Below are positions 1-64,000 of a stretch of 64,000 nt of DNA, one piece after another (positions within the stretch are counted from its first letter, which is position 1; each line of letters begins with the position of its first letter). A program made the position numbers and the translations under genes. Source of the DNA: Microbacteriaceae bacterium (lineage in GTDB: Bacteria; Actinomycetota; Actinomycetes; Actinomycetales; Microbacteriaceae); the NCBI GenBank assembly GCA_024639935.1, contig JAHEFZ010000001.1, positions 1-64,000 on the forward strand, read 5' to 3'. The notes under the pieces are model-generated. The model did no database searches. It saw only the letters and a list, made by a program, of their open reading frames with translations, and had not been told where the DNA came from.

Positions 1-402
1 TACGACAACCGATCCTGTATGGTGCGGATCCCGCCAGAGCGCGGCCAAGGAACCCGTCTCGAGGTTCGCGTCGGCGACGGAGCCGCGAACCCGTACCTCG
101 TCATTGCCGGTGTCCTCGCAGGGGCCTTGGATGGAATCAAACGCTCGCTCGACTGCCCCGACGATGCGGTCGGCATGGCATATGACAACGAATCGGCCCC
201 CGAGCTACCCGCAACACTGGGGGTCGCTCTCGACGCACTCGAGTCCAACGCGCACATGCACGATCAGTTGTCACAAGAACTCGTCGAGGTCTTCCTCGTC
301 ATGAAACGAGACGAAATCGCCCGCTACGAAGCGGCCGTCGACGACCCGACTACGCGTGACGTCACGCAATGGGAGATCGACGAGTACTTTGCCGACTATT
401 GA
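1..402 (+). CDS. Glutamine synthetase family protein, C-terminal part (5' end outside window)
   Basis: The reading frame is open from base 1, so only the last 133 residues are present. The segment beginning YDNRSCMVRIP, followed by RLEVRVGDGAANPYL, matches the C-terminal catalytic region of glutamine synthetases, where the Arg of the NRS motif and the E/R pair of RLEVR contact glutamate and ATP. The tail TQWEIDEYFADY is typical of the non-GlnA1 actinobacterial GS-like enzymes (gamma-glutamyl-polyamine or -amide synthetase branch), so the true substrate may not be ammonia. The next gene is convergent, with 61 bases between them that hold nothing recognisable. Confidence 0.85.
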   Translation, partial: YDNRSCMVRIPPERGQGTRLEVRVGDGAANPYLVIAGVLAGALDGIKRSLDCPDDAVGMAYDNESAPELPATLGVALDALESNAHMHDQLSQELVEVFLVMKRDEIARYEAAVDDPTTRDVTQWEIDEYFADY

Positions 403-463
403 CCATGGTGCGCCGCGATGTTCCTCGCCTAAGCCATGACTCCAGTCAAACGATTCGAGACAT

Positions 464-1567
464 TTATTGGGCCGAGTTATTCAGTGCGGCACCTAGACGT
501 TCAGCCATCGCAACATGGTGGAGTCGATCTACCCCGTCGACGATTTGGTGCAACACCCCGAACCCCACACCGAGAGTATGAAACAGATAGTGCAGAACCG
601 GTTTGAGGTCGCTGGGGACGTCCGCGATCGAAAGAGCGTCGTGCAGGGAAGTTCGAGCCTCTGCCATCGATTCATACGCAATGGTGGCGAGTCGCTGGCT
701 TTCTGGAGCCGCCAAATACGTCTCTAGTCGCAGATTCCGCCACGTGGATCGCTCCGACAGGAGTCCCGCGATGATGAATTTCCCGAAATTGCGTGCGGTG
801 AATCCTCGTTCCTGCCACACCGCTGCGTTTTGGTTCACGATATGTCGTTGAGATTCACCGAAAGCTGCGAGGAGCAGGTCGTCAACCGAATTAAAATGAG
901 GATAAATTGCGCCCGTTGTGATCCTTATTTGACGGCCAATTCGAGACATCGAAGCATTTTTGTATCCGGACGACGCGATTACTGCGATGGCCGCTTCGAG
1001 GAGAACATTTTCAGTTCTGGGAGACGTCAGTACGATGGGTGGCGACGTATCAACGAGGTCCGATGTAGTGGGTTTCCCGCTGTCAATCATCGAATAAATC
1101 ACCGGATCAATTTGGCCAATAACGTGAACACCCGGATCCACCGAGTGAACCAACAACGTGCCTAAACGGTTTGCGACCAACCACGATGAACATGTCAGAC
1201 TCTTCGCTTGCGAAATTTGGGCCCACCAATTTTTTACAGTGGGCGCCACGACTTCGTTTATTTCGGGCTTGCGTCGAGCAACACAAAGAATTTGGGCGAG
1301 CGATCGCGAATGAGCGTCCGCGATAAATTGTGGAGAAAGCAAACTATCGAGCCACGATTGACCTCGCTGAAGCCACACTTCCGCGAGCAATCCCTCGACA
1401 TTCCCGAAGCGCGAGTAGAAAGTCGGCCGTGAAATTTTTGCTGCGGTACAGAATCCGCTCACCGATATTGCATCGATCGATGTCTGGGCTACAGCATCCA
1501 GGGCCGTCGAAACCCAGTCTTTCGGGCTGGAATCTGGGATGTCGGTGAGCGTGGTGGTAATCGTCAT
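464..1567 (-). CDS. Tandem-TetR-domain regulator, first of a paralogous pair
   Basis: A 367-residue protein made of two TetR-like modules in tandem. The first has a clear recognition helix (ISRPTFYSRFGNVEGLLAEVW, about residues 44-64) and the second begins near residue 185 with a helix-turn-helix ending in TTGAIYPHFNSVDDLL. Ordinary TetR proteins are about 200 residues with one HTH, so this is a duplicated-fusion architecture. It is clearly paralogous to the regulator at 4416-5543 over both halves. Its ATG overlaps the stop of the upstream gene by four bases, so it is the last gene of the peptidase/exported-protein operon. Inference: it controls this cassette together with its paralogue. Effector unknown. 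Confidence 0.85.
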   Translation of the reverse strand: MTITTTLTDIPDSSPKDWVSTALDAVAQTSIDAISVSGFCTAAKISRPTFYSRFGNVEGLLAEVWLQRGQSWLDSLLSPQFIADAHSRSLAQILCVARRKPEINEVVAPTVKNWWAQISQAKSLTCSSWLVANRLGTLLVHSVDPGVHVIGQIDPVIYSMIDSGKPTTSDLVDTSPPIVLTSPRTENVLLEAAIAVIASSGYKNASMSRIGRQIRITTGAIYPHFNSVDDLLLAAFGESQRHIVNQNAAVWQERGFTARNFGKFIIAGLLSERSTWRNLRLETYLAAPESQRLATIAYESMAEARTSLHDALSIADVPSDLKPVLHYLFHTLGVGFGVLHQIVDGVDRLHHVAMAERLGAALNNSAQ

Positions 1568-2397
1568 TGACCGATGAGGCCCGCAAGAACGCCGATAAAA
1601 GGAATTACAAACAAGACCCGACCAATGATGTCCTCGCGTTTTACCGTCGCTTGACCTTGGCCTGTATAAACCAATGAACTTCCCTCGGCCACTGCGACCA
1701 CACCACCCAACACGTAATTCGAGGAGTCCATGAATAGGACGCTCGATTCTGGCTCAAGGTCGACTGTGGGTCCGACGACCGCGATAGTCGTGTCAGCAGC
1801 GCCCAACGTGTTTGTCAGTCCAGAATCGGGGTGTACAAATCGAACAAGGTTCGCCGCGGAAAGGCCCACGATAATTGCGGCGATTACTGCGATAGAACTG
1901 AGTGTCCAGATTAATCGTCTTAACATTTGTGCTCTCCTTTGTTGTTGTAGAAATTCGATGTCGCCGACACTCGCCATCGGATAATCAATCGAATCGAGGG
2001 TTCGAACGTCTTTTTGCGGGTTGCCAGGATTATTGCTCCCCACTGGCGAAGGTTCCTCGTTCAGAGACCTGATGGATGTAGTTTCTTCCACGGTGCGTCC
2101 AGCGCCAAACAACATTCGCACCGCGGAATCACCCGGGGCCTCGGTACCTGACCACGCCGCTACCTCGACGATGACGCCTGGTTCGATTCCTCTGACGACG
2201 AGACGCTCGCCTCGCGCAAGTTCGACAACAATTTCAGCATTATCGGCGCCGGCACCACGTTCGGGGCTTGGGGAAACGCTTTTCGCGATTTGGTCAAGAA
2301 AATACGCGCGAAAACGTCGGTTTTGCCGCGTGCTTGGCGTCGTTGCACCAACCAATTCGCTGATGGCTTCGATTTGTCGATCGTCGGCGCCAGGCAT
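1564..2397 (-). CDS. Membrane protein resembling an inactive signal peptidase
   Basis: 277 residues. A roughly 160-residue cytoplasmic part with no motif I recognise is followed by a transmembrane helix (about 164-186), an external beta-rich segment and a hydrophobic C-terminus. The end, KREDIIGRVLFVIPFIG (253-269), reads like the conserved C-terminal box of S26 signal peptidases and matches the position of DDVVGVVIGWVPWAG in the SipW-type enzyme two genes upstream. No SxSM serine box or catalytic His/Lys is visible, so I infer a degenerate, non-catalytic relative, perhaps a chaperone or partner subunit. Its start overlaps the end of the previous gene by one base and its stop overlaps the next start, indicating translational coupling. 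Confidence 0.7.
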   Translation of the reverse strand: MPGADDRQIEAISELVGATTPSTRQNRRFRAYFLDQIAKSVSPSPERGAGADNAEIVVELARGERLVVRGIEPGVIVEVAAWSGTEAPGDSAVRMLFGAGRTVEETTSIRSLNEEPSPVGSNNPGNPQKDVRTLDSIDYPMASVGDIEFLQQQRRAQMLRRLIWTLSSIAVIAAIIVGLSAANLVRFVHPDSGLTNTLGAADTTIAVVGPTVDLEPESSVLFMDSSNYVLGGVVAVAEGSSLVYTGQGQATVKREDIIGRVLFVIPFIGVLAGLIGQ

Positions 2398-2981
2398 TAT
2401 TCGGCAATCTCGAAGGCTAATTTCGACAGGCTCGCACTGTCAACGTCGCCAATATTGAGGGTCTTGTAATCCAGGGTGAATTCCGGGCTCGAAGGGACAG
2501 TGACAACGGCACTCGTTGCCTCGAGGGTGTAATCGCCCTCGTTTCCCGAAAACAAATAGAGCCGTAACCCGAGTCCACGGCACGCTTCACTCACATCAGA
2601 AAACCGAATCGTATCGAGGGCAAAGACGGCAGTGCGCCGTTCGATTCGAGAGGCCAGCGAGACTCGGACGTTCGTGTCGCAAGCACCCAGACCGATTACT
2701 GCTTCGTTCCGATTGAGAATAAAGCCGTCCGCGCCGGGCGCACCATCGGCACCGGGCCGCCCTTCTGCTCCGGCCGGACCAACCCCGCCCACTGTCGACA
2801 CGGGACTGCGGATCCCCAGCGCGGCCAAAATGTTACCTTGAACATCGATACCCATTCCCCGTGCGAAATCGGTAAACAACAGATACGCCACAATCAACGC
2901 AAGAACAATGGTGGCGATTCGGCGACGCTGTCGGTTGTCACCGTCGACATAGATTGGTTGCCGGTTACCATAAAGAGCCAT
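2397..2981 (-). CDS. Membrane-anchored protein with short collagen-like stalk and two-Cys beta domain
   Basis: 194 residues. After a basic N-terminus (RQRRR, 17-21) a single transmembrane helix spans about 22-39. Residues 65-85 form seven Gly-X-Y triplets, a minimal collagen-like stalk. The remaining 105 residues contain Cys101 (ACD) and Cys134 (EACRG) and end in KLAFEIAE. This segment aligns by eye with the C-terminal domain of the TasA-like protein at 3717-4280 (ACD, DTI, then TCEG, ending RIAIEITD). I infer a membrane-tethered version of the same beta-sandwich, possibly the cell-surface anchor or initiator of a fibre. The gene is coupled on both sides (TGATG junction with the peptidase gene). 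Confidence 0.75.
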   Translation of the reverse strand: MALYGNRQPIYVDGDNRQRRRIATIVLALIVAYLLFTDFARGMGIDVQGNILAALGIRSPVSTVGGVGPAGAEGRPGADGAPGADGFILNRNEAVIGLGACDTNVRVSLASRIERRTAVFALDTIRFSDVSEACRGLGLRLYLFSGNEGDYTLEATSAVVTVPSSPEFTLDYKTLNIGDVDSASLSKLAFEIAE

Positions 2982-3697
2982 CAGGTCGCTTTTCTTGTTC
3001 GAATTCGGTCACGCAGTTCTGGCCCGGCAACATAGGCTGCAAAGATAACTGCCACAACAAGAATCATGATATTCGGTTGCAATAGATTGCCGGCCCACGG
3101 AACCCAGCCGATGACGACCCCGACAACATCATCTTTCAAGACCGGCGACAGTTCGGGTTCGTCGTTGGCGTCGCCTTTGGTTTGCCAACCACCTGCGGAG
3201 GTGCCCCCGATGATTCGGTGGCTGAAGTCGGCAATCTTTTCCGTTCGGTCGATGTTGTAATAGTGGAAAATCACGATGTCATCGATGCGCGGCGGGACGA
3301 TCGAGGGGTTAAGCGCAACCACGACATCCCCCTTGTTAAAAGTTCCGGACATTGAATCACTCAATACAACTCGCATCTGGATCACACCAAAAAAGGTGAG
3401 GCATGCGATGCCGAGCGACAGAATCACGATTATCGCTTGGGCGATTCCCTTTGCCCACGCCTCAAACCGAGCCCGTCGCCGTGCTCGAAACCGCCGCATC
3501 AGTTCAGAGGTGAAAGGCGGTTTATCGACCAGATACAAGCCTGCGGGTGAATCGACACGATACGCCTTGGGTGCACGCGACGGATCGGTTTGAACGATCA
3601 CATACATCGTGGTCCCACGACTATAACCGGGAGGGTCGAACCGTTCTACTGAACTGATTGCGACCGCTCCCGGCAATAGCGTCGATGAGTGTGTCAT
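2981..3697 (-). CDS. sipW-like: SipW-type (ER-like) signal peptidase I
   Basis: 238 residues. A cytoplasmic N-terminal extension of about 80 residues precedes a transmembrane helix (about 84-106). The catalytic Ser115 lies in LSDSMSG, and the second catalytic residue is His160 in SHRIIGG rather than the Lys of ordinary bacterial SPase I; this Ser/His form defines the archaeal/ER-like SipW class. KGDAND (174-179) and the DDVVGVVIGWVPWAG box complete the S26B pattern, followed by a C-terminal membrane helix (about 208-225). SipW enzymes mature TasA-like fibre subunits and their genes sit beside them; here the substrate-like gene is 19 bases upstream on the same strand. The N-terminal extension is longer than in Bacillus SipW. 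Confidence 0.9.
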   Translation of the reverse strand: MTHSSTLLPGAVAISSVERFDPPGYSRGTTMYVIVQTDPSRAPKAYRVDSPAGLYLVDKPPFTSELMRRFRARRRARFEAWAKGIAQAIIVILSLGIACLTFFGVIQMRVVLSDSMSGTFNKGDVVVALNPSIVPPRIDDIVIFHYYNIDRTEKIADFSHRIIGGTSAGGWQTKGDANDEPELSPVLKDDVVGVVIGWVPWAGNLLQPNIMILVVAVIFAAYVAGPELRDRIRTRKAT

Positions 3698-3716
3698 TCA
3701 CGACACCGAAATGGTG

Positions 3717-4280
3717 TTAATCGGTGATTTCAATGGCGATGCGGGATGCGTTGGCGGCAATATTTGTCGGTCCAGTTCCCGAGGGATCGCCGGTGGCAGA
3801 GTACGTCGCAGTGGCGCCCGTCCAACCTGTGCCCACTGGTTCTGCCGCATCCAACGCAGTACCGGCTACCCCAAACACGAGTGTGTGGTCCGAATCGCCG
3901 GTAACTGCTTCAACGGTTGCAACGATGTGGAAAGCGACCTCGCCCAAATGAAAAATGGTCACATCAATTGTCTTGCCCTCACACGTGTCAGCGACTCCCT
4001 CTAGGGTAATTGTGTCAGTTGTGAACGCGGGTGTGTCAGCTGTGGCGTCGAAAAACGCGCCAAGGGAGGCAGTTATACCATTCGGGTCGCACGCGGCGAT
4101 GGTTGTTGTTCCCTGTGTATACGAGATCGGGTTGGTGCTGTTGATCGAAACGTTAGCAGCGAACACCGAGCTGATTCCCGCAAGGCCAAGCACCGCGATG
4201 ATGGCAACGAATCCGCCGCGCTTCTTCTTTTTTGATTCGGACGAGCCGCTGAACGCGGCGTCCAATGGCTTCTGCGCCAT
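3717..4280 (-). CDS. TasA/camelysin-like exported protein, probable SipW-type substrate
   Basis: 187 residues. An N-terminal segment with KKKKR (17-21) is followed by a hydrophobic stretch (23-41) ending SSVFA, then the mature part ANVSINS. The signal begins unusually late and resembles alternate (SipW-dependent) signal peptides. The mature domain has Cys64 (ACD) and Cys100 (DTCEG), a candidate disulfide, and ends in ASRIAIEITD. No cell-wall sorting motif is seen. A strong ribosome site (AAGGAG, 7 bases before ATG) and a 19-bp palindrome upstream make it the first gene of the five-gene operon down to base 464. Family knowledge: TasA-like proteins form extracellular fibres; that role here is inferred. 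Confidence 0.8.
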   Translation of the reverse strand: MAQKPLDAAFSGSSESKKKKRGGFVAIIAVLGLAGISSVFAANVSINSTNPISYTQGTTTIAACDPNGITASLGAFFDATADTPAFTTDTITLEGVADTCEGKTIDVTIFHLGEVAFHIVATVEAVTGDSDHTLVFGVAGTALDAAEPVGTGWTGATATYSATGDPSGTGPTNIAANASRIAIEITD

Positions 4281-4311
4281 GAATGACTCCTTCGATTTGT
4301 GATGTCCATTT

Positions 4312-4330
4312 CATCTAACAATGTTAGATG
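4312..4330. promoter_or_regulatory. Palindromic operator of the surface-protein operon
   Basis: CATCTAACAATGTTAGATG is a perfect 9-bp inverted repeat around one central base, the size expected for a TetR-type operator. It lies 31-50 bases upstream of the TasA-like start and overlaps the candidate -10 region of a leftward promoter whose possible -35 (TTGACT) is at 4341-4346. A near-identical copy occurs at 5587-5605, and a lone half-site GTTAGAT is at 4368-4374. Confidence 0.75.
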
Positions 4331-4415
4331 TAAAAATGATAGTCAAGTCTTTCAGAAATGCAACTTCGTTAGATACGGTCTTATGACGCCGGTAAGGCGA
4401 AAAACGGGGCCAACA

Positions 4416-5543
4416 TCACGACTTACGCCACAGCGTTCGCTGGATCGCTTCCTTCAACAGTTCCCTGATGATTCCTTCGTGTGCCAACGATCGCACGTCG
4501 ACCCCGACCGCGGCGAGAGCGGTGAATCCGAACAGCGTCGTATGGACCACGGTTGCCACCTGCCTTGACAGCTTGCCCACAAATCCGAGCGACGTAGTTT
4601 TCCTGTCGAGAGTCGACACGAGTTCGTCCATGCTGGTCCGGACAATTCGCGCCAAGATTGGATCCTGCACTGCGGCCAACATTACTTCCGCGCGGAACCA
4701 GCGCCACGCCCGTCGAGAATCTCCGACGCTGCCCACGATGAATCGCGCGAACCCGTCGGGCGACAGACGAAGTGTTGACCAAAGGGCAACGTTCTGAGCG
4801 GCTGCTGAACGTTGTGCGGCGCTGAATGCCACGCCAACCAATTCGGACATATTGTCGATTCGCGGTTGCAGGTATCCCGATGTGACACGTAACAGACGCC
4901 CGAGTCGCAGAATGGACAATCCGGACACGCCACTCGCGCTGACTATCGAGATTACGCCGTCGATCAACTTTCGCTCCACCGTACCTTCGAGGTCGAGTTC
5001 GATTTCCGGTAGGTCGGGTATTGCGCTTATCGTCGTGTCAATTCGTGTCGAATCGACAGAGCCGATGAAGTCATCCAACACGAGCGCCTCGACCGCCAAT
5101 GGCCACACGCGAACCGTCCCAAGAATTCCAATGCGATTGGCCAGTCTCCATAAGCAAACCGTCAGACGACGCGTATCCCCCAACCGCTGCCTCACGACTC
5201 GATCGACGGTGCTCGTCACTACCTCGGCGATCTGAGAGTTTCGGTGAGCGAGCAACATCACCTCCACGAGTCCTTGTGAGTCGGTCGAGAGCGGATCGAA
5301 TTCGACATCAGCCGATATCAGGCGTTCAAGCCAGATCTCACCTCGCTCGAGCCACAATTCGGCGAGCAATCCCTCCATATCGCCGAAATGCGAATAGAAA
5401 GTAGGTCGAGACACCTTCGATTTAGAGACAACGTCGCCGACCGTCACGGCAAATATCCCGCGCTCGTGAATCAGCCGAGAGGCGCAATCAATCAAGCGTT
5501 CACGAGTCATCCGCGAGCGTTCGGTTGAGGATTCAGGCGCCAT
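4416..5543 (-). CDS. Tandem-TetR-domain regulator, second of a paralogous pair
   Basis: 375 residues from ATG at 5543. The first module carries a canonical TetR HTH (SKVSRPTFYSHFGDMEGLL) and the second a divergent one (RLLRVTSGYLQPRIDNMSELV), giving the same double architecture as the protein at 464-1567. I prefer ATG 5543 over the in-frame TTG at 5579 because a promoter reads TTGGCA (5574-5579), 18 bases, TACACT (5550-5555), then six bases to this ATG, i.e. a leaderless start. The palindromic operator copy at 5587-5605 lies just upstream, shared with the divergent exported-protein genes. Inference: autoregulated repressor of both arms of the cassette. Confidence 0.85.
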   Translation of the reverse strand: MAPESSTERSRMTRERLIDCASRLIHERGIFAVTVGDVVSKSKVSRPTFYSHFGDMEGLLAELWLERGEIWLERLISADVEFDPLSTDSQGLVEVMLLAHRNSQIAEVVTSTVDRVVRQRLGDTRRLTVCLWRLANRIGILGTVRVWPLAVEALVLDDFIGSVDSTRIDTTISAIPDLPEIELDLEGTVERKLIDGVISIVSASGVSGLSILRLGRLLRVTSGYLQPRIDNMSELVGVAFSAAQRSAAAQNVALWSTLRLSPDGFARFIVGSVGDSRRAWRWFRAEVMLAAVQDPILARIVRTSMDELVSTLDRKTTSLGFVGKLSRQVATVVHTTLFGFTALAAVGVDVRSLAHEGIIRELLKEAIQRTLWRKS

Positions 5544-5549
5544 TTTTAC

Positions 5550-5579
5550 AGTGTAAGGTTTGGGGATTCCATTTGCCAA
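5550..5579 (-). promoter_or_regulatory. Promoter of the second tandem-TetR gene
   Basis: On the minus strand TTGGCA (5574-5579) and TACACT (5550-5555) are 18 bases apart, and the -10 ends six bases before ATG 5543. TTACAGTGTAA, an 11-bp palindrome overlapping the -10, could be a second autoregulatory site. Confidence 0.6.
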
Positions 5580-5586
5580 AGGTGAG

Positions 5587-5605
5587 CATCGAACAATGTT
5601 AGATA
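5587..5605. promoter_or_regulatory. Second copy of the cassette operator
   Basis: CATCGAACAATGTTAGATA matches the 4312-4330 palindrome at 17 of 19 positions. It lies between the divergent tandem-TetR gene and the exported-protein gene at 5615, in the spacer of the rightward promoter and overlapping its -10 TACAAT (5604-5609). Confidence 0.7.
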
Positions 5606-5614
5606 CAATCGCAT

Positions 5615-6166
5615 GTGATGATCAGTGACCGACTCGAGATGACCGTGCCCCGTCGACTCCGTGGACAGCGGTTTGTCCGTTCGCTCGCAGGTATTGCCGT
5701 TGTCCTCGGCAGTGCCCTTTCATCCGTGCCGTCCATCGCCGTCGATTCGAACGGGGACAATGTTGACGATGCCCTTGTCGCCTCGTTCGCGGCGGCGGGG
5801 GTCCAATCGTTCCCCGAAAGTGACGCTGGGTCGACGGCAACAGTGTCGGCCATCAGCTTCAGCACATCGGGGTCACCCTCGTATTCCAACAGTTCGCTCA
5901 CCAACGGGTCAAACATCCCCGCTGTTCGAATTTCCGACGGCACGACGGTCAACATCGGAACCGGCACCGGCACCGTGCTTCTCGGGGACGCGTTGGTCTG
6001 GGGAGGCGCGTCACTCGTGGACTCAGGTAGTCGCTGGATTCGAGTGCACCGGACCGCCGACACGTCAGGCGCTGCAGCCTGCTCCGACACCCAAGCCACC
6101 CGGATTGTAGAGTTGCGAGCCGTCACGGTTTCGCCGACCGACAGCGTCACTGTAGGTATCGGATGA
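5615..6166 (+). CDS. Exported protein with a calcium-loop-like N-terminus
   Basis: 183 residues from GTG 5615 (ATG 5618 and ATG 5639 are alternatives; a TACAAT -10 at 5604-5609 favours a leaderless 5615 or 5618 start). A basic stretch (RRLRGQR) and hydrophobic core (about 22-43) form a signal peptide with probable cleavage after SIA. The mature start DSNGDNVDDAL resembles the acidic calcium loop of thrombospondin-3/dockerin-type repeats. The remainder is Ser/Thr/Gly-rich and beta-like with one Cys near 156. I do not recognise the family. Its stop overlaps the start of the next gene (ATGA), so the two are coexpressed, and it is divergent from the TetR gene with the shared operator between them. 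Confidence 0.7.
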   Translation: MMISDRLEMTVPRRLRGQRFVRSLAGIAVVLGSALSSVPSIAVDSNGDNVDDALVASFAAAGVQSFPESDAGSTATVSAISFSTSGSPSYSNSSLTNGSNIPAVRISDGTTVNIGTGTGTVLLGDALVWGGASLVDSGSRWIRVHRTADTSGAAACSDTQATRIVELRAVTVSPTDSVTVGIG

Positions 6167-6729
6167 TCGATCGAAAATCCCCGCCCTCTGCCAGGCATCC
6201 ACTCTTGGCCGATCGACCTCCATTCGCACCTCGAACACGATTGATTGTGTTGGGGTCAGTGCTTACGGCGCTCGCACTCATTGGCGGAGTTTTTGCGTGG
6301 CCCATGATCGCCTCGACGGTCAGTTTGACCCTAGGGAGTGTTGGTCGAATCGATTGTGCCGCCGGAACGGAAATCGTCTTTGAACACGGCATCGACGCCT
6401 CGGGAAGCACCTCCATTTCGTCGATTCGAGTTACCGGAGTCAATACGAATTGTGCTAATTCATTCGTCGCGCTGGCGTTGTACAACAACAGCGGAACACT
6501 AGTCGACGAAATTGTGTGGCCGGTGTCAGTCTTCAGCGGCGACACCTCCGTCACGCTCGTTGCCGATGGTGCGACGGTCTCGTCCGCGAATAACTCGAAC
6601 GGACCTGTTTCGATCATTTACCCGCTAAGCCAGACCGACCCAGAAGGATTCGTGGACAATCTGTCGGTAGAGTCCATTGCACGAGCCGAAATCATCACGC
6701 TGCCGACGACTCGAGCAGCCCGTGAGTAA
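6163..6729 (+). CDS. Second TasA-like two-Cys exported or membrane-anchored protein
   Basis: 188 residues. A 26-residue cytoplasmic lead is followed by one hydrophobic segment (about 27-48) ending in GGVFAWPMIASTVSL, then a beta-rich domain with Cys65 (IDCAAG) and Cys97 (NTNCANS). The block SSIRVTGVNTNCANSFVALA aligns by eye with DTIRFSDVSEACRGLGLRLY of the collagen-stalk protein, suggesting the same domain. The late hydrophobic segment is like the alternate signal peptides cut by SipW enzymes, so it may be a second substrate or a membrane-held subunit. No sorting motif is present. Translationally coupled to the upstream gene. Confidence 0.7.
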   Translation: MIDRKSPPSARHPLLADRPPFAPRTRLIVLGSVLTALALIGGVFAWPMIASTVSLTLGSVGRIDCAAGTEIVFEHGIDASGSTSISSIRVTGVNTNCANSFVALALYNNSGTLVDEIVWPVSVFSGDTSVTLVADGATVSSANNSNGPVSIIYPLSQTDPEGFVDNLSVESIARAEIITLPTTRAARE

Positions 6730-6746
6730 TCGGGGGATGTACGACC

Positions 6747-6752
6747 TAAACT
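6747..6752 (+). promoter_or_regulatory. -10 box, leaderless start of FAD oxidoreductase gene
   Basis: TAAACT ends six bases before ATG 6759 and no ribosome-binding sequence intervenes. Confidence 0.5.
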
Positions 6753-6758
6753 GACCCA

Positions 6759-8333
6759 ATGGAAAGTCCTGATTTCGACATCGTCATCATCGGCGGTGGA
6801 CACAACGGTCTCGTAGCGGCTGCGTACCTCGCCAAAGCCGGAAAATCAGTCGTTGTGCTCGAGCAACACGACGTTCTTGGCGGCGCAGCGGTGTCAACGA
6901 AGGCGTTCGAGGGTGTCGATGCCAAACTTTCTCGATATTCCTATCTTGTTAGCCTGCTTCCGACGCAAATCATCAACGACCTTGGACTTGACGTCAAGAT
7001 TGCCCCTCGTCGCTTTGGTTCCTTCACTCCCGCACGCGGCGGCGAAGTCGGATTGCTCATCGACGAATCCGACGCGGTTGCAACCAAGGACTCTTTCGAA
7101 TCGGTCGGTGCGGCCGGCGACTTCGAGGCATGGCAAAAGTTCTACAAAAAAACAGAAACGGTTGCCACCCGCCTGTTCCCCTCCCTGCTCGAACCGCTAT
7201 CCACCGAATCGGACGTCAAAGAATCGTTGGGGTCAGATTTGTGGACCGAATTCTTCGATCAACCAATTGGCCGAACAATCGAAAACACATTTGAGTCCGA
7301 TCTTGTGCGGGGAATCGTCATGACGGATGCCCTTATCGGGACTTTCGCCCCACTTCACGACGAAGCGCTAGACGCCAACAAGTGTTTCCTTTATCACGTG
7401 ATCGGAAACGGGACCGGTGAATGGAACATCCCCATTGGAGGAATGGGGGCGGTGACTCAGTCGATGGCAACTCGCGCCCACGCGTTTGGCGCCGAGCTGA
7501 GGTCTGGTTGCAAAGTTCTGACCATCGACACTCCGCCGACCACAACCGAAGCATCGCGTCACACGGTGACTTATGACCACGATGGGCGAACACGGTCAGT
7601 TTCGGCACGGTACGTCCTTGCCAACGTTGCTCGGCCGGTTCTCGAGTCGCTGCGTGGTCGGTCGCCTGTTCACACCATCGAAGGCGCTCAAGTGAAGGTC
7701 AACATGATGTTGACGCGGTTGCCCAAACTGAAAACGCACACGGACCCGGTGGCGGCGTTCGGCGGGACGCTTCATATCAACGAAGGTTTCGAACAATTGC
7801 AGGTGGCCTTCGAACAGGCGAGTCGAGGCGAAATCCCTCAACCACTGCCGTGCGAGGTCTATTGCCATTCCATCACTGATTCAACAATCCTCGGACCAGA
7901 CCTTCGCGAGTTGGGTGCTCAAACCCTCACCGTCTTTGCCCTCCAGACTCCTCACTCCCTGTTGCGCGACAAAAACGGCACCGAAATGCGCAAGGCACTT
8001 CAGGATGCTGTTATCGAATCAATCAATTCGATTTTGTCCGAAGATATTCGCGACCTGCTCGTGGTCGACTCCAACGGCAATCCCTGTATCGAAACGAAAA
8101 CAACTCTCGACCTCGAGCAGGCTTTGGGATTGCCCGGCGGAAACATTTTCCATGGGCCACTCAGTTGGCCGTTCGTCGCAGACAACGCACCACGATCGAC
8201 ACCGGCAGAACGCTGGGGTGTCGACTCGGGGGAACCCCGCATCTTTTATTGTGGGTCAACTGCGCGGCGCGGCGGGGCAGTCAGCGGAATCGGTGGTCAC
8301 AATGCCGCCATGGCTGTTCTCGAATCTGACTAG
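6759..8333 (+). CDS. FAD-dependent oxidoreductase, phytoene-desaturase/PYROXD2-like
   Basis: 524 residues. The N-terminus DIVIIGGGHNGLVAAAYLAKAG is a Rossmann FAD-binding GxGxxG motif, followed by VVVLEQHDVLGGAAV, and a C-terminal FAD-contact region (FYCGSTARRGGAVSGIGGHNAA) as in amine-oxidase/phytoene-desaturase-type enzymes. Length and the motif order fit the PYROXD2-like NAD(P)/FAD oxidoreductases common in actinobacteria. No carotenoid genes flank it, so a role in carotenogenesis is not supported by context and the substrate is unknown. A -10 box six bases upstream suggests a leaderless mRNA. Confidence 0.8.
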   Translation: MESPDFDIVIIGGGHNGLVAAAYLAKAGKSVVVLEQHDVLGGAAVSTKAFEGVDAKLSRYSYLVSLLPTQIINDLGLDVKIAPRRFGSFTPARGGEVGLLIDESDAVATKDSFESVGAAGDFEAWQKFYKKTETVATRLFPSLLEPLSTESDVKESLGSDLWTEFFDQPIGRTIENTFESDLVRGIVMTDALIGTFAPLHDEALDANKCFLYHVIGNGTGEWNIPIGGMGAVTQSMATRAHAFGAELRSGCKVLTIDTPPTTTEASRHTVTYDHDGRTRSVSARYVLANVARPVLESLRGRSPVHTIEGAQVKVNMMLTRLPKLKTHTDPVAAFGGTLHINEGFEQLQVAFEQASRGEIPQPLPCEVYCHSITDSTILGPDLRELGAQTLTVFALQTPHSLLRDKNGTEMRKALQDAVIESINSILSEDIRDLLVVDSNGNPCIETKTTLDLEQALGLPGGNIFHGPLSWPFVADNAPRSTPAERWGVDSGEPRIFYCGSTARRGGAVSGIGGHNAAMAVLESD

Positions 8334-8358
8334 CGCGAATCCTCAGAGGCCCCACACA

Positions 8359-9171
8359 TTAGATGGACGGCGTTGAACGGTCAGCGATGAGCTCGCCGCC
8401 ATTGAATGTCACACCGAGTTCGCGGTAGTAGCCGCCGAGAACCCTTTCCACCGGCAGGATCGACTTCAGTTCGTCCCACTGCGAGTCGTGCAGTTCGAGT
8501 TCGGCATCGCCGACCCACGGGTCACCCAGTTCGGCGTCAACGCCTCCCATGGCGATGAGTTGATCCAGCGAGTTGCCGAGACCCGGGGTGATGGACGGCA
8601 CCCAGCGGCTGTGGAGCATCTTGTGGCCGTTGACGAATCCGTTCGTGTCGCCCTTTTCCCGCAGCGTGACGACGGCGGACGCAAGTCGGTGGTCGTAGGC
8701 GGCAACGCTTGCGCCGAGTTTGGCGCCGGCCTCCAACTTGGGTGTGGCCTTGCCGTAATTGAAGACCCGTGTGACGGCGATGTTGCCCAGCTTTTTGGGG
8801 TAGCCCTGGAACCAACCACGACCAATTGCGAAGTCCTTGGTGACCCAGATGGCAACGCAACGGCTGTAGGTCACTCCTTCGTACTTACAGCGGACGACGA
8901 CGAACGCTTCGAGATATTGCGAGCGAACCGGGTCGAGTAGCTCTGCCCCACCGGTGCTGCACGACTGCCAGTCGGCCCAAATCATTGCCACGGCGCCGGG
9001 GTGTTCGTCGGCAAGGTCGAGCTCGGGGGGCAGAATTGCGCGGACGTTCGCGGGATCCGTCAGATACTCGACGGTGAGCAGCGTGCCGGAGTAAAACCAC
9101 GGCATCTCGGGGACGAGTGCGCTCTTGCCGGTAGGGGTCAGTGGGGGTAAAAATCCGTGCAAATCGGTCAT
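8359..9171 (-). CDS. Acetoacetate decarboxylase family protein
   Basis: 270 residues from ATG 9171, chosen because AAGGTGG lies just upstream; a GTG at 9180 would add three residues. FQGYPKKLGNIAV (about 138-150) contains the Lys-Lys pair of acetoacetate decarboxylases, one of which forms the Schiff base, and the N-terminal PELDLADEHPGAVAMIWADW and CKYEGVTYSRCVAIWV blocks fit the family. Substrate cannot be told from sequence; many family members are aldolase-dehydratases. It is divergent from an APC amino acid permease across a 180-base region with a repeated inverted motif, suggesting shared control. Confidence 0.8.
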   Translation of the reverse strand: MTDLHGFLPPLTPTGKSALVPEMPWFYSGTLLTVEYLTDPANVRAILPPELDLADEHPGAVAMIWADWQSCSTGGAELLDPVRSQYLEAFVVVRCKYEGVTYSRCVAIWVTKDFAIGRGWFQGYPKKLGNIAVTRVFNYGKATPKLEAGAKLGASVAAYDHRLASAVVTLREKGDTNGFVNGHKMLHSRWVPSITPGLGNSLDQLIAMGGVDAELGDPWVGDAELELHDSQWDELKSILPVERVLGGYYRELGVTFNGGELIADRSTPSI

Positions 9172-9198
9172 GACTGCCACCTTATCGAATCATTAGGA

Positions 9199-9232
9199 AG
9201 CGAACAATCCGTTCGCTAATCCATTGTTCGCT
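9199..9232. promoter_or_regulatory. Triple inverted half-site in a divergent promoter region
   Basis: AGCGAAC (9199-9205), GTTCGCT (9211-9217) and TTGTTCGCT (9224-9232) form nested perfect inverted repeats: arms 9199-9205/9211-9217, and 10-bp arms 9199-9208/9223-9232. It lies between the decarboxylase-like gene and the permease. A further 6-bp inverted repeat TCGTTC/GAACGA is at 9305-9322. Likely a transcription-factor site; a terminator is unlikely because no T-run follows. Confidence 0.55.
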
Positions 9233-9357
9233 ACCGATTCTCGCTCACCCAAAAAGGCGAGTCCCTCTTGCGGTCTCGGCAAAACTTCGGCACAGTAGTA
9301 AAAGTCGTTCGTACCAGAACGATTTGTGTGTCACTAACTCAATGAGGAGATCCTGTC

Positions 9358-10896
9358 ATGGCATCAACTAATGACGCTGGCGAACTCAAGAAGGGACGTC
9401 TCGGTGTACTCGGGATCGTTTTCTTCGTAGTCGCAGCATCCGCACCTCTCGTCGGAATGACCGGCGCGGTCCCCGTCGCAATGCTCGTGGGTAACGGTTC
9501 GGCCGTCCCCGGAACGTATCTCGCGGTCGGCCTCACCCTGCTGTTATTCTCGGTCGGTTATTCCGCCATGAGCAGTCGCGTCACGAACACCGGTGCGTTC
9601 TTTGCGTACGTCGGTCGCGGGCTCGGAACCAACATGGGAGTCGCATCGGCATTCACCTCGATTCTCGCCTATGCCACGATTCAACTCGCCATCTATGGCT
9701 TCTTCGGCGGACTCGTTCAAGGAACAATGGCCGGATATGGAATTGACCTGCCCTGGATCGTCTGGGCTGGCCTCGCGTGGGTTATTGTCACGGCACTGTC
9801 ATTGATGTCGGTCGATCTTGGTGCCAAGGTACTGGGAGTGTTCCTCGTTCTCGAACTGGCCTCACTGCTCATCGTTGCCGGGGCAATTCTCGTCGACGGT
9901 GGCCCCGACGGAGGCGTCAACCTCGCCGCATCCTTCGACCCCAACGCCATCCTCGCTGGTGGACTCACCGGTGCAGCCGGTATCGCCATTGCATTCGCGT
10001 TCGCCTCGTTCATCGGGTTCGAAGCGACGGCAATCTACGGTGAAGAGTCGTCCAACCCGAAGAAGACCGTTCCGACCGCGACCTACTGGGCCATCGGAAT
10101 CATCACCGCGCTGTTCGCGATCGTTTCACTGGCAATGGTGACCGGTTATGGAAACGCAATGGTTGATGACGGTGCGGGCGGAGAAATGCCGGCTCTTGTC
10201 GCCGCCATTCTCAACGTCACCGCGGTTGACGGTGCGCCACTGGCAAACCCTGCAGGAATGCTCTTCGACCTCGCCAACACCTATGTCGGACCGTGGATTG
10301 TCAGCTTCATGGAGATCCTCGTCATCTCGAGCCTCTTCGCCGGACTTCTCGCGTTCCAGAACGCAACCTCGCGCTACTTCTTCGCAATGGGTCGCGGTGG
10401 CGTCCTGCCCAAGTCGTTTGCTTCGGTCAACGGCCGGGGGGCGCCTCGAACGGGAGTTTACGCGACGTCGATTCTCGCGATTGCCGTCATGGCAGTCTTC
10501 TTCATCGCTGGCCTCGATCCCGTCCTGAACCTGTTCTTCTGGATGTCGTCAATCACCGCGGTTGCCGTCATGGTCGTCGAGGTTCTCGTTTCACTCGCGA
10601 TTTTCCGCTATTTCCGCAAGGAAGGTGGAGTCAGCGCGTGGAAGAGCACGATTGCCCCGCTCGCCTCGGCAGTACTTCTGGCCGGCGGCGTGTACCTCGT
10701 GATGAGCCGCTTCAACCTGCTCGCAGGTACCGCGGCGGACGGCGTTGACCCATCACTTCCCGAAAGCGCGTGGTCGCTCAGCCCGCTCGGTTGGTTCCTC
10801 GTGCTCAGCCCCTTCATCGCTGCAGTTATTGGATTCATCGCTGCGGCCATCAACAAAAAGGAAAATGCCTCGCTAGTCAAGGACATTGTGTCCTAG
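9358..10896 (+). CDS. APC-family amino acid permease
   Basis: 512 residues, with about twelve hydrophobic segments from residue 20 to 505. The start is ATG 9358 behind a strong ribosome site (GAGGAG). VFFVVAASAPLVGMTGAVP near the N-terminus and FASFIGFEATAIYGEESSNPKKTVPTA (short form of the APC consensus around TM6, GFExxxxxxEExxNPxxxxP) identify an amino acid/polyamine/organocation transporter. Substrate unassigned. A hairpin terminator follows the stop. Confidence 0.88.
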   Translation: MASTNDAGELKKGRLGVLGIVFFVVAASAPLVGMTGAVPVAMLVGNGSAVPGTYLAVGLTLLLFSVGYSAMSSRVTNTGAFFAYVGRGLGTNMGVASAFTSILAYATIQLAIYGFFGGLVQGTMAGYGIDLPWIVWAGLAWVIVTALSLMSVDLGAKVLGVFLVLELASLLIVAGAILVDGGPDGGVNLAASFDPNAILAGGLTGAAGIAIAFAFASFIGFEATAIYGEESSNPKKTVPTATYWAIGIITALFAIVSLAMVTGYGNAMVDDGAGGEMPALVAAILNVTAVDGAPLANPAGMLFDLANTYVGPWIVSFMEILVISSLFAGLLAFQNATSRYFFAMGRGGVLPKSFASVNGRGAPRTGVYATSILAIAVMAVFFIAGLDPVLNLFFWMSSITAVAVMVVEVLVSLAIFRYFRKEGGVSAWKSTIAPLASAVLLAGGVYLVMSRFNLLAGTAADGVDPSLPESAWSLSPLGWFLVLSPFIAAVIGFIAAAINKKENASLVKDIVS

Positions 10897-10913
10897 GCGT
10901 CATTGGCACAATT

Positions 10914-10951
10914 GGGCGGGCTCGGTCGAAAGACCGGGCTCGTCCCTTTTT
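10914..10951 (+). terminator. Rho-independent terminator after the permease
   Basis: CGGTC-GAAA-GACCG forms the core stem, extended imperfectly by flanking GC-rich arms, followed by CCCTTTTTG. It begins 18 bases after the permease stop. Confidence 0.75.
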
Positions 10952-10957
10952 GACACG

Positions 10958-10963
10958 TACGAT
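10958..10963 (+). promoter_or_regulatory. -10 box, leaderless start of GNAT gene
   Basis: TACGAT ends six bases before ATG 10970, immediately after the preceding terminator. Confidence 0.5.
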
Positions 10964-10969
10964 AAGCGC

Positions 10970-11722
10970 ATGCGCATCGAATCTATTCCTGACTCAAACG
11001 GTCACGCCGTTGGCCTCCCCGTTTCCTCGCTGGAACCAGCCGAGAGACCGAGTGGCGCGACGTTGTCGGGCTCGCGAGTTCGACTCGAACGCCTCAGTGC
11101 CGAACAACACGCGTCCGACTTGTTTCGCGCGTTGGAGGCAAATCCAGCGGGAACCCTGTGGACGTATATGCCCCACGGCCCGTTCGACACCGAGGCCGAA
11201 TTCACCAAATGGGTGTCGAGCATCGACAGCGCGACCGATCCCCTGTTCTACGCCATCGTCGATGTTGCCACTGGCAAACCGATTGGTATCGCGTCGTACT
11301 TGCGCATCGATACACAAAATCGCACCATCGAGGTTGGCTGGCTGACGTTTTCGGAAAAGCTGCGTCGAAGCACCGCCGCGACCGAAGCGATGTACCTGAT
11401 GGCGACACACGCGTTCGACCTTGGATTCCGACGGTACGAATGGAAGTGCAACGCTCTCAATTCGCCTTCCATCGCGGCGGCGGAACGACTCGGTTTCAGT
11501 TTCGAAGGAGTTTTCCGAAACGCGGTCATCGTCAAGGGGCACAATCGGGATACGGCGTGGTTTGGGTTCACTGACGGCGATTGGCCGGCCATCAAACGGG
11601 CGCACGAAGCCTGGCTCGACCCGTCTAACTTCGATGAGGCTGGGAATCAGAAGTCGAGCCTTCGCGATTTGACGGCGCCGTTGCGCCATTCCGCGTGGCC
11701 AACGATCAGCGTCGAACGCTGA
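10970..11722 (+). CDS. GNAT-family N-acetyltransferase (RimJ/RimL-like)
   Basis: 250 residues from ATG 10970; the frame is open further upstream but that part is inside the terminator. RVRLERLSAEQHASDLFRAL at the N-terminus, IEVGWLTFSEKLRRSTAATEAMYLM (start of the acetyl-CoA motif) and YEWKCNALNSPSIAAAERLGF fit the RimJ/RimL subgroup that acetylates protein N-termini or small substrates. Substrate unknown. The stop is followed by a 62-base gap and then the possible leader of the next gene. Confidence 0.8.
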   Translation: MRIESIPDSNGHAVGLPVSSLEPAERPSGATLSGSRVRLERLSAEQHASDLFRALEANPAGTLWTYMPHGPFDTEAEFTKWVSSIDSATDPLFYAIVDVATGKPIGIASYLRIDTQNRTIEVGWLTFSEKLRRSTAATEAMYLMATHAFDLGFRRYEWKCNALNSPSIAAAERLGFSFEGVFRNAVIVKGHNRDTAWFGFTDGDWPAIKRAHEAWLDPSNFDEAGNQKSSLRDLTAPLRHSAWPTISVER

Positions 11723-11772
11723 TCTGCAGAGCACTGCGAAGCGTGGCTATTTACCTCCAGCGCTCGATTCCC

Positions 11773-11778
11773 TATGAT
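11773..11778 (+). promoter_or_regulatory. -10 box before the leader ORF
   Basis: TATGAT, 17 bases after a weak -35 TTTACC (11750-11755), ends six bases before ATG 11785. Confidence 0.5.
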
Positions 11779-11784
11779 TTTCCT

Positions 11785-11838
11785 ATGACTGAAATGACTC
11801 GCTCGGGTGAGTCGGTCAACGTGGTCGGAATCATCTAA
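11785..11838 (+). CDS. Possible 17-residue leader peptide upstream of the ArsB/NhaD-like transporter
   Basis: ATG through TAA encodes MTEMTRSGESVNVVGII. It has a well-placed TATGAT -10 box (leaderless start) and its stop codon is immediately followed by a short stem (GACCA 11839-11843 / TGGTC 11853-11857) that shares bases with the strong terminator hairpin at 11855-11884. That is the layout of a transcription attenuator. Whether it is translated is unknown; it could simply be a chance ORF in an untranslated leader. Confidence 0.35.
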   Translation: MTEMTRSGESVNVVGII

Positions 11839-11854
11839 GACCACTCACAGACTG

Positions 11855-11893
11855 GTCGGCGTCGCGGATTACCGTGGCGCCGACTGCTTTTCT
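11855..11893 (+). terminator. Terminator or attenuator hairpin upstream of the transporter gene
   Basis: A 13-bp stem (GTCGGCG outer arm, CGCGG inner arm, loop ATTA, with two wobble pairs) is followed by TGCTTTTCT. It may terminate transcripts from the GNAT gene or attenuate the transporter leader. Confidence 0.65.
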
Positions 11894-11951
11894 CAGACCG
11901 TTCCCGTCAGCCGATATCCTTGACAAAACAACACTGTAAAGGACCTCACCA

Positions 11952-13232
11952 ATGCTGATGACGATGACCGTTGCCATATTTGCTGTCGCCTACATTCTCA
12001 TCGCGACGGAAAAGGTCCCCCACTACCTGGTGACGTCCATCGGCGCAATCGCGGTGTTAGTTATCGGTGCCGTTGACCCAATTACAGCCTTGACCGATCA
12101 CCACATGGGGATCGACTGGAATGTCATTTTTTTACTGTTTGGCATGATGCTTCTCGTCGGCGGGCTTCAAACGACAGGATTATTTGAATATCTCGCCGCC
12201 CTGGCGGCCGATGTTGCACGCGGAAACCCTCGGGTGACGCTCGTTTTAATTCTCTTCATCTCGGCACTCACTAGCACGTTGTTGCCCAACCTCACCATCG
12301 TGATGCTGGTTGCGCCCGTCGCAATTAGTCTTGCGCGCACACTATCCGTATCGCCTGTTCCCTTCGTTCTTGCCACCATCATCGGAAGCAACGTTGGTGG
12401 TGCCGCAACTCTGATTGGTGATCCGCCCAACCTAATTATCGGAAGCCGAATTGGCATCGAATTCCTGCCCTTCCTCGCTGTGATGGGACCGATTGCACTC
12501 ATCGGACTTGTCGTGACCGCCCTGTATTTTGTGATTGCTTATCGTCACGCCTTACCGAACCGAAAGGTCGACCGTCAACGGGCGGTGGACCTCGATGAAT
12601 CGGCAATTTTGCGAAACACCCCAACTCTCGTGATTGGCCTCACTCTTTTGGTCGTGGTTGTCGGGTCGTATATCGCCGGCTCACTCGCCGGTCTTCCGCC
12701 AGCGTATGTCGCGCTGACGGCAGGTGTCCTCACGGCCATTGTTTCGCGTGTACCGCTTTCGAGCGTGGCCGCATCAGTGGAATGGAAAACTCTCGCGTTC
12801 TTCGCGGGGCTGTTCATCCTCGTGGGGGCGCTCGTTTCTGTCGGCGCACTCCACATTGTGTCTACCTGGCTGATCACTGTTGTGGGAACTGACATCCCGA
12901 CGATAAGCGCGATTTTGCTGGGATTTTCCGGTCTCGTTTCGGGAATTGTGGACAACATCCCCTACGTCACCAGCATGGTTCCCGTTATCTCCGACATGAA
13001 TACTGCGCTCGGTCTCACTGAGCCGTCGGTGTTGTGGTGGGCTCTTGCTACCGGCGCTGATTTTGGCGGAAATCTCACCGTGGTTGGCGCCAGCGCCAAC
13101 ATCGTCGGTGTTGCAATCGCGCATCGCGAAGGTGTGAAGATTTCAATGTGGGACTTTGCAAAAGTCGGTATCCCCGTCACCGCACTGACTCTCGTTGCGA
13201 CGGTTCCCTACTTTTTGTTCGTCCTCGTCTAG
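11952..13232 (+). CDS. ArsB/NhaD-like ion transporter (SLC13/IT superfamily)
   Basis: 426 residues, about eleven membrane segments. IIGSNVGGAATLIGDPPNLIIGSRIGIEF (conserved core GDPPNLIIG) and a second repeat half (TGADFGGNLTVVGASANIVG) match the ArsB/NhaD permease group of the ion-transporter superfamily. AAAGGA precedes the ATG. No arsR or arsC is adjacent, so arsenite export is not supported by context; Na+/H+ exchange or carboxylate/metal transport are alternatives. A DtxR-type metal regulator follows convergently, with interlocked stops (CTAG, 13229-13232), which makes a metal-linked role conceivable but unproven. Confidence 0.8.
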   Translation: MLMTMTVAIFAVAYILIATEKVPHYLVTSIGAIAVLVIGAVDPITALTDHHMGIDWNVIFLLFGMMLLVGGLQTTGLFEYLAALAADVARGNPRVTLVLILFISALTSTLLPNLTIVMLVAPVAISLARTLSVSPVPFVLATIIGSNVGGAATLIGDPPNLIIGSRIGIEFLPFLAVMGPIALIGLVVTALYFVIAYRHALPNRKVDRQRAVDLDESAILRNTPTLVIGLTLLVVVVGSYIAGSLAGLPPAYVALTAGVLTAIVSRVPLSSVAASVEWKTLAFFAGLFILVGALVSVGALHIVSTWLITVVGTDIPTISAILLGFSGLVSGIVDNIPYVTSMVPVISDMNTALGLTEPSVLWWALATGADFGGNLTVVGASANIVGVAIAHREGVKISMWDFAKVGIPVTALTLVATVPYFLFVLV

Positions 13233-13897
13233 TTCGCCACGAAAAGCTGTGCGGCCAGATGGGCGTCAAGGGTAATTGACCCCGTTGGCCCGCTCACAAC
13301 GAAGTTGGGCTCTGCACGAGTGACGGTCACGGCCGAGCCTGGCGCAATTCCTGCGCGGTAACAATCGGCCAACAAACCGTCGTCCGCCTGTATTCCCTCC
13401 CCGATCGACCGGACGGTGCCGGTGAGCGACGAATGACAATCGACCACAGGTATTCCCGGAACAAATTCCCCTCCCTGTCGTCCGATGATGTCCAGACCGG
13501 GGATGGGGTTGCCGTAGGGATCGGTGTCGAGGTTGGTGAGGAGAGCTGCGAGTTTTTGTTCCGCGGCATCACCGAGAACGTGTTCCCATCGACAGGCTTC
13601 CTCGTGACAGTCGGCCCAATCCAGTCCCAAGACATCGAACAGGAATCGTTCCGCGATTCGGTGCTTTCGCATGACCGCGACGGCGATCTGCCGGCCTTGG
13701 TTGGTGAGCTCGACGATGCGTTCGTCGCCGAGGTGCAACAGTCCGTCCCGTTCCAGTCGCGACACGGTTTGTGACACGGACGGCATCGCCTGCTCGAGAC
13801 GTTCCGCGAGTCGAGCGCGAAGAGCGGGTTGCCCCTGTTCTTCGAGTTCGAAGACGACCTTGAGATACATCTCGGTCGTATCAATCAAATCGGACAT
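13229..13897 (-). CDS. DtxR/MntR-family metal-dependent regulator
   Basis: 222 residues from ATG 13897, preceded by a G-rich ribosome site. The N-terminal winged HTH (MSDLIDTTEMYLKVVFELEE and AMPSVSQTVSRLERDGLL), the metal-site segment HRIAERFLFDVLGLDWADCHEEACRWEHV with its C/H/E ligands, and the C-terminal FeoA/SH3-like domain (SAVTVTRAEPNFVV) make it a full-length DtxR-family protein, like IdeR/MntR. Expected to repress metal uptake genes on Fe2+ or Mn2+ binding; its targets are not evident here. Confidence 0.88.
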   Translation of the reverse strand: MSDLIDTTEMYLKVVFELEEQGQPALRARLAERLEQAMPSVSQTVSRLERDGLLHLGDERIVELTNQGRQIAVAVMRKHRIAERFLFDVLGLDWADCHEEACRWEHVLGDAAEQKLAALLTNLDTDPYGNPIPGLDIIGRQGGEFVPGIPVVDCHSSLTGTVRSIGEGIQADDGLLADCYRAGIAPGSAVTVTRAEPNFVVSGPTGSITLDAHLAAQLFVAN

Positions 13898-13980
13898 GGC
13901 CCACCCCCCCGAGTTCAAAAATACCGTTCGCTGTGGATAATTTCCGACACGAGTTCGTGTGGAGTGGTGAGTTATCTCCC

Positions 13981-16617
13981 ATGACACATCCACCTATTCG
14001 TCGCTTCCTTGTTGCAACCGGCGAAATTCTTTTGATCACCGCCATATCGCTCAGCATGTCGTTGTTGCCAGCGCCATCCGCAAGCGCAACGGTTGCGTCC
14101 CCCGGCACGCTGTCGACTACCGTTGCACCTGCAGGAATTCTCATCAACTCGCCGTGGGTGGTTGACACTTCAGGAACGGAATGGTCCTATGGCACAACGA
14201 GTGCATCAATGGGAACACTTATCTCGAGAAATCGAACGACCGGTGTCTTCACCTCGAGAGCCGTCAACGCCGGAGACGAAGGGTCGATTGCTGGTCTTTA
14301 TTCACCGGTTACCAACGTCGCTGTCTTCAGCACCCGCAGAACGGGTTCGGGAAACCGACTCACCACATTCGATTTGGGGACAGGGACTCGAATCTCGACC
14401 CGAACGCTCGCAACGGATGAAACACTCATTCGCGCGTTAGCGTTCAACTCGAGCGGCGACTCCTACATCATCGGCACCAACCAAAACCCCGCAAAGGTGA
14501 TGAAGTTCGGGGTTACCAGCGGGAATTTGGAATTCAGTTCCACCTTCGCATCGGGGCTCAAGGAAATCACCGCGTTCATCCCCAACGGCACCGAGTTGCT
14601 GGCCGCGGTCAACACGACTCCGATCAAACTTGTCCCGGTGACACGGAACCGGCTGGTCGTTGGTACAGCGGTGGCTCTTCCCGCGGGTACGCCGACCTTG
14701 TTGGACCCGGTAGTCGTGGGCGATACCGTGTATTTGGGCACCGATGCAACCCCTGGACGAATCACGGCGATTGATATTCCAACTCAAACCGTGATCGGAT
14801 CGGCCACTTTAGACTCAGGAGAAGTTGGGGTACGAAACCTCGTGGTCGACGACGCAACCGGAACCTTGTACGCGACGACCGACACCTCAGCGGGGCCACG
14901 AATTGCCTCGTTTCGACTCACGGATTTACGCCGATTAGGAACCGTGCAACTCAGTGCCGGACCTTCGGTAACGTCGTTGTTCTTCTCCGGGAGATCCCTC
15001 GCCGCCGCCTACGCGGGAAACCGAGGCGTCGAGACCTTCACCGTCGCACCCGAACCCAACGCGCCCGTCATCACGAGAATCCAGGAATCGGACTCGTCAC
15101 TGGTCGTCTCATGGAACTCGGGAGGTTCGGCTGAACCAATTGTGGAGTTCACCGCCACCGCAAACGGCGGGGGACACTCGGCCTCGTGTTCCTCGAACCA
15201 AACCGGTTGCACAATTCAGGGCTTGAGCAACGGAACGACCTATACCGTCTCGGTCGTTGCGCGCTCTGCCGCCGGAATCAGCCCGGCAACAACAGCCTCC
15301 GGAATGCCGCGGACTGTTCCGGATTCTCCGACGACCCCACACGTGACACGAGGCAACACCACCGTGACGGTCGCGTGGTCCCCGCGCGGCGACGGCGGTG
15401 TGCCGATCACGGGTTACCGTGCGCTGGCGACACCGAGTGGGCAGATGTGCGAGTCGATAACACCAACCTGCACCATCTCAGGTCTGCCGAACGGGATTCC
15501 ACAAACAATTCAAGTTGTCGCGCGCAATTCGGTGGGAACATCTCAGTCCTCCGAACCGAGCGCGCCGGTTACTCCCGCGACGACACCGTCAACGCCGCGC
15601 GTCGAGTCGCCACGCCGATTGAACAGCGGCACTGAGGTTGTCTGGCAACCTCCGATTGATGACGGTGGCGATCCGGTTGTTTCCTATCTCGTCCGAGTAA
15701 CGCGGGGGTCGGCCGTAGTCACAGAATCAAGCACGAGCGAAACATCCATCACGCTCGACGGTCTGACCAACGGCGTGAGATACGGGATCGCGGTCTCGGC
15801 CACGAACTCGGTTGGCTTCGGTGGACTATCCGATGTCGCCGATGTCACCCCGGCAACGGTTCCTGATGCGCCGACATCACTGATTGCCTTGGCGACCGAC
15901 GGAGGGACGGGAATTGAATGGTCGGCGCCCCCGAACGACGGCGGCGACCCCATCACCGGCTATCGCGTTCGCGTCTGGCGGGATCTCGTCGTGGTTTCTG
16001 AATTTGAAACGCCCAACGCGAATGCTTCCGTGCAGGGTTTGACCAACGGCATCGAATACCGTGTTACCGTTTCGGCGGTCAATACCGTTGGCGACAGTGT
16101 CGCGTCAGAATCCGCATTTGTGACGCCGCATTCGCCGCCGGTTACAGACCTACCAACGGTTGACCCACCGACAGTTGATCCACCGGTCGTAGCCCCACCA
16201 CCGGTTGTGATTCCACCCGTTGTGGAACCACCGACAGTTGGGCCGCCCGTAGTAGACCCACCCTTCGAAGATTCTTCTGAATCCGTCAGTCCACCGAGCG
16301 CGCCGATGGATATCGCTGTGATTAGTGCAACCCGAAAAATCATCACTCTCGGCTGGCAAATTGGCGATTCCGGTGGATCACCTGTACTCGATTTCATTGT
16401 GCACACGAGTAAATATCAAAACAAGGGGTTCCGCGTGTGGCCGGATTCCACTTCGCCCGCTCCCCGAGTTGAAATTCGGAAACCGCGTCGTGGCGGAGTT
16501 TACGTCCGCGTGATTGCCGTGACCGCTCGCGGTGAATCCGCCCCGTCCGAGACTACGTTGATCGCGCGCGTGAAAAAATTAATGAATTCCCAGGACCGCG
16601 GCCGTGCGCGTCAGTGA
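13981..16617 (+). CDS. Large secreted propeller and fibronectin type III protein
   Basis: 878 residues from ATG 13981 (the frame is open further upstream but the signal peptide fits this start). Signal peptide residues 1-38 end SASATVA. Residues about 40-350 are repetitive with YVTN/beta-propeller-like blades (VFSTRRTGSGNRLTTFDLGTG, VGDTVYLGTDATPGRITAID). Four Fn3 domains follow at about 358-450, 450-540, 540-630 and 630-715 (each with SYLVRV/GYRVRV and LTNGVRY-type turns), then a Pro/Val-rich linker encoded by 16138-16265 and a fifth Fn3. No LPXTG, wall-binding or membrane anchor is visible at the end, so it is probably released or held non-covalently. Its 3' end overlaps mqo by 39 bases. 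Confidence 0.82.
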   Translation: MTHPPIRRFLVATGEILLITAISLSMSLLPAPSASATVASPGTLSTTVAPAGILINSPWVVDTSGTEWSYGTTSASMGTLISRNRTTGVFTSRAVNAGDEGSIAGLYSPVTNVAVFSTRRTGSGNRLTTFDLGTGTRISTRTLATDETLIRALAFNSSGDSYIIGTNQNPAKVMKFGVTSGNLEFSSTFASGLKEITAFIPNGTELLAAVNTTPIKLVPVTRNRLVVGTAVALPAGTPTLLDPVVVGDTVYLGTDATPGRITAIDIPTQTVIGSATLDSGEVGVRNLVVDDATGTLYATTDTSAGPRIASFRLTDLRRLGTVQLSAGPSVTSLFFSGRSLAAAYAGNRGVETFTVAPEPNAPVITRIQESDSSLVVSWNSGGSAEPIVEFTATANGGGHSASCSSNQTGCTIQGLSNGTTYTVSVVARSAAGISPATTASGMPRTVPDSPTTPHVTRGNTTVTVAWSPRGDGGVPITGYRALATPSGQMCESITPTCTISGLPNGIPQTIQVVARNSVGTSQSSEPSAPVTPATTPSTPRVESPRRLNSGTEVVWQPPIDDGGDPVVSYLVRVTRGSAVVTESSTSETSITLDGLTNGVRYGIAVSATNSVGFGGLSDVADVTPATVPDAPTSLIALATDGGTGIEWSAPPNDGGDPITGYRVRVWRDLVVVSEFETPNANASVQGLTNGIEYRVTVSAVNTVGDSVASESAFVTPHSPPVTDLPTVDPPTVDPPVVAPPPVVIPPVVEPPTVGPPVVDPPFEDSSESVSPPSAPMDIAVISATRKIITLGWQIGDSGGSPVLDFIVHTSKYQNKGFRVWPDSTSPAPRVEIRKPRRGGVYVRVIAVTARGESAPSETTLIARVKKLMNSQDRGRARQ
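16138..16265 (+). repeat. Coding repeat: proline/valine-rich linker
   Basis: Imperfect repeats of codons for VDPPT/VxPPV units inside the Fn3 protein, forming a stiff extended linker between the fourth and fifth Fn3 domains. Confidence 0.8.
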
Positions 16618-18048
16618 GGCGTGTGCTGCGGCGGGATCAGTCGCAAGTGACTTTCCGTAGGACGGAACGAGCGTAGAGATCTTTTTGCCCCACGAAGACA
16701 TCTTGGAAGGGAAGCAGGTTGCGAGAACGTTTAGCATCGCGGCGACCGCCGTGGAGGCCCCGGGCGATGCACCGAGAAGGCCGGCGATGGATCCGTCCGC
16801 GTGCGACACGACTTCGGTACCGAACTTCAGGACACCGCCCTTGCCGGCATCCTTGGCAATAACTTGCACGCGCTGCCCCGCAGAATATCCATACCAGTCG
16901 GCGGGATTCGCTTCGGGAAAGTACTCCCTTAACGCGGCCATGCGCTTTGCGCGGCCGGCAAAAACTTCGGTCGCGAGATATTTGATGAGCCCCAGGTTTG
17001 TGGCAGCAACCCCGAGCATCGGGATAATGTTTCCGAAGCGAATCGATCGGGGAAGATCCCACCACGATCCCGCCTTGAGAAATTTTGGCGTGAAACCCGC
17101 GTAGGGGCCAAAAAGCAAACTCGATTGACCGTCAACAACGCGGGTGTCCAGGTGAGGAACAGACATCGGTGGTGCCCCGGCGGCCGACTTTCCGTAGACC
17201 TTTGCGTTGTGACTTGCGACGACCTGAGGATTGTCGCAGCGATAGAACTGACCGGACACGGGAAATCCCGCGAAGCCGCGAACCTCCGGTATGCCTGCGC
17301 GTTGCAACAGGTTGAGAGCGTGACCACCGGCTCCAACAAATACGAATTTGGCGACGACCGTGAACGGAGTGCGACCGATCTCGTTACGCACAACCACGTT
17401 CCACAGACCGTCTTTGCGACGGCGAATTGATCGAACTGAATGATTGATGTGAACATTCGTCTTGGGTCCCGCGATCGAGTTGACGAGCATTTTTGTCAGT
17501 GCGCCGAAGTCAACGTCGGTGCCGTTCTGGAAACGGGTCGCCGCGACCGGTTCGGACTTCGATCGACCCGGCATAACGAGAGGCGCCCACTGGTGAATGA
17601 CCTTTGGGTCATCCGTGAATTCTGCGCCGGGGAAAAGGGGGTGGTTCTTCAACGCTTCGTATCGGGTCCTGAGATACGAAACGTTGTCAGCGCCCCATAC
17701 GAAGGACATGTGCGGAACGGGAACAAGGAATGATGTCGGGTCGGGGATGGTTCCGTCCTTGACCAAAGCTGACCAAAATTCTCGCGACAACTGAAACTCT
17801 TCGTTGACCTTGATCGCACCAGTCGTCACGACACTTCCGTCCGGCTGTTGTGGCGTGTAATTCAATTCGCACAAAGCCGAGTGACCCGTCCCCGCGTTAT
17901 TCCACGGGTTTGACGATTCGGGAGCAAGTTCTGGTCCACGTTCGAATAGTGAAATCGTCCAGTTGGGCTCGAGCCGGCGAAGAAGCGAACCGAGGGTGGC
18001 ACTCATGATGCCCCCACCGACGAGGACGACGTCAACGCTATTGGTCAC
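16579..18048 (-). CDS. mqo: Malate:quinone oxidoreductase
   Basis: 489 residues, normal for Mqo. VDVVLVGGGIMSATLGSLL is the FAD-binding motif, and NNAGTGHSALCELNYTP, GRSKSEPVAATRFQNGTDVDFGALT and LLGASPGASTAVAAML are characteristic Mqo blocks. A peripheral membrane FAD enzyme oxidising malate to oxaloacetate and reducing quinone. GTG start at 18048 with TAGTAT six bases upstream; it is divergent from the TauE gene across only 34 bases. Confidence 0.95.
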   Translation of the reverse strand: MTNSVDVVLVGGGIMSATLGSLLRRLEPNWTISLFERGPELAPESSNPWNNAGTGHSALCELNYTPQQPDGSVVTTGAIKVNEEFQLSREFWSALVKDGTIPDPTSFLVPVPHMSFVWGADNVSYLRTRYEALKNHPLFPGAEFTDDPKVIHQWAPLVMPGRSKSEPVAATRFQNGTDVDFGALTKMLVNSIAGPKTNVHINHSVRSIRRRKDGLWNVVVRNEIGRTPFTVVAKFVFVGAGGHALNLLQRAGIPEVRGFAGFPVSGQFYRCDNPQVVASHNAKVYGKSAAGAPPMSVPHLDTRVVDGQSSLLFGPYAGFTPKFLKAGSWWDLPRSIRFGNIIPMLGVAATNLGLIKYLATEVFAGRAKRMAALREYFPEANPADWYGYSAGQRVQVIAKDAGKGGVLKFGTEVVSHADGSIAGLLGASPGASTAVAAMLNVLATCFPSKMSSWGKKISTLVPSYGKSLATDPAAAHASLTRTAAVLGIH

Positions 18049-18054
18049 TCGTCC

Positions 18055-18076
18055 ATACTATCCGCGCCAGTAGGCT
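18055..18076. promoter_or_regulatory. Back-to-back leaderless promoters of mqo and the TauE gene
   Basis: Minus strand TAGTAT (18055-18060) ends six bases before the mqo GTG; plus strand TAGGCT (18071-18076) ends six bases before GTG 18083. The two -10 boxes are ten bases apart, so each -35 region lies inside or beyond the other promoter. Confidence 0.55.
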
Positions 18077-18082
18077 GAAATT

Positions 18083-21182
<3,100 letters not shown>

Positions 21183-21256
21183 GGGTTTTCTCTCGTTCGA
21201 AGGTCAGACGAAGGCGGTCGCGTCGTTGCCCACCATTTGGCAAATTCTACCGAAAT

Positions 21257-21859
21257 TTAGGGCTGGGTGATTCGAGTGCGACCCTCGAAGGCTCGACCAA
21301 GGGTGATTTCGTCAGCGTATTCAAGATCGCCTCCAACGGGCAGTCCGCTCGCAAGCCGTGACACAATCATGCCCAACGGCCCAATGAGTCTCGACAAATA
21401 GGTTGCCGTTGCTTCTCCTTCAACGTTCGGGTCGGTCGCAAGAATGATTTCAGTAATCGACGTGTCTCGAAGTCTTTCCAACAGCGGTGCAATGCGAAGC
21501 TGGTCTGGGCCAATTCCGTCGATGGGGCTGATTGCTCCGCCTAGCACGTGATAAAGCCCAGTGAATTCGCGGGTCCGTTCGATTGCAACGACATCTTTGG
21601 CTTCTTCCACAACGCAAATTTGATCACGGCGACGTCGCGGATCACGGCAAATTGCGCATTGATCGTCTTGCGAGACATTCCCGCAGGTGACACAGAATTT
21701 CACGCTGTCTCGCACGGTTCGAAGAAGTTCCGCAAGGCGCGCTGGATCAAAGGATTCCGTTTGGATGATGTGAAACGCGATGCGTTGCGCAGATTTCGGT
21801 CCGATGCCAGGAAGTCGACTGAATTCATCAATCAGTTCTTGAAGGATTCCCTCGTACAT
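21257..21859 (-). CDS. recR: Recombination protein RecR
   Basis: 200 residues, the standard length. [17 protein letters not shown] is the HhH motif, [16 protein letters not shown] the four-Cys zinc finger, and [14 protein letters not shown] to [10 protein letters not shown] the Toprim domain. Acts with RecO/RecF in gap repair. It follows dnaX by two bases, a conserved bacterial pairing. Confidence 0.97.
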
Positions 21860-21861
21860 CG

Positions 21862-23592
21862 TTAGGTGTCGCCCTCACGCGACGCCGCATCAATGTCAAA
21901 AATTGCCGAGCTGTCGTGGTCTGGTGCAGACCGAACCTGCGGTGTCGATGCGTCATCGATGTTGGCTATCAGCGTCGCTCCAAGCATCTCGCGTATCACC
22001 GATTCTCCGCGGCGTTCGGGGGTTTCATTCGTGGCGGGTTCAGCCACGGCAGGTTCGGGAACTTCGACGGGTTCGGGAACTTCGACGGTTTCGGGGGCTT
22101 CGGCAGGTTTCACGGGTGCTGACAAACCCGGTCCCGACAGTGTTGCGAGTCGTGGAACGAACCGAAGGCGCACTCCAAGTGCACCCAGAATTGCCTCCCG
22201 TAAATCTTCGAAGACTGCTTTACCACTCGTCGGGTTCTCTTTGAAGCGGTCAACCCACATTTGCTCGGAAAACTCGAGGGTGAGTACGTCCCCATCCAGA
22301 GTTACAGGGCGAGCTGAATTCACCACAACCCACGAGCCCTTCGACGATTCGAGATCTTCCAGAATCGCGGGCCACATGTCCACGATTTCTGCCAACGTTC
22401 CGGGTTCGGCACCCGTCGGCGCGGGCGCCGTGGACGCAACGGGCGAGGAAGTCTCTTTCACCGATTCCGATTGAGCAAGCTTTTTGCGGTCAGGGAGTTC
22501 GGTCAAAAGGCGGGCAACCATGAGCTCCAGGTGAATTCGGGGAGGGGTGGTGCCCGTCATTCCGGACAGAGCCGCGTTCACAACGTCGGCCGCTTTCGAC
22601 AGTGTGGTCGCGCCAAATAACGTGGCGAGACCGTTCATTCGAGCAATTTCATCCGCAGGGATTCCCCGCAAAACCGCCGCCGCTCCGTCGCCCGTCGCGT
22701 CAATAATGATAAGGTCACGCAGCCGCTCGAGAACATCCTCGACGAATCGTCGAGGGTCATTTCCGGTCTGAACGACGCGGTCGATAGCCGCAAATGCGTG
22801 CGCGGCGTCACTACGGCCGATTGCATCGAGCGTCTCGTCAAGAAGTTCGCTCGGCGTGTAACCCAACAAGTTGTTTGTTCGCTCGCGCGAAACCTTACTG
22901 TCGTCCGAACCCGCGATGATCTGATCGAGAAGCGAGAGCGTGTCGCGAACAGATCCTGCGCCCGCACGAATCACGAGGGGCAATACACCGTCCTCGATCG
23001 TGACTTTTTCCTGAAGGCAAAGTTCTGTCACATAATCGAGCATGACTGCCGGCGGCACGAGTCGAAAGGGATAGTGGTGAGTGCGCGACCTAATCGTTCC
23101 GATAACTTTTTCGGGCTCTGTCGTCGCAAAGATGAATTTGACGTGCTCGGGCGGCTCTTCAACAATTTTGAGGAGAGCATTGAAGCCTTGCTGTGTGACC
23201 ATGTGGGCTTCGTCGAGGATGAAAATTTTGAATCGATCGCGAGCGGGCGCAAACCCAGCTCGTTCGCGAAGTTCGCGCGCGTCGTCGACGCCGTTGTGGC
23301 TAGCCGCGTCGATTTCGACAACGTCGAGAGAACCCGAGCCATCGCGTGACAATTCGACACAACTGTCACACTTTCCACAGGGCGTGTCAGTCGGCCCTTC
23401 GGCGCAATTGAGGCAACGGGCCAGGATTCGGGCGGAAGTTGTCTTGCCGCAACCGCGGGGTCCAGAGAACAAATAGGCGTGGTTGACTCGATTCTGCCTA
23501 AGTGCGGCTCGCAATGGATCCGTCACCTGTGTTTGCCCAATGAGTTCATCAAATGATTCGGGTCGATACCGACGATAGAGAGCGATTGCCAC
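21862..23592 (-). CDS. dnaX: DNA polymerase III subunits gamma/tau
   Basis: 576 residues. Walker [14 protein letters not shown], the zinc-binding CLNCAEG...CGKCDSC cluster, FILDEAHM Walker B and a sensor region, then the clamp-loader collar and an acidic/Pro-rich tau-like tail ([18 protein letters not shown]). GTG start at 23592 with TAATCT six bases upstream. No slippery heptamer for a gamma frameshift was recognised. Upstream is the SRP RNA gene on the same strand. Confidence 0.95.
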
Positions 23593-23598
23593 ACTTTG

Positions 23599-23604
23599 AG
23601 ATTA
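23599..23604 (-). promoter_or_regulatory. -10 box, leaderless start of dnaX
   Basis: TAATCT on the minus strand ends six bases before GTG 23592. Confidence 0.55.
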
Positions 23605-23667
23605 CCCGCACCCGCCGACTTTCTCGGGTCGGCACGAGCTCTGGGCCGTGGACAGTCGAATTGACAA

Positions 23668-23762
23668 GACCCCTCGCGCACCCGCCAGAGCCGGGTTACC
23701 CTTGCTTCGTTTCCGACCTGGGGGAGTTGGCCTGGGTGGCGCCACGCGAGGGGCTGGCACCA
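23668..23762 (-). ncRNA. ffs: Signal recognition particle RNA (small bacterial type)
   Basis: On the minus strand the segment contains CCCCCAGGTCGGAAACGAAG, the conserved Ffh-binding domain IV with its apical loop and asymmetric internal loop. The ends pair: CCCCTCGCG near 23757 with CGCGAGGGG near 23670, giving a hairpin of about 95 bases. Position directly upstream of dnaX is the usual actinobacterial location. Exact ends are estimated from the closing stem. Confidence 0.9.
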
Positions 23763-23779
23763 TTCTATGTCCCGAGGGT

Positions 23780-23785
23780 GATACT
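23780..23785 (+). promoter_or_regulatory. -10 box, leaderless start of pirin gene
   Basis: GATACT ends six bases before GTG 23792. Confidence 0.45.
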
Positions 23786-23791
23786 AGAACA

Positions 23792-24652
23792 GTGATCATC
23801 GAACCGCGGCTCGTGAAATTGACGACCCGAACCGAAGTGGATGTTCGCCGGACAATTCCGCATGCGAAACTTCGACGTATCGGTGCGTGGGTATTCGTTG
23901 ACCACTTCGGGCCGACGGAACAGGTCGACGGAATGACGGTCGCCGCACATCCGCACACCGGGTTGCAAACCGTGACCTGGCTGGTGGATGGACTCATCGA
24001 TCACCGCGACAGCCTGGGCACGGCACAGAATGTGACTCCTGGGTCTCTCAATCTCATGACCGCTGGCTCGGGTGTTTCGCACAGCGAACGCAGCCTGCCC
24101 GGACCGGAATCCCTCCACGCCGTTCAACTGTGGATCGCTTTGCCCGAATCGGTCCGCTCAATGAGGCCAACCTTTGAACACGTCGAAACCTTACCGACCG
24201 CTATGTTCGGCGACCACGTAGCCCGCATCTTTGTTGGTCAGTGGGGTGAAGCGGCTTCTCCAGCAACCGTGTTCAGTCCTCTCGTCGGGGCCGAGGTTTC
24301 GGTTGGGCCGAGCGGAACGATTCCACTCGACTCGACCTGGGAATACGGAATCCTGAATATCAGCGGTTCAATGTCCGCGAATGGTGCTGATGTTCCACTG
24401 AATTCACTCTGGTATTCGCCCGTGGGCGCGTCCAAACTCACACTCAACGGCTCTGGGACCGCAATCATCATCGGTGGCGAACCGTTTGCGGAAAAAATCT
24501 TGATGTGGTGGAACTTTATTGCCCGTACACATGAGGAAATCGAAGAAATGCGAATGGCGTGGAATCTGCACACCTACCCGCCCATCGCCGACCGAGTGGG
24601 CGGGTGGATTCCTGCGCCCGAAATGCCGAACGTCACACTCACGGCGCGTTAG
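23792..24652 (+). CDS. Pirin family protein
   Basis: 286 residues from GTG 23792; the open frame continues upstream but would run through the SRP RNA gene, so the later start is chosen. FVDHFGPTEQVDGMTVAAHPHTGLQTVTWLVDG carries the metal-binding His pattern of the N-terminal cupin (HPHTG, then SGVSHSE), and NLWYSP-like C-terminal cupin follows. Pirins are iron-binding bicupins, some with quercetinase activity; the role here is unknown. Convergent with the TetR gene. Confidence 0.85.
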   Translation: MIIEPRLVKLTTRTEVDVRRTIPHAKLRRIGAWVFVDHFGPTEQVDGMTVAAHPHTGLQTVTWLVDGLIDHRDSLGTAQNVTPGSLNLMTAGSGVSHSERSLPGPESLHAVQLWIALPESVRSMRPTFEHVETLPTAMFGDHVARIFVGQWGEAASPATVFSPLVGAEVSVGPSGTIPLDSTWEYGILNISGSMSANGADVPLNSLWYSPVGASKLTLNGSGTAIIIGGEPFAEKILMWWNFIARTHEEIEEMRMAWNLHTYPPIADRVGGWIPAPEMPNVTLTAR

Positions 24653-24661
24653 AGCGGGTTG

Positions 24662-25273
24662 CTAAGAGAAAAGTTTCCGAAGCGAACCCATCACCTCGGT
24701 CAACGCCTCTCCTATGTCAGCATCGGGACCAACTGCTTTGAGGTACTTGGTGATTTCCGTCCAGACTTGAGCCGCGAGCGCTCCCACGAATCCCGCGAGC
24801 GCCGCCCCACCGGCTTGCCCCTCGAGGCGTCGTGCCACCGCCTGTTCCATTTCGCGCGCCCAATGGTCGCGGGAGTATCGAACCGCTCCGTCACTCAGTC
24901 GCGCCGCGTGAACCACGGGACCCGGTTTGAATCGGTCTTCAAGGTCAATTTGCTTTTCGTGACTGTGTTCAAGGCAGTATTCGAGGGAGTGGAACAGTGG
25001 CTCGTCACGGGGACGATCCATCAGTAGTGTGGCGAAAAACTCCATGTACTCATCAAGAGTCGGGTATAACAATGCCTCCTTGGTCGAAAAGTAGTTGAAC
25101 AGAGTTCGCCGCGAAATTCCAACCGCCATTGCAACATCCGCCATGGTGGTCGAATCAAAACCGTCACGCTCGAATAGTGACCAGGCGATACGGATTATCT
25201 CGTCTGGTGTTGATTTCGGTTTGCGCCCCAGCACACTGTGTGCGCCATGGCCCGCAATCGTCTCGCTATTCAT
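24662..25273 (-). CDS. TetR-family regulator of the adjacent MMPL transporter
   Basis: 203 residues. The HTH ADVAMAVGISRRTLFNYFSTKEALL lies at about 45-69, with a normal TetR-length ligand domain after it. ATG 25273 has TAGACT six bases upstream. It is divergent from the MMPL gene, whose promoter spacer contains a 12-bp palindrome, so it most likely represses that exporter and perhaps itself. Confidence 0.88.
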   Translation of the reverse strand: MNSETIAGHGAHSVLGRKPKSTPDEIIRIAWSLFERDGFDSTTMADVAMAVGISRRTLFNYFSTKEALLYPTLDEYMEFFATLLMDRPRDEPLFHSLEYCLEHSHEKQIDLEDRFKPGPVVHAARLSDGAVRYSRDHWAREMEQAVARRLEGQAGGAALAGFVGALAAQVWTEITKYLKAVGPDADIGEALTEVMGSLRKLFS

Positions 25274-25279
25274 GGCATG

Positions 25280-25285
25280 AGTCTA
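25280..25285 (-). promoter_or_regulatory. -10 box, leaderless start of the TetR gene
   Basis: Minus-strand TAGACT ends six bases before ATG 25273. Confidence 0.5.
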
Positions 25286-25292
25286 GCCCGAT

Positions 25293-25321
25293 TTGACAGA
25301 TTTATGCACTAGTGCAATAAT
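25293..25321 (+). promoter_or_regulatory. Strong promoter with palindromic operator for the MMPL gene
   Basis: TTGACA (25293-25298), a 17-base spacer and AATAAT (25316-25321) make a near-consensus promoter. The perfect palindrome TGCACTAGTGCA (25305-25316) fills the spacer, so a bound repressor would block RNA polymerase. Confidence 0.8.
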
Positions 25322-25355
25322 TTTGTCACCTGCGAAAAACCATAAAGGACTTTCC

Positions 25356-28082
25356 GTGTCTCAATTTCTTTACCGCCTCGGGCAATTTTCCGCACGCAGG
25401 GCATGGCTCGTCATCGTCGGGTGGATCGCTGTCATCGGAATTCTGGGCGGAGTCGCGGCAACAGCCGGTGGCACCTTCTCGACCGCAATGACAATCAATG
25501 GCACTGACGCGCAGAAGACCATCGAAATGCTCGAAGCGAAATTCAGCGACGCGAGTCGCGGAATCGGGCAGGTCGTATTTCACAAGACCGACGGACTACC
25601 GTTCACCGACGACGAAAAGGCGAACATCACCGCAGCGTTGGTCTCAGTTCACGACCTCCCTGCCGTTGATGACACCGTCGACCCTTTCACAACTCAAAAG
25701 AAACTCGACTCGGGTGCGAAAGATGCCGCGGACGCCCCGGGTAAATTTGCCGATGGTCAGAAAAAGCTTGACCGCGGTCAAGCAAAGATTAGCAAGGGTT
25801 ACACGGATCTCGCCGCGGCTCGAGTTGACCTAGCCGATGGACGAGTCAAGTTAGCGACTAACCAGAAAAAACTCGACAAGGGGCTGGCAAAGATTCAGGC
25901 GGCTGAGCCAGACTTACGCGCCACCAAAGCTGACGTCAAGGCCGGGATTGCCTATTACACGAGTCTGGGTGGCCACGAAGAAACAATCGCCGAGCTCCAG
26001 GCGAATCTGGCTCTAATCAACGACGGCCTCGCGGCGATTGGTGCGGGCAAAAAGGGCATCCGTGATGGTCAGGCCGCGATCGACGAGGCGTGGGTCAAAA
26101 TTTATGACGGTGAGCGGCAGGCAAACGATGGCGAACGCGAGCTTGCGCATGCGCAACTCAAGCTTGACCGGGGACAGATAAAACTCGACGATGCACGTGC
26201 CGAATTCGCTTCTGCGCGAATCATCCTGGCAGGCGCCGCCAACTTTCGTTCGGTGTCGTCGGACAATCAAACTGCGACCGGTAACGTCATGTTCACAACG
26301 CCGATCTCGCAGGTCGAAACGGCCGACAAAGAGGCGGTCGTCGCCGCTTTGTCGGAAATCTCGACCGACACATTGCAGGTCGAGTTTTCACAAGACCTCA
26401 CGCGTTCTCTTAGTGGACTGCTCGGACCCGGTGAAATAATCGGCCTCATCGTCGCTGCCATAGTGCTATTCGTCATGCTCGGGACGCTCGTGGCCGCCGG
26501 TCTCCCCGTTCTGTCTGCCATCGTCGGAGTCGCAATTTCGGGCGCATCGAGCGTCGCTCTCGCTGCCGTGGTCGAATCGACCACAACCACCCCAATTCTT
26601 GGAGTGATGTTGGGTCTCGCCGTCGGCATCGACTATTCGCTTTTCATCCTCAATCGCCACCGACGTCAGTTGAAGGCAGGCATGCCGGTGGCGGAATCAA
26701 TTGCGCTCGCAAACGGGACCTCCGGAAATTCGGTGACTTTCGCCGGCCTCACGGTGATCATCGCACTGGCGGCGCTGAACCTCACCGGAATCGATTTCCT
26801 TGGTCTCATGGGATCTGTGGGCGCTGCAGCAATTGCCGTTGCCGTCGCTGTCGCTGTCACGTTCAACCCCGCCATCATCTCCCTGATTGGGATGCGCGTG
26901 CTCAGCACAAAGGAAAGGCGAACGCTCGACGATCGGCTAGAACGCGAGAGCAAGCCGATCACAACGTCGTCGGCGAGTGTGTTCGCGACCAGGCGCCCGC
27001 TCGTCTCCCTTTTCGCCACCCTCGCCGTTCTGGGTATTGCAGCGATTCCATTGCTCGATATGCGCCTCGGTCTTCCCGATGGCTCGTCCGAGCCAACCGA
27101 TTCGACCGGTTACAAGTCGTACCACCTGACACAAGATGCTTTCGGCGAAGGAGTCAATGCAACCTTGCTTGTCGTCGCGACTTCTCCGATCCCCATCACC
27201 AAAGAAAACGAACTCGCGTTTCAGGCAAGCGCGACAACACTCATCATGGGTGTCGACAACGTCGAGTCCAGCGTGCCTGGGGGATTCTCCGACGACCGCA
27301 CGATTGCCATTTTCCGCGTGATTCCGACGGGTGGCCCGAATGACCTCTCGACCCAAGAAGTCGTACATGACATCAGAGCGCTCGATGGGGATTTCCGGGC
27401 GGCGCTCGATTCGTCCGTCAATGTGACGGGGATGGCGCCCATCAATATCGATGTTTCAGAAAAGCTCCGCCTGGCCTTACCGATTTACCTCGGCACGGTA
27501 ATTGGGCTCTCTTTGCTCATCATGATGCTGGTGTTCCGCTCCATCTGGCTACCGCTTATTGCTAGCGCCGGCTTCCTGTTCACCGTTTTCGCGACTCTTG
27601 GAGCGGTCACAGCGGTGTTCCAATGGGGGTGGTTCGGCTGGATTTTCGATATTCACGACCCGGCACCGATTCTCAGTTTCCTGCCAACGATGCTCATCGG
27701 CATCCTGTTCGGTCTTGCGATGGACTATCAGTTGTTTCTTGCCTCTGGAATACGTGAGGCGTTTATCCACGGCCAGTCGGCAACAGACTCCATTAACTAT
27801 GGACTGCGGCTCAGCCGCAGCGTCGTCACCGCCGCCGCAATAATTATGATCTCGGTGTTTGGTGGATTCGTATTCAGCCACACAACGATGATTCGGCCAG
27901 TCGGTTTCGGACTCGCCGTTGGTGTGCTCGTTGACGCGTTCCTTGTCCGGCTTGTTCTTGTCCCCGCCGCGCTTCGGATGCTTGGCCCGGCTGCGTGGTG
28001 GTTGCCCAAGTGGATAGATCGAATCCTGCCGGATGTCGATGTCGAAGGGGCCAAACTCGAACGATCTGTGGCGCACCATTGA
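25356..28082 (+). CDS. MMPL-family RND exporter with long extracytoplasmic coiled region
   Basis: 908 residues from GTG 25356, preceded by AAAGGAC. A first membrane helix near 15-40 and two clusters of membrane segments (about 360-540 and 700-885) give the MMPL/RND layout; GLAVGIDYSLFILNRHRR and FGLAMDYQLFLASGIREAF carry the family's charged membrane motifs. Residues about 111-288 are a Lys/Asp/Gly-rich segment of repeated L-D-x-G-x-x-K/Q-L units, predicted coiled or spirally repetitive, between TM1 and TM2. Probably exports a lipid or hydrophobic compound; regulated by the adjacent TetR. Confidence 0.9.
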   Translation: MSQFLYRLGQFSARRAWLVIVGWIAVIGILGGVAATAGGTFSTAMTINGTDAQKTIEMLEAKFSDASRGIGQVVFHKTDGLPFTDDEKANITAALVSVHDLPAVDDTVDPFTTQKKLDSGAKDAADAPGKFADGQKKLDRGQAKISKGYTDLAAARVDLADGRVKLATNQKKLDKGLAKIQAAEPDLRATKADVKAGIAYYTSLGGHEETIAELQANLALINDGLAAIGAGKKGIRDGQAAIDEAWVKIYDGERQANDGERELAHAQLKLDRGQIKLDDARAEFASARIILAGAANFRSVSSDNQTATGNVMFTTPISQVETADKEAVVAALSEISTDTLQVEFSQDLTRSLSGLLGPGEIIGLIVAAIVLFVMLGTLVAAGLPVLSAIVGVAISGASSVALAAVVESTTTTPILGVMLGLAVGIDYSLFILNRHRRQLKAGMPVAESIALANGTSGNSVTFAGLTVIIALAALNLTGIDFLGLMGSVGAAAIAVAVAVAVTFNPAIISLIGMRVLSTKERRTLDDRLERESKPITTSSASVFATRRPLVSLFATLAVLGIAAIPLLDMRLGLPDGSSEPTDSTGYKSYHLTQDAFGEGVNATLLVVATSPIPITKENELAFQASATTLIMGVDNVESSVPGGFSDDRTIAIFRVIPTGGPNDLSTQEVVHDIRALDGDFRAALDSSVNVTGMAPINIDVSEKLRLALPIYLGTVIGLSLLIMMLVFRSIWLPLIASAGFLFTVFATLGAVTAVFQWGWFGWIFDIHDPAPILSFLPTMLIGILFGLAMDYQLFLASGIREAFIHGQSATDSINYGLRLSRSVVTAAAIIMISVFGGFVFSHTTMIRPVGFGLAVGVLVDAFLVRLVLVPAALRMLGPAAWWLPKWIDRILPDVDVEGAKLERSVAHH

Positions 28083-28102
28083 TCAGCCCGTGACTACCGC
28101 TC

Positions 28103-28354
28103 TTACCTTTTGCGTGTGAACAGCCTCAGCATCAAGAGAAGTACGCCAAAACCCAAAAGCCACGGAATTGCGCCGACCGCACTGTAAGCAATACCGATCG
28201 GCGCGAGCGGTGACATCGACCACACGATAAACGCGACGAGCGCAATCACTGCCAAAAATGCGATTCCACAGCTAACGCCCTTGACCGCCGGATTCTTGGC
28301 GATCGGATGAGATGCTTCGACTTTCGACCTGCCGTCATCTGCCTGTTCGGACAT
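28103..28354 (-). CDS. Small membrane protein of unknown function
   Basis: 83 residues with two hydrophobic segments (about 28-47 and 52-75) and a basic end RLFTRKR. The N-terminus is polar. I do not recognise the family. It lies 10 bases downstream of the DUF1801 gene on the same strand and is probably cotranscribed with it. Confidence 0.65.
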   Translation of the reverse strand: MSEQADDGRSKVEASHPIAKNPAVKGVSCGIAFLAVIALVAFIVWSMSPLAPIGIAYSAVGAIPWLLGFGVLLLMLRLFTRKR

Positions 28355-28364
28355 CGCTCAGACG

Positions 28365-28775
28365 TCAGTTTCGCTGAATCGCACGAAGGACGATTTCGGA
28401 CACTGTTTTCTCGACAGAAGGAGACCAACTGAGTATTGCAAATGACGTCGGCCACATGTCGCCGTCATCTAGTTGCGCGGAGTCTTGGAATCCCAGTGTC
28501 GAATAACGGGACTTGAACTTGGCCGCATCCTGAAAGAACACGACCACTTTTCCGTCAAGGAAATATGCTTGCATCCCGTACCACGTTTTGACTTCTAGCT
28601 CAGGTGCGATCGTTGTCACCAGACGATGAACACTCTCCGCGATTTTTCGATCCGACGGGGCCATTGCCGCGATTTTTTCGAGAACCGCCGTGAGCCCGTC
28701 AACCTTTTTGCCTTTGATCTCGGCCGCACGATCCTTCATGGCTGCCCGTTCTTCTGCCGTCCACTTATCGGCCAT
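28365..28775 (-). CDS. DUF1801 domain protein
   Basis: 136 residues. AMAPSDRKIAESVHRLVTTIAPELEVKTWYGMQAYFLDGKVVVFFQDAAKFKSRYSTLGF is typical of the DUF1801/YdhG-like fold (KxWYGMPAY motif). Function unknown; some relatives are described as iron-chaperone-like. A strong AAGGAG site precedes ATG 28775, which lies within the end of the SGNH-like gene by 11 bases. Confidence 0.8.
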   Translation of the reverse strand: MADKWTAEERAAMKDRAAEIKGKKVDGLTAVLEKIAAMAPSDRKIAESVHRLVTTIAPELEVKTWYGMQAYFLDGKVVVFFQDAAKFKSRYSTLGFQDSAQLDDGDMWPTSFAILSWSPSVEKTVSEIVLRAIQRN

Positions 28776-29709
28776 CTAATACTCCTTTTTCCATCATCGA
28801 GTTGTATAGGGCTTCGGTGCGCAGTGTTCGACCCGCGGGATTGTAATGCGCCCCGAAGGTGCAAATAATCGATGGGTCATCGTAGTTAGTTTCGAGAATA
28901 GTTGTAACTTGAACGTTCGCTGACTCGGGGTTTACCGCAATCCAGGAATCAACCCTCGCCTGCAATCGTTCTAGGTAGTCGTCACTAGCGGCACTATTGG
29001 CGGGCTCTTCCATGTAACGAGAAGGAATTGTTATGACGATGTCGGCGTTGCGGAAATTTGATCGAACGAGGGGCAGCCAAAACTGGAGAAACTCATCTAT
29101 TTCGCGGTCGGTGGCCCATTCTGATTCATGGTCACGCAGGCGCGGCTTACATAAATCAACATTTTCGTGAACCAAGTCGCCGACATCAGACACGATTGTT
29201 GGAAAGACTTGTGCCGGTGGTTCACTGACGAGGCTCAAAAATGTTTTAGTGGGAAGCCACCACGGCGAAGCTTTGTTTCCATCAAAACCTATCCCGTGTG
29301 CGTACGAAGCGTCTTGGCCTGGCCGCCTGAAGTGACGGACACTGGACACAATGACGGTCGTTATCTCTTCTGCATCAACTGAATGGGCAAGATCGTTGAT
29401 GTAATTCACCTTGTTTTCCTCGGTGAAACCTTCTCGGGTCAGTGCCGCATTGAACCACGGTTTCCCTGTGAGTTCCGTCAATTGTTCTGCTGAGAGGCTG
29501 TATACCGCGTTAGAGCCACCGACAATCACGCTTTCGACCGCTGCGATTGACTGCATTCGGGAAACTTTTTGGTCGTAAATCGACCACGAAAATGTTGTCG
29601 CGTGGGTGAGGAATACACTAACCGCAACCCACCCGGCATAGAACGCTACCAGCAGGACGACAACCCAAGCGTATTTACCTTTGACCATACGCAGCAATGA
29701 CGTCTCCAA
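28765..29709 (-). CDS. Membrane-anchored SGNH/AlgJ-like partner of the MBOAT enzyme
   Basis: 314 residues. One N-terminal membrane helix (about 13-35) then a periplasm-side domain starting VIVGGSNAVYSLSAEQL, which resembles the GxSN block I region of SGNH/DltD/AlgJ-like proteins paired with MBOAT acyltransferases; a late HYN (FGAHYNPAGR) could supply the catalytic His. The start lies 35 bases inside the end of the MBOAT gene. Inferred role: O-acylation of an exported glycan. The catalytic triad is not proven by eye. Confidence 0.65.
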   Translation of the reverse strand: METSLLRMVKGKYAWVVVLLVAFYAGWVAVSVFLTHATTFSWSIYDQKVSRMQSIAAVESVIVGGSNAVYSLSAEQLTELTGKPWFNAALTREGFTEENKVNYINDLAHSVDAEEITTVIVSSVRHFRRPGQDASYAHGIGFDGNKASPWWLPTKTFLSLVSEPPAQVFPTIVSDVGDLVHENVDLCKPRLRDHESEWATDREIDEFLQFWLPLVRSNFRNADIVITIPSRYMEEPANSAASDDYLERLQARVDSWIAVNPESANVQVTTILETNYDDPSIICTFGAHYNPAGRTLRTEALYNSMMEKGVLDGR

Positions 29710-30982
29710 TCCGGCCAGAGGCGAACAGGATAATTGCCGCCATAAGCGCGACCTGCGTCACACGTACCCGAAGAAATTTGTAGTTGCGCCCAACTACGAG
29801 CGGCATCCGGCGAAATGCGAATTCGACAAGTACCAGGGCGATTGATAAGGCTAACGCAATGTGTGTTTCTGTCGGCCAGCTAACCACAGTCATTGTGGCA
29901 ACCGTCGCGTCGTCCAGCGTCGGAACGTGATTCACTATCGAAACCAAACTCTCGAAACTGGGAGTTCCGAAAATCATTCGAGCGAGGACAACGGTCGGCG
30001 GAAAGATAACAAACGCCCAGATCGTGTGCCTGCGCTTGAGGAGGACAATCGATGCAACGAAAACTAAGCCGTGTAGGCATCCCCAAATTGCAAAATTTAG
30101 AGTCATCCCATGCCAGGAAGCGGATGCGAGGTACGTCACCATGACCGCGGCGTAGGTCCCCCAGCGTGCACGAACGGGTTTGTAGAAAAGTTCTTTCAAT
30201 AGTGAGCTCAGGGAAAGGTGCCAGCCTTTCCAGAAGTCGAGGATGTTCGACGCTGAGAACGGTTGCTTGAAGTTGAGGGGCACCCTCATCCCGATGATTC
30301 CCGCAACGGCATATACGACCAGCGAAAGGCCGGCGAAGTTGACATAAATAAACAATTCAAAAACAAAGCCGAATACGAGCCCCGATACGAGATTGAGCTG
30401 GTCCTTGATGGCGAGAGCAGGCGCTAGCCCAAGCCCGAGGACGATGAAAAAGAACGCGCCGCTGACGAGGAACGGGAAAAAATAGTTCAACCGACCGCGC
30501 AGCGACCAGTGTCGCATCGACGCAACGGAAATCAGCAGTGGTCCGGTCGCTAACATCAGCGGGTTGGCGATGTCAAAGGTTCGAATAAACGACGCGGAAC
30601 GTCCCTCCATGAGGACTAGATACGCGAGCGACGCCGAGTAGAACGAGTACCCGTAGAGGAACGGATTGGGCGATGAGACCGCAAGGCCGTTCATGACGCT
30701 CATGAATCCCGTTGCCGTCAGCGTGGCTACGGAAAAAAATATTAGATAGGCGAAAGTTCGAATGGCGAGTGGGGGCAAAAATCCAGATCTTACAAATCCG
30801 ATGACGAGGACACTGACGAGTGCGGGAATTGCGACATGAACCAGTTCAACCCACAACGTCGAAAGACTTCCATTCGATAGCGACGTCAAAACCGTCAAGG
30901 ATATTCCGGCAAAAACTACGAGAGCAAACTGTGCTGCAAAATCGAAACGAATCACGTTGGGATTTGCGCGTTCCCTATCCAC
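29675..30982 (-). CDS. MBOAT family O-acyltransferase
   Basis: 435 residues, about eleven membrane segments. ILDFWKGWHLSLSSLLKELFYKPVR and ASASWHGMTLNFAIWGCLHGL carry the MBOAT signature, including the invariant His near WGCLHG. Such proteins move acetyl or acyl groups across the membrane onto surface polymers (as AlgI, DltB, PatA), working with an SGNH-type partner, here encoded directly downstream. Confidence 0.88.
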   Translation of the reverse strand: MDRERANPNVIRFDFAAQFALVVFAGISLTVLTSLSNGSLSTLWVELVHVAIPALVSVLVIGFVRSGFLPPLAIRTFAYLIFFSVATLTATGFMSVMNGLAVSSPNPFLYGYSFYSASLAYLVLMEGRSASFIRTFDIANPLMLATGPLLISVASMRHWSLRGRLNYFFPFLVSGAFFFIVLGLGLAPALAIKDQLNLVSGLVFGFVFELFIYVNFAGLSLVVYAVAGIIGMRVPLNFKQPFSASNILDFWKGWHLSLSSLLKELFYKPVRARWGTYAAVMVTYLASASWHGMTLNFAIWGCLHGLVFVASIVLLKRRHTIWAFVIFPPTVVLARMIFGTPSFESLVSIVNHVPTLDDATVATMTVVSWPTETHIALALSIALVLVEFAFRRMPLVVGRNYKFLRVRVTQVALMAAIILFASGRIGDVIAAYGQR

Positions 30983-31376
30983 GAGTGTCTATCTCGGCAA
31001 TGAGGGCTTCAACCTTGGCGCGAATCTCGTCGCGAATTGGCCGAACACCGTCAATGTCCTGTCCAGCAGGGTCAGCAAGCGGCCAGTCCAGGTAGGTTTT
31101 GCCGGGAAAGAATGGGCACGCATCGCCACAACCCATCGTGATCACATAATCGGACTCTTTGACGGCCTCGGGTGTCAGCACCTTCGGCGCGTTGTGAGCT
31201 ATGTCGATGCCCACTTCGGCCATGGCGGCTATAGCCGAGGGATTTATCTCGTCTTTCGGTTCTGTCCCCGCAGACAATACGGTGACTCGATCCCCAGCGA
31301 GAGCATGGAGATAACCCGCGGCCATTTGTGAACGGCCTGCGTTGTGAACACACACAAACAGCACGGTTGTTGGCAT
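30975..31376 (-). CDS. arsC: Arsenate reductase, thioredoxin/mycothiol-type
   Basis: 133 residues from ATG 31376. LFVCVHNAGRSQMAAGYL is the low-molecular-weight-phosphatase-like P-loop (CX5R) of ArsC, and GCGDACPFFPGKTYLDWPLADPAGQD supplies the redox Cys pair and catalytic Asp. Reduces arsenate to arsenite. There is no arsB or arsR nearby; it sits between a DUF4287 gene (4 bases upstream) and the MBOAT gene (8-base overlap). Confidence 0.92.
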   Translation of the reverse strand: MPTTVLFVCVHNAGRSQMAAGYLHALAGDRVTVLSAGTEPKDEINPSAIAAMAEVGIDIAHNAPKVLTPEAVKESDYVITMGCGDACPFFPGKTYLDWPLADPAGQDIDGVRPIRDEIRAKVEALIAEIDTRG

Positions 31377-31380
31377 GGGA

Positions 31381-31590
31381 CTATATGCCCTTCGAATTGC
31401 GAAAATATGCAACAAGCGCGTTCGCATGGCCATGGCCAATACCGTGCTCCGCCTTGAGCCACGCAACCTGCTCCATGTGCTTCGAAGAAAGGTTTCCTTC
31501 GAGCAGTTCAAACCAATGGGTAACAGGCTTTCCGTACTTCTTCTCGATTGACGGGAAGTATGACGCTGGGCCCTGAACTTTGTCGGTCAC
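31381..31590 (-). CDS. DUF4287 domain protein
   Basis: 69 residues from GTG 31590 (the frame is open further but this start matches the family N-terminus). VTDKVQGPASYFPSIEKKYGKPVTHWFELL and a HGIGHGHANALVAYFR end match DUF4287, small proteins of unknown function often found with DNA-related genes. TATATT ends six bases before the GTG. Confidence 0.8.
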   Translation of the reverse strand: MTDKVQGPASYFPSIEKKYGKPVTHWFELLEGNLSSKHMEQVAWLKAEHGIGHGHANALVAYFRNSKGI

Positions 31591-31596
31591 CCCCCA

Positions 31597-31602
31597 AATA
31601 TA
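31597..31602 (-). promoter_or_regulatory. -10 box, leaderless start of DUF4287-arsC operon
   Basis: Minus-strand TATATT ends six bases before GTG 31590; the genes down to 28103 on this strand are closely spaced or overlapping and could all be read from it. Confidence 0.5.
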
Positions 31603-31660
31603 ACCGAGTCGAATAGCGGGTGTGCATAGGCTTGGGTCATTCACCGGTGAAAGGTTTCTC

Positions 31661-32158
31661 ATGACACGCACGCGCCAAATTCGTTTTTCGCCCCGACAAC
31701 TCTTTCGGTTTTTTGCATTCAGTGAAGCGCTGACATGGACTTTACTTCTGGGCGGGCTTGCGTATCGGGCGACATTCGGCGCACCGCCTGCCCTGCTCAC
31801 CATCGTTGGTGGAATCCACGGCGCGGTGTTTCTTGGCTATGGTGTCGTCGCCGCGCTGGTCGGCGTGAACAATCGCTGGGCAATTGGACGAACGATTCTG
31901 GGTATCGCTCTGGCAGTCATCCCCTATGCAACCGTACCGTTCGAAATCCGAGTCGACAAGGCGGGTCAGCTCGCTGGCACGTGGCGCCGAACGGCAACGA
32001 GCGACCCGCGCGACGCCCATTGGTTTGATCGTCTGTACCGCTGGTTCATCAACCGGCCGGGGATGTTGACCCTGGCTTTATTGGCAGTGATTGTCGCAAT
32101 CTTTATGTCGTTGATTCTGATTGGCCCCCCTGGCGGGTGGCAGGTCGACGAAGGCTAA
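31661..32158 (+). CDS. DUF3817-like membrane protein
   Basis: 165 residues from ATG 31661 (GAAAGG upstream). FRFFAFSEALTWTLLLGGLAYR and GGIHGAVFLGYGVVAALVG are typical of DUF3817 integral membrane proteins, here with four helices. The C-terminal part from about 105 (WRRTATSDPRDAHWFDRLYRWF, then a last helix) is an extension. Function unknown. Its TAA interlocks with the amidase TAG (CTAA, 32155-32158). Confidence 0.75.
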   Translation: MTRTRQIRFSPRQLFRFFAFSEALTWTLLLGGLAYRATFGAPPALLTIVGGIHGAVFLGYGVVAALVGVNNRWAIGRTILGIALAVIPYATVPFEIRVDKAGQLAGTWRRTATSDPRDAHWFDRLYRWFINRPGMLTLALLAVIVAIFMSLILIGPPGGWQVDEG

Positions 32159-34173
32159 ACGACTCCGCCGACGACAGTGAAGTCCCCGAGGACGACGTCA
32201 CCCGTTCTGACCAGCGCAACGACAACGGAACCGTATCCCCCTCGCCATTCGCTGTGCAGTTGAGTGTGCTCGAATTCGGCGATATGGGCGTCAACTTCGT
32301 AGCCCGTCGGTGTCACCATCCCAGAAACCTGAACTCCGTTCACTGTCACTCGTACTTCGGTGGCGTTGGTGTGAATCTCAATGTGGAGGGGAATTATGCC
32401 TTCAGATGCAGGCCGCGCAGTGGCTTTGATCGTCAAGGTCGGCTGTGCCGGCGCAGTGTCGACACGCGTGACCCATCGTGATGGCGGAATCTCGGGAGTC
32501 CGTGGCGGGCGCACTCGGCCAGCGAAAGCGCGGTCGAACGCCGAGGCGAGAGCCAGTAGCCGTGCGTCGTCATAACCACGTCCCGCGAACGTGAGCCCCA
32601 CCGGCATCCCAGTGTCGCTGATGTTCCCCATCGGAACCGTCACGGTCGGAATTCCTAGGTGGCGAATCACGACGTTCCCGTTCGCCACCCACGTTCCGTT
32701 TCGCCAACCGATGGCGGCCGACGCTGGATTCATATCCATATCGGCAGGTCCGACATCGGCAACGGCAGGGAAGACAACCGCGTCTAGACCGTGTTCATCC
32801 ATCCATAGTTCGAGATCAATATGGCGGGCCTCTTCGAGTCCGCGAAGGCCGTCGGCGATATCAGGGATTTCCTCGAGAACGGGAATTCCGTCGCGTCGTG
32901 CTCGCGTCACATACTCGGCAATGTCCACGTCCGCCGGCGAAAACCGCGACTGATGGATTCCGTATTTGTCCTCCAACGCATCACGGGGTGGTGGAAAAAT
33001 CTTTTCCGAATCGACGTCAACGAGCGAGTTTAGTTTCGGGTCGCCATTGGCCGCGAGAAACTCGTTCCACCCCCAAATGCTCAGGTCAAAGAGTTCGTGT
33101 TCGGCGAATCCCGCTGGCAAAAGTCCGCGCTCGACGAGATTGTTTGTCGCGTAGCCCTTGTTCTCGTAGCGCGTGACAGCGGGAAAGTCTGTCTCAACGA
33201 CGACCGCGCCGAGGCGTTCCAGTGACTGCTTCGCTCGGTTCCAACATTCCACCACCGTGTTGCGTGTCTCGATGGGATCGTCTGTCTCGATTTCGGCATT
33301 GATGTACATCCTCGGAATTGCGATTCGCTTGCCAGACATCGGATTACCTTGGGCAAGAGCCGCGTACGATTCAGGTCGAAGGTCGGATGACGGCGGTAGT
33401 GAAATCCACTTCTGGACTCGCCAAAAGTCTCCGCGCGTCACGTTGTCGTCGCCCACGACCACGTCGAGCAACGCGAGCATGTCGTCCATCGTGCGGGTGT
33501 GCGGAACGACAACGTCCATGGTGGGAACAAGCGGCCAGTTCCCCCTTGTCGAGATCACTCCACGGGACGGCGTGTAGGCACACAGTCCGTTGTTTGATGC
33601 TGGAGCGCGGCCAGAAGACCAGGTCTCTTCACCCAAACCAAAAGAGGCAAAACTTGCTGCGGTAGCGGTTCCCGAGCCGTTTGACGATCCCGAGCCGAAA
33701 GCTGCCGTCAGAAAATCGGCGTTGTACGGGCTTTCGGCTCGGCCATACAAACCGCGCTGCATCCCCCCGTTGGCCATCGGCGGCATATTTGTCAGACCGA
33801 TCAGAATTGCGCCCGCCTTTCTCAACTGAGCAATGGTGAATGCGTCGTGCTGCGCGACCAGCTCCGCGAAGGCAGGTGAGCCCGCCGCGACGGTCAACCC
33901 TTTAGCTTGATACGAATCTTTCGCGGTGTATGGGATCCCATCGAGCCGACCGAGAGCTTCCCCGCGCGCGCGTCGCTCATCCGCTGCCCGCGCATCGGCA
34001 AACACTGCTGGATTGAGAACCGGAACGGCGTTGAGAACGATTCCGTGACGGTCGTAGAAACCGATTCGATTGAGATAGGTCTCTACCAGTTCCACGCTCG
34101 ACACTGTTCCGGAGTCCAGCGCCGTGCGGAGTTCGGAGATGGTTGCCTCGACGACGGTGAAATCGGAACTCAT
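32155..34173 (-). CDS. Amidase-signature family hydrolase with C-terminal beta domain
   Basis: 672 residues from ATG 34173; the open frame continues upstream but there it is antisense to the transporter gene. GIPYTAKDSY has the catalytic Lys, and GSGSSNGSGTATAASFASFGLGEETW holds the Ser-cisSer signature (GSSNGSG). Amidase-signature enzymes hydrolyse carboxamides. At 672 residues it is longer than the usual 450-550: about 120 extra C-terminal residues after IPPSRWVTRVDT look like a beta-sandwich. No signal peptide is evident, so it is probably cytoplasmic. Confidence 0.87.
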   Translation of the reverse strand: MSSDFTVVEATISELRTALDSGTVSSVELVETYLNRIGFYDRHGIVLNAVPVLNPAVFADARAADERRARGEALGRLDGIPYTAKDSYQAKGLTVAAGSPAFAELVAQHDAFTIAQLRKAGAILIGLTNMPPMANGGMQRGLYGRAESPYNADFLTAAFGSGSSNGSGTATAASFASFGLGEETWSSGRAPASNNGLCAYTPSRGVISTRGNWPLVPTMDVVVPHTRTMDDMLALLDVVVGDDNVTRGDFWRVQKWISLPPSSDLRPESYAALAQGNPMSGKRIAIPRMYINAEIETDDPIETRNTVVECWNRAKQSLERLGAVVVETDFPAVTRYENKGYATNNLVERGLLPAGFAEHELFDLSIWGWNEFLAANGDPKLNSLVDVDSEKIFPPPRDALEDKYGIHQSRFSPADVDIAEYVTRARRDGIPVLEEIPDIADGLRGLEEARHIDLELWMDEHGLDAVVFPAVADVGPADMDMNPASAAIGWRNGTWVANGNVVIRHLGIPTVTVPMGNISDTGMPVGLTFAGRGYDDARLLALASAFDRAFAGRVRPPRTPEIPPSRWVTRVDTAPAQPTLTIKATARPASEGIIPLHIEIHTNATEVRVTVNGVQVSGMVTPTGYEVDAHIAEFEHTQLHSEWRGGYGSVVVALVRTGDVVLGDFTVVGGVV

Positions 34174-34254
34174 GACGTGATTCTGCCAGAAACCGTTAGA
34201 CACCGGCATTCGTTGGCGAAGACGTGGCTCTGGGTGACCGATAGTGTCATCACT

Positions 34255-35115
34255 ATGAAGTCTGAGGGCGTCCCCGGATGGGTGTTCGCCGTTGCGGCCA
34301 TGGCCATTCTTCAATTCGCTGCAGCATTGACGACCCAGCTTTACCCTATCGTCGGCCCAGCAGGCGCCGGTTGGCTTCGGTTGGTGGGTGGGGCCGTGAT
34401 TTTTCTGGTTCTCGTGCGTCCCGATTTTCGGTCGTACGAGCGAGCGAACCTGCCACTCCTCGTCGGGTTGGGGCTCGCTACTGCTCTCATGACGATCTCG
34501 TTCCAATTCGCTGTTGCCACTATCGGGCTCAGCATGACTGTCCCGATACAGTTCCTCGGACCCCTCACCGTGGGCGTTTTGCGCGCCAAGAAACGAAGCC
34601 ACATTTGGTGGCCCGTGATCGCCCTTGTCGGGGTGGTCGGGGTCACTCAACCGTGGAAGGGGTCGATTGATCCGTGGGGTGTGATCTGGGCGCTTCTCGC
34701 AGCCTGTGGATGGGGGTTGTACATCGTGATGACCCAGGCCGCCGGTGACCGTGTTTCAGGTTTCCGCGCGCTGGCAGTGACAATACCGGTCGCCGCCATC
34801 GCCGCCACGTTCGTGGGACTTCCGTCGGCGTGGGGGCACCTTGACATACAGGTTGTGCTCGCAGGCTTAGCGCTCGGAATTCTGATGCCCGTCATTCCTT
34901 TTGCCCTCGAGCTCGTCGCACTTCAACGTCTAACGGCCGCAGCATTCGGAACGCTCGCAGCAGGCGAACCCGCCCTAGCAGCGATATTTGGTGTAACTCT
35001 TTTGGGTGAACGACTGGACCTAATCCAAGTCGTGGGCATCGGAATCGTCATTGTTGCTGCCGTCGCGGCGGAACGAACCGGAAAGCGGAACCTGAATGCC
35101 CTCGCCTCGACTTAA
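34255..35115 (+). CDS. EamA/RhtA-type exporter
   Basis: 286 residues from ATG 34255, ten hydrophobic segments in two EamA halves. The length and the motif pattern (LALGILMPVIPFALELVALQRLTAAAFGTLAAGEPALAAIFG, read here in short pieces) resemble RhtA-type threonine/homoserine exporters. A TAGTGT box ends seven bases upstream. Divergent from the amidase. Substrate is inferred only from subgroup resemblance. Confidence 0.82.
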   Translation: MKSEGVPGWVFAVAAMAILQFAAALTTQLYPIVGPAGAGWLRLVGGAVIFLVLVRPDFRSYERANLPLLVGLGLATALMTISFQFAVATIGLSMTVPIQFLGPLTVGVLRAKKRSHIWWPVIALVGVVGVTQPWKGSIDPWGVIWALLAACGWGLYIVMTQAAGDRVSGFRALAVTIPVAAIAATFVGLPSAWGHLDIQVVLAGLALGILMPVIPFALELVALQRLTAAAFGTLAAGEPALAAIFGVTLLGERLDLIQVVGIGIVIVAAVAAERTGKRNLNALAST

Positions 35116-35204
35116 GAGTGAGAGTTCATGCTGTATCCCTTTTGCTGATTCGCGCAGGGAAACCTTTTGCGCCTTTCATAGATTTGGGAAGTAACTTCTA
35201 GGTT

Positions 35205-35939
35205 ATGAACGACATTTTCGACACGGTGTCTGGTTTACCGGTTCACCCCCTGGTAATTCACTTCGTTGTTGTCCTCGTGCCGCTCGCAGCAGTGGGTCTA
35301 ATCGTGGGAGTAATGAACTCGGCTTTTCGACGTCGTTTCGCTCTCGCACAGGTGCTCATTCTCGCCGTGTCCGTGCCCCTGTCGTTTGTGGCGAAGGAAT
35401 CAGGCCAGTCACTTGCCGAACGAGTAGGCATCACCGAACGTCACGAAAGTCTGGGGGACATCTTTCCGCTCTGGGTCACGGTACTCGCAGTGGTTGCCGT
35501 CATCTGGTATCTACTCGCGCGCCGGGATAGCGCGACCGTCCTGCGGAAGATCGCCGGCGTGGCAGTGTTTGCCGTCTCCGTTGGCGTGATCTCACTGACG
35601 TTTCTCGTCGGACACTCTGGCGCCGAGGCGACGTGGGCAAAAATAATTGGGGCACCCTCGGGTCCAAACCCATCGGCAAGCACGCCGGCCTCAGGTACGG
35701 AATCGATAACGGTCGCCGACGTGAGTCGGCACCGCACTCCCGCCGACTGCTGGACCATCATCGACGGCGCAGTGTACGACATGACCCCTTTCCTGAATCA
35801 GCACCCCGGTGGTTCAGCCGCAATCGCGGGCCTTTGTGGTGTTGATGGGACAGCAGGTTTCCAGGCACAGCATGGCGGTGCCTCGGCGCCAAACGCCCAA
35901 CTCGAACAGTTAAAAATCGGAGTGCTCGCTGCTCCTTAG
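35205..35939 (+). CDS. DUF2231 membrane domain fused to cytochrome b5-like domain
   Basis: 244 residues. Residues 1-145 are a four-helix membrane domain of the DUF2231 type (VHPLVIHFVVVLVPLAAVGL with a conserved His pair). After a Ser/Pro/Thr linker (about 148-166) comes a cytochrome b5-like heme domain: CWTIIDGAVYDMTPFLNQHPGG gives the first axial His in HPGG and QAQHGG the likely second. The heme domain is predicted outside the cytoplasm. Inference: an electron-transfer or redox-sensing membrane protein. TAACTT lies seven bases before ATG. Confidence 0.85.
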   Translation: MNDIFDTVSGLPVHPLVIHFVVVLVPLAAVGLIVGVMNSAFRRRFALAQVLILAVSVPLSFVAKESGQSLAERVGITERHESLGDIFPLWVTVLAVVAVIWYLLARRDSATVLRKIAGVAVFAVSVGVISLTFLVGHSGAEATWAKIIGAPSGPNPSASTPASGTESITVADVSRHRTPADCWTIIDGAVYDMTPFLNQHPGGSAAIAGLCGVDGTAGFQAQHGGASAPNAQLEQLKIGVLAAP

Positions 35940-35982
35940 TCGAGTCGCGTGCGTGGAAGAACATCATGAACACGGGTGAACA

Positions 35983-36627
35983 ATGACCGTTATGCCGATG
36001 TTTCCGCTCAGTTCGGTGCTGTTTCCAGCAATGCCGCTGACGCTGAGAATTTTTGAAGAGCGTTATCTGAAATTACTCGGTGATCTGATGAGTGCCGATA
36101 CGCCAGAGTTCGGTGTCGTCTTAGTGTCGCGTGAATCGGACACCGGGGGAAACGAAAATCGCAAGGCAATCGGTACCGTTGCGTCGGTCACGGAAATCGG
36201 CACGACTGACGAATTCCTCGGGCTCGAGTCCTTCGGGTCACGTCGCTTTCGAGTGAATCATTGGCTTCCCGACGACCCCTACCCCATTGCCGACATCGAA
36301 TTCTTGCCCGACCTGACAATAGACGACAGTGTGATGCCCGCCCTCGCGCATCTCGAAACGCAAGTGCGAAAACTGCTTTCTCTTGCGAGCGAGTTTGGGG
36401 ATTTGCTCTTTGGTGCGGACATCGAGTTGAGTGACGAACCCATCAAAGCCGCGTGGCAATTGGCGGGGATCATGCCAATCGGCGAACTCGACCGACTCGA
36501 TTTGCTCGACTCGCAGTCCGCTGAAGAGTTGCTGGCCAAGACCTACTCAATCGCAACGAATGGAATCGAGACGGTGCGCGAAATGTTGGCGAGTAACGGT
36601 GAGTCCGGCGGGCTGGAAAATCGTTAG
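35983..36627 (+). CDS. Lon substrate-binding (N-terminal) domain protein
   Basis: 214 residues. MFPLSSVLFPAMPLTLRIFEERYLKLLGDLM and FGVVLVSRES, then GTVASVTEIGTTDEFLGLESFGSRRFRV, are the PUA-like Lon N domain standing alone without AAA or protease domains, a widespread stand-alone form in actinobacteria. Function unknown. It follows the cytochrome b5 fusion by 43 bases. Confidence 0.85.
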   Translation: MTVMPMFPLSSVLFPAMPLTLRIFEERYLKLLGDLMSADTPEFGVVLVSRESDTGGNENRKAIGTVASVTEIGTTDEFLGLESFGSRRFRVNHWLPDDPYPIADIEFLPDLTIDDSVMPALAHLETQVRKLLSLASEFGDLLFGADIELSDEPIKAAWQLAGIMPIGELDRLDLLDSQSAEELLAKTYSIATNGIETVREMLASNGESGGLENR

Positions 36628-36655
36628 ACGCACCAACCGTCGAACGGCACCCTGC

Positions 36656-37183
36656 CTATAGATCTGCGAGCTTCGGCCGATTGGCAAGATACTCGGCGAT
36701 ACCGGCCTTCCGTTCCTCTTCGTTGTAATACGCCACTTCGACGAGTTCCAGAGGAATCCCATCGGGGTCCTCAAAATACACCCAGCGCCAACCCGAGAGA
36801 ACTCCTTCGTCGACGACGTTCGGCGTGGAATAAAACTTGATGCCCTTCGCCGTGAGTTCCGCACACGCCTTTTCGACGTCGGGAACCAGGAAAGCCATGT
36901 GCATGGCGCCTAGATAGTTTTGTTGGATTGGTGTGTCGTTGTCCGCCGGGCGGTTTCCGTATTCAATCAATTCCAGAGTCGAGTTTTTGCCGACCCACAG
37001 AGAAACCTGCCGAAGCTTCGCGTTAGGGACATTCACGCCCTTGGACAGTTCGGGGCCTTCAAACCATGGGCTTGGCTCGTTCGAAAACTCGAGCCCGAGA
37101 AGGTCGTGATAAAAGTAAATCGACCTGTCGAGGTTCTTGACGATGATCGCTGTGTGGTGCACCGAATTGAGGCTCAGTGTCAT
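36656..37183 (-). CDS. VOC-superfamily protein (glyoxalase/dioxygenase-like)
   Basis: 175 residues from ATG 37183 with AAGGAG eight bases upstream. Two beta-alpha-beta-beta-beta modules: SVHHTAIIVKNLDRSIYFYHDLLG and MHMAFLVPDVEKACAEL, ending WRWVYFEDPDGIPLELVE. His in VHHTA and Glu in LELVE are typical metal ligands. Substrate unknown. A palindrome at 37215-37232 lies in its promoter region. Confidence 0.85.
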   Translation of the reverse strand: MTLSLNSVHHTAIIVKNLDRSIYFYHDLLGLEFSNEPSPWFEGPELSKGVNVPNAKLRQVSLWVGKNSTLELIEYGNRPADNDTPIQQNYLGAMHMAFLVPDVEKACAELTAKGIKFYSTPNVVDEGVLSGWRWVYFEDPDGIPLELVEVAYYNEEERKAGIAEYLANRPKLADL

Positions 37184-37214
37184 GGCGGCCAACTCCTTAA
37201 TGTCTGTTTCGTGT

Positions 37215-37232
37215 TCGGTCAACATTGACCGA
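37215..37232. promoter_or_regulatory. Palindromic site upstream of the VOC gene
   Basis: TCGGTCAACATTGACCGA has perfect 8-bp arms around two bases and lies 32-49 bases upstream of the VOC start codon. Its TTGACC, read on the minus strand, could be the -35 of the VOC promoter. Confidence 0.5.
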
Positions 37233-37390
37233 CTTGTAGCGAAATCCTACTGCCCGCGTTCGGGGTTCATCCGGAACGAGTCCCAGAGATGTCCACCGAG
37301 GTCTTCGAATCCCCACTAGAAAATGAATCCCACGTCCTCGGGGGCAGGGAGGAAATCGCGAGCGGTGCGACGTCGCTGTTCCCTCTGGCG

Positions 37391-37396
37391 TAGCCT
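37391..37396 (+). promoter_or_regulatory. -10 box, leaderless start of HNH-like gene
   Basis: TAGCCT ends six bases before ATG 37403. The rest of the 219-base gap from 37184 holds the palindrome above and nothing else I recognise. Confidence 0.45.
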
Positions 37397-37402
37397 CGAG
37401 AC

Positions 37403-37849
37403 ATGAGTGACATTACAACGACGGGCGAACGCGACAACTGGCTGTGTTGGTTGTGTGATCAATACGTTGACCCGGACGCGTCGGTCAATTCCGATCTTGG
37501 GCCGAGCGTCGACAGTTACGCGTCGACCAAGGCTAAGAAGGGAACTCCCGCGGTCGAGCGACTTGCGCACCGGGCGTGCAACACGATGAAGGGGAAGATT
37601 TCCCCTGTCGTTGCGTGGTCCCCCGACCTTTTCGTCGTCGACCCATCCCCGATTTTCGAGGCCGTTGAGCGCATTCGCGCCAAAGGCGGACGTGAGATCG
37701 TGGCACGGTGCCCCGACGAATCTGATGCGCGACAGGCGTCGGATTGGTTGCTCGATCGCGTCTCACGCCTCGCCCCAGACCTTGCTCTGGCAACACAGAT
37801 CGGCCCCGGTGGTGGGCAGTTCGTTCTCGCGTTGACGCTAAGAACATAA
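37403..37849 (+). CDS. HNH-like zinc-binding protein of unknown function
   Basis: 148 residues. CWLCDQYVDP (CxxC) followed about 40 residues later by LAHRACNTMKGK (H-x2-C-N) gives the zinc and HNH-type layout of small McrA-like nucleases, although the first catalytic His of HNH is not obvious. The C-terminal half (VERIRAKGGREIVARCPDE) is not recognised. No partner or mobile-element context, so a nuclease role is only a possibility. Confidence 0.6.
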   Translation: MSDITTTGERDNWLCWLCDQYVDPDASVNSDLGPSVDSYASTKAKKGTPAVERLAHRACNTMKGKISPVVAWSPDLFVVDPSPIFEAVERIRAKGGREIVARCPDESDARQASDWLLDRVSRLAPDLALATQIGPGGGQFVLALTLRT

Positions 37850-37861
37850 ACGAAAACCCCC

Positions 37862-37880
37862 GATTTCTCGAGGGATTTCA
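37862..37880 (-). terminator. Hairpin terminator, leftward
   Basis: On the minus strand CCCTCGA-GAAA-TCGGGGG followed by TTTTCG. It would end leftward transcripts from the MarR/membrane-protein pair, 120 bases beyond the stop at 38004. Confidence 0.55.
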
Positions 37881-37916
37881 ACTGTCTCAACCAGTTATCG
37901 GTCGGATTGCTCCGCC

Positions 37917-37943
37917 GCGGAAAATTCCCGATTCGAACGCCCC
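37917..37943 (+). repeat. Possible decayed attachment-site copy of the tRNA-Ser 3' end
   Basis: This segment matches 39496-39522 (3' end of tRNA-Ser, same orientation) at about 20 of 27 positions, including GATTCGAAC exactly. The pair brackets the AT-richer MarR/membrane-protein genes. Chance similarity to a tRNA T-arm is possible. Confidence 0.3.
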
Positions 37944-38003
37944 CCTTCAACCCTCGCAGCCACTGGAGTTGGCTAGTCGGAAACTAGTTTCTGCGCCATC
38001 TTT

Positions 38004-38933
38004 CTAGGCCGAGTTTCCGGATTTAGACCTCAGGTTGACTAGCGAAAATAGACTAAAGACCGCAGCAGCAACCAGAACTAGGGCGACGAAGCTTGTGATC
38101 GTCAGCGGGCCTGGTGATGAGAATGGCTCAGCCCTGAGTGCCTGCCACGTGACAATCCCAACGAATCCCAGATAAGTCAGGTTCCCCGTAATCAAGGTGG
38201 GTAGTCGAAGTGCGACGGGGAGTATGTGAGCCAAGGCAAGCAGAACTATCGCAACTTGAATTGAATGCAACCCAAAGAAGTGACCTACCCTGAGGTCTCC
38301 CGCTACCGTGCTCCAACCTAGGAAGGGAAGACCTGGACCGCCATCACCGGTTCCAACACTGTGAGCTCCAGCGATTCCCTGGAAACTTGCTAACTGGTTC
38401 GCAGTAGGGCTGGTCATAAGAAAAGCCAATGCCATTCCTATTGCGGTGTTGAGGCTTCCAAGCCCAAGCCCCAATCGCACTCCAGGGACTTGAGATTTTT
38501 CTCTAATTATCATGATGCTGAGGACCGAAGTTGCGATCAAGACCACTGAGATGAACATCGCCATCAATGACCAAATAGCGATGGCGAGTGGCGACGAGAC
38601 ATTGAAATGACTTGTCTCGCCAAAACCAGCTACCGCTGTAATGAGAATCAGCTCAATGGCGAGCGAAAATGTAATCACCGACCCTGCCATACGAACCCAC
38701 CGTGAGTACTTATGGATGAATGAACTTAGCCAGGAGTAGGTGATTCCAAAAATTGCAGCAGAAATAAAGAACTTGATGGGTTTCTCCCAGACAGAAACCC
38801 CTCCGAGAGTTCTATCGTCAAAAATCCAGAACAGCAACAGCACAACTGATGAAGTGGCCGAAATCACCGCCAGCCAGAAGAGGGGCTCATTGTGCTTTAG
38901 GCGTGATCTGTCAAATAGTTTCTCAGGCTGCAT
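38004..38933 (-). CDS. Polytopic membrane protein of unknown function
   Basis: 309 residues with about eight hydrophobic segments. N-terminal region KPIKFFISAAIFGITYSWLSSF and GHFFGLHSIQVAIVLLALAHILP contain conserved-looking charged and His residues within membrane segments. I recognise no named family. Base composition and codon choice are visibly more AT-rich than neighbours. Its start overlaps the end of the MarR gene by 11 bases, so it is the likely target of that regulator. Confidence 0.75.
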   Translation of the reverse strand: MQPEKLFDRSRLKHNEPLFWLAVISATSSVVLLLFWIFDDRTLGGVSVWEKPIKFFISAAIFGITYSWLSSFIHKYSRWVRMAGSVITFSLAIELILITAVAGFGETSHFNVSSPLAIAIWSLMAMFISVVLIATSVLSIMIIREKSQVPGVRLGLGLGSLNTAIGMALAFLMTSPTANQLASFQGIAGAHSVGTGDGGPGLPFLGWSTVAGDLRVGHFFGLHSIQVAIVLLALAHILPVALRLPTLITGNLTYLGFVGIVTWQALRAEPFSSPGPLTITSFVALVLVAAAVFSLFSLVNLRSKSGNSA

Positions 38934-39369
38934 TTCTTGACTCCTGGTTTTGAATCAAGATTGACTTGATTTGGCTAAGTGTCTTGTCAAGTTTCTCTAA
39001 GTCAACAAAGGCGGCGTGATCGAAGATAATTCTGAATTCCTCCTCCAGAAAGTCAGCTGATTGGGTGGCCAATATTTCACCCTTGCGGGTTAGTTTTAGA
39101 GAAAGGTTCTTGTCATTCCCGGATACCTTGGAAATCTTCAGAAAGTTTCGATCTTGAAACCAGGAGAGCCTTTGGCTTACTGCAGCTCTAGAAACCCCTA
39201 AGCATTCGGCTAAGTGACTTGGTGTCGGATTCTTCTGGCTCAGTAGGGTCACCAGAAACAGGAACTGGCTATAGGTGATATCAAAATTTGCCCGCAGCAG
39301 CCTATCCGCCGTCGAATTAAGCACATACACGAGCTCGTTTAGGGTGAAGGTGATTCGGCGTGAATTCAT
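38923..39369 (-). CDS. MarR-family regulator
   Basis: 148 residues. A winged HTH is visible in FLVTLLSQKNPTPSHLAECLGVSRAAVSQRLSWFQDRNFLKI, with MarR-like flanking helices. AT-rich compared with its neighbours. It is the first gene of a two-gene operon with the membrane protein, and an 11-bp inverted repeat spans its promoter, suggesting autorepression lifted by a ligand. Confidence 0.85.
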   Translation of the reverse strand: MNSRRITFTLNELVYVLNSTADRLLRANFDITYSQFLFLVTLLSQKNPTPSHLAECLGVSRAAVSQRLSWFQDRNFLKISKVSGNDKNLSLKLTRKGEILATQSADFLEEEFRIIFDHAAFVDLEKLDKTLSQIKSILIQNQESRNAA

Positions 39370-39375
39370 AAATGT

Positions 39376-39414
39376 AAGTTAACTACTTAACAAACTGATT
39401 GTCAAGTAGTTAAC
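39376..39414 (-). promoter_or_regulatory. MarR promoter and operator
   Basis: Minus strand: TTGACA (39400-39405), 18 bases, TAACTT (39376-39381), six bases to ATG 39369. Perfect 11-bp inverted arms GTTAACTACTT (39378-39388) and AAGTAGTTAAC (39404-39414) cover the -10 and -35 elements. Confidence 0.75.
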
Positions 39415-39496
39415 ATTAGTTTCAATAATCTACGTAGTTCAAGGAGATAGATAACCCGGTCTTATTCTGGCATTGACGGGGTTGAGGTTGCTCTGG

Positions 39497-39581
39497 CGGA
39501 GAATGGGGGATTCGAACCCCCGAGGGCTTGCACCCAACCAACTTTCCAAGCTGGCGCCATAGGCCACTAGGCGAATTCTCC
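39497..39581 (-). tRNA. tRNA-Ser, anticodon GGA
   Basis: The minus strand folds as a class II tRNA of 85 bases: acceptor GGAGAAT/ATTCTCC, anticodon loop TTGGAAA (GGA) on a CCAGC/GTTGG stem, a long variable arm and T-arm GGTTCGAATC. CCA is not encoded. Confidence 0.95.
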
Positions 39582-39656
39582 TGCGTTGCCATGGCAACTT
39601 CACAATCATATCGCTCACCCGGCACTGATTACCGCGCCTCGATGGCGCAGGGCGAG

Positions 39657-39662
39657 TAATCT
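39657..39662 (+). promoter_or_regulatory. -10 box, leaderless start of saccharopine-dehydrogenase-like gene
   Basis: TAATCT ends six bases before ATG 39669. Confidence 0.5.
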
Positions 39663-39668
39663 CAAGAC

Positions 39669-40949
39669 ATGCGAATCTTACTTGTGGGCGCCGGCGGTGT
39701 TGGCGACGCAATCGCCAAAATAGCTGCACGACGATCTTTCTACGAAACCATCATCGTCACCGACTACGACCCCTCTCGAGCCGAGCGGACCATCGACTGG
39801 ATTCGGGCCAAGCACGGCGCGTCGGTGGCGTCGAAGTTTGTCGCTGATCAGATTGATGCGTCGAAGCCGGATGTCATCGCCGAGGTCGCACGTCGCCACA
39901 ACGCGACGCACGTGATGAATGCCGTCGAGCCGAAGTTCGTTCAGTCGATTTTTGCTGGGGCGAAAGTGGCGGGTGCCAACTACCTCGACATGGCGATGAG
40001 CCTGTCCCTTCCCCACCCAACGAAGCCTTATTCCGAGACCGGCGTCAAGCTCGGGGATGAACAGTTCGCTGTCACCGATGAATGGGAAAAGGACGGGCAA
40101 CTCGCGTTGGTGGGAATCGGCGTCGAGCCCGGGATGTCGAATGTGTTCGCCCGCTACGCCGTCGACCACTTGTTCAGCGAGGTCGACGAACTCGGTACCC
40201 GCGACGGAGCGAACCTCGTCGTGTTTGACGACGACGGGAACGAAATTTTTGCCCCCAGTTTCAGCATCTGGACCACAATCGAGGAATGCCTCAATCCGCC
40301 CGTCGTGTGGGAGAAGGACCGCGGCTGGTTCACGACCGAACCGTTTAGCGAACCCGAGGTGTTCGACTTTCCCGAGGGAATTGGGCCGGTTGAGTGCGTC
40401 AACGTTGAGCACGAGGAAGTGCTGATGATGCCGCGGTGGCTTCCCGCGAAACGTGTGACGTTCAAGTACGGACTGGGCGATGAATTTATCGGCGTGCTGA
40501 AGACGCTTCACAATTTGCATCTTGATTCCATCGAGCCGATCCGCGTCCGAAGCGCAAACGGGCCGGTCGAGGTTTCGCCTCGCGACGTCGTCGCCGCAGC
40601 ATTGCCCGACCCCGCAACAATCGGTTCGCGCATGAAGGGCAAGACCTGCGCCGGCGTGTGGGTCACGGGAACGGGAACGGACGGTTCGCCGCGCGAGGTG
40701 TATTTGTATCACGTGTCCGACAACGAATGGACGATGGCGGAATATGACAGCCAGTGCGTCGTGTGGCAGACCGCACTCAACCCTGTTATTGCTCTGGAGT
40801 TGCTGGCGACCGGCCAGTGGGCCGGTTCAGGAGTACTCGGTCCCGAGGCGTTTGACGCCAAACCGTTCCTCGACTTGATGGCGGCACCCGAATCGGACGG
40901 CGGGTTCGGACAGACATGGGGACTTCGTGAAATGACCCCTCGAGGATGA
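39669..40949 (+). CDS. Saccharopine dehydrogenase family protein
   Basis: 426 residues. MRILLVGAGGVGDAIAKIAAR is a Rossmann NAD(P) motif, and HVMNAVEPKFVQSIFAGAKVAGANYLDMAM plus VGIGVEPGMSNVFARYA fit saccharopine-dehydrogenase/carboxynorspermidine-type reductases. With lysine made via the DAP route (asd and aspartokinase present), classical saccharopine degradation is not implied; the substrate is open. The stop overlaps the next start (ATGA). Confidence 0.85.
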   Translation: MRILLVGAGGVGDAIAKIAARRSFYETIIVTDYDPSRAERTIDWIRAKHGASVASKFVADQIDASKPDVIAEVARRHNATHVMNAVEPKFVQSIFAGAKVAGANYLDMAMSLSLPHPTKPYSETGVKLGDEQFAVTDEWEKDGQLALVGIGVEPGMSNVFARYAVDHLFSEVDELGTRDGANLVVFDDDGNEIFAPSFSIWTTIEECLNPPVVWEKDRGWFTTEPFSEPEVFDFPEGIGPVECVNVEHEEVLMMPRWLPAKRVTFKYGLGDEFIGVLKTLHNLHLDSIEPIRVRSANGPVEVSPRDVVAAALPDPATIGSRMKGKTCAGVWVTGTGTDGSPREVYLYHVSDNEWTMAEYDSQCVVWQTALNPVIALELLATGQWAGSGVLGPEAFDAKPFLDLMAAPESDGGFGQTWGLREMTPRG

Positions 40950-41845
40950 TTTCGCCACGCGTCGCGACGGCTGCCGACGCGCCGGCACTCGGACGATTCA
41001 TCACTGCGTCGGAAAAAGCGCTCGACGACGAAGCGGGAATTACGAGTTCGGACATGGCTGAACAGTTGATTCGGGGACTTTTCGACCCAAACGACGCGTG
41101 GATTTGGGAGACCGGTGACGGTGAAATCGTCGGTTTTCTGGGGATGAATCCGGACAGCCTCAAAAAAACTTTGTATACCGACGTTTATGCCGGATCAGAC
41201 ACTGTCGACGCGGGCGTCGATTTCGCAGTCAACGTGCTCGCACGAGACTTCCCCGAGTGGAAAGCTCTTCCCGGTGTCAATACCCGAGACACGTCGCTCA
41301 TTGACTCCTGGGGTCGGTACGGGTTCACCCCGATCCGAACCTACTGGCAAATGCGCGCTGTTTTGTCAGATCGCGCCTTCCCCGAAGTGCCCGACGGTTT
41401 CACAATGACGGGAGTCGATCTGGATTCCGACGACGAATTGAACCGCTGGCATCAGTTGCACCTGGACGCGTTCAGCGAACACTTCGGTTTTGTACCGCGG
41501 CCATTCGACCAGTGGCGAAAACTTGTGATGGAGAGCGTTGGAATGGACCCCACAGGAATTTTCCTTGTGCTGGATGGAGACGACGCTGTCGGGTACGTCG
41601 AAAGTTCGGACGAACTCGTCGACGACAATTTCGGTTTTGTCAGCCACATCGGAATCGCCAAATCTCATCGCGGTCATGGACTTGGCGAGTTCCTGTTGCG
41701 CCACGCCTGTGCGTACAGCGCGTCGAAGGGTTACGAACAGTTGGAACTCACCGTCGATACGGGAAATGAGACGGGGGCATTGCGTTTGTACGAAAAGGTC
41801 GGTTTCACCGCGCGATCGTCATGGCAGCAACTCGGTCGTCCCTAG
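40946..41845 (+). CDS. GNAT acetyltransferase with two GNAT-like halves
   Basis: 299 residues. The C-terminal half has the acetyl-CoA motif GIAKSHRGHGLGEFLLRHA and ELTVDTGNETGALRLYEKVGF; the N-terminal half (VATAADAPALGRFI, then an abbreviated fold) looks like a degenerate GNAT domain, the two-domain layout known from mycothiol synthase MshD-like proteins. It is translationally coupled to the saccharopine-dehydrogenase-like gene, so it may act on that enzyme's product. Confidence 0.8.
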   Translation: MISPRVATAADAPALGRFITASEKALDDEAGITSSDMAEQLIRGLFDPNDAWIWETGDGEIVGFLGMNPDSLKKTLYTDVYAGSDTVDAGVDFAVNVLARDFPEWKALPGVNTRDTSLIDSWGRYGFTPIRTYWQMRAVLSDRAFPEVPDGFTMTGVDLDSDDELNRWHQLHLDAFSEHFGFVPRPFDQWRKLVMESVGMDPTGIFLVLDGDDAVGYVESSDELVDDNFGFVSHIGIAKSHRGHGLGEFLLRHACAYSASKGYEQLELTVDTGNETGALRLYEKVGFTARSSWQQLGRP

Positions 41846-41870
41846 GGCGTTCATCACCTCACCGGCGATA

Positions 41871-41902
41871 AAAATCGGAGCGCCACCCGAAGGTGACGCC
41901 CC
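41871..41902 (-). terminator. Terminator of the rplJ-rplL operon
   Basis: Minus strand: 11-bp stem (GGGGCGTCACC/GGTGGCGCTCC, two wobble pairs) closed by a TTCG loop and followed by GATTTTTA, about 19 bases after the rplL stop. Confidence 0.85.
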
Positions 41903-41920
41903 GAAAGGGTAAGTCGAAAC

Positions 41921-42316
41921 CTACTTAAGCGTGACAGTTCCGCCGGCTTCTTCGATAGCAGCCTTTGCCTTGTCAGCGGTCTCTTTGTTGGCGCCTTCGA
42001 GGATGGTCGCAGGTGCGCCATCAACGAGTGCCTTTGCTTCTCCCAGGCCGAGGTTGGTGAGTGCACGGACCTCTTTGATGACCTGGATCTTCTTGTCGCC
42101 AGCAGCCTCGAGGACTACGTCGAACGAGTCTTTCTCTTCTGCGGCATCGCCGCCACCAGCGGCTCCACCGGCTGCGGGTGCAGCAGCGGCAACAGCAACG
42201 GGTGCAGCAGCGGTTACCTCGAATACCTCTTCAAACTTCTTGACGAAGTCCGAGAGTTCGATGAGCGAGAGCTCTTTGAATGCCTCAATGAGGGCATCTG
42301 TGCTGAGCTTAGCCAT
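41921..42316 (-). CDS. rplL: Ribosomal protein L7/L12 (bL12)
   Basis: 131 residues. The N-terminal helix pair, an Ala-rich hinge ([15 protein letters not shown]), and the conserved end [22 protein letters not shown]...[10 protein letters not shown] are unmistakable. Forms the ribosomal stalk that recruits translation factors. Follows rplJ by 40 bases with a good ribosome site. Confidence 0.98.
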
Positions 42317-42356
42317 GATTGTCTCCTTGTTTTTGGGTTTGTCAAAAACGCGCTAG

Positions 42357-42869
42357 TTACGCGTTTTCCTGCTTCTGACGCAACGCATCGACCGCGCGAA
42401 CGGCCTGTGCAAGCGGTGCGTTGAACATGTAGGCAGCGCCGAAGAGCGAGGACTTGACAGCGCCTGCAAACTTGGAAAGCAGGACCTCTCGTGTCTCGAG
42501 ATCGGCGAGCTTGTTTACCTCGGCAGCAGTGAGGGGCGCTCCGTCATAGAAGCCTCCCTTGATGACGAGGTGTTGATTTGCCTTGGCAAAGTCACGCAGG
42601 GACTTCGCAACGGTAACGGTGTCACCGTGAACGAAGGCAATTGCGGTCGGTCCGACGAGTTCGGCATCGAATGAACTGATACCTTCCGCGTTGAATGCCC
42701 GCTTGGCCAGCGTGTTCTTCACCACGGCGTACGACGCGTCGGCACGGATGTTTCCGCGAAGCTCTTTGAGCTGCGCGACCGTGAGTCCGCGGTACTCGGT
42801 GAGCAGTACACCGCTCGAGGTTCGGATCGCGTCCGAAATCTCGGCGATTGTTGCTTCCTTGTTCGCCAT
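42357..42869 (-). CDS. rplJ: Ribosomal protein L10 (uL10)
   Basis: 170 residues. AEISDAIRTSSGVLLTEYRGLTVAQLKELR and YAVVKNTLAKRAF match L10, the stalk base that carries L7/L12 dimers. AAGGAG precedes ATG. An attenuator-like leader lies upstream. Confidence 0.98.
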   Translation of the reverse strand: MANKEATIAEISDAIRTSSGVLLTEYRGLTVAQLKELRGNIRADASYAVVKNTLAKRAFNAEGISSFDAELVGPTAIAFVHGDTVTVAKSLRDFAKANQHLVIKGGFYDGAPLTAAEVNKLADLETREVLLSKFAGAVKSSLFGAAYMFNAPLAQAVRAVDALRQKQENA

Positions 42870-42889
42870 GGTGCTCCTTGTGGTTGAAT

Positions 42890-43015
42890 ACGGAACCGAT
42901 GGCCGCCGGAAAAGAAAAAACTCCGGCGCAAACGCACGGAGTCAAACAGCTCTCGCTGGGGAACTTCATTCGCCTGCGCGGGTCCTCACCGGGGTGAGAC
43001 TTCGGTTTCTAACTT
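42890..43015 (-). promoter_or_regulatory. L10 leader with attenuator hairpin
   Basis: The 5' leader of rplJ contains, on the minus strand, the stem ACTCCG/CGGAGT (42920-42942) followed by a run of six T, an intrinsic terminator inside the leader, and further stems upstream (e.g. around 42985-43010). This is the layout of L10-leader autoregulation, in which L10(L12)4 binds its own mRNA leader. Confidence 0.7.
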
Positions 43016-43080
43016 ACGTTCGAAACAACCAGCGGTCTTCGGTTCTTTTAGGGTACACGCGTGATGGCTCGAGACGCAAA

Positions 43081-44499
43081 TCAGTCGACAACACTTCGTG
43101 GGATTGTAACCACGAATCGGGTGTTGCCTGGTGCGCTTTCCACCACAATGGTTCCTTTGTGGGCGCGGACGAGTCCCTCAACAATCGCGAGCCCGAGACC
43201 TGTCGAACCGGTTGAGCGCGCCCGTGAGGTGTCGGCACGGGCGAATCGTTCGAACAGGTTGGCTCGTATTTCGTTGGGAATCCCCGGACCGTTGTCGGCG
43301 ACAGTGATAACAACGGACGCGTCCGTGTTTGCGACCGTCGTGGTGACAATCGTTTTCGGGGGGGTGTGGGTTCGAGCGTTCGCCAAAAGATTGACGAGAA
43401 TTTGATAGAAACGGTCTCTATCCGCGGCGATCGTCGCCCCGCGGACTGAGCTAACTTTCCACGTGTGGTCGGGCCCTGCCACTTGAGCATCGTTGACCGC
43501 ATCCTTGACGAGTTTCGACACGTCGAGAGGTGCTAGGTCGAGCTCACGACCTTCGTCGAGGCGCGCGAGCAACAACAGATCTTCCACGAGCGCGGACATA
43601 CGAACGGATTCTGATTCGATTCGGTCCAACGCGTGGCGCAGATCGTCGGTCATGGCCATGTCCAGTCGCCTCGTCAATTCCGAATAACCGCGAATGGCCG
43701 TGAGTGGCGTTCGAAGTTCGTGACTCGCATCCGACACAAACTGACGCACCTTGGCTTCGCTATTTCGACGGGCCGTGAGCGCCTCGTCAACGTTGTCGAG
43801 CATGTGGTTAAAAGCACTGCCGAGTTGACCAACCTCGGTGTCGGGGTCTTCAATCGTCACACGTTCAGTGAGCGCGGCATCCCCGACGGCAAGCTGCATC
43901 CCCGAAATTCGCCGGGCCGTCTCCCGCATTTTTTCCAGCGGGCGCAAGGCGATGTCCACACTTTGCCGACCAATGACGACGACAAGCAAGACGATTCCCG
44001 CGATGAGGAAGGCCAAAAATGTTCCGATTCGTCCGACTACTCGATCGATGGCGGCGGTGGGAAACCCCATCAGTATGGTGCTGCCTTCTACGTTTCCTAC
44101 GGCGGCCATGCGATAGTCACCCACCTGCGAAATTCGCACATCCCGAATCAATCGGTCCCACCCGCTGATCGGGATGCTCGAGAGTTGTTTCGCTGTGAAT
44201 GACTGACGATTGGCACGCGCATCCAGATAGACCGCTGACATCGTTCCGGCGGGATCGATTACCGCAATTACCGTTCCTACTGCCATTCCCGGACCTTCGA
44301 GGTGAATCCCCACGTCAAGTGACGTTCCGTCGGCATCCTGAATTCGTTGGGAGGCCGAAATCAGTTCTTCGTCGAGTTGACCAATCATGTAGGCATGAAC
44401 GCCGATCATCGTCGCCGCGCCAATTGCAAGACCCGCCAGTGCGGTCAGAGCCGCGCTCGAGACGATAAGCCTTTTGCGTAAAGGCCAACGCGTGAACAT
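43081..44499 (-). CDS. Two-component sensor histidine kinase
   Basis: 472 residues. TM1 about 12-34, an extracellular sensor domain of about 125 residues, TM2 about 158-180, HAMP, then SDASHELRTPLTAIRGYSEL with the phospho-acceptor His and HATPase boxes (NLLANARTHTP, DNGPGIP, GSTGLGLAI). The gene follows the response-regulator gene by three bases. Signal unknown; the class is TcrY/MprB-like by layout. Confidence 0.93.
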   Translation of the reverse strand: MFTRWPLRKRLIVSSAALTALAGLAIGAATMIGVHAYMIGQLDEELISASQRIQDADGTSLDVGIHLEGPGMAVGTVIAVIDPAGTMSAVYLDARANRQSFTAKQLSSIPISGWDRLIRDVRISQVGDYRMAAVGNVEGSTILMGFPTAAIDRVVGRIGTFLAFLIAGIVLLVVVIGRQSVDIALRPLEKMRETARRISGMQLAVGDAALTERVTIEDPDTEVGQLGSAFNHMLDNVDEALTARRNSEAKVRQFVSDASHELRTPLTAIRGYSELTRRLDMAMTDDLRHALDRIESESVRMSALVEDLLLLARLDEGRELDLAPLDVSKLVKDAVNDAQVAGPDHTWKVSSVRGATIAADRDRFYQILVNLLANARTHTPPKTIVTTTVANTDASVVITVADNGPGIPNEIRANLFERFARADTSRARSTGSTGLGLAIVEGLVRAHKGTIVVESAPGNTRFVVTIPRSVVD

Positions 44500-44502
44500 C
44501 GG

Positions 44503-45231
44503 CTAAACCACCGGGCGAAGAACGTATCCGACACCTCGAACGGTGTGAATCATCGCCGGGCCGAGGGAGTCGATTTTCTTGCGGAGATACGAAATGTAAA
44601 TCTCGACAATCGACGAACGCCCACCGAAGTCATACGACCACACCCGATCCAGGATTTGGGTTTTCGACAGGACGCGCTTGGGATTTCGCATGAGATAGCG
44701 CAGCAGTTCGAATTCAGTAGCCGTGAGCTCGACCCGCACATTTCCGCGAAAAACTTCGTACGTCTCCTCGTTGAGAATCAGGTCACCGACCATGATTTCA
44801 GGGTTTTCCTGTACTTCACTCGCCACAATCGATCGCCGGACGATTCCACGGATACGCGCGACCAATTCTTCGACAGAAAAGGGCTTGGTGACGTAGTCAT
44901 CGCCGCCCGCGGTCAAACCGGCGACGCGATCCGCAACGGCATCCTTCGCTGTGAGAAACAGGACAGGGACATCTACGTTGTCAACACGAATTCGTCTCAT
45001 CACCTCGAGCCCGTCGAAATCAGGAAGCATGATGTCGAGCACGATGACGTCGGGATTGAATTCCTTGGCCTCGGCGACGGCGGCATGCCCACTCGCCGCG
45101 GTGCGAACGTCAAATTTTTCGTAACGAAGGGCCATCGAGACTAGCTCGGAAATGGCGGGTTCATCATCGACCACGAGGGCACGGACGGGCTTGCCGTCCG
45201 GTTTGATCAGTGCAAGATTTTCTGAGGCCAC
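44503..45231 (-). CDS. OmpR-family response regulator
   Basis: 242 residues from GTG 45231. Receiver domain with acidic pair (VVDDEP), phospho-acceptor Asp in DVIVLDIMLPDFDG and FLTAKD/TKPF motifs, then a winged-helix DNA-binding domain ending MIHTVRGVGYVLRPVV. Coupled with the adjacent sensor kinase. The pair sits between rplA and rplJ, an uncommon place. Confidence 0.94.
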   Translation of the reverse strand: MASENLALIKPDGKPVRALVVDDEPAISELVSMALRYEKFDVRTAASGHAAVAEAKEFNPDVIVLDIMLPDFDGLEVMRRIRVDNVDVPVLFLTAKDAVADRVAGLTAGGDDYVTKPFSVEELVARIRGIVRRSIVASEVQENPEIMVGDLILNEETYEVFRGNVRVELTATEFELLRYLMRNPKRVLSKTQILDRVWSYDFGGRSSIVEIYISYLRKKIDSLGPAMIHTVRGVGYVLRPVV

Positions 45232-45298
45232 GTTTCCAGTGTCGTCCGTTTTCTATGAATTTGCCCTATAAATTCTGTGTTTTCATCGTGAAATGCAC

Positions 45299-45326
45299 AA
45301 ACGCCCCGGCCGAAGTCGGGGCGTTT
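45299..45326. terminator. Terminator after rplA
   Basis: Perfect 10-bp inverted repeat AAACGCCCCG/CGGGGCGTTT with an 8-base loop, 15 bases after the rplA stop on the minus strand. Confidence 0.85.
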
Positions 45327-45340
45327 ATGAAAGAAACAAA

Positions 45341-46030
45341 CTAGAGCGCGCTGACATCGAGCGGAATGCCCGGACCAAACGTGGTCGAAATTGTCGCCTT
45401 CTGAATGTAGCGACCCTTCGCCGACGAAGGCTTCACGCGCTGAACTTCTTCAAGCGCAGCGCGGAAGTTGTCCCCGAGCTGATCTGCCGAGAACGACGCC
45501 TTGCCAACGATGAAGTGCACGTTGGAATGCTTGTCAACACGGAATTCAATCTTTCCGCCCTTGATCTCGGTGACCGCTTTCGCCGGGTCAGGCGTAACGG
45601 TTCCCGTCTTGGGGTTAGGCATGAGGTTTCGAGGTCCGAGAACCTTACCGAGACGACCAACTTGACCCATGAGTTCTGGTGTCGAGACGGCTGCGTCAAA
45701 CGAGGTGTAACCGCCGGCAACCTTATCGATGAGTTCGACTCCGCCCACTTCGTCCGCACCGGCGGCAATAGCGGCCTCAGCCGCGGCACCCGTCGCAAAG
45801 ACAATGACTCGCGCGGTCTTACCCGTGCCGTGGGGAAGCATGACGGTTCCGCGAACCATCTGGTCGGCCTTACGAGGGTCAACGGCGAGCTTCAGCGCGA
45901 CCTCGACGGTCGAGTTGAACTTTGCCGAACCGGTCTGCTTCGCGATGTCAACCGCTTCGACCGGGGAATAAAACTTGCCGTCTTCGAGAAGAGCGACGGC
46001 GGCGATGTACGCCTTGGACTTCTTAGCCAT
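45341..46030 (-). CDS. rplA: Ribosomal protein L1 (uL1)
   Basis: 229 residues from ATG 46030 (AAGGAG upstream). [24 protein letters not shown] and the [14 protein letters not shown] block are L1 hallmarks. Binds 23S rRNA at the mobile L1 stalk and typically represses its own operon. Second gene of rplK-rplA. Confidence 0.98.
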
Positions 46031-46097
46031 GATTGTTTTCTCCTTCAGAGAATCGCGGTGTCGTGAGCCGGGCGGCTCTCCCGCTAGTGGAAAGTGG

Positions 46098-46526
46098 TTA
46101 TTCGACCGTGATGCCCATGGAACGGGCGGTGCCGGCAATGATCTTCTCGGCTGCCTCGACGTCGTTGGCGTTGAGGTCAACCTGCTTCTGCTCGGCGATC
46201 GAGCGCAATTGGTCCTTGGTCAGCTTCGCGACCTTGACCGTGTGCGGGGTCGAAGATCCCTTTGCGACACCGGCGGCCTTCTTGATGAGCTCGGCTGCGG
46301 GCGGAGTCTTGAGGATGAACGTAAACGAACGGTCCTCATAGACCGTGATCTCGACGGGAATTACGTTTCCACGCTTGTCCTGCGTTGCGTTGTTGTACGC
46401 CGTGCAGAACTCCATGATGTTGACACCGTGCTGACCGAGCGCCGGACCGATGGGCGGAGCGGGGTTTGCCGCGCCTGCCTGGATCTGGAGCTTGATGAGG
46501 CCGGTGACCTTTTTCTTTGCTGCCAT
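46098..46526 (-). CDS. rplK: Ribosomal protein L11 (uL11)
   Basis: 142 residues. [39 protein letters not shown] is the L11 N-terminal domain, read here in part, with the C-terminal rRNA-binding domain ending ARSMGITVE. Located in the GTPase-associated centre. Confidence 0.98.
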
Positions 46527-46605
46527 TTTCTTTCCTTACTGTCGTGCGTAACGGGTGTCACGCGCTCCCACATCGGCGCCGTGTGCGTCGGGTGGTAATT
46601 CCTTA

Positions 46606-47310
46606 CTACTGCTTTTCCACCTGGCTGAAGGTGAATTCGACGGCCGTGTCACGGCCGAAGACATTGATAAAGATCGAGAGTTTGCCCGAATCCAAGTGAA
46701 TATCGTGGATTGTTCCCTGAAGACCAGCGAATGCACCTTCCTTGATGCCGACGGTTTCGCCAACTTCGAAGTCAGTAGTCACCGTGATGTCACGCTTGCC
46801 GGATGCCTTGAGTCCGCCAGCCGAACGGGCGCCTTCGATGGGCGCTTCGGTCTTGAGCATGTCGAACGCATCCTGGTGCGAAAGCGGAATCGGGTTGTGA
46901 GCGTTGCCGACGAATCCTGTTACGCCGGGGGTGTGGCGAACCGTCGACCACGAGTCCTCGTTGAGGTTCATTCGAACGAGAACATACGACGGAACCCTGA
47001 CTCGCGTGACGAGTTTGCGCTGACCGTTCTTGATGTCGACGATGTCCTCGAGCGGAACCGCGACCTCAAAAATGTCGTCCTGCATGTTCATCGCAAGAAC
47101 ACGGTTCTCGATGTTCGTTTTGACCTTTTTTTCGTACCCCGCATAAGAGTGAACGACGTACCAGTTACCTGGTTTGCGGCGCAGCTCCTTCTTGAAATCC
47201 GCGTAAGGGTCTTCTTCAGGCTCGACGGCGGCGTCAACGACATTCGCGTCTGCCTCCGTGTCGACTGCTGCGGGGGCTACGTCAATTTCGTCAAATTGGT
47301 TTTCGGTCAC
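46606..47310 (-). CDS. nusG: Transcription termination/antitermination protein NusG
   Basis: 234 residues. An acidic 45-residue N-terminal extension, usual in actinobacteria, precedes the NGN domain (NWYVVHSYAGYEKKVKTNIENR, PSYVLVRMNLNEDSW) and a C-terminal KOW domain (VGIKEGAFAGLQGTIHDI). Follows secE as is standard. Confidence 0.97.
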   Translation of the reverse strand: MTENQFDEIDVAPAAVDTEADANVVDAAVEPEEDPYADFKKELRRKPGNWYVVHSYAGYEKKVKTNIENRVLAMNMQDDIFEVAVPLEDIVDIKNGQRKLVTRVRVPSYVLVRMNLNEDSWSTVRHTPGVTGFVGNAHNPIPLSHQDAFDMLKTEAPIEGARSAGGLKASGKRDITVTTDFEVGETVGIKEGAFAGLQGTIHDIHLDSGKLSIFINVFGRDTAVEFTFSQVEKQ

Positions 47311-47329
47311 GTCGATTAGTCCTTTATTC

Positions 47330-47596
47330 CTAGTTGGTCCACGGGAGGGTGCCGTTACCGAAGACGAAACCCGTCAGGATTCCGATCACGATGTCAATGC
47401 TCGAGATAAGAGCCATCATGATGATGACGAAAACGAGTACCACCGAGGTGTAGGTGATGAGTTCCTTGCGGGTCGGGGCAACGACCTTGCGCAATTCCGT
47501 GACAACCTCGCGCATGAACTGCGAGATGCGGCCGGCAAGGCCCTTTTTCCGCTCGCCACGGTCCGCGCCCGAGGCGGCAGTGATTTCGTCCGTCAC
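47330..47596 (-). CDS. secE: Preprotein translocase subunit SecE
   Basis: 88 residues from GTG 47596 (AAAGG upstream). FMREVVTELRKVVAPTRKELITYTSVVLVFV is the amphipathic helix and the single membrane helix of SecE. The frame is open upstream but that part overlaps tRNA-Trp. Confidence 0.95.
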   Translation of the reverse strand: MTDEITAASGADRGERKKGLAGRISQFMREVVTELRKVVAPTRKELITYTSVVLVFVIIMMALISSIDIVIGILTGFVFGNGTLPWTN

Positions 47597-47642
47597 GATG
47601 TTGCCTTTCGATTTGATGTGGATGTCGGTGGCCCGACATTCG

Positions 47643-47715
47643 CAGGGCGGACAGGACTCGAACCTGCAACCTGCGGTTTTGGAGACCGCTGCTCTACCAA
47701 TTGAGCCACCGCCCT
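47643..47715 (-). tRNA. tRNA-Trp, anticodon CCA
   Basis: Minus-strand cloverleaf of 73 bases: acceptor AGGGCGG/CCGCCCT, anticodon CCA in CTCCAAA on a GCGGT/ACCGC stem, T-arm GGTTCGAGTCC. Directly upstream of secE, as in many actinobacteria. Confidence 0.97.
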
Positions 47716-47840
47716 GTGCGTAAACACCGACCTTGACTTTTGCCTGATGGCACGACAAAGCATGGCGTTTGGCACCAAAAACCAAGTGTATGCCAGCACG
47801 GCCCAATCTCCAAAGCGAAGCGTTCCGACCCAATCGAGAC

Positions 47841-47846
47841 TAATCT
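47841..47846 (+). promoter_or_regulatory. -10 box, leaderless start of aminotransferase gene
   Basis: TAATCT ends six bases before GTG 47853. Confidence 0.55.
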
Positions 47847-47852
47847 GGATGG

Positions 47853-49055
47853 GTGACTGAACCGAAAACACGTGTGTCCAAGCGCATCGGCGCGATTGCG
47901 GAAAGTGCGACGTTGCGAGTTGACGCCAAAGCCAAGGCTCTTAAGGCCGAAGGTCGTCCTATCATTTCCTACGGAGCGGGAGAGCCCGACTTCGTAACCC
48001 CCGAGCACATCGTTGAGGCCGCGGTTTCCGCCGTCATCGACCCCAAGAACCACCGGTACACACCCGCCGCGGGCTTGCCGGAGTTGCGGGAAGCGATCGC
48101 ACAGAAAACACGCCGCGACTCTGGCGTCGCTGTCTCTGCGTCCCAAGTCATCGTCACAAACGGCGGAAAACAGGCGGTTTATCAGGCGTTCCAGGCCCTC
48201 TTGGATGACGGTGATGAAGTCCTCGTTCCGTCGCCTTATTGGACAACCTATCCCGAAGTCATCGCCCTGGCCGGGGGGGTGATGGTCGACGTGTTTGCCG
48301 GAGCAGACACCGGTTACCGTGTCACGGTCGAACAACTTGAAGCCGCTCGAACACCCAAGACCAAGGTCGTGCTGTTCGTGTCGCCCTCAAACCCGACCGG
48401 TGCCGTTTATGATGCAGAGCAGACGCGGGCAATCGGACAGTGGGCTCTCGACAACGGGTTGTGGGTAATCTCGGACGAAATTTATCAGAACCTCACCTAC
48501 GACGGCGACCACGCGATGTCAATCCTCGAGGCCGTCCCCGAACTAGCGAACCAGACGATCCTCGTCAACGGCGTCGCAAAAACATATGCGATGACCGGGT
48601 GGCGACTTGGCTGGATGGTGTCCCCCGCCGACGTCACGACCGCAGCATCCAATCTCCAATCTCATCTCTCGAGTAACGTGTCCAACATCTCACAGCGTGC
48701 CGCGATCGCGGCCCTGACCGGCGACCAGTCCGTGGTTGACGATATGAAAAAAGCGTTCGCCCGTCGACGTGCACTGATGGTCACCGAACTCTCGAAAATC
48801 GACGGATTCGTCGTCCCCGAGCCTGGCGGCGCATTCTATGTTTACGCCGACGTCACGGCCTTGCTCGGACGCGAGTGGGGCGGTCAGCGCATCGACTCGA
48901 CGCTTCAACTCGCAGATTTCATTCTCGACACTGCCGAAGTAGCGGTCGTTCCGGGTGAGGCATTCGGCCCGAGTGGCTATCTGCGCTTCGCCTACGCCCT
49001 GGGTGATGAGGAACTGCTCGAAGGTATCCAGCGCTTACAGAAACTGTTCGCCTAG
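47853..49055 (+). CDS. Class I pyridoxal-phosphate aminotransferase (aspartate/aromatic type)
   Basis: 400 residues from GTG 47853. [40 protein letters not shown] and [17 protein letters not shown] (Schiff-base Lys in [11 protein letters not shown]) define a subgroup I-beta aspartate aminotransferase. The gene lies by tRNA-Trp/secE and murB, its normal actinobacterial setting. Stop interlocked with murB (CTAG). Confidence 0.93.
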
Positions 49056-50170
49056 TCGAAACCAATCATCGTCGGTTCGGGTTCGAGCATGATGCCGAAT
49101 GTGTCGTGAACGCGAATTGTGATGAAACGCGCCAATTCAAGCACCTGATTCGCCGTGGCGCCGCCGCGGTTGATGATGGCCAGAGTGTGTTTGCTCGACA
49201 GTGCCGCATTGCTGCCGGAGAGCGCAAACCCCTTGCCGATACCCGCTCGCTCAATAAGCCACGCGGCGCTCAGCTTTACACCACGAGATACGGTGTCGTA
49301 ATCAACAAACTCAGGTTCGATGCCCAGAGGAACCACTCGTTGCGTGCGCTCAGCGTCAAGCGGGAAGCGGGGGGCGTCGGCGGGCAACTGACGCGAAAAC
49401 TGGTCGGTGACGACCGGATTCGTAAAGAACGACCCGACACTAACCGAATCGGGGTCACTATTGATGACCATTCCCTTGCTCGCACGCAATTCGAGAACCG
49501 CGCGCCGGATATCTGAGATAGCTACGGACTCGCCTTGTTTGGCCCCGAGTGCGCTGGCGAGTTGTTCGAACTGAATCGGTGCCGAGGTTTCCGATGGATT
49601 CAAGGCGATCGTCACCGAGACGACGAGACCGTTGAGGCCATCCTTCAGGGATGACTGGCGGTATCCGAAATTCAATGCGTCGGGTCGAAGTGTCACAATG
49701 TCGCCCCGACCCGGAGGAACGAATTGGAGTGAATGGAAGGTGTCGGCTAGCTCAGCACCGTAAGCGCCGATGTTCTGAATTGGGGCTGCGCCGACAGTTC
49801 CGGGGATCCCGCTCAGCGCCTCGAGCCCCTCGAGTCTGTTGGCCACGGCCCACTCAACGAGTTCGTCCCAGGGCTCACCAGCCTGAGCCGTGACGAGAAC
49901 CCGATCCCCGTCGATTTCGCGGTCAATGCCACGAGTCGAAATGCGAATCACTGTTCCGTCGAACGGTTTGTCCGCCACCACGATGTTTGAACCACCGCCA
50001 AGAAGGAACCACGGCTCGCGCCCTGAGCTGACGTCGCGAAACGTTTCGATGAGATCCGATCGCGTGGCCGGCTCTCGAAAATCGAGAATCGTTCCCCCGA
50101 CCTTCAGCGTGGTGAGGTCGCGGAATTCGGTCGTGTCAGTCAAAAACGACCTGAACCTGGGCTTTGCCAA
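49052..50170 (-). CDS. murB: UDP-N-acetylenolpyruvoylglucosamine reductase
   Basis: 372 residues. FAD-binding [52 protein letters not shown] and the catalytic-Ser region [12 protein letters not shown] match MurB, the second step of UDP-MurNAc synthesis. Its start lies 35 bases within the end of the hydratase gene, indicating coupling. Confidence 0.97.
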
Positions 50171-50543
50171 GTACGGTTTCGCCGCCGAATGTCACCGTGA
50201 GGTCGAATCGGACGGCATCGTCCGTGACCGCCCCCACTCTGGTTTCGACGGTCACATCAGCCCCGTTCGTCGCATCGACGAGGACGGGCCGAGTGAATCG
50301 AACACCGTAATCGATAACTCGACCTTTCGCCTCGAGGAACTCGAGCACGGGTTGAATCGCGAGTCCCATTGTCAACATGCCGTGGGCGAGAACACCCGGT
50401 AAGCCGACGGATTGGGCGATGTCGTCGCGATAGTGGATCGGATTGAAGTCGCCACTGGCCCCCGCGTACCGAACGAGCGCTCCGCGGTCGAGGTGGATGG
50501 TGTTCGTGGTGACCACGTCACCGACGGTGAGTCCCGACGTCAC
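50136..50543 (-). CDS. MaoC-like (R)-specific hydratase, HadB-like
   Basis: 135 residues. GDFNPIHYRDDIAQSVGLPGVLAHGMLTMGL is the hot-dog hydratase signature with catalytic Asp (GDFNP) and His (NPIH). Pairs with the gene two bases upstream to form a heterodimeric enoyl/3-hydroxyacyl-thioester dehydratase, analogous to mycobacterial HadAB, which also neighbours murB-type genes. Confidence 0.88.
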   Translation of the reverse strand: MTSGLTVGDVVTTNTIHLDRGALVRYAGASGDFNPIHYRDDIAQSVGLPGVLAHGMLTMGLAIQPVLEFLEAKGRVIDYGVRFTRPVLVDATNGADVTVETRVGAVTDDAVRFDLTVTFGGETVLGKAQVQVVFD

Positions 50544-50545
50544 GA

Positions 50546-50992
50546 CTATTCGTCCCCTCGGACGACGAGGGTGGAAATTGCGGTGACGACGTGATCGCCT
50601 TTCGCATCGGTCATCACACTTTCGGATGTGACCATCGAGTGTCCTCCGAGGGTTTTGACGCTCGTGACGGACAGAGTCGCGGTGAGTTCGTCACCGGCAA
50701 CGACGGGCCGAGAGTACGTGAATCGCTGGTCACCATGGACGACTCGGGAAAAATCAATGTTGGCATCAGTTTCGCCAAGCAGCTGCGCGAGAGTGAGTTC
50801 TTGAACGACGACGGGAAAGGTGGGCGGCGCAACGACGTCGGTGTGGCCGGCAGCGCGCGCTGCGGTGACGTCCAGATAGATCGGGTTTGTTGCGAAAACG
50901 GCGCGAGCAAACTCGCGCACCTTCTCGCGACCCACAAGATACGGGCCCACGGGCAGAAACTCTCGCCCCACCAGTTCAGTATTAACCGCCAT
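50546..50992 (-). CDS. FAS1-type dehydratase-domain protein, HadA-like
   Basis: 148 residues. VGREFLPVGPYLVGREKVREFARAVFATNPIYLD and VAPPTFPVVV are typical of the N-terminal hot-dog subunit of HadAB-like dehydratases. TAGACT ends six bases before ATG 50992. Expected role: dehydration step in fatty-acid elongation. Confidence 0.88.
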   Translation of the reverse strand: MAVNTELVGREFLPVGPYLVGREKVREFARAVFATNPIYLDVTAARAAGHTDVVAPPTFPVVVQELTLAQLLGETDANIDFSRVVHGDQRFTYSRPVVAGDELTATLSVTSVKTLGGHSMVTSESVMTDAKGDHVVTAISTLVVRGDE

Positions 50993-50998
50993 GGCTTC

Positions 50999-51004
50999 AG
51001 TCTA
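50999..51004 (-). promoter_or_regulatory. -10 box, leaderless start of hadA-like gene
   Basis: Minus-strand TAGACT ends six bases before ATG 50992. Confidence 0.5.
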
Positions 51005-51016
51005 CAAACGCCCGAG

Positions 51017-51688
51017 CTAGACGGGAGCGAGGAGGTGTGGCCCGTTCCCCTTCAGCGGAGCGACCTCGTGGACCACGAGTGTCTCAGCAACGGGTCGTGA
51101 ACGGGACACTGCGTCATCGACGAATGCTTGATCCGCCGTTTCGGCGCGATTGAGCCACCAATCCCAGTCCTCCGATGCGAGAAGTACGGGGCTTCTCTCG
51201 TGCAGCCAGGCAATCGGTTCGGGAGCCTGCATTGTGAGAATCGTTGCGGTGAGAACCCAGCTACTCGTGGGGTCTGCCCGCCACCAGGAATACAGAGCCG
51301 CGAAAGCGAGTTCACCCTCCGGCGAAGTGACGCAATGTGGTGTCTTGATCTTTCCCTCGGTCAACCATTCGTAATAGGCATCGGCGGGAAGAATTGCACG
51401 TTGTTGGCCGACGGAACCTCGAAAAGTGGGCTTTTCGGTCACCGTTTCGCTGCGGGCATTGAATGTCGGATACTTCAATGTGAGGCTGTCCGCGAACGGC
51501 GGCACCAGAGACCATCGGGCCGTTGTCAACAATCGCAAGCGATCATCGCGTGTCTCGACAACAATTGGCACGTTCGTGGTCGGGGCAATATTCCAGGACG
51601 GGAGCATTTCGACGTCGGCGATTTCGTCAGTGTGGAAGTATCGGCCGAGTTCCTCGCCGCTCAGCGTCGACGCGTAACGCCCGCACAT
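51017..51688 (-). CDS. SOS response-associated peptidase (SRAP/HMCES, YedK-like)
   Basis: 223 residues. Met-Cys2-GRYA gives the nucleophile Cys2, FNARSET the Asn, YYEW the Glu and WLHERSPVLL the His of SRAP proteins, which crosslink abasic sites in single-stranded DNA. All key residues are present. No LexA box was identified upstream. Lies one base beside the Dabb-domain gene. Confidence 0.94.
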   Translation of the reverse strand: MCGRYASTLSGEELGRYFHTDEIADVEMLPSWNIAPTTNVPIVVETRDDRLRLLTTARWSLVPPFADSLTLKYPTFNARSETVTEKPTFRGSVGQQRAILPADAYYEWLTEGKIKTPHCVTSPEGELAFAALYSWWRADPTSSWVLTATILTMQAPEPIAWLHERSPVLLASEDWDWWLNRAETADQAFVDDAVSRSRPVAETLVVHEVAPLKGNGPHLLAPV

Positions 51689-51988
51689 CTAGACCTCGCT
51701 ATCGACTGCCCCGCGCTGGGCGACGAGTGCACTCCACCATGTCGCAACCGCCACGTGTTCCGGGTGCGATTGGTAGGTCGCGAGCGCCGCGCGTGATTCG
51801 TGAAGGGAAATGAGGACGACATCAAAGTTGGCATCGATTTCGCGAACATCGGATGTGACGGCCACACTGACGAGTCCGGGGACAACACCGACGAGCGCCC
51901 TGAGTTCCGTGTCGAAACGAGCCAGTGCGTTGATGCGTTCCGCATCGTTCAAGTCGACAAGTTTCCACATCACGGCGTGCTGAATCAT
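51689..51988 (-). CDS. Stress-responsive alpha/beta-barrel (Dabb) protein
   Basis: 99 residues. MIQHAVMWKL and FDVVLISLHESRAALATYQSHPEHVAV are typical of dimeric Dabb-domain proteins (Hsc-like). Function unknown. Overlaps the glutaredoxin-like gene by four bases. Confidence 0.82.
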   Translation of the reverse strand: MIQHAVMWKLVDLNDAERINALARFDTELRALVGVVPGLVSVAVTSDVREIDANFDVVLISLHESRAALATYQSHPEHVAVATWWSALVAQRGAVDSEV

Positions 51989-52239
51989 GACAATACCTTT
52001 TCGATGGCGGCCCGAAGTTCATTCGCGTCAACCCGCCACACGGCGTGGCGCTGGCCGTTGATGAGAAGGACAGGAATGTCGTTCTTGAAGTTTTCAAACA
52101 TTTCGACGTCGTCCAAAATGTTGTGCTCGACGAACTCCGTTTCCGGAAAATCGTCGAGCACATCTTTCACAACCACACGAGCATCATCACACAGATGGCA
52201 ACCAGGCTTCCCCATCATGTCGATAGTGAGGCGGGCCAT
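51985..52239 (-). CDS. Glutaredoxin-like protein (DUF836)
   Basis: 84 residues. GKPGCHLCDDARVVV carries the CxxC redox motif, and PVLLINGQRHAVWRVD the cis-Pro and C-terminal strand. Small thiol-disulfide protein, common in actinobacteria next to Dabb or redox-sensing genes. Confidence 0.88.
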   Translation of the reverse strand: MARLTIDMMGKPGCHLCDDARVVVKDVLDDFPETEFVEHNILDDVEMFENFKNDIPVLLINGQRHAVWRVDANELRAAIEKVLS

Positions 52240-52254
52240 CGTCGGTGAGGTCGA

Positions 52255-52353
52255 CTACTTCTTGTTACGACGCTGGTGGCGAGTCTTGCGAAGCAACTTA
52301 CGGTGCTTCTTTTTCGCCATACGCTTGCGGCGCTTCTTAATAACGGAACCCAT
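52255..52353 (-). CDS. Ribosomal protein bS22 / AURKAIP1-COX24-type, 32 residues
   Basis: A 32-residue, extremely basic ORF: starts [17 protein letters not shown] and ends HQRRNKK. This matches the actinobacterial bS22-type peptide, known to sit in the small ribosomal subunit at the 16S rRNA decoding region. ATG at 52353, stop TAG at 52255. It is too short for most gene-finding cutoffs. Confidence 0.92.
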
Positions 52354-52459
52354 GCGACACCTTCACCTGAGCCAACCGATTGGTCGGCAAACGGACAATA
52401 ACGTCGAGTCTAGCGCGCCTTGAGTGCTTGGGTGTTACTCCGTTTCGCCGGCGGATATT

Positions 52460-53269
52460 CTATCGCCCGAGCTCGCGGGCGATTTCCTCTGCGCGCGCGA
52501 GTGCCGCTCGCGCTGCTGCGGTGTAAATCTCCGCAAGATGTGCATCGTCCAACACCGCGACCGCACGTTCCGTCGTCCCGTTCGGGCTTGTGACACGACG
52601 TCGCAGTTCGGCAGGGCCGACGTCCGAGACCTCTAATAGGGCCGTTGCGCCCGCGAACGTCTTTTCGACGAGCTGTCGAGCATCGGCCTCGACAAATCCG
52701 AGTTCTTGAGCCGCTGCGGTCCACTGTTCCATTGCATGGAAAACATAGGCTGGGCCGGACCCCGAGACGGTGCTGAGCGCGTCAATGCGGGCTTCAGGAA
52801 TTTCAAGTACCCAGCCCACCAATTCGAACAGTCCTCGAGCTCGGGCCATGTGTTCAACGGTGGCGCGCGACCCCGCCGCGATTCCCGTCACGCCTTTGCC
52901 GACAAGTGCCGGGGTGTTCGGCATCGAACGAACTACGGCATTCGAGACAACAGATTCCATCGTCGCGGTTGTGATGCCCGCAGCGACCGACACAATAAGG
53001 GCGTCGGGTTCGAGGGCGTCAGCGATGTCTTCGAGAACTGGAATCACGACGGCCGGCTTCACGCCAATCACGACAAGGGACGCGCCCTCGACCGCCCAGC
53101 GATTCGCGTCAGAGTCCGTCTCGGTTGACCGCGACTCGACGCCGGGTCGGTTCGCCGGCGAAGTGCGGGTCGTTGCTCGAATCGTGGCAGTGAGATCCGC
53201 GGCGCGCAGGCCATCGAGGATCGCACCGCCCATCGAACCCGTTCCGAGGAATGCAAAGGTTTCCGACAT
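52460..53269 (-). CDS. proC: Pyrroline-5-carboxylate reductase
   Basis: 269 residues. FLGTGSMGGAILDGL is the NAD(P)-binding motif, and VRSMPNTPALVGKGVTGI and LSTVSGSGPAYVFHAMEQW the ProC substrate motifs. Last step of proline biosynthesis. Confidence 0.95.
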   Translation of the reverse strand: MSETFAFLGTGSMGGAILDGLRAADLTATIRATTRTSPANRPGVESRSTETDSDANRWAVEGASLVVIGVKPAVVIPVLEDIADALEPDALIVSVAAGITTATMESVVSNAVVRSMPNTPALVGKGVTGIAAGSRATVEHMARARGLFELVGWVLEIPEARIDALSTVSGSGPAYVFHAMEQWTAAAQELGFVEADARQLVEKTFAGATALLEVSDVGPAELRRRVTSPNGTTERAVAVLDDAHLAEIYTAAARAALARAEEIARELGR

Positions 53270-53324
53270 GGTGAAAGCGTATTATGTCCACAGGCACATC
53301 AGTCGCCTGCTGAAAGGATTTACC

Positions 53325-53714
53325 GTGGACTCTCAACTCCCCCTCGCGCTCATCACCGAATCATTTGTTCTCGTGCATCTCACAGGGATGGCAATTCTTG
53401 TCGGCGCGTTCATTGCGAACATGCGCGCCAAGACAAATTTTCCCTTCACGCTCATGGTGTGGGGTGCCTCGATTCAGTTGTTCACCGGCACAATCCTCGT
53501 CGGGCTCGCCTACATGGGCGACGATGCGCCCGACAATGTGAAGATCACCGTCAAGACGTTGTTAGCGACCGGCGCGTTGATTGCCGCAATACTTGGTTCC
53601 AAGCGTCAGTCGCACGGTGACACGAAACTCCAACCGTTCTTCCATACAGCGGGTGGTTTTGCGTTCATCAACCTCATCATCGCTGTTCTTTGGAACGCCG
53701 AACTTTACGCCTAG
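53325..53714 (+). CDS. Small four-helix membrane protein of unknown function
   Basis: 129 residues from GTG 53325, nine bases after AAAGGA. Four hydrophobic segments (about 10-30, 40-60, 75-95, 105-125). No family recognised. The open frame runs further upstream but there it is antisense to proC. Stop interlocked with tadA (CTAG). Confidence 0.75.
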   Translation: MDSQLPLALITESFVLVHLTGMAILVGAFIANMRAKTNFPFTLMVWGASIQLFTGTILVGLAYMGDDAPDNVKITVKTLLATGALIAAILGSKRQSHGDTKLQPFFHTAGGFAFINLIIAVLWNAELYA

Positions 53715-54169
53715 TCCCGGAGGCGGCCAAAAAAGGCTGTCAACAATTCCGAACACTCGTCGGCGCGAACACCGCCCACGACCTCGCCAACTCGCGAAGG
53801 AAGAGTCCGGGTACGTAGCACGTCAGTGACGCTACCCGCAGCCCCCGCTTTTTCGTCCCACGCACCGAAGATGACCTTCGAGATTCGAGAATTGAGAATT
53901 GCCCCGGCGCACATGACACAGGGCTCGAGTGTCACGACCAGCGTGTGATCGCTCAAATTCCAATTGCCTGTTGACGCCGCCGCTTCACGTAAGGCGACGA
54001 CCTCGGCGTGCGCAGTCGGATCTCCCATCAATTCACGCTCGTTTCGACCGCGCCCAACAATGGCACCATCCGGCGAGAGCACAACGGCTCCAACAGGAAC
54101 ATCGTTAGAATCCAACGCCAATCGCGCGAGTCGAAGCGCCTCGTCCATTGCGCCGAACTCCTCGGTCAT
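53711..54169 (-). CDS. tadA: tRNA-specific adenosine deaminase
   Basis: 152 residues. [11 protein letters not shown] (catalytic His and Glu) and PCVMCAGAI (zinc Cys pair) define TadA, which converts wobble A34 to inosine in tRNA-Arg(ACG). GGAGGAG precedes ATG. Divergent from upp with 29 bases between the starts. Confidence 0.95.
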
Positions 54170-54185
54170 CCGCTCCTCCGTTCGA

Positions 54186-54191
54186 TAGATT
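54186..54191 (+). promoter_or_regulatory. -10 box, start of upp
   Basis: TAGATT ends seven bases before ATG 54199. Confidence 0.4.
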
Positions 54192-54198
54192 AGAGCCT

Positions 54199-54834
54199 AT
54201 GCGAGTCATCGTTGCCGACCACCCCCTCATCACGCACAAGCTCACAATGTTGCGGGACAGGACGACGCCGTCGTCGACTTTTCGCACTCTGACCGACGAA
54301 CTTATGACGCTTCTCGCATATGAGGCGACGCGCGACGTTCGCGTCGTACCCCACCGTATCGAGACGCCTGTTGCGCCGACGGAGGGCGTCATTCTCGCCG
54401 AACCGCACCCGCTCATCGTGCCGATTCTGCGGGCAGGCCTCGGGATGCTTGAGGGGTTGTTGCGCTTGATGCCGAGCGCCGAGACGGGGTTCCTCGGAAT
54501 GGTTCGAGACGAGAAGACGCTTCAACCAAGGGTTTATGCCGAGCGCCTGCCCGCGAATCTCACTGGTCGCCAGTGCTACGTGCTTGACCCCATGCTCGCG
54601 ACCGGCGGATCGCTCGTCGCCGCGATCGACTTTATGTTTGAGCGCGGCGCGACGGACGTCACGGCCGTGTGTCTGCTCGGATCCCCCGAGGGAGTCACCG
54701 CAGTCAAGGTTGCCGTGGGTGAACGTGATGTCACTCTCGTACTCGGTGCGCTCGATGAAAAACTCAACGAGCACGGGTACATCGTTCCCGGACTCGGCGA
54801 TGCAGGCGACCGTCTCTATGGCGTCGCGGGCTGA
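54199..54834 (+). CDS. upp: Uracil phosphoribosyltransferase
   Basis: 211 residues from ATG 54199. [19 protein letters not shown] and [19 protein letters not shown] (PRPP loop DPMLATGGS) and [11 protein letters not shown] are diagnostic. Salvages uracil to UMP, and so can use the uracil released by the pseudouridine pathway at 56789-58602. Confidence 0.97.
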
Positions 54835-54838
54835 ACGG

Positions 54839-54844
54839 TAAAGT
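54839..54844 (+). promoter_or_regulatory. -10 box, leaderless start of winged-helix regulator
   Basis: TAAAGT ends six bases before ATG 54851. Confidence 0.5.
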
Positions 54845-54850
54845 ATCGGG

Positions 54851-55462
54851 ATGCCGGACAGCGCCCAGAATTCCGCGCAAATACGCGGTTTTGCGGTGTA
54901 CGTCGGCGTCGACGAAGCGAGCGCCCTCGCGGCTGGAACGTCCATCGCAGAATTGGTTGACGCAGTGCGTCACGTTGTTACGTCGGCGGTCCCTGGCACG
55001 GAATCACACGCTGCGGTCGCGTATGCGCCGGAAAGCCAAAGAGGCAAGAATCTTGATATTGTCCGCTTAGCGTTGCGGGAACCACGCGCTGTTGCCGAAC
55101 TTCTTCCTTCTAAGCCCGCATCCACGACTCGGGGCGTGACAATTGATCTGTCCCGAAAACGCGTCGTGATCAACGGGGACGTCGCACCACTCACGTATAA
55201 AGAGTTCGAATTGCTTCAGTATCTGGTTTTGCGCGAGGCCGTCACGGTCGACCGCTCGGGAATGATCGACACGCTGTGGGCTGCAAGTGACGTTGACCGG
55301 CCCAACAGTCGGACGATCGATGTGCACGTTCGGCGCCTTCGTTCGAAATTAGAACCGTTCGAGGACATTGTGCGCACTGTGCGTGGCGTCGGTTATCGCT
55401 TTGATCGCCACGCGGACGTCACCATCAACTTCGGTACGGGTCGCTCACCCGACATCTACTAG
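54851..55462 (+). CDS. Receiver-less OmpR-type winged-helix regulator
   Basis: 203 residues. The C-terminal half (about 95-185) is an OmpR-type DNA-binding domain (PLTYKEFELLQYLVLREAVTVDR, SRTIDVHVRRLRSKL, VRTVRGVGYRF). The N-terminal 90 residues do not show a receiver: there is no acidic pocket or LxxD motif. This is an atypical orphan regulator, comparable in layout to GlnR-like proteins. Target unknown. Confidence 0.82.
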   Translation: MPDSAQNSAQIRGFAVYVGVDEASALAAGTSIAELVDAVRHVVTSAVPGTESHAAVAYAPESQRGKNLDIVRLALREPRAVAELLPSKPASTTRGVTIDLSRKRVVINGDVAPLTYKEFELLQYLVLREAVTVDRSGMIDTLWAASDVDRPNSRTIDVHVRRLRSKLEPFEDIVRTVRGVGYRFDRHADVTINFGTGRSPDIY

Positions 55463-55467
55463 GCGAC

Positions 55468-56817
55468 ATGATGACCACATCCCTCGTTTGGCTCCGCGAC
55501 GATTTGCGTTTGACCGACAACCCCGCGCTCGACGCCGCGGTCCGCGCTGGTGGCCGAACCGCCGTACTCTATCTTTTTGACGCCGAATCGCCCGAGGTGC
55601 GCCCACTTGGAGCGGCGTCGCGCTGGTGGCTCCACCACTCACTTCGTCAATTGCAGACCGACCTTGCGGCACAGGGCGGGTCGCTCATTCTGCGGAGAGG
55701 CGCAGCCCGGGACGTGCTTGCCTCTGTTGCCGCCGAAATCGGCGCAACGAGTGTTCACTGGAACCGTCGTTACGGATCGGCCCGTGCCATCGACACGGAA
55801 CTCAAGGCTTCGCTTCCCGACGCACACAGTTACACCGGCTCGTTGTTGCATGACCCGTGGACGGTGACAACGGGTGCGGGTACGCCGTTCAAAGTATTCA
55901 CACCATTCTGGAAGTCAATTTTGGCGGGGCCCGCACCACGGCACCCATTGGTCGCTCCGGCGACGATCACCGGCGTGGAAGCAGTATCCGACCAACTCGA
56001 TTCGTGGAATCTTCTCCCTGACCGACCGTGGGCTGAAAAGTTTCCCGACCAGTGGACTCCGGGTGAAGCGGGTGCGCACGAGCGCCTCGCGCGATTCCTC
56101 GAAAACGGACTCGCGTTGTATCACCGCCGAGACGAACCAGGAATCGAATCAACAAGCGGGCTCAGCCCGCACCTTCGCTTCGGAGAAATAAGCCCTTATC
56201 AGGTGTGGCACGCGGTCGAGTCGGTCGTCACGTCCGAGTCCCGTACGAACGCAAACCGATTCCTCAGTGAAGTCGGTTGGCGAGAGTTTTCGTACCACCA
56301 ACTCTTTCACAACACCGACCTCCACCGTCGAAATCTCCGCGCTGAATTTGACGAGTTCCCCTGGGAAGCGCCGGATATTGCGCACCTCTCCGCCTGGAAG
56401 AAGGGGACGACAGGCGTGGAACTCGTCGATGCGGGAATGCGTGAATTGTGGAAAATTGGCACGATGCACAATCGAGTTCGAATGGTGGCAGCGAGCTTCC
56501 TCATCAAAAACCTTGGGATTGATTGGCGAATCGGTGAAGCGTGGTTCTGGGACACGTTGGTCGACGCCGACGAGGCGAGTAACCCGGCGTCGTGGCAGTG
56601 GGTCGCGGGAAGCGGCTATGACGCGGCACCGTATTTTCGCGTGTTCAATCCCGAGTTGCAGGCGGCGAAGTTCGACCCGGACAGCGTCTATCGTTCCCGC
56701 TGGATTGAAGAATTCAATACGCCTCTGTACCCCGAGCCAATCGTAAGTTTGTCGGACACTCGAGCCCGTGCGTTGGCGGACTACGCGACTATGCGGGGCG
56801 AGCGCCCACCGCAGTGA
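55468..56817 (+). CDS. phr: Deoxyribodipyrimidine photolyase
   Basis: 449 residues. N-terminal antenna domain (SLVWLRDDLRLTDNPAL) and FAD domain with WREFSYHQLFHN, NRVRMVAASFLIKNLGIDWRIGE-type, and WQWVAGSGYDAAPYFRVFNP signatures (read in parts). Repairs pyrimidine dimers with blue light. Its 3' end overlaps psuK by 29 bases. Confidence 0.95.
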   Translation: MMTTSLVWLRDDLRLTDNPALDAAVRAGGRTAVLYLFDAESPEVRPLGAASRWWLHHSLRQLQTDLAAQGGSLILRRGAARDVLASVAAEIGATSVHWNRRYGSARAIDTELKASLPDAHSYTGSLLHDPWTVTTGAGTPFKVFTPFWKSILAGPAPRHPLVAPATITGVEAVSDQLDSWNLLPDRPWAEKFPDQWTPGEAGAHERLARFLENGLALYHRRDEPGIESTSGLSPHLRFGEISPYQVWHAVESVVTSESRTNANRFLSEVGWREFSYHQLFHNTDLHRRNLRAEFDEFPWEAPDIAHLSAWKKGTTGVELVDAGMRELWKIGTMHNRVRMVAASFLIKNLGIDWRIGEAWFWDTLVDADEASNPASWQWVAGSGYDAAPYFRVFNPELQAAKFDPDSVYRSRWIEEFNTPLYPEPIVSLSDTRARALADYATMRGERPPQ

Positions 56818-57676
56818 CCGCCTCGGCGGCGACAATCACGGCCGCCCGTGCCGCCTCAACTGGGGTCAAACCACGCGCCAGTCCCGCCAACAGGCCCGCG
56901 TTGAAGGAATCACCGGCTCCCGTTGGGTCGGCAACAGCCACGGGTTCAACCTGAACCTGAACAAGCGCCTCACCGCGCTGACCGACGATGACGCCGTCGC
57001 GCCCACACGTCGTGACAACGAGGGGGAAGAATTCGGTTAGTTTCATGGTCGCCGCGCCGACGTCGTCAATTCCGGAAAGGATTCGCACCTCGTCCTCATT
57101 CGGCCGAAGGATGTGTGCGCCCCGACAGAGTCGAAGAAATTCAGCTACTCCGAAATCAGTGATGAAACCCGCCGAGGCCGGATCGATACTGACGGTCACG
57201 CCGTGTGCGGATGCTCGCTCGATTAGTCGGACGACGGATTCGCGCTTTGGCTCATCGATGATCGTATGGCCCGTGAAATGAAGATACTCGGCGATTGCGA
57301 TGAGTTCCTGCGGGACGGAATCAAGATCAAAGATGACGTTTGCGCCCCGGTCTGTCAACATTGTTCGTTTCTCGCCCTCAACGATGATGACAATCGTTCC
57401 TGTCGAACGTTCCGTGTCGCTCTGCAGGTGTGCCTTGACTGCGAACCTCTCCAGTTCCCGCGTGTGCCGCGCGTTGTCGGCCTCACCGACCTGCCCGAAG
57501 AAATGTACGTCCGCCCCGATATGGCCAAGCCACGCTGCGGTATTCGCCGACGACCCACCCGGGTGCCGTTCGATCAAGGCGGGGGTGTCGGTGTCCGCGC
57601 GAATTGCGCTCTGCGGACGAACGATGATGTCATCGATAACGTCACCGACAACAACGATTGTTCCCTTCGTGGTCAT
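56789..57676 (-). CDS. psuK: PfkB-family pseudouridine kinase
   Basis: 295 residues from ATG 57676. GGSSANTAAWLGHIGADVHFFG is PfkB signature 1 and VADPTGAGDSFNAGLLAGL signature 2 with catalytic Asp. Assigned as pseudouridine kinase because its start overlaps the stop of psuG by four bases; from the kinase sequence alone it could be another ribokinase. Confidence 0.85.
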   Translation of the reverse strand: MTTKGTIVVVGDVIDDIIVRPQSAIRADTDTPALIERHPGGSSANTAAWLGHIGADVHFFGQVGEADNARHTRELERFAVKAHLQSDTERSTGTIVIIVEGEKRTMLTDRGANVIFDLDSVPQELIAIAEYLHFTGHTIIDEPKRESVVRLIERASAHGVTVSIDPASAGFITDFGVAEFLRLCRGAHILRPNEDEVRILSGIDDVGAATMKLTEFFPLVVTTCGRDGVIVGQRGEALVQVQVEPVAVADPTGAGDSFNAGLLAGLARGLTPVEAARAAVIVAAEAVTAVGARPA

Positions 57677-58602
57677 GCTCTGAGCCGACACCACGCGGTC
57701 GCAATGTCGCCAGCGACTCGAATGTTGTTGCGCGCCAAATCGAGGTTGACCTCGAGACTCCGCCCGCCCGATGCCTCGACAATGTAACCGAGAAGGAACG
57801 GGGTGACGGCTTTACCCCGAACTCCTGCCTTTTCCGCGGCGAGGAACGCTTCGGACAGAACTCGATCGTGTTCGGCTGGGTCCCACTGTTGTTCGAGGGG
57901 AATCGGATTTGCGACAACAATCCCCTGACCATTTCCCGTGTCATCGTGTGCCTTCATGATGGCGGCGACTTCGGTTGCGTCTGCGGCTGACCAATCGAGG
58001 GAAAATCCGCTGTCTCGAAGCCAAAAGGCCGGGAACGTCCTGGTTCCGTAACCAACGACCGGAACCGATAGCGTTTCGAGTCGCTCAAGAGTCGCGGCGA
58101 TGTCAAGAACCGACTTCACTCCCGCCGAAACCACGGAAACATTGGTCACGGCAAGGGTCGAGAGGTCGGCGGATTCATCAAACGATTCGTTCGCTCCGCG
58201 ATGAACGCCGCCGAGTCCGCCGGTTGCAAAAACACGAATTCCGGCTTGCGCCGCGATGTGAGCAGTCGCGGCGACAGTGGTTGCACCACTGAGTTTCTTC
58301 GCCATCAAAGTCGGCAGATCGCGCACGCTCGCCTTGGCGATGTCTGTATCCGCAATGGTGGCGAGTCCCTCCGGATTGAGCCCGACCGTCGGAATTCCAT
58401 CGATGACAGCAATAGTCGCCGGAACGACACCGTTGTCGCGCAATATCCGTTCGAACTCGAGGGCGGCCTCCCGATTACGAGGACGAGGAAGGCCATGAGA
58501 GATAATGGTCGATTCCAATGCGACGACAGGTTGGTTTTCTGAAAGCGCGAGGGCGACCTCGGGGGCAATGTTGACGGTAGGCACCTTGAGACGATACCGC
58601 AC
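57673..58602 (-). CDS. psuG: Pseudouridine-5'-phosphate glycosidase
   Basis: 309 residues from GTG 58602 (GTG 58584 possible). QPVVALESTIISHGLPRPRN, IPTVGLNPEGL, GGLGGVHRGANESFDESADL and VVANPIPLEQQ are strongly diagnostic PsuG motifs (Glu, Lys and Mn-binding residues). Splits pseudouridine-5'-phosphate to uracil and ribose-5-phosphate. GATAGT lies five bases before the GTG. Confidence 0.95.
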   Translation of the reverse strand: MRYRLKVPTVNIAPEVALALSENQPVVALESTIISHGLPRPRNREAALEFERILRDNGVVPATIAVIDGIPTVGLNPEGLATIADTDIAKASVRDLPTLMAKKLSGATTVAATAHIAAQAGIRVFATGGLGGVHRGANESFDESADLSTLAVTNVSVVSAGVKSVLDIAATLERLETLSVPVVGYGTRTFPAFWLRDSGFSLDWSAADATEVAAIMKAHDDTGNGQGIVVANPIPLEQQWDPAEHDRVLSEAFLAAEKAGVRGKAVTPFLLGYIVEASGGRSLEVNLDLARNNIRVAGDIATAWCRLRA

Positions 58603-58606
58603 GCTC

Positions 58607-58613
58607 TACTATC
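58607..58613. promoter_or_regulatory. Overlapping divergent -10 boxes of psuG and the SDR gene
   Basis: Plus-strand TACTAT (58607-58612) ends six bases before GTG 58619; minus-strand GATAGT (58608-58613) ends five bases before GTG 58602. The same seven bases supply both -10 elements. Confidence 0.5.
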
Positions 58614-58618
58614 GAATT

Positions 58619-60136
58619 GTGCCTAGCGAGATCACATCAGACCTCCCCCTCCGACTCGGCGAGAACGGGAAGCCTGCTCTTTGTCTCGTAACAGGCGCGA
58701 CGGGGTACATCGGTGGACGCCTTGTTCGCGAACTGCTCGCGCACGGCTATCGTGTCCGCGTCATGGCACGCCACGCCGAGCGTCTTCGATTTCACCCGTG
58801 GATTGACAAAGTCGAGGTCGTCGACGGCGACGCCACAAACCGACAAGACCTGACCCGCGCGGTAGTGGGGGTAGACGTCGCGTATTACCTCTTGCACGCA
58901 CTGATGTCACCCCAGAACTTCGAGGAGGAAGAGCGTCTCGTCGCAACGCTGTTTGGCGAAGAATGTCGCAGCGCTGGGGTATCGCGAATTGTATATCTCG
59001 GCGGAATGGCCGATGCCGACTCCACGCTTTCCCCGCACCTCCAATCGCGGGCCGACACCGGCGAGATTTTGCAGAACTGCGGTGTCCCCGCCATCGAATT
59101 GCGCGCAGGAGTTGTCATCGGGTCGGGTTCTGCGTCGTTCGAGATGTTGCGCTATTTGACCGAGCGCTTGCCCATCATGACGGTCCCCAAATGGGTGAAT
59201 TCGCGTATCCAGCCGATTGCGGTGCGCGACGTCCTTCGATATCTCGTCGGCGCCGCGGCGCTTCCCACATCCGTCACCGGCGACTACGACATCGGTGGGC
59301 CTGATGTGTTCACTTATCGCGAAATGATGGAGCATTACGCAGCAGCAGCGGGACTCCGGCCGCGAATAATCATCCCCGTGCCCGTACTGACTCCGCGGCT
59401 CTCGAGTGGCTGGGTCGGGCTGGTAACGCCCGTTCCCTATACGCTTGCCCGACGTCTCGTCGCCAGCCTTAAGAACGAGGTCGTTGCCCGAAACGATGAC
59501 ATCCGACGATTGATTCCGGACCCCCCGGCCGGTCTCACGACTTTTGACCGGGCCGTAGTTCTCGCGCTGGCAAAGATCAAAGACGCGCGGGTGGACACAC
59601 GTTGGTCGGATGCATCCCTTCCCGGATCACCGTCCGAACCGCTCCCCACCGACCCTCAATGGGCAGGTGGCACGCTGTATCAAGACATTCGCATTGCCCA
59701 CAGCACCGACTCGGTCGACGAGGTGTGGGAGCGAGTCGAATCGATTGGTGGGGACAACGGTTATTCCACCGCCAGTTGGGCGTGGGAAATGCGTGGTCTG
59801 TTGGATCGCTTGGTCGGTGGTCCCGGTCTTCGCAGGGGACGCCGCGACCCGAATCATCTGGTCGAGGGTGAAGCACTCGATTTCTGGCGCGTTGAATCGC
59901 TGAGCCCACCACACGTCTTACGACTCCGCGCTGAGATGCGTAATCCGGGTTCGGCGTGGCTCGAATTCACGGTGACTCCTGAAGACACGGGGTCCACAGT
60001 CACTCAACGCGCCTTTTTCGCACCGCGCGGGCTTGCCGGGCACGTCTACTGGTGGCTCGTGTGGCCGATGCACGGGTTAGTATTCCCGTCGATGGTCAAT
60101 TCCGTTGCTCGCGGGCGCACGAAAAAACGCTCATGA
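58619..60136 (+). CDS. NAD(P)-binding SDR/epimerase-like protein with C-terminal DUF2867
   Basis: 505 residues from GTG 58619. CLVTGATGYIGGRLVRELLAHGYRVRVMAR is an extended-SDR nucleotide motif, read here in part, with a later YLGGM region. The last 170 residues (LYQDIRIAHSTDSVDEVW to RAFFAPRGLAGHVYWWLVWPMH) match the DUF2867 domain that caps this SDR subgroup. Substrate unknown. Stop overlaps the next start (ATGA). Confidence 0.85.
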   Translation: MPSEITSDLPLRLGENGKPALCLVTGATGYIGGRLVRELLAHGYRVRVMARHAERLRFHPWIDKVEVVDGDATNRQDLTRAVVGVDVAYYLLHALMSPQNFEEEERLVATLFGEECRSAGVSRIVYLGGMADADSTLSPHLQSRADTGEILQNCGVPAIELRAGVVIGSGSASFEMLRYLTERLPIMTVPKWVNSRIQPIAVRDVLRYLVGAAALPTSVTGDYDIGGPDVFTYREMMEHYAAAAGLRPRIIIPVPVLTPRLSSGWVGLVTPVPYTLARRLVASLKNEVVARNDDIRRLIPDPPAGLTTFDRAVVLALAKIKDARVDTRWSDASLPGSPSEPLPTDPQWAGGTLYQDIRIAHSTDSVDEVWERVESIGGDNGYSTASWAWEMRGLLDRLVGGPGLRRGRRDPNHLVEGEALDFWRVESLSPPHVLRLRAEMRNPGSAWLEFTVTPEDTGSTVTQRAFFAPRGLAGHVYWWLVWPMHGLVFPSMVNSVARGRTKKRS

Positions 60137-61053
60137 CACGGTCGACGGCTAGCGACAACCGGCTCGCCATCCTCGCTCTCTTTGCGGTGACCGCAGCGTG
60201 GGGGGCATCGTTCGTCCTCATGAAGCCCGCGATCGAACGCCAGCCAATCCCCGACTTCCTCGCAACTCGTTTTGCAATTGCCGCGGTCATCCTGATCCTG
60301 GTTCGCCCGTCCGTTGTGTCGAGCATCACCCCTCGGGTCTGGCGGACGGGAGGAATGGCGGGCGCATTTCTCGCCGTCGGCTACGTCACGCAGACGATCG
60401 GACTGCACTACGCGACAGCCGCAATCACCGGCTTTCTGACAGGACTCTACGTTGTCGGAACCCCGTTGCTCGCGTGGTTACTCTTCCGTCAAGCGCTCAA
60501 CCGCAAGGTAATTGTGGCAGCAAGTCTTGGGTTGGTTGGTCTTGGAATTATTTCGCTCAACGCGTTTGGGCTGGGCGTAGGTGACCTCTGGATCATTGTG
60601 GGCGCACTCTTTTTCGCTCTTCATATTGTCGTCTTGGGACGCTGGGCGCCCGGTCACGATTCGTACGCGCTCACCGTTGTTCAGATCATCGTCGTGGCGG
60701 TCATCACCGCCACAATGGCTTTCGCGGACGGTGATGGGTATATTCCCCCACCGGACTTCGACGTATGGATCGCGGTTCTCGTCACCGCCGTGTTCGCGAC
60801 AGCGCTCGCCTTCCTTCTGCAAACTTGGGCCCAATCAAAAATGGATGCCTCACGGGTCGCCATCATTCTCACGGCAGAAGTCCCCTGGGCTGCTGGACTC
60901 TCTGTCGCAGTAGGGCAAGAAACGCTCGCCGTTCGAACCGTCATCGGTGGCTGCGTCATGATCGCGGCGATGCTGATTGCGGAATGGCCTTCGCACCGAA
61001 ACCCCCGCAACGGCGAAATTCTTCCCGTGCACCCCCTCGGACACTTTGAATAA
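60133..61053 (+). CDS. EamA-family transporter
   Basis: 306 residues from ATG 60133. Ten hydrophobic segments in two EamA repeats (FAVTAAWGASFVLMKPAIERQP and LVTAVFATALAFLLQTWAQ). Drug/metabolite exporter of unknown substrate, translationally coupled to the SDR gene. Confidence 0.85.
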   Translation: MTRSTASDNRLAILALFAVTAAWGASFVLMKPAIERQPIPDFLATRFAIAAVILILVRPSVVSSITPRVWRTGGMAGAFLAVGYVTQTIGLHYATAAITGFLTGLYVVGTPLLAWLLFRQALNRKVIVAASLGLVGLGIISLNAFGLGVGDLWIIVGALFFALHIVVLGRWAPGHDSYALTVVQIIVVAVITATMAFADGDGYIPPPDFDVWIAVLVTAVFATALAFLLQTWAQSKMDASRVAIILTAEVPWAAGLSVAVGQETLAVRTVIGGCVMIAAMLIAEWPSHRNPRNGEILPVHPLGHFE

Positions 61054-61068
61054 CCGGAGCCGAACCCG

Positions 61069-62232
61069 CTACTCGATGATCCCAAACCGTTTCTTCCACG
61101 CAAGAATTCGAGTCACCCTGTCAATCAAATCGTCGCGGCTGAGCCCCTCCGGAGAAATTTGTGCGAGAACGCGATCCACGATGTCCGCGGGTCCACTGCA
61201 GATTAGTGCGACATCCACACCCGCATCGAGAGACGCGCGTACCACCTCCCCCGTGCGGTGATTGACTCCGACGAGTGCGGATTCCATTGACAGCGAGTCG
61301 GTAATGATCAAACCGTCCGGACCGATTTGGTCGCGCAGAACCGCGAGCGCTCTCGGTGAGCGACTCGCCGGAACCCCCCGTTCCGTCAACCCTTTCGATT
61401 CCAGGTGACCCACCATCACGGTGGTGAAACCCGCCGCGATGGCTCGATCAAACGGGACAAGGTCGACTTTCTTAAGTTGGCTGTAGGCCGGGACGATACC
61501 GGGTGAAAGATGCGTGTCAGTCGCCCGTCCGTGGCCGGGCCAATGCTTGAGTACGGAGGAAATCCCGACCGATTCGAGACCCGTCGCCCAGGCGATCGCT
61601 GAACGCGCGGCGCCCGATGGGGTTGATGAGAACGCTCGTGATTGGCTTCCAATAAAACGCCCGGGGCTATTCAGGTCAGCGACGGGCGAAAGGGCCATGT
61701 CGATGCCAAGTGCCTTCATCGCCTTCCCGTACCTCGCTGCAGTTCGAGTCACCTCGGCGTCCGGCCAGGTACCCATTGTTTCCGCTGAGGGAAGTGGGAA
61801 AATGACATCGGCGAGTCGTTGGACAGCGCCGCCTTCCTCATCACTCGCAATGACCGGCGGAACACGGTCGCCTGAATTTGCAACTAGATTAGCGATTTGT
61901 TGGGCAAAATTTTTCGGCGCAACACCGCCGAGGAATACCACTCCGCCGAGACCTCGTCGAACCGCACTCGATAAAGCGCCTATGTTCGATACGGGCGCGC
62001 ATTGAAAAATTGTTTGGGCGACGAGTTGTCGATTGGTCCACGTGGAGGGTTCGGCGACGTTGTAAGGCAGTTTGCCGTCATCGATAAAACCTGATGACGT
62101 CGGAAATGGTGTCGGCTGCGGCGACAATTCACTATTCAACGAGTCCGTTTCCGGGGTAAGACCACATCCGCCTAACGCAAAAACTACGGCGACAGCAATC
62201 ACAGTCGCGACGTTTCTAAGGTGTCGCCTCAT
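61069..62232 (-). CDS. Glycoside hydrolase family 3 lipoprotein (NagZ-like beta-N-acetylhexosaminidase)
   Basis: 387 residues. The signal peptide ends in lipobox ALGGC (Cys23). Catalytic blocks SSVLKHWPGHGRATDTHL (His/Asp of the NagZ loop) and LIITDSLSMES (nucleophile Asp) match NagZ-type GH3. Unlike the cytoplasmic NagZ of enterobacteria this copy is exported and lipidated, so it should trim muropeptides or GlcNAc-glycans outside. Confidence 0.9.
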   Translation of the reverse strand: MRRHLRNVATVIAVAVVFALGGCGLTPETDSLNSELSPQPTPFPTSSGFIDDGKLPYNVAEPSTWTNRQLVAQTIFQCAPVSNIGALSSAVRRGLGGVVFLGGVAPKNFAQQIANLVANSGDRVPPVIASDEEGGAVQRLADVIFPLPSAETMGTWPDAEVTRTAARYGKAMKALGIDMALSPVADLNSPGRFIGSQSRAFSSTPSGAARSAIAWATGLESVGISSVLKHWPGHGRATDTHLSPGIVPAYSQLKKVDLVPFDRAIAAGFTTVMVGHLESKGLTERGVPASRSPRALAVLRDQIGPDGLIITDSLSMESALVGVNHRTGEVVRASLDAGVDVALICSGPADIVDRVLAQISPEGLSRDDLIDRVTRILAWKKRFGIIE

Positions 62233-62311
62233 GAGGCACGACCCTATCAGTTGCTTAACTTGATTTATGGAAGTGAACGGGCGGTGAACGGTCCATCGAT
62301 CAAATAGAAAT

Positions 62312-63079
62312 TTAGACGCTGGTGAGTGGAGAAAAAGTTTCCTCTGAAATAAGGTTTCTCATCAATGGATTGGCGTGAATCGTCAGGTTTTCATCGACGT
62401 ACAGGACGGCATATCCGCGTCGCCCGGCGTTCGTCGCCGCTTCGTGGCCGCCACTCACAATTGACGTTGCCCACACGTCACTCGCAACGATGTCGTCGGA
62501 GATTACGGTTGCTCCTATGGTGCGGGTGCCTGTGGTCACCGATCGCCAAATATGCTCCCCGCGGTCGCCTGTTCCACTTGTCGCGATTGCACTCCACACA
62601 GAATTCAACTCAACGGTTGCCAAGGTTCCATGGGTATCGATTGGGTGCCCAATTGCAATCGGCCAGATTCGGGTATCGCCCGACACGATTATGTCCCCGC
62701 CAAAATTGAGTGAGAAATCGGTAATGCCGTGGGCACGCAAAACAACTGCCCCGGCCGCAATGGCGTCGGCCTTGACTATTCCGGACAGATCTATGACACC
62801 GTCGCTTCGATGAGGGGTGAATGCGCCTCCCGTGTCGTTTCGCCATTCGATTGCACGGGCATAGGTGTCTCGAAAGTCGGCGCTCATCGACTCGAGCGTT
62901 ATCTCCCCCCGCGCCAAGTGAGATATCGGTGAGTCTTCCCTATACAGCGAATACTCTTGTTCGAGAGAATCAATTACGCGGGCGACACCCTCGACGGCAG
63001 GTCCCCGAGAATGTTCGAACGCATCCGGAATGCGCAATGAGATAACGGTGCCCATCGCCTCCCAGACATCGACGGTCAT
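62312..63079 (-). CDS. apbE: FAD:protein FMN transferase
   Basis: 255 residues. MGTVISLRIPDA, SLYREDSPISHL, VIDLSGIVKADAIAAGA and INFGGDIIVSG-like NFGGD motifs fit ApbE, which attaches FMN to Thr of target proteins. No signal peptide is visible, unlike many ApbE proteins. Its start lies four bases inside the stop of the FMN-binding gene, its likely substrate. Confidence 0.92.
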   Translation of the reverse strand: MTVDVWEAMGTVISLRIPDAFEHSRGPAVEGVARVIDSLEQEYSLYREDSPISHLARGEITLESMSADFRDTYARAIEWRNDTGGAFTPHRSDGVIDLSGIVKADAIAAGAVVLRAHGITDFSLNFGGDIIVSGDTRIWPIAIGHPIDTHGTLATVELNSVWSAIATSGTGDRGEHIWRSVTTGTRTIGATVISDDIVASDVWATSIVSGGHEAATNAGRRGYAVLYVDENLTIHANPLMRNLISEETFSPLTSV

Positions 63080-63549
63080 CCGGTGAATCCGGCTTGATCG
63101 AGCGCAGCCTGCGCGGATTGCTTGTATGCCCCGGTCGAAATCGTGGCTCGGGAGACATTCCCGAACTGAACGGTTTGATAGTCAGTCGTGGCCTTCGTGA
63201 GGATTGGAACGACCTGAGCGTTGATCTGGTCGGAGGTTCCATCACCACCAGGGTGCTGCAACGCGGTGGCTGTGGTGATGATGCCACCCTTAATGACAAT
63301 TTCCACCTGCATCGGACCGTACACGGTCTGAACGACGGGCCCGTCGAAGGTGCCGTCCGTCACTGCGGTTGATCCTCCTGCAGTAGAACCTGAGTTCCCC
63401 ACCGAACCATTACCTGGGGTCGAACCAGAGTTAGATGCCGAGTTCTGGCCGGTCGCTGTTCCATCAAGGATTCCAGTTCCGAGAACTATTCCCCCCGCCA
63501 GAACACCCATGGTAGCCATTCCGGTGACAAAAGTTGCTGTTGGTCGCAT
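63076..63549 (-). CDS. FMN-binding-domain protein, ApbE substrate
   Basis: 157 residues from ATG 63549 (AGGAG upstream). A single N-terminal membrane anchor (about 8-28), a Gly/Ser/Thr-rich linker (about 30-60), then the FMN_bind domain (YGPMQVEIVIKGGIITTATAL). The flavinylation region reads VSRATISTGAYKQS, aligning with the usual SGATxTSxAYKQS, with the acceptor Thr kept and Gly replaced by Arg. Likely carries covalent FMN outside the cell membrane and passes electrons from the reductase upstream. Confidence 0.88.
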   Translation of the reverse strand: MRPTATFVTGMATMGVLAGGIVLGTGILDGTATGQNSASNSGSTPGNGSVGNSGSTAGGSTAVTDGTFDGPVVQTVYGPMQVEIVIKGGIITTATALQHPGGDGTSDQINAQVVPILTKATTDYQTVQFGNVSRATISTGAYKQSAQAALDQAGFTG

Positions 63550-63560
63550 CGTGATTTCTC

Positions 63561-64000
63561 CTACCAAGCAAATTGTTCGTTGTGGATTCGATGTGGCGGC
63601 ACGCCCGCACTGCGGAGGTCTGCAACGAGAGAATTCATCCACGCGCCCGGACCACAGAGGTAAAAATCAACCTCGGATTGCTTATCGATCAGCGCAGAAA
63701 TGCTTACCCCGCGCTCAGATTCTGCCCACGGCAACCATGGGGTTCGGCGTCCCCGTGGCCCTGTTAGCGAATACACGATTCCCTTCTTGGCGTGCGCGAT
63801 TCGGGTGATCTCGTCCATGAGGAACAATTCAGATTCATTTCGGGCGCGCCCGATAACCGTGAGTTCACCCGGTCGGAAGTCCATGGCTTCCACCAGCGCG
63901 CGGATTGGTGCGAGCCCGATTCCTGAACCGATGAGAGCAACTCGAGAAGTCGTCCGTTCGGATTCTGTGAAAATGCCATAAGGACCTTCAAACCACACCG
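63561..64000 (-). CDS. Ferric-reductase/ferredoxin-reductase-like protein, C-terminal part (5' end outside window)
   Basis: The frame is open to the window edge. FEGPYGIFTES, VALIGSGIGLAPIRALVEA (NAD(P)-binding GxGxxP) and DFYLCGPGAWMNSLVADLRSAGVPPHRIHNEQFAW are the FAD/NAD(P) half of FRE/NOX or ferredoxin-reductase enzymes. The missing N-terminus may contain a ferric-reductase-like membrane domain. Followed by the FMN-binding protein and apbE, forming a flavin-relay operon. Confidence 0.88.
   Translation of the reverse strand, partial: VWFEGPYGIFTESERTTSRVALIGSGIGLAPIRALVEAMDFRPGELTVIGRARNESELFLMDEITRIAHAKKGIVYSLTGPRGRRTPWLPWAESERGVSISALIDKQSEVDFYLCGPGAWMNSLVADLRSAGVPPHRIHNEQFAW

Follow-up and report, generated by a model that had tools for sequence, protein, structure and literature searches.

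Paired palindromic sites around a double-TetR gene: a candidate TetR-type switch for secreted-protein genes in a Microbacteriaceae genome

SinR, which is not a TetR protein, represses the sipW-tasA matrix operon of Bacillus. Among TetR regulators, the operator tetO (TCTATCATTGATAGA) appears inside an oligonucleotide of PMC6328932, and Arg28 and Gln38 of the tetracycline TetR are described as contacting the G at +2 and the A at +3, with the R28A change abolishing tetO binding (PMC7102968). The operators of KstR are palindromes that overlap the -10 element and mark its regulon, according to PMC1995591. Mce3R of Mycobacterium tuberculosis, which its authors present as the first solved double TetR, places the two unlike helix-turn-helix (HTH) units of one chain on a non-palindromic 25-bp site; the first unit by itself is reported not to bind, and loops between sites are proposed (PMC11667970).

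The window analysed here, a 64,000-nucleotide stretch of a Microbacteriaceae genome, carries two related sites, op1 and op2, in front of two sets of exported-protein genes. We propose that a local repressor of the TetR family uses both as operators. The double-TetR protein TetR1 is the most likely candidate and would also regulate its own gene. We put the probability of this reading at about two in three.

The operator pair and the genes behind it

Op1 (CATCTAACAATGTTAGATG, 4312-4330) is a perfect odd-centred 19-bp palindrome, with all nine arm positions matching, and lies before a tasA-like gene. Op2 (CATCGAACAATGTTAGATA, 5587-5605), in which seven of nine arm positions match, lies 1,275 bp away between the divergent tetR1 and rightward exported genes; neither site is assigned a strand. 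The first-pass annotation had reported that the two agree at 17 of 19 positions, and they do so at these coordinates. A search of the window with op1, allowing up to three mismatches, returned op1 and op2 only, each read on both strands, against a chance expectation of 0.01 from 100 dinucleotide shuffles. The annotation had also proposed a genome-wide search for the palindrome and held that many random copies would speak against a shared operator. Across the 1,314,875 bases of the assembly (1.31 Mb, 95.8% complete), the combined pattern was found in two places only at up to three mismatches, op1 and op2, which are thus its sole copies in this genome, and the reversed-pattern control gave no match. 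With the 15-bp core at up to two mismatches, op1 and op2 were again the only copies and the reversed control gave four, so that copy number is unremarkable at this stringency and only location is informative. Perfect palindromes of the op1 type are not rare, two being present in the window with op1 counted, and the signal is therefore the sequence common to op1 and op2 rather than palindromy.

Op1 heads an apparent five-gene operon, all on the minus strand, with short or overlapping junctions. It begins with the tasA-like exported protein (3717-4280, 187 aa), which has relatives in sister modules, and continues with a sipW-like or archaeal-type signal peptidase I (2981-3697, 238 aa; TIGR02228 at 46.2 bits for a cut-off of 51.85, NF046067 SipW at 37.6 bits for a cut-off of 190). 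A collagen-like protein follows (2397-2981, 194 aa; Collagen at 15.8 bits, below cut-off, and a C-terminal TasA-like domain at E 1.4e-12), then a module membrane protein (1564-2397, 277 aa; matched by blastp to proteins of the modules in the relatives G046 and G117 at E 1e-20 and 3e-18), and finally TetR2. Op2 heads two exported genes on the plus strand, encoding proteins of 183 aa (5615-6166, signal peptide judged by eye) and 188 aa (6163-6729, with a marginal TasA-like score of E 0.0021), and abuts the candidate tetR1 promoter. The tasA-like protein matched no Pfam and no NCBIfam family, and no TasA or camelysin model; the products probably form surface fibres, a reading drawn from their likeness to SipW and TasA systems and not from family membership.

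The annotation had further placed each site over or against a predicted -10 element. The geometry stands: the candidate -10 of the rightward genes (TACAAT, 5604-5609, plus strand) overlaps the last two bases of op2, and TATCAT, in the best candidate promoter of the tasA-like operon (4336-4363, minus strand; TTGCAT at 4363-4358, a 16-bp spacer, TATCAT at 4341-4336), is 5 bp from op1. The outward promoters themselves fared less well, being no better than shuffles: the best score was equalled or beaten in 46 of 200 shuffles for the tasA-like region, whose promoter is weak, and in 71 of 200 for the rightward one, in which TACAAT is the third-best candidate; a consensus promoter scan listed neither promoter. 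The candidate tetR1 promoter (5550-5579, minus strand; TTGGCA, 18 bp, TACACT) is the sole one of the three in that scan, which found four sites against 4.1 expected, and 8 of 200 shuffles score as high. The TTGCAT-16-TATCAT pair would place op1 over the predicted start site, with a leader of about 49 nt and AAGGAG before the ATG at 4280, and the transcript predicted from TACAAT would be nearly leaderless at the GTG at 5615. Both sites fit the pattern of a short palindrome near a promoter and a tetR-type gene, the promoter part of which rests on these weak predictions.

A half-site that might modulate the pair had also been suggested near 4368, and the sequence itself is there. Within the candidate interval 4361-4379 (plus strand), GTTAGATAC at 4368-4376 repeats the right half of op2, and it occurs twice in the 64-kb window, at 4368 and at 5598, the latter copy being the op2 right half itself. 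Its centre is about 49 bp from that of op1. The half-site is probably related to the operators; its modulating role receives modest support, an exact 8-base half-site having arisen in 79 cases when the 85 bp at 4331-4415 were shuffled 20,000 times.

A recurrent TetR-type operator

The 15-bp core, TCTAACANTGTTAGA, is tetO except at +/-3, that is, with one base changed per half. A scan of 84,980 species genomes for the exact 17-bp sequence ATCTAACANTGTTAGAT yielded 95 loci with 96 sites. Thirty of the 96, as counted with an HTH profile grown from TetR1's own first HTH and with 14 of them belonging to one Bacillales group (Paenibacillus, Cohnella and Bacillus), have a correctly oriented TetR HTH no more than 200 bp downstream, compared to 1.2 expected from random positions in the same loci. 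No TetR HTH stands in such a position at the remaining 66, many of which are probably chance occurrences. In the Bacillales TetR group, the exact 17-mer stands about 120 bp before the HTH at 14 loci.

Within the family of the window's genome, the core is present in 3 of 398 genomes, this one and two others, and each foreign copy closely precedes a gene for a single-domain TetR. The 32 operator-adjacent HTHs (the 30 above and the two family copies) fall into three groups of 24, 6 and 2 at 50% identity. Judged by sequence and placement, the 30 of 96 sites beside a TetR HTH, together with both foreign family copies beside tetR, indicate that the motif is a recurrent TetR-type operator.

Sister modules

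Genes for the tasA-like protein, the peptidase and the collagen-like protein occur together in all five relatives read (G231, G307, G117, G046 and G094), and the fourth module gene is matched in G117 and G046 and recognized by eye in G094. With this genome included, matches to the TasA profile were found in 10 of 249 genomes and the module peptidase in 3 of the 15 genomes of the genus. Of the other TasA-profile matches, in G054, G459, G486 and G110, the first three were read and have no module in their open reading frame lists, with a peptidase-like frame in G486 only. The collagen-like proteins of the window and of five further loci end in a TasA-like domain, which gives two kinds of TasA-like protein per module. 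Elsewhere in the window, an 894-aa exported protein (13933-16617, plus strand) has repeats that resemble fibronectin type III by eye.

The cassette at 403-6758 looks like an insertion when judged against G307, of the same genus. There, about 90 bp separate the end of glnA from the start of a crtO-like gene, compared to 6,356 bp in this genome. The adjacency of glnA and the crtO-like gene is found in one of the three relatives with that stretch, other genes preceding the crtO-like gene in G184 and G231.

The promoters of the sister modules carry a palindrome of another kind. An exact 18-mer, CTGAATCGAATTCAGTTC, is common to the tasA-like promoter of G231 and that of the second tasA-like gene of G046. 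The two genomes belong to different genera, and the 18-mer is reversed in one relative to the other; weaker second copies lie nearby. The tasA-like promoter of G307 has a related palindrome (three mismatches) at the same position. The centres of these palindromes precede the tasA-like start by about 31 nt in G231 and G307 and by 38 nt in G046 (range 31-39), and that of op1 does so by 41 nt. At up to three mismatches, the 18-mer also matches unrelated places, four in this genome and one each in G117, G046 (contig C8), G307 (C82) and G012; given these scattered matches at two to three mismatches, only its two exact copies are strong. The tasA-like promoters of G117 lack it at that same threshold.

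Regulators of the sister modules appear to be of another type as well. Three of the five sister modules have a gene for a single-domain TetR nearby: it is at the module in G117 and G231, and in G046 it precedes the module by about 5 kb. The tetR start of G117 has a related palindrome in front of it, with about a dozen bases between the two, and none was found at the tetR genes of G046 and G231. In G307 and G094, whose module contigs are short, the best relatives of the sister TetR are on other contigs, and this genome has two relatives of it. A TetR subfamily with an NHHFG-type HTH (for example, L158:9004-9789, minus strand, and L040:4413-5138, plus strand) has up to six members per genome in this group of genomes, and two members are in this one.

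The slot before the tasA-like genes is occupied by one palindrome in the relatives and by another here. That relatives carry a different palindrome at about the same place further supports the shared-operator reading of op1 and op2, and the comparison suggests that regulator and operator may have been replaced together.

Candidate regulators and known systems

TetR1 (4416-5543, minus strand, 375 aa) is the favoured binder of op1 and op2. Its gene sits between the two sites, with its start beside op2. The protein has one Pfam TetR_N stretch, at residues 17-63, and a second HTH, detected with a custom profile at E 0.025, whose recognition helix is degenerate. Its paralogue TetR2 (464-1567, minus strand, 367 aa), encoded by the last gene of the op1 operon, has two TetR_N stretches and is 31% identical to TetR1. 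Over the whole genome, TetR_N matched eight times, in seven proteins. The window also has a TetR gene (25067-25198, minus strand, TetR_N 52.4 bits) that is unrelated to the cassette.

Comparison of the HTHs gives a partial agreement. Pro39 in the recognition helix, present in 28 of the 32 operator-adjacent TetRs, is found in only TetR1 and TetR2 among the seven TetR proteins of this genome, and the first HTHs of both combine it with Tyr42, which all 32 share. All 32 have the Arg28 equivalent, which is absent from each of the four HTHs in TetR1 and TetR2; the first HTHs of these two carry Arg38, found in none of the 32. Another TetR of this genome, at C16:167049, has Arg28 and lacks Pro39 and Tyr42. 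The 24 background HTHs were chosen for resemblance to TetR1 and form a biased background. We infer TetR1 as the binder from the position of its gene and this partial helix agreement; it would then need a mode of recognition of its own, without Arg28. Either two chains would share the palindrome through their first HTHs, or one chain would apply a strong first and a weak second HTH. The half GTTAGAT is intact in op1, op2 and the half-site, with the opposite half variable, which would fit the latter option and, with three sites, proves nothing. An AlphaFold model of TetR1 with TetR2 was unusable (pLDDT 40).

A protein search of the 84,980-genome collection with TetR1 gave 56 pattern matches and no confirmed relative. 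Long double-TetR matches among 299 family genomes were limited to this genome and one genus, g13, in which five of six sampled genomes have a double-TetR, three near full length and two cut by contig ends. Among the matches listed for a five-row double-TetR profile run on 347 genomes of the order, with five candidates scored per genome, this genome alone was hit at E 1e-15, and some homologues may have been missed. Three g13 homologues (L004, L005 and L006) are about 30% identical to TetR1 and lie, by eye, beside a proC-like gene; the double-TetR gene at these loci is away from any tasA-like gene. None of the five g13 double-TetR loci has a copy of the op palindrome, and the core is absent within two mismatches from the genomes G012, G094 and G251.

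In the proposed switch, TetR1 at op1 would cover the start of the operon for the tasA-like, sipW-like, collagen-like, membrane and TetR2 proteins and keep it off. At op2, the protein would lie over the -10 region that serves the two exported genes on the right, with the same outcome, and adjoin the tetR1 promoter, allowing autoregulation. A ligand or other signal would free TetR1, and both arms would come on together. One regulator silencing both arms, as the first-pass annotation had it, is the best reading of the locus, as the motif is confined to two promoters, recurs before tetR genes and has a tetR-type gene between its copies.

Against TetR1 stand the missing Arg28, the weak outward promoters, the presence of Arg28 in the protein at C16:167049, the non-palindromic site of Mce3R and the motif-free g13 loci. 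An alternative is that TetR2 is the binder or that both proteins share the operators, TetR2 closing a feedback loop. The sequence SRPTFYS.F common to their first HTHs and the place of the TetR2 gene within the operon behind op1 are in keeping with this, but at position 44 TetR2 carries Arg, compared to Tyr or His in 31 of the 32 operator-adjacent TetRs and Phe in the other one, and its gene is neither between nor beside the operators, making a role for TetR2 in binding unlikely. A more elaborate arrangement, which we consider distinctly unlikely, is that a double-TetR dimer reading through its first HTHs loops op1 to op2 around its own gene and silences both arms, with feedback from TetR2, the pair having replaced the single TetR and operator of the relatives. 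It is quite improbable that the sites serve another regulator, of the TetR family or not, whose gene lies elsewhere in the genome or is missing from the 95.8% complete assembly. Such a regulator would account for a TetR1 that lacks the Arg28 of all 32 operator-adjacent TetRs, and the protein at C16:167049 has that residue; however, no third copy of the motif lies beside another regulator in the assembly, the other five TetRs of this genome lack Pro39, and the one at C16:167049 also lacks the universal Tyr42.

The mode of action and the nature of the sites can be weighed in the same way. Some TetR proteins are activators, and the regulator might activate rather than repress; position argues for repression, with op2 over the candidate -10 and op1 on the candidate start, the usual places for blocking polymerase, and although both promoters are weak predictions, activation appears very unlikely. 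Perfect palindromes as long as op1 number about one or two per window, and op1 lies 86 bp beyond the end of tetR1, as would suit a chance pair or a terminator hairpin behind that gene. A run of T is absent after the sites, however, the sites are AT-rich, and an Rfam search of window positions 1-9000 gave no match, which argues against a terminator. Chance is opposed by the expectation of 0.01 for the common sequence in the window and by the recurrence of the motif upstream of tetR genes, and that the sites are no operator at all is most improbable.

If the TetR1 switch exists as proposed, a single control probably holds a whole surface-fibre kit off until needed, and an unannotated island becomes a testable system of two operators and one regulator that governs secreted-fibre genes in a bacterium with a small genome. 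There would then be a second natural case of a double TetR besides Mce3R, its sites palindromic where those of Mce3R are asymmetric, and in it one could examine how two dissimilar HTHs in each chain recognize a symmetric operator. In the sister modules, the same genes stand behind other operators and other kinds of regulator, which offers a setting for studying how regulator and operator are replaced together. No title on the present operator or island system was among the literature matches listed, which is not proof of its absence from print. A TetR operator pair is ordinary in kind; a double TetR facing palindromic sites and the apparent swap relative to the sister modules are the unusual part.

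The likeness to SinR is one of targets, in that a dedicated repressor silences the sipW/tasA matrix operon there, as is proposed here, whereas the window proteins match no TasA family model. KstR differs in that its described core, TnnAACnnGTTnnA, is even-centred, and the present motif has an odd centre and only two sites. With tetO and TetR, the locus shares the 15-bp odd-centred core, apart from +/-3, and an operator beside a divergent tetR-type gene; it departs from them in having a double TetR without the Arg28 equivalent and in targeting secreted-protein genes rather than an efflux pump. To Mce3R, TetR1 has weak similarity, limited to N-terminal residues 9-93 (phmmer E 0.0047). Both have two TetR units per chain and a gene next to the controlled or putatively controlled genes, and as described, Mce3R is autoregulated and has two sites before the mce3 operon, compared to two sites and a proposed autoregulation here. 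The sites themselves set the systems apart, being asymmetric 25-mers for Mce3R, as far as its description goes, and palindromes here, with op1 a perfect one.
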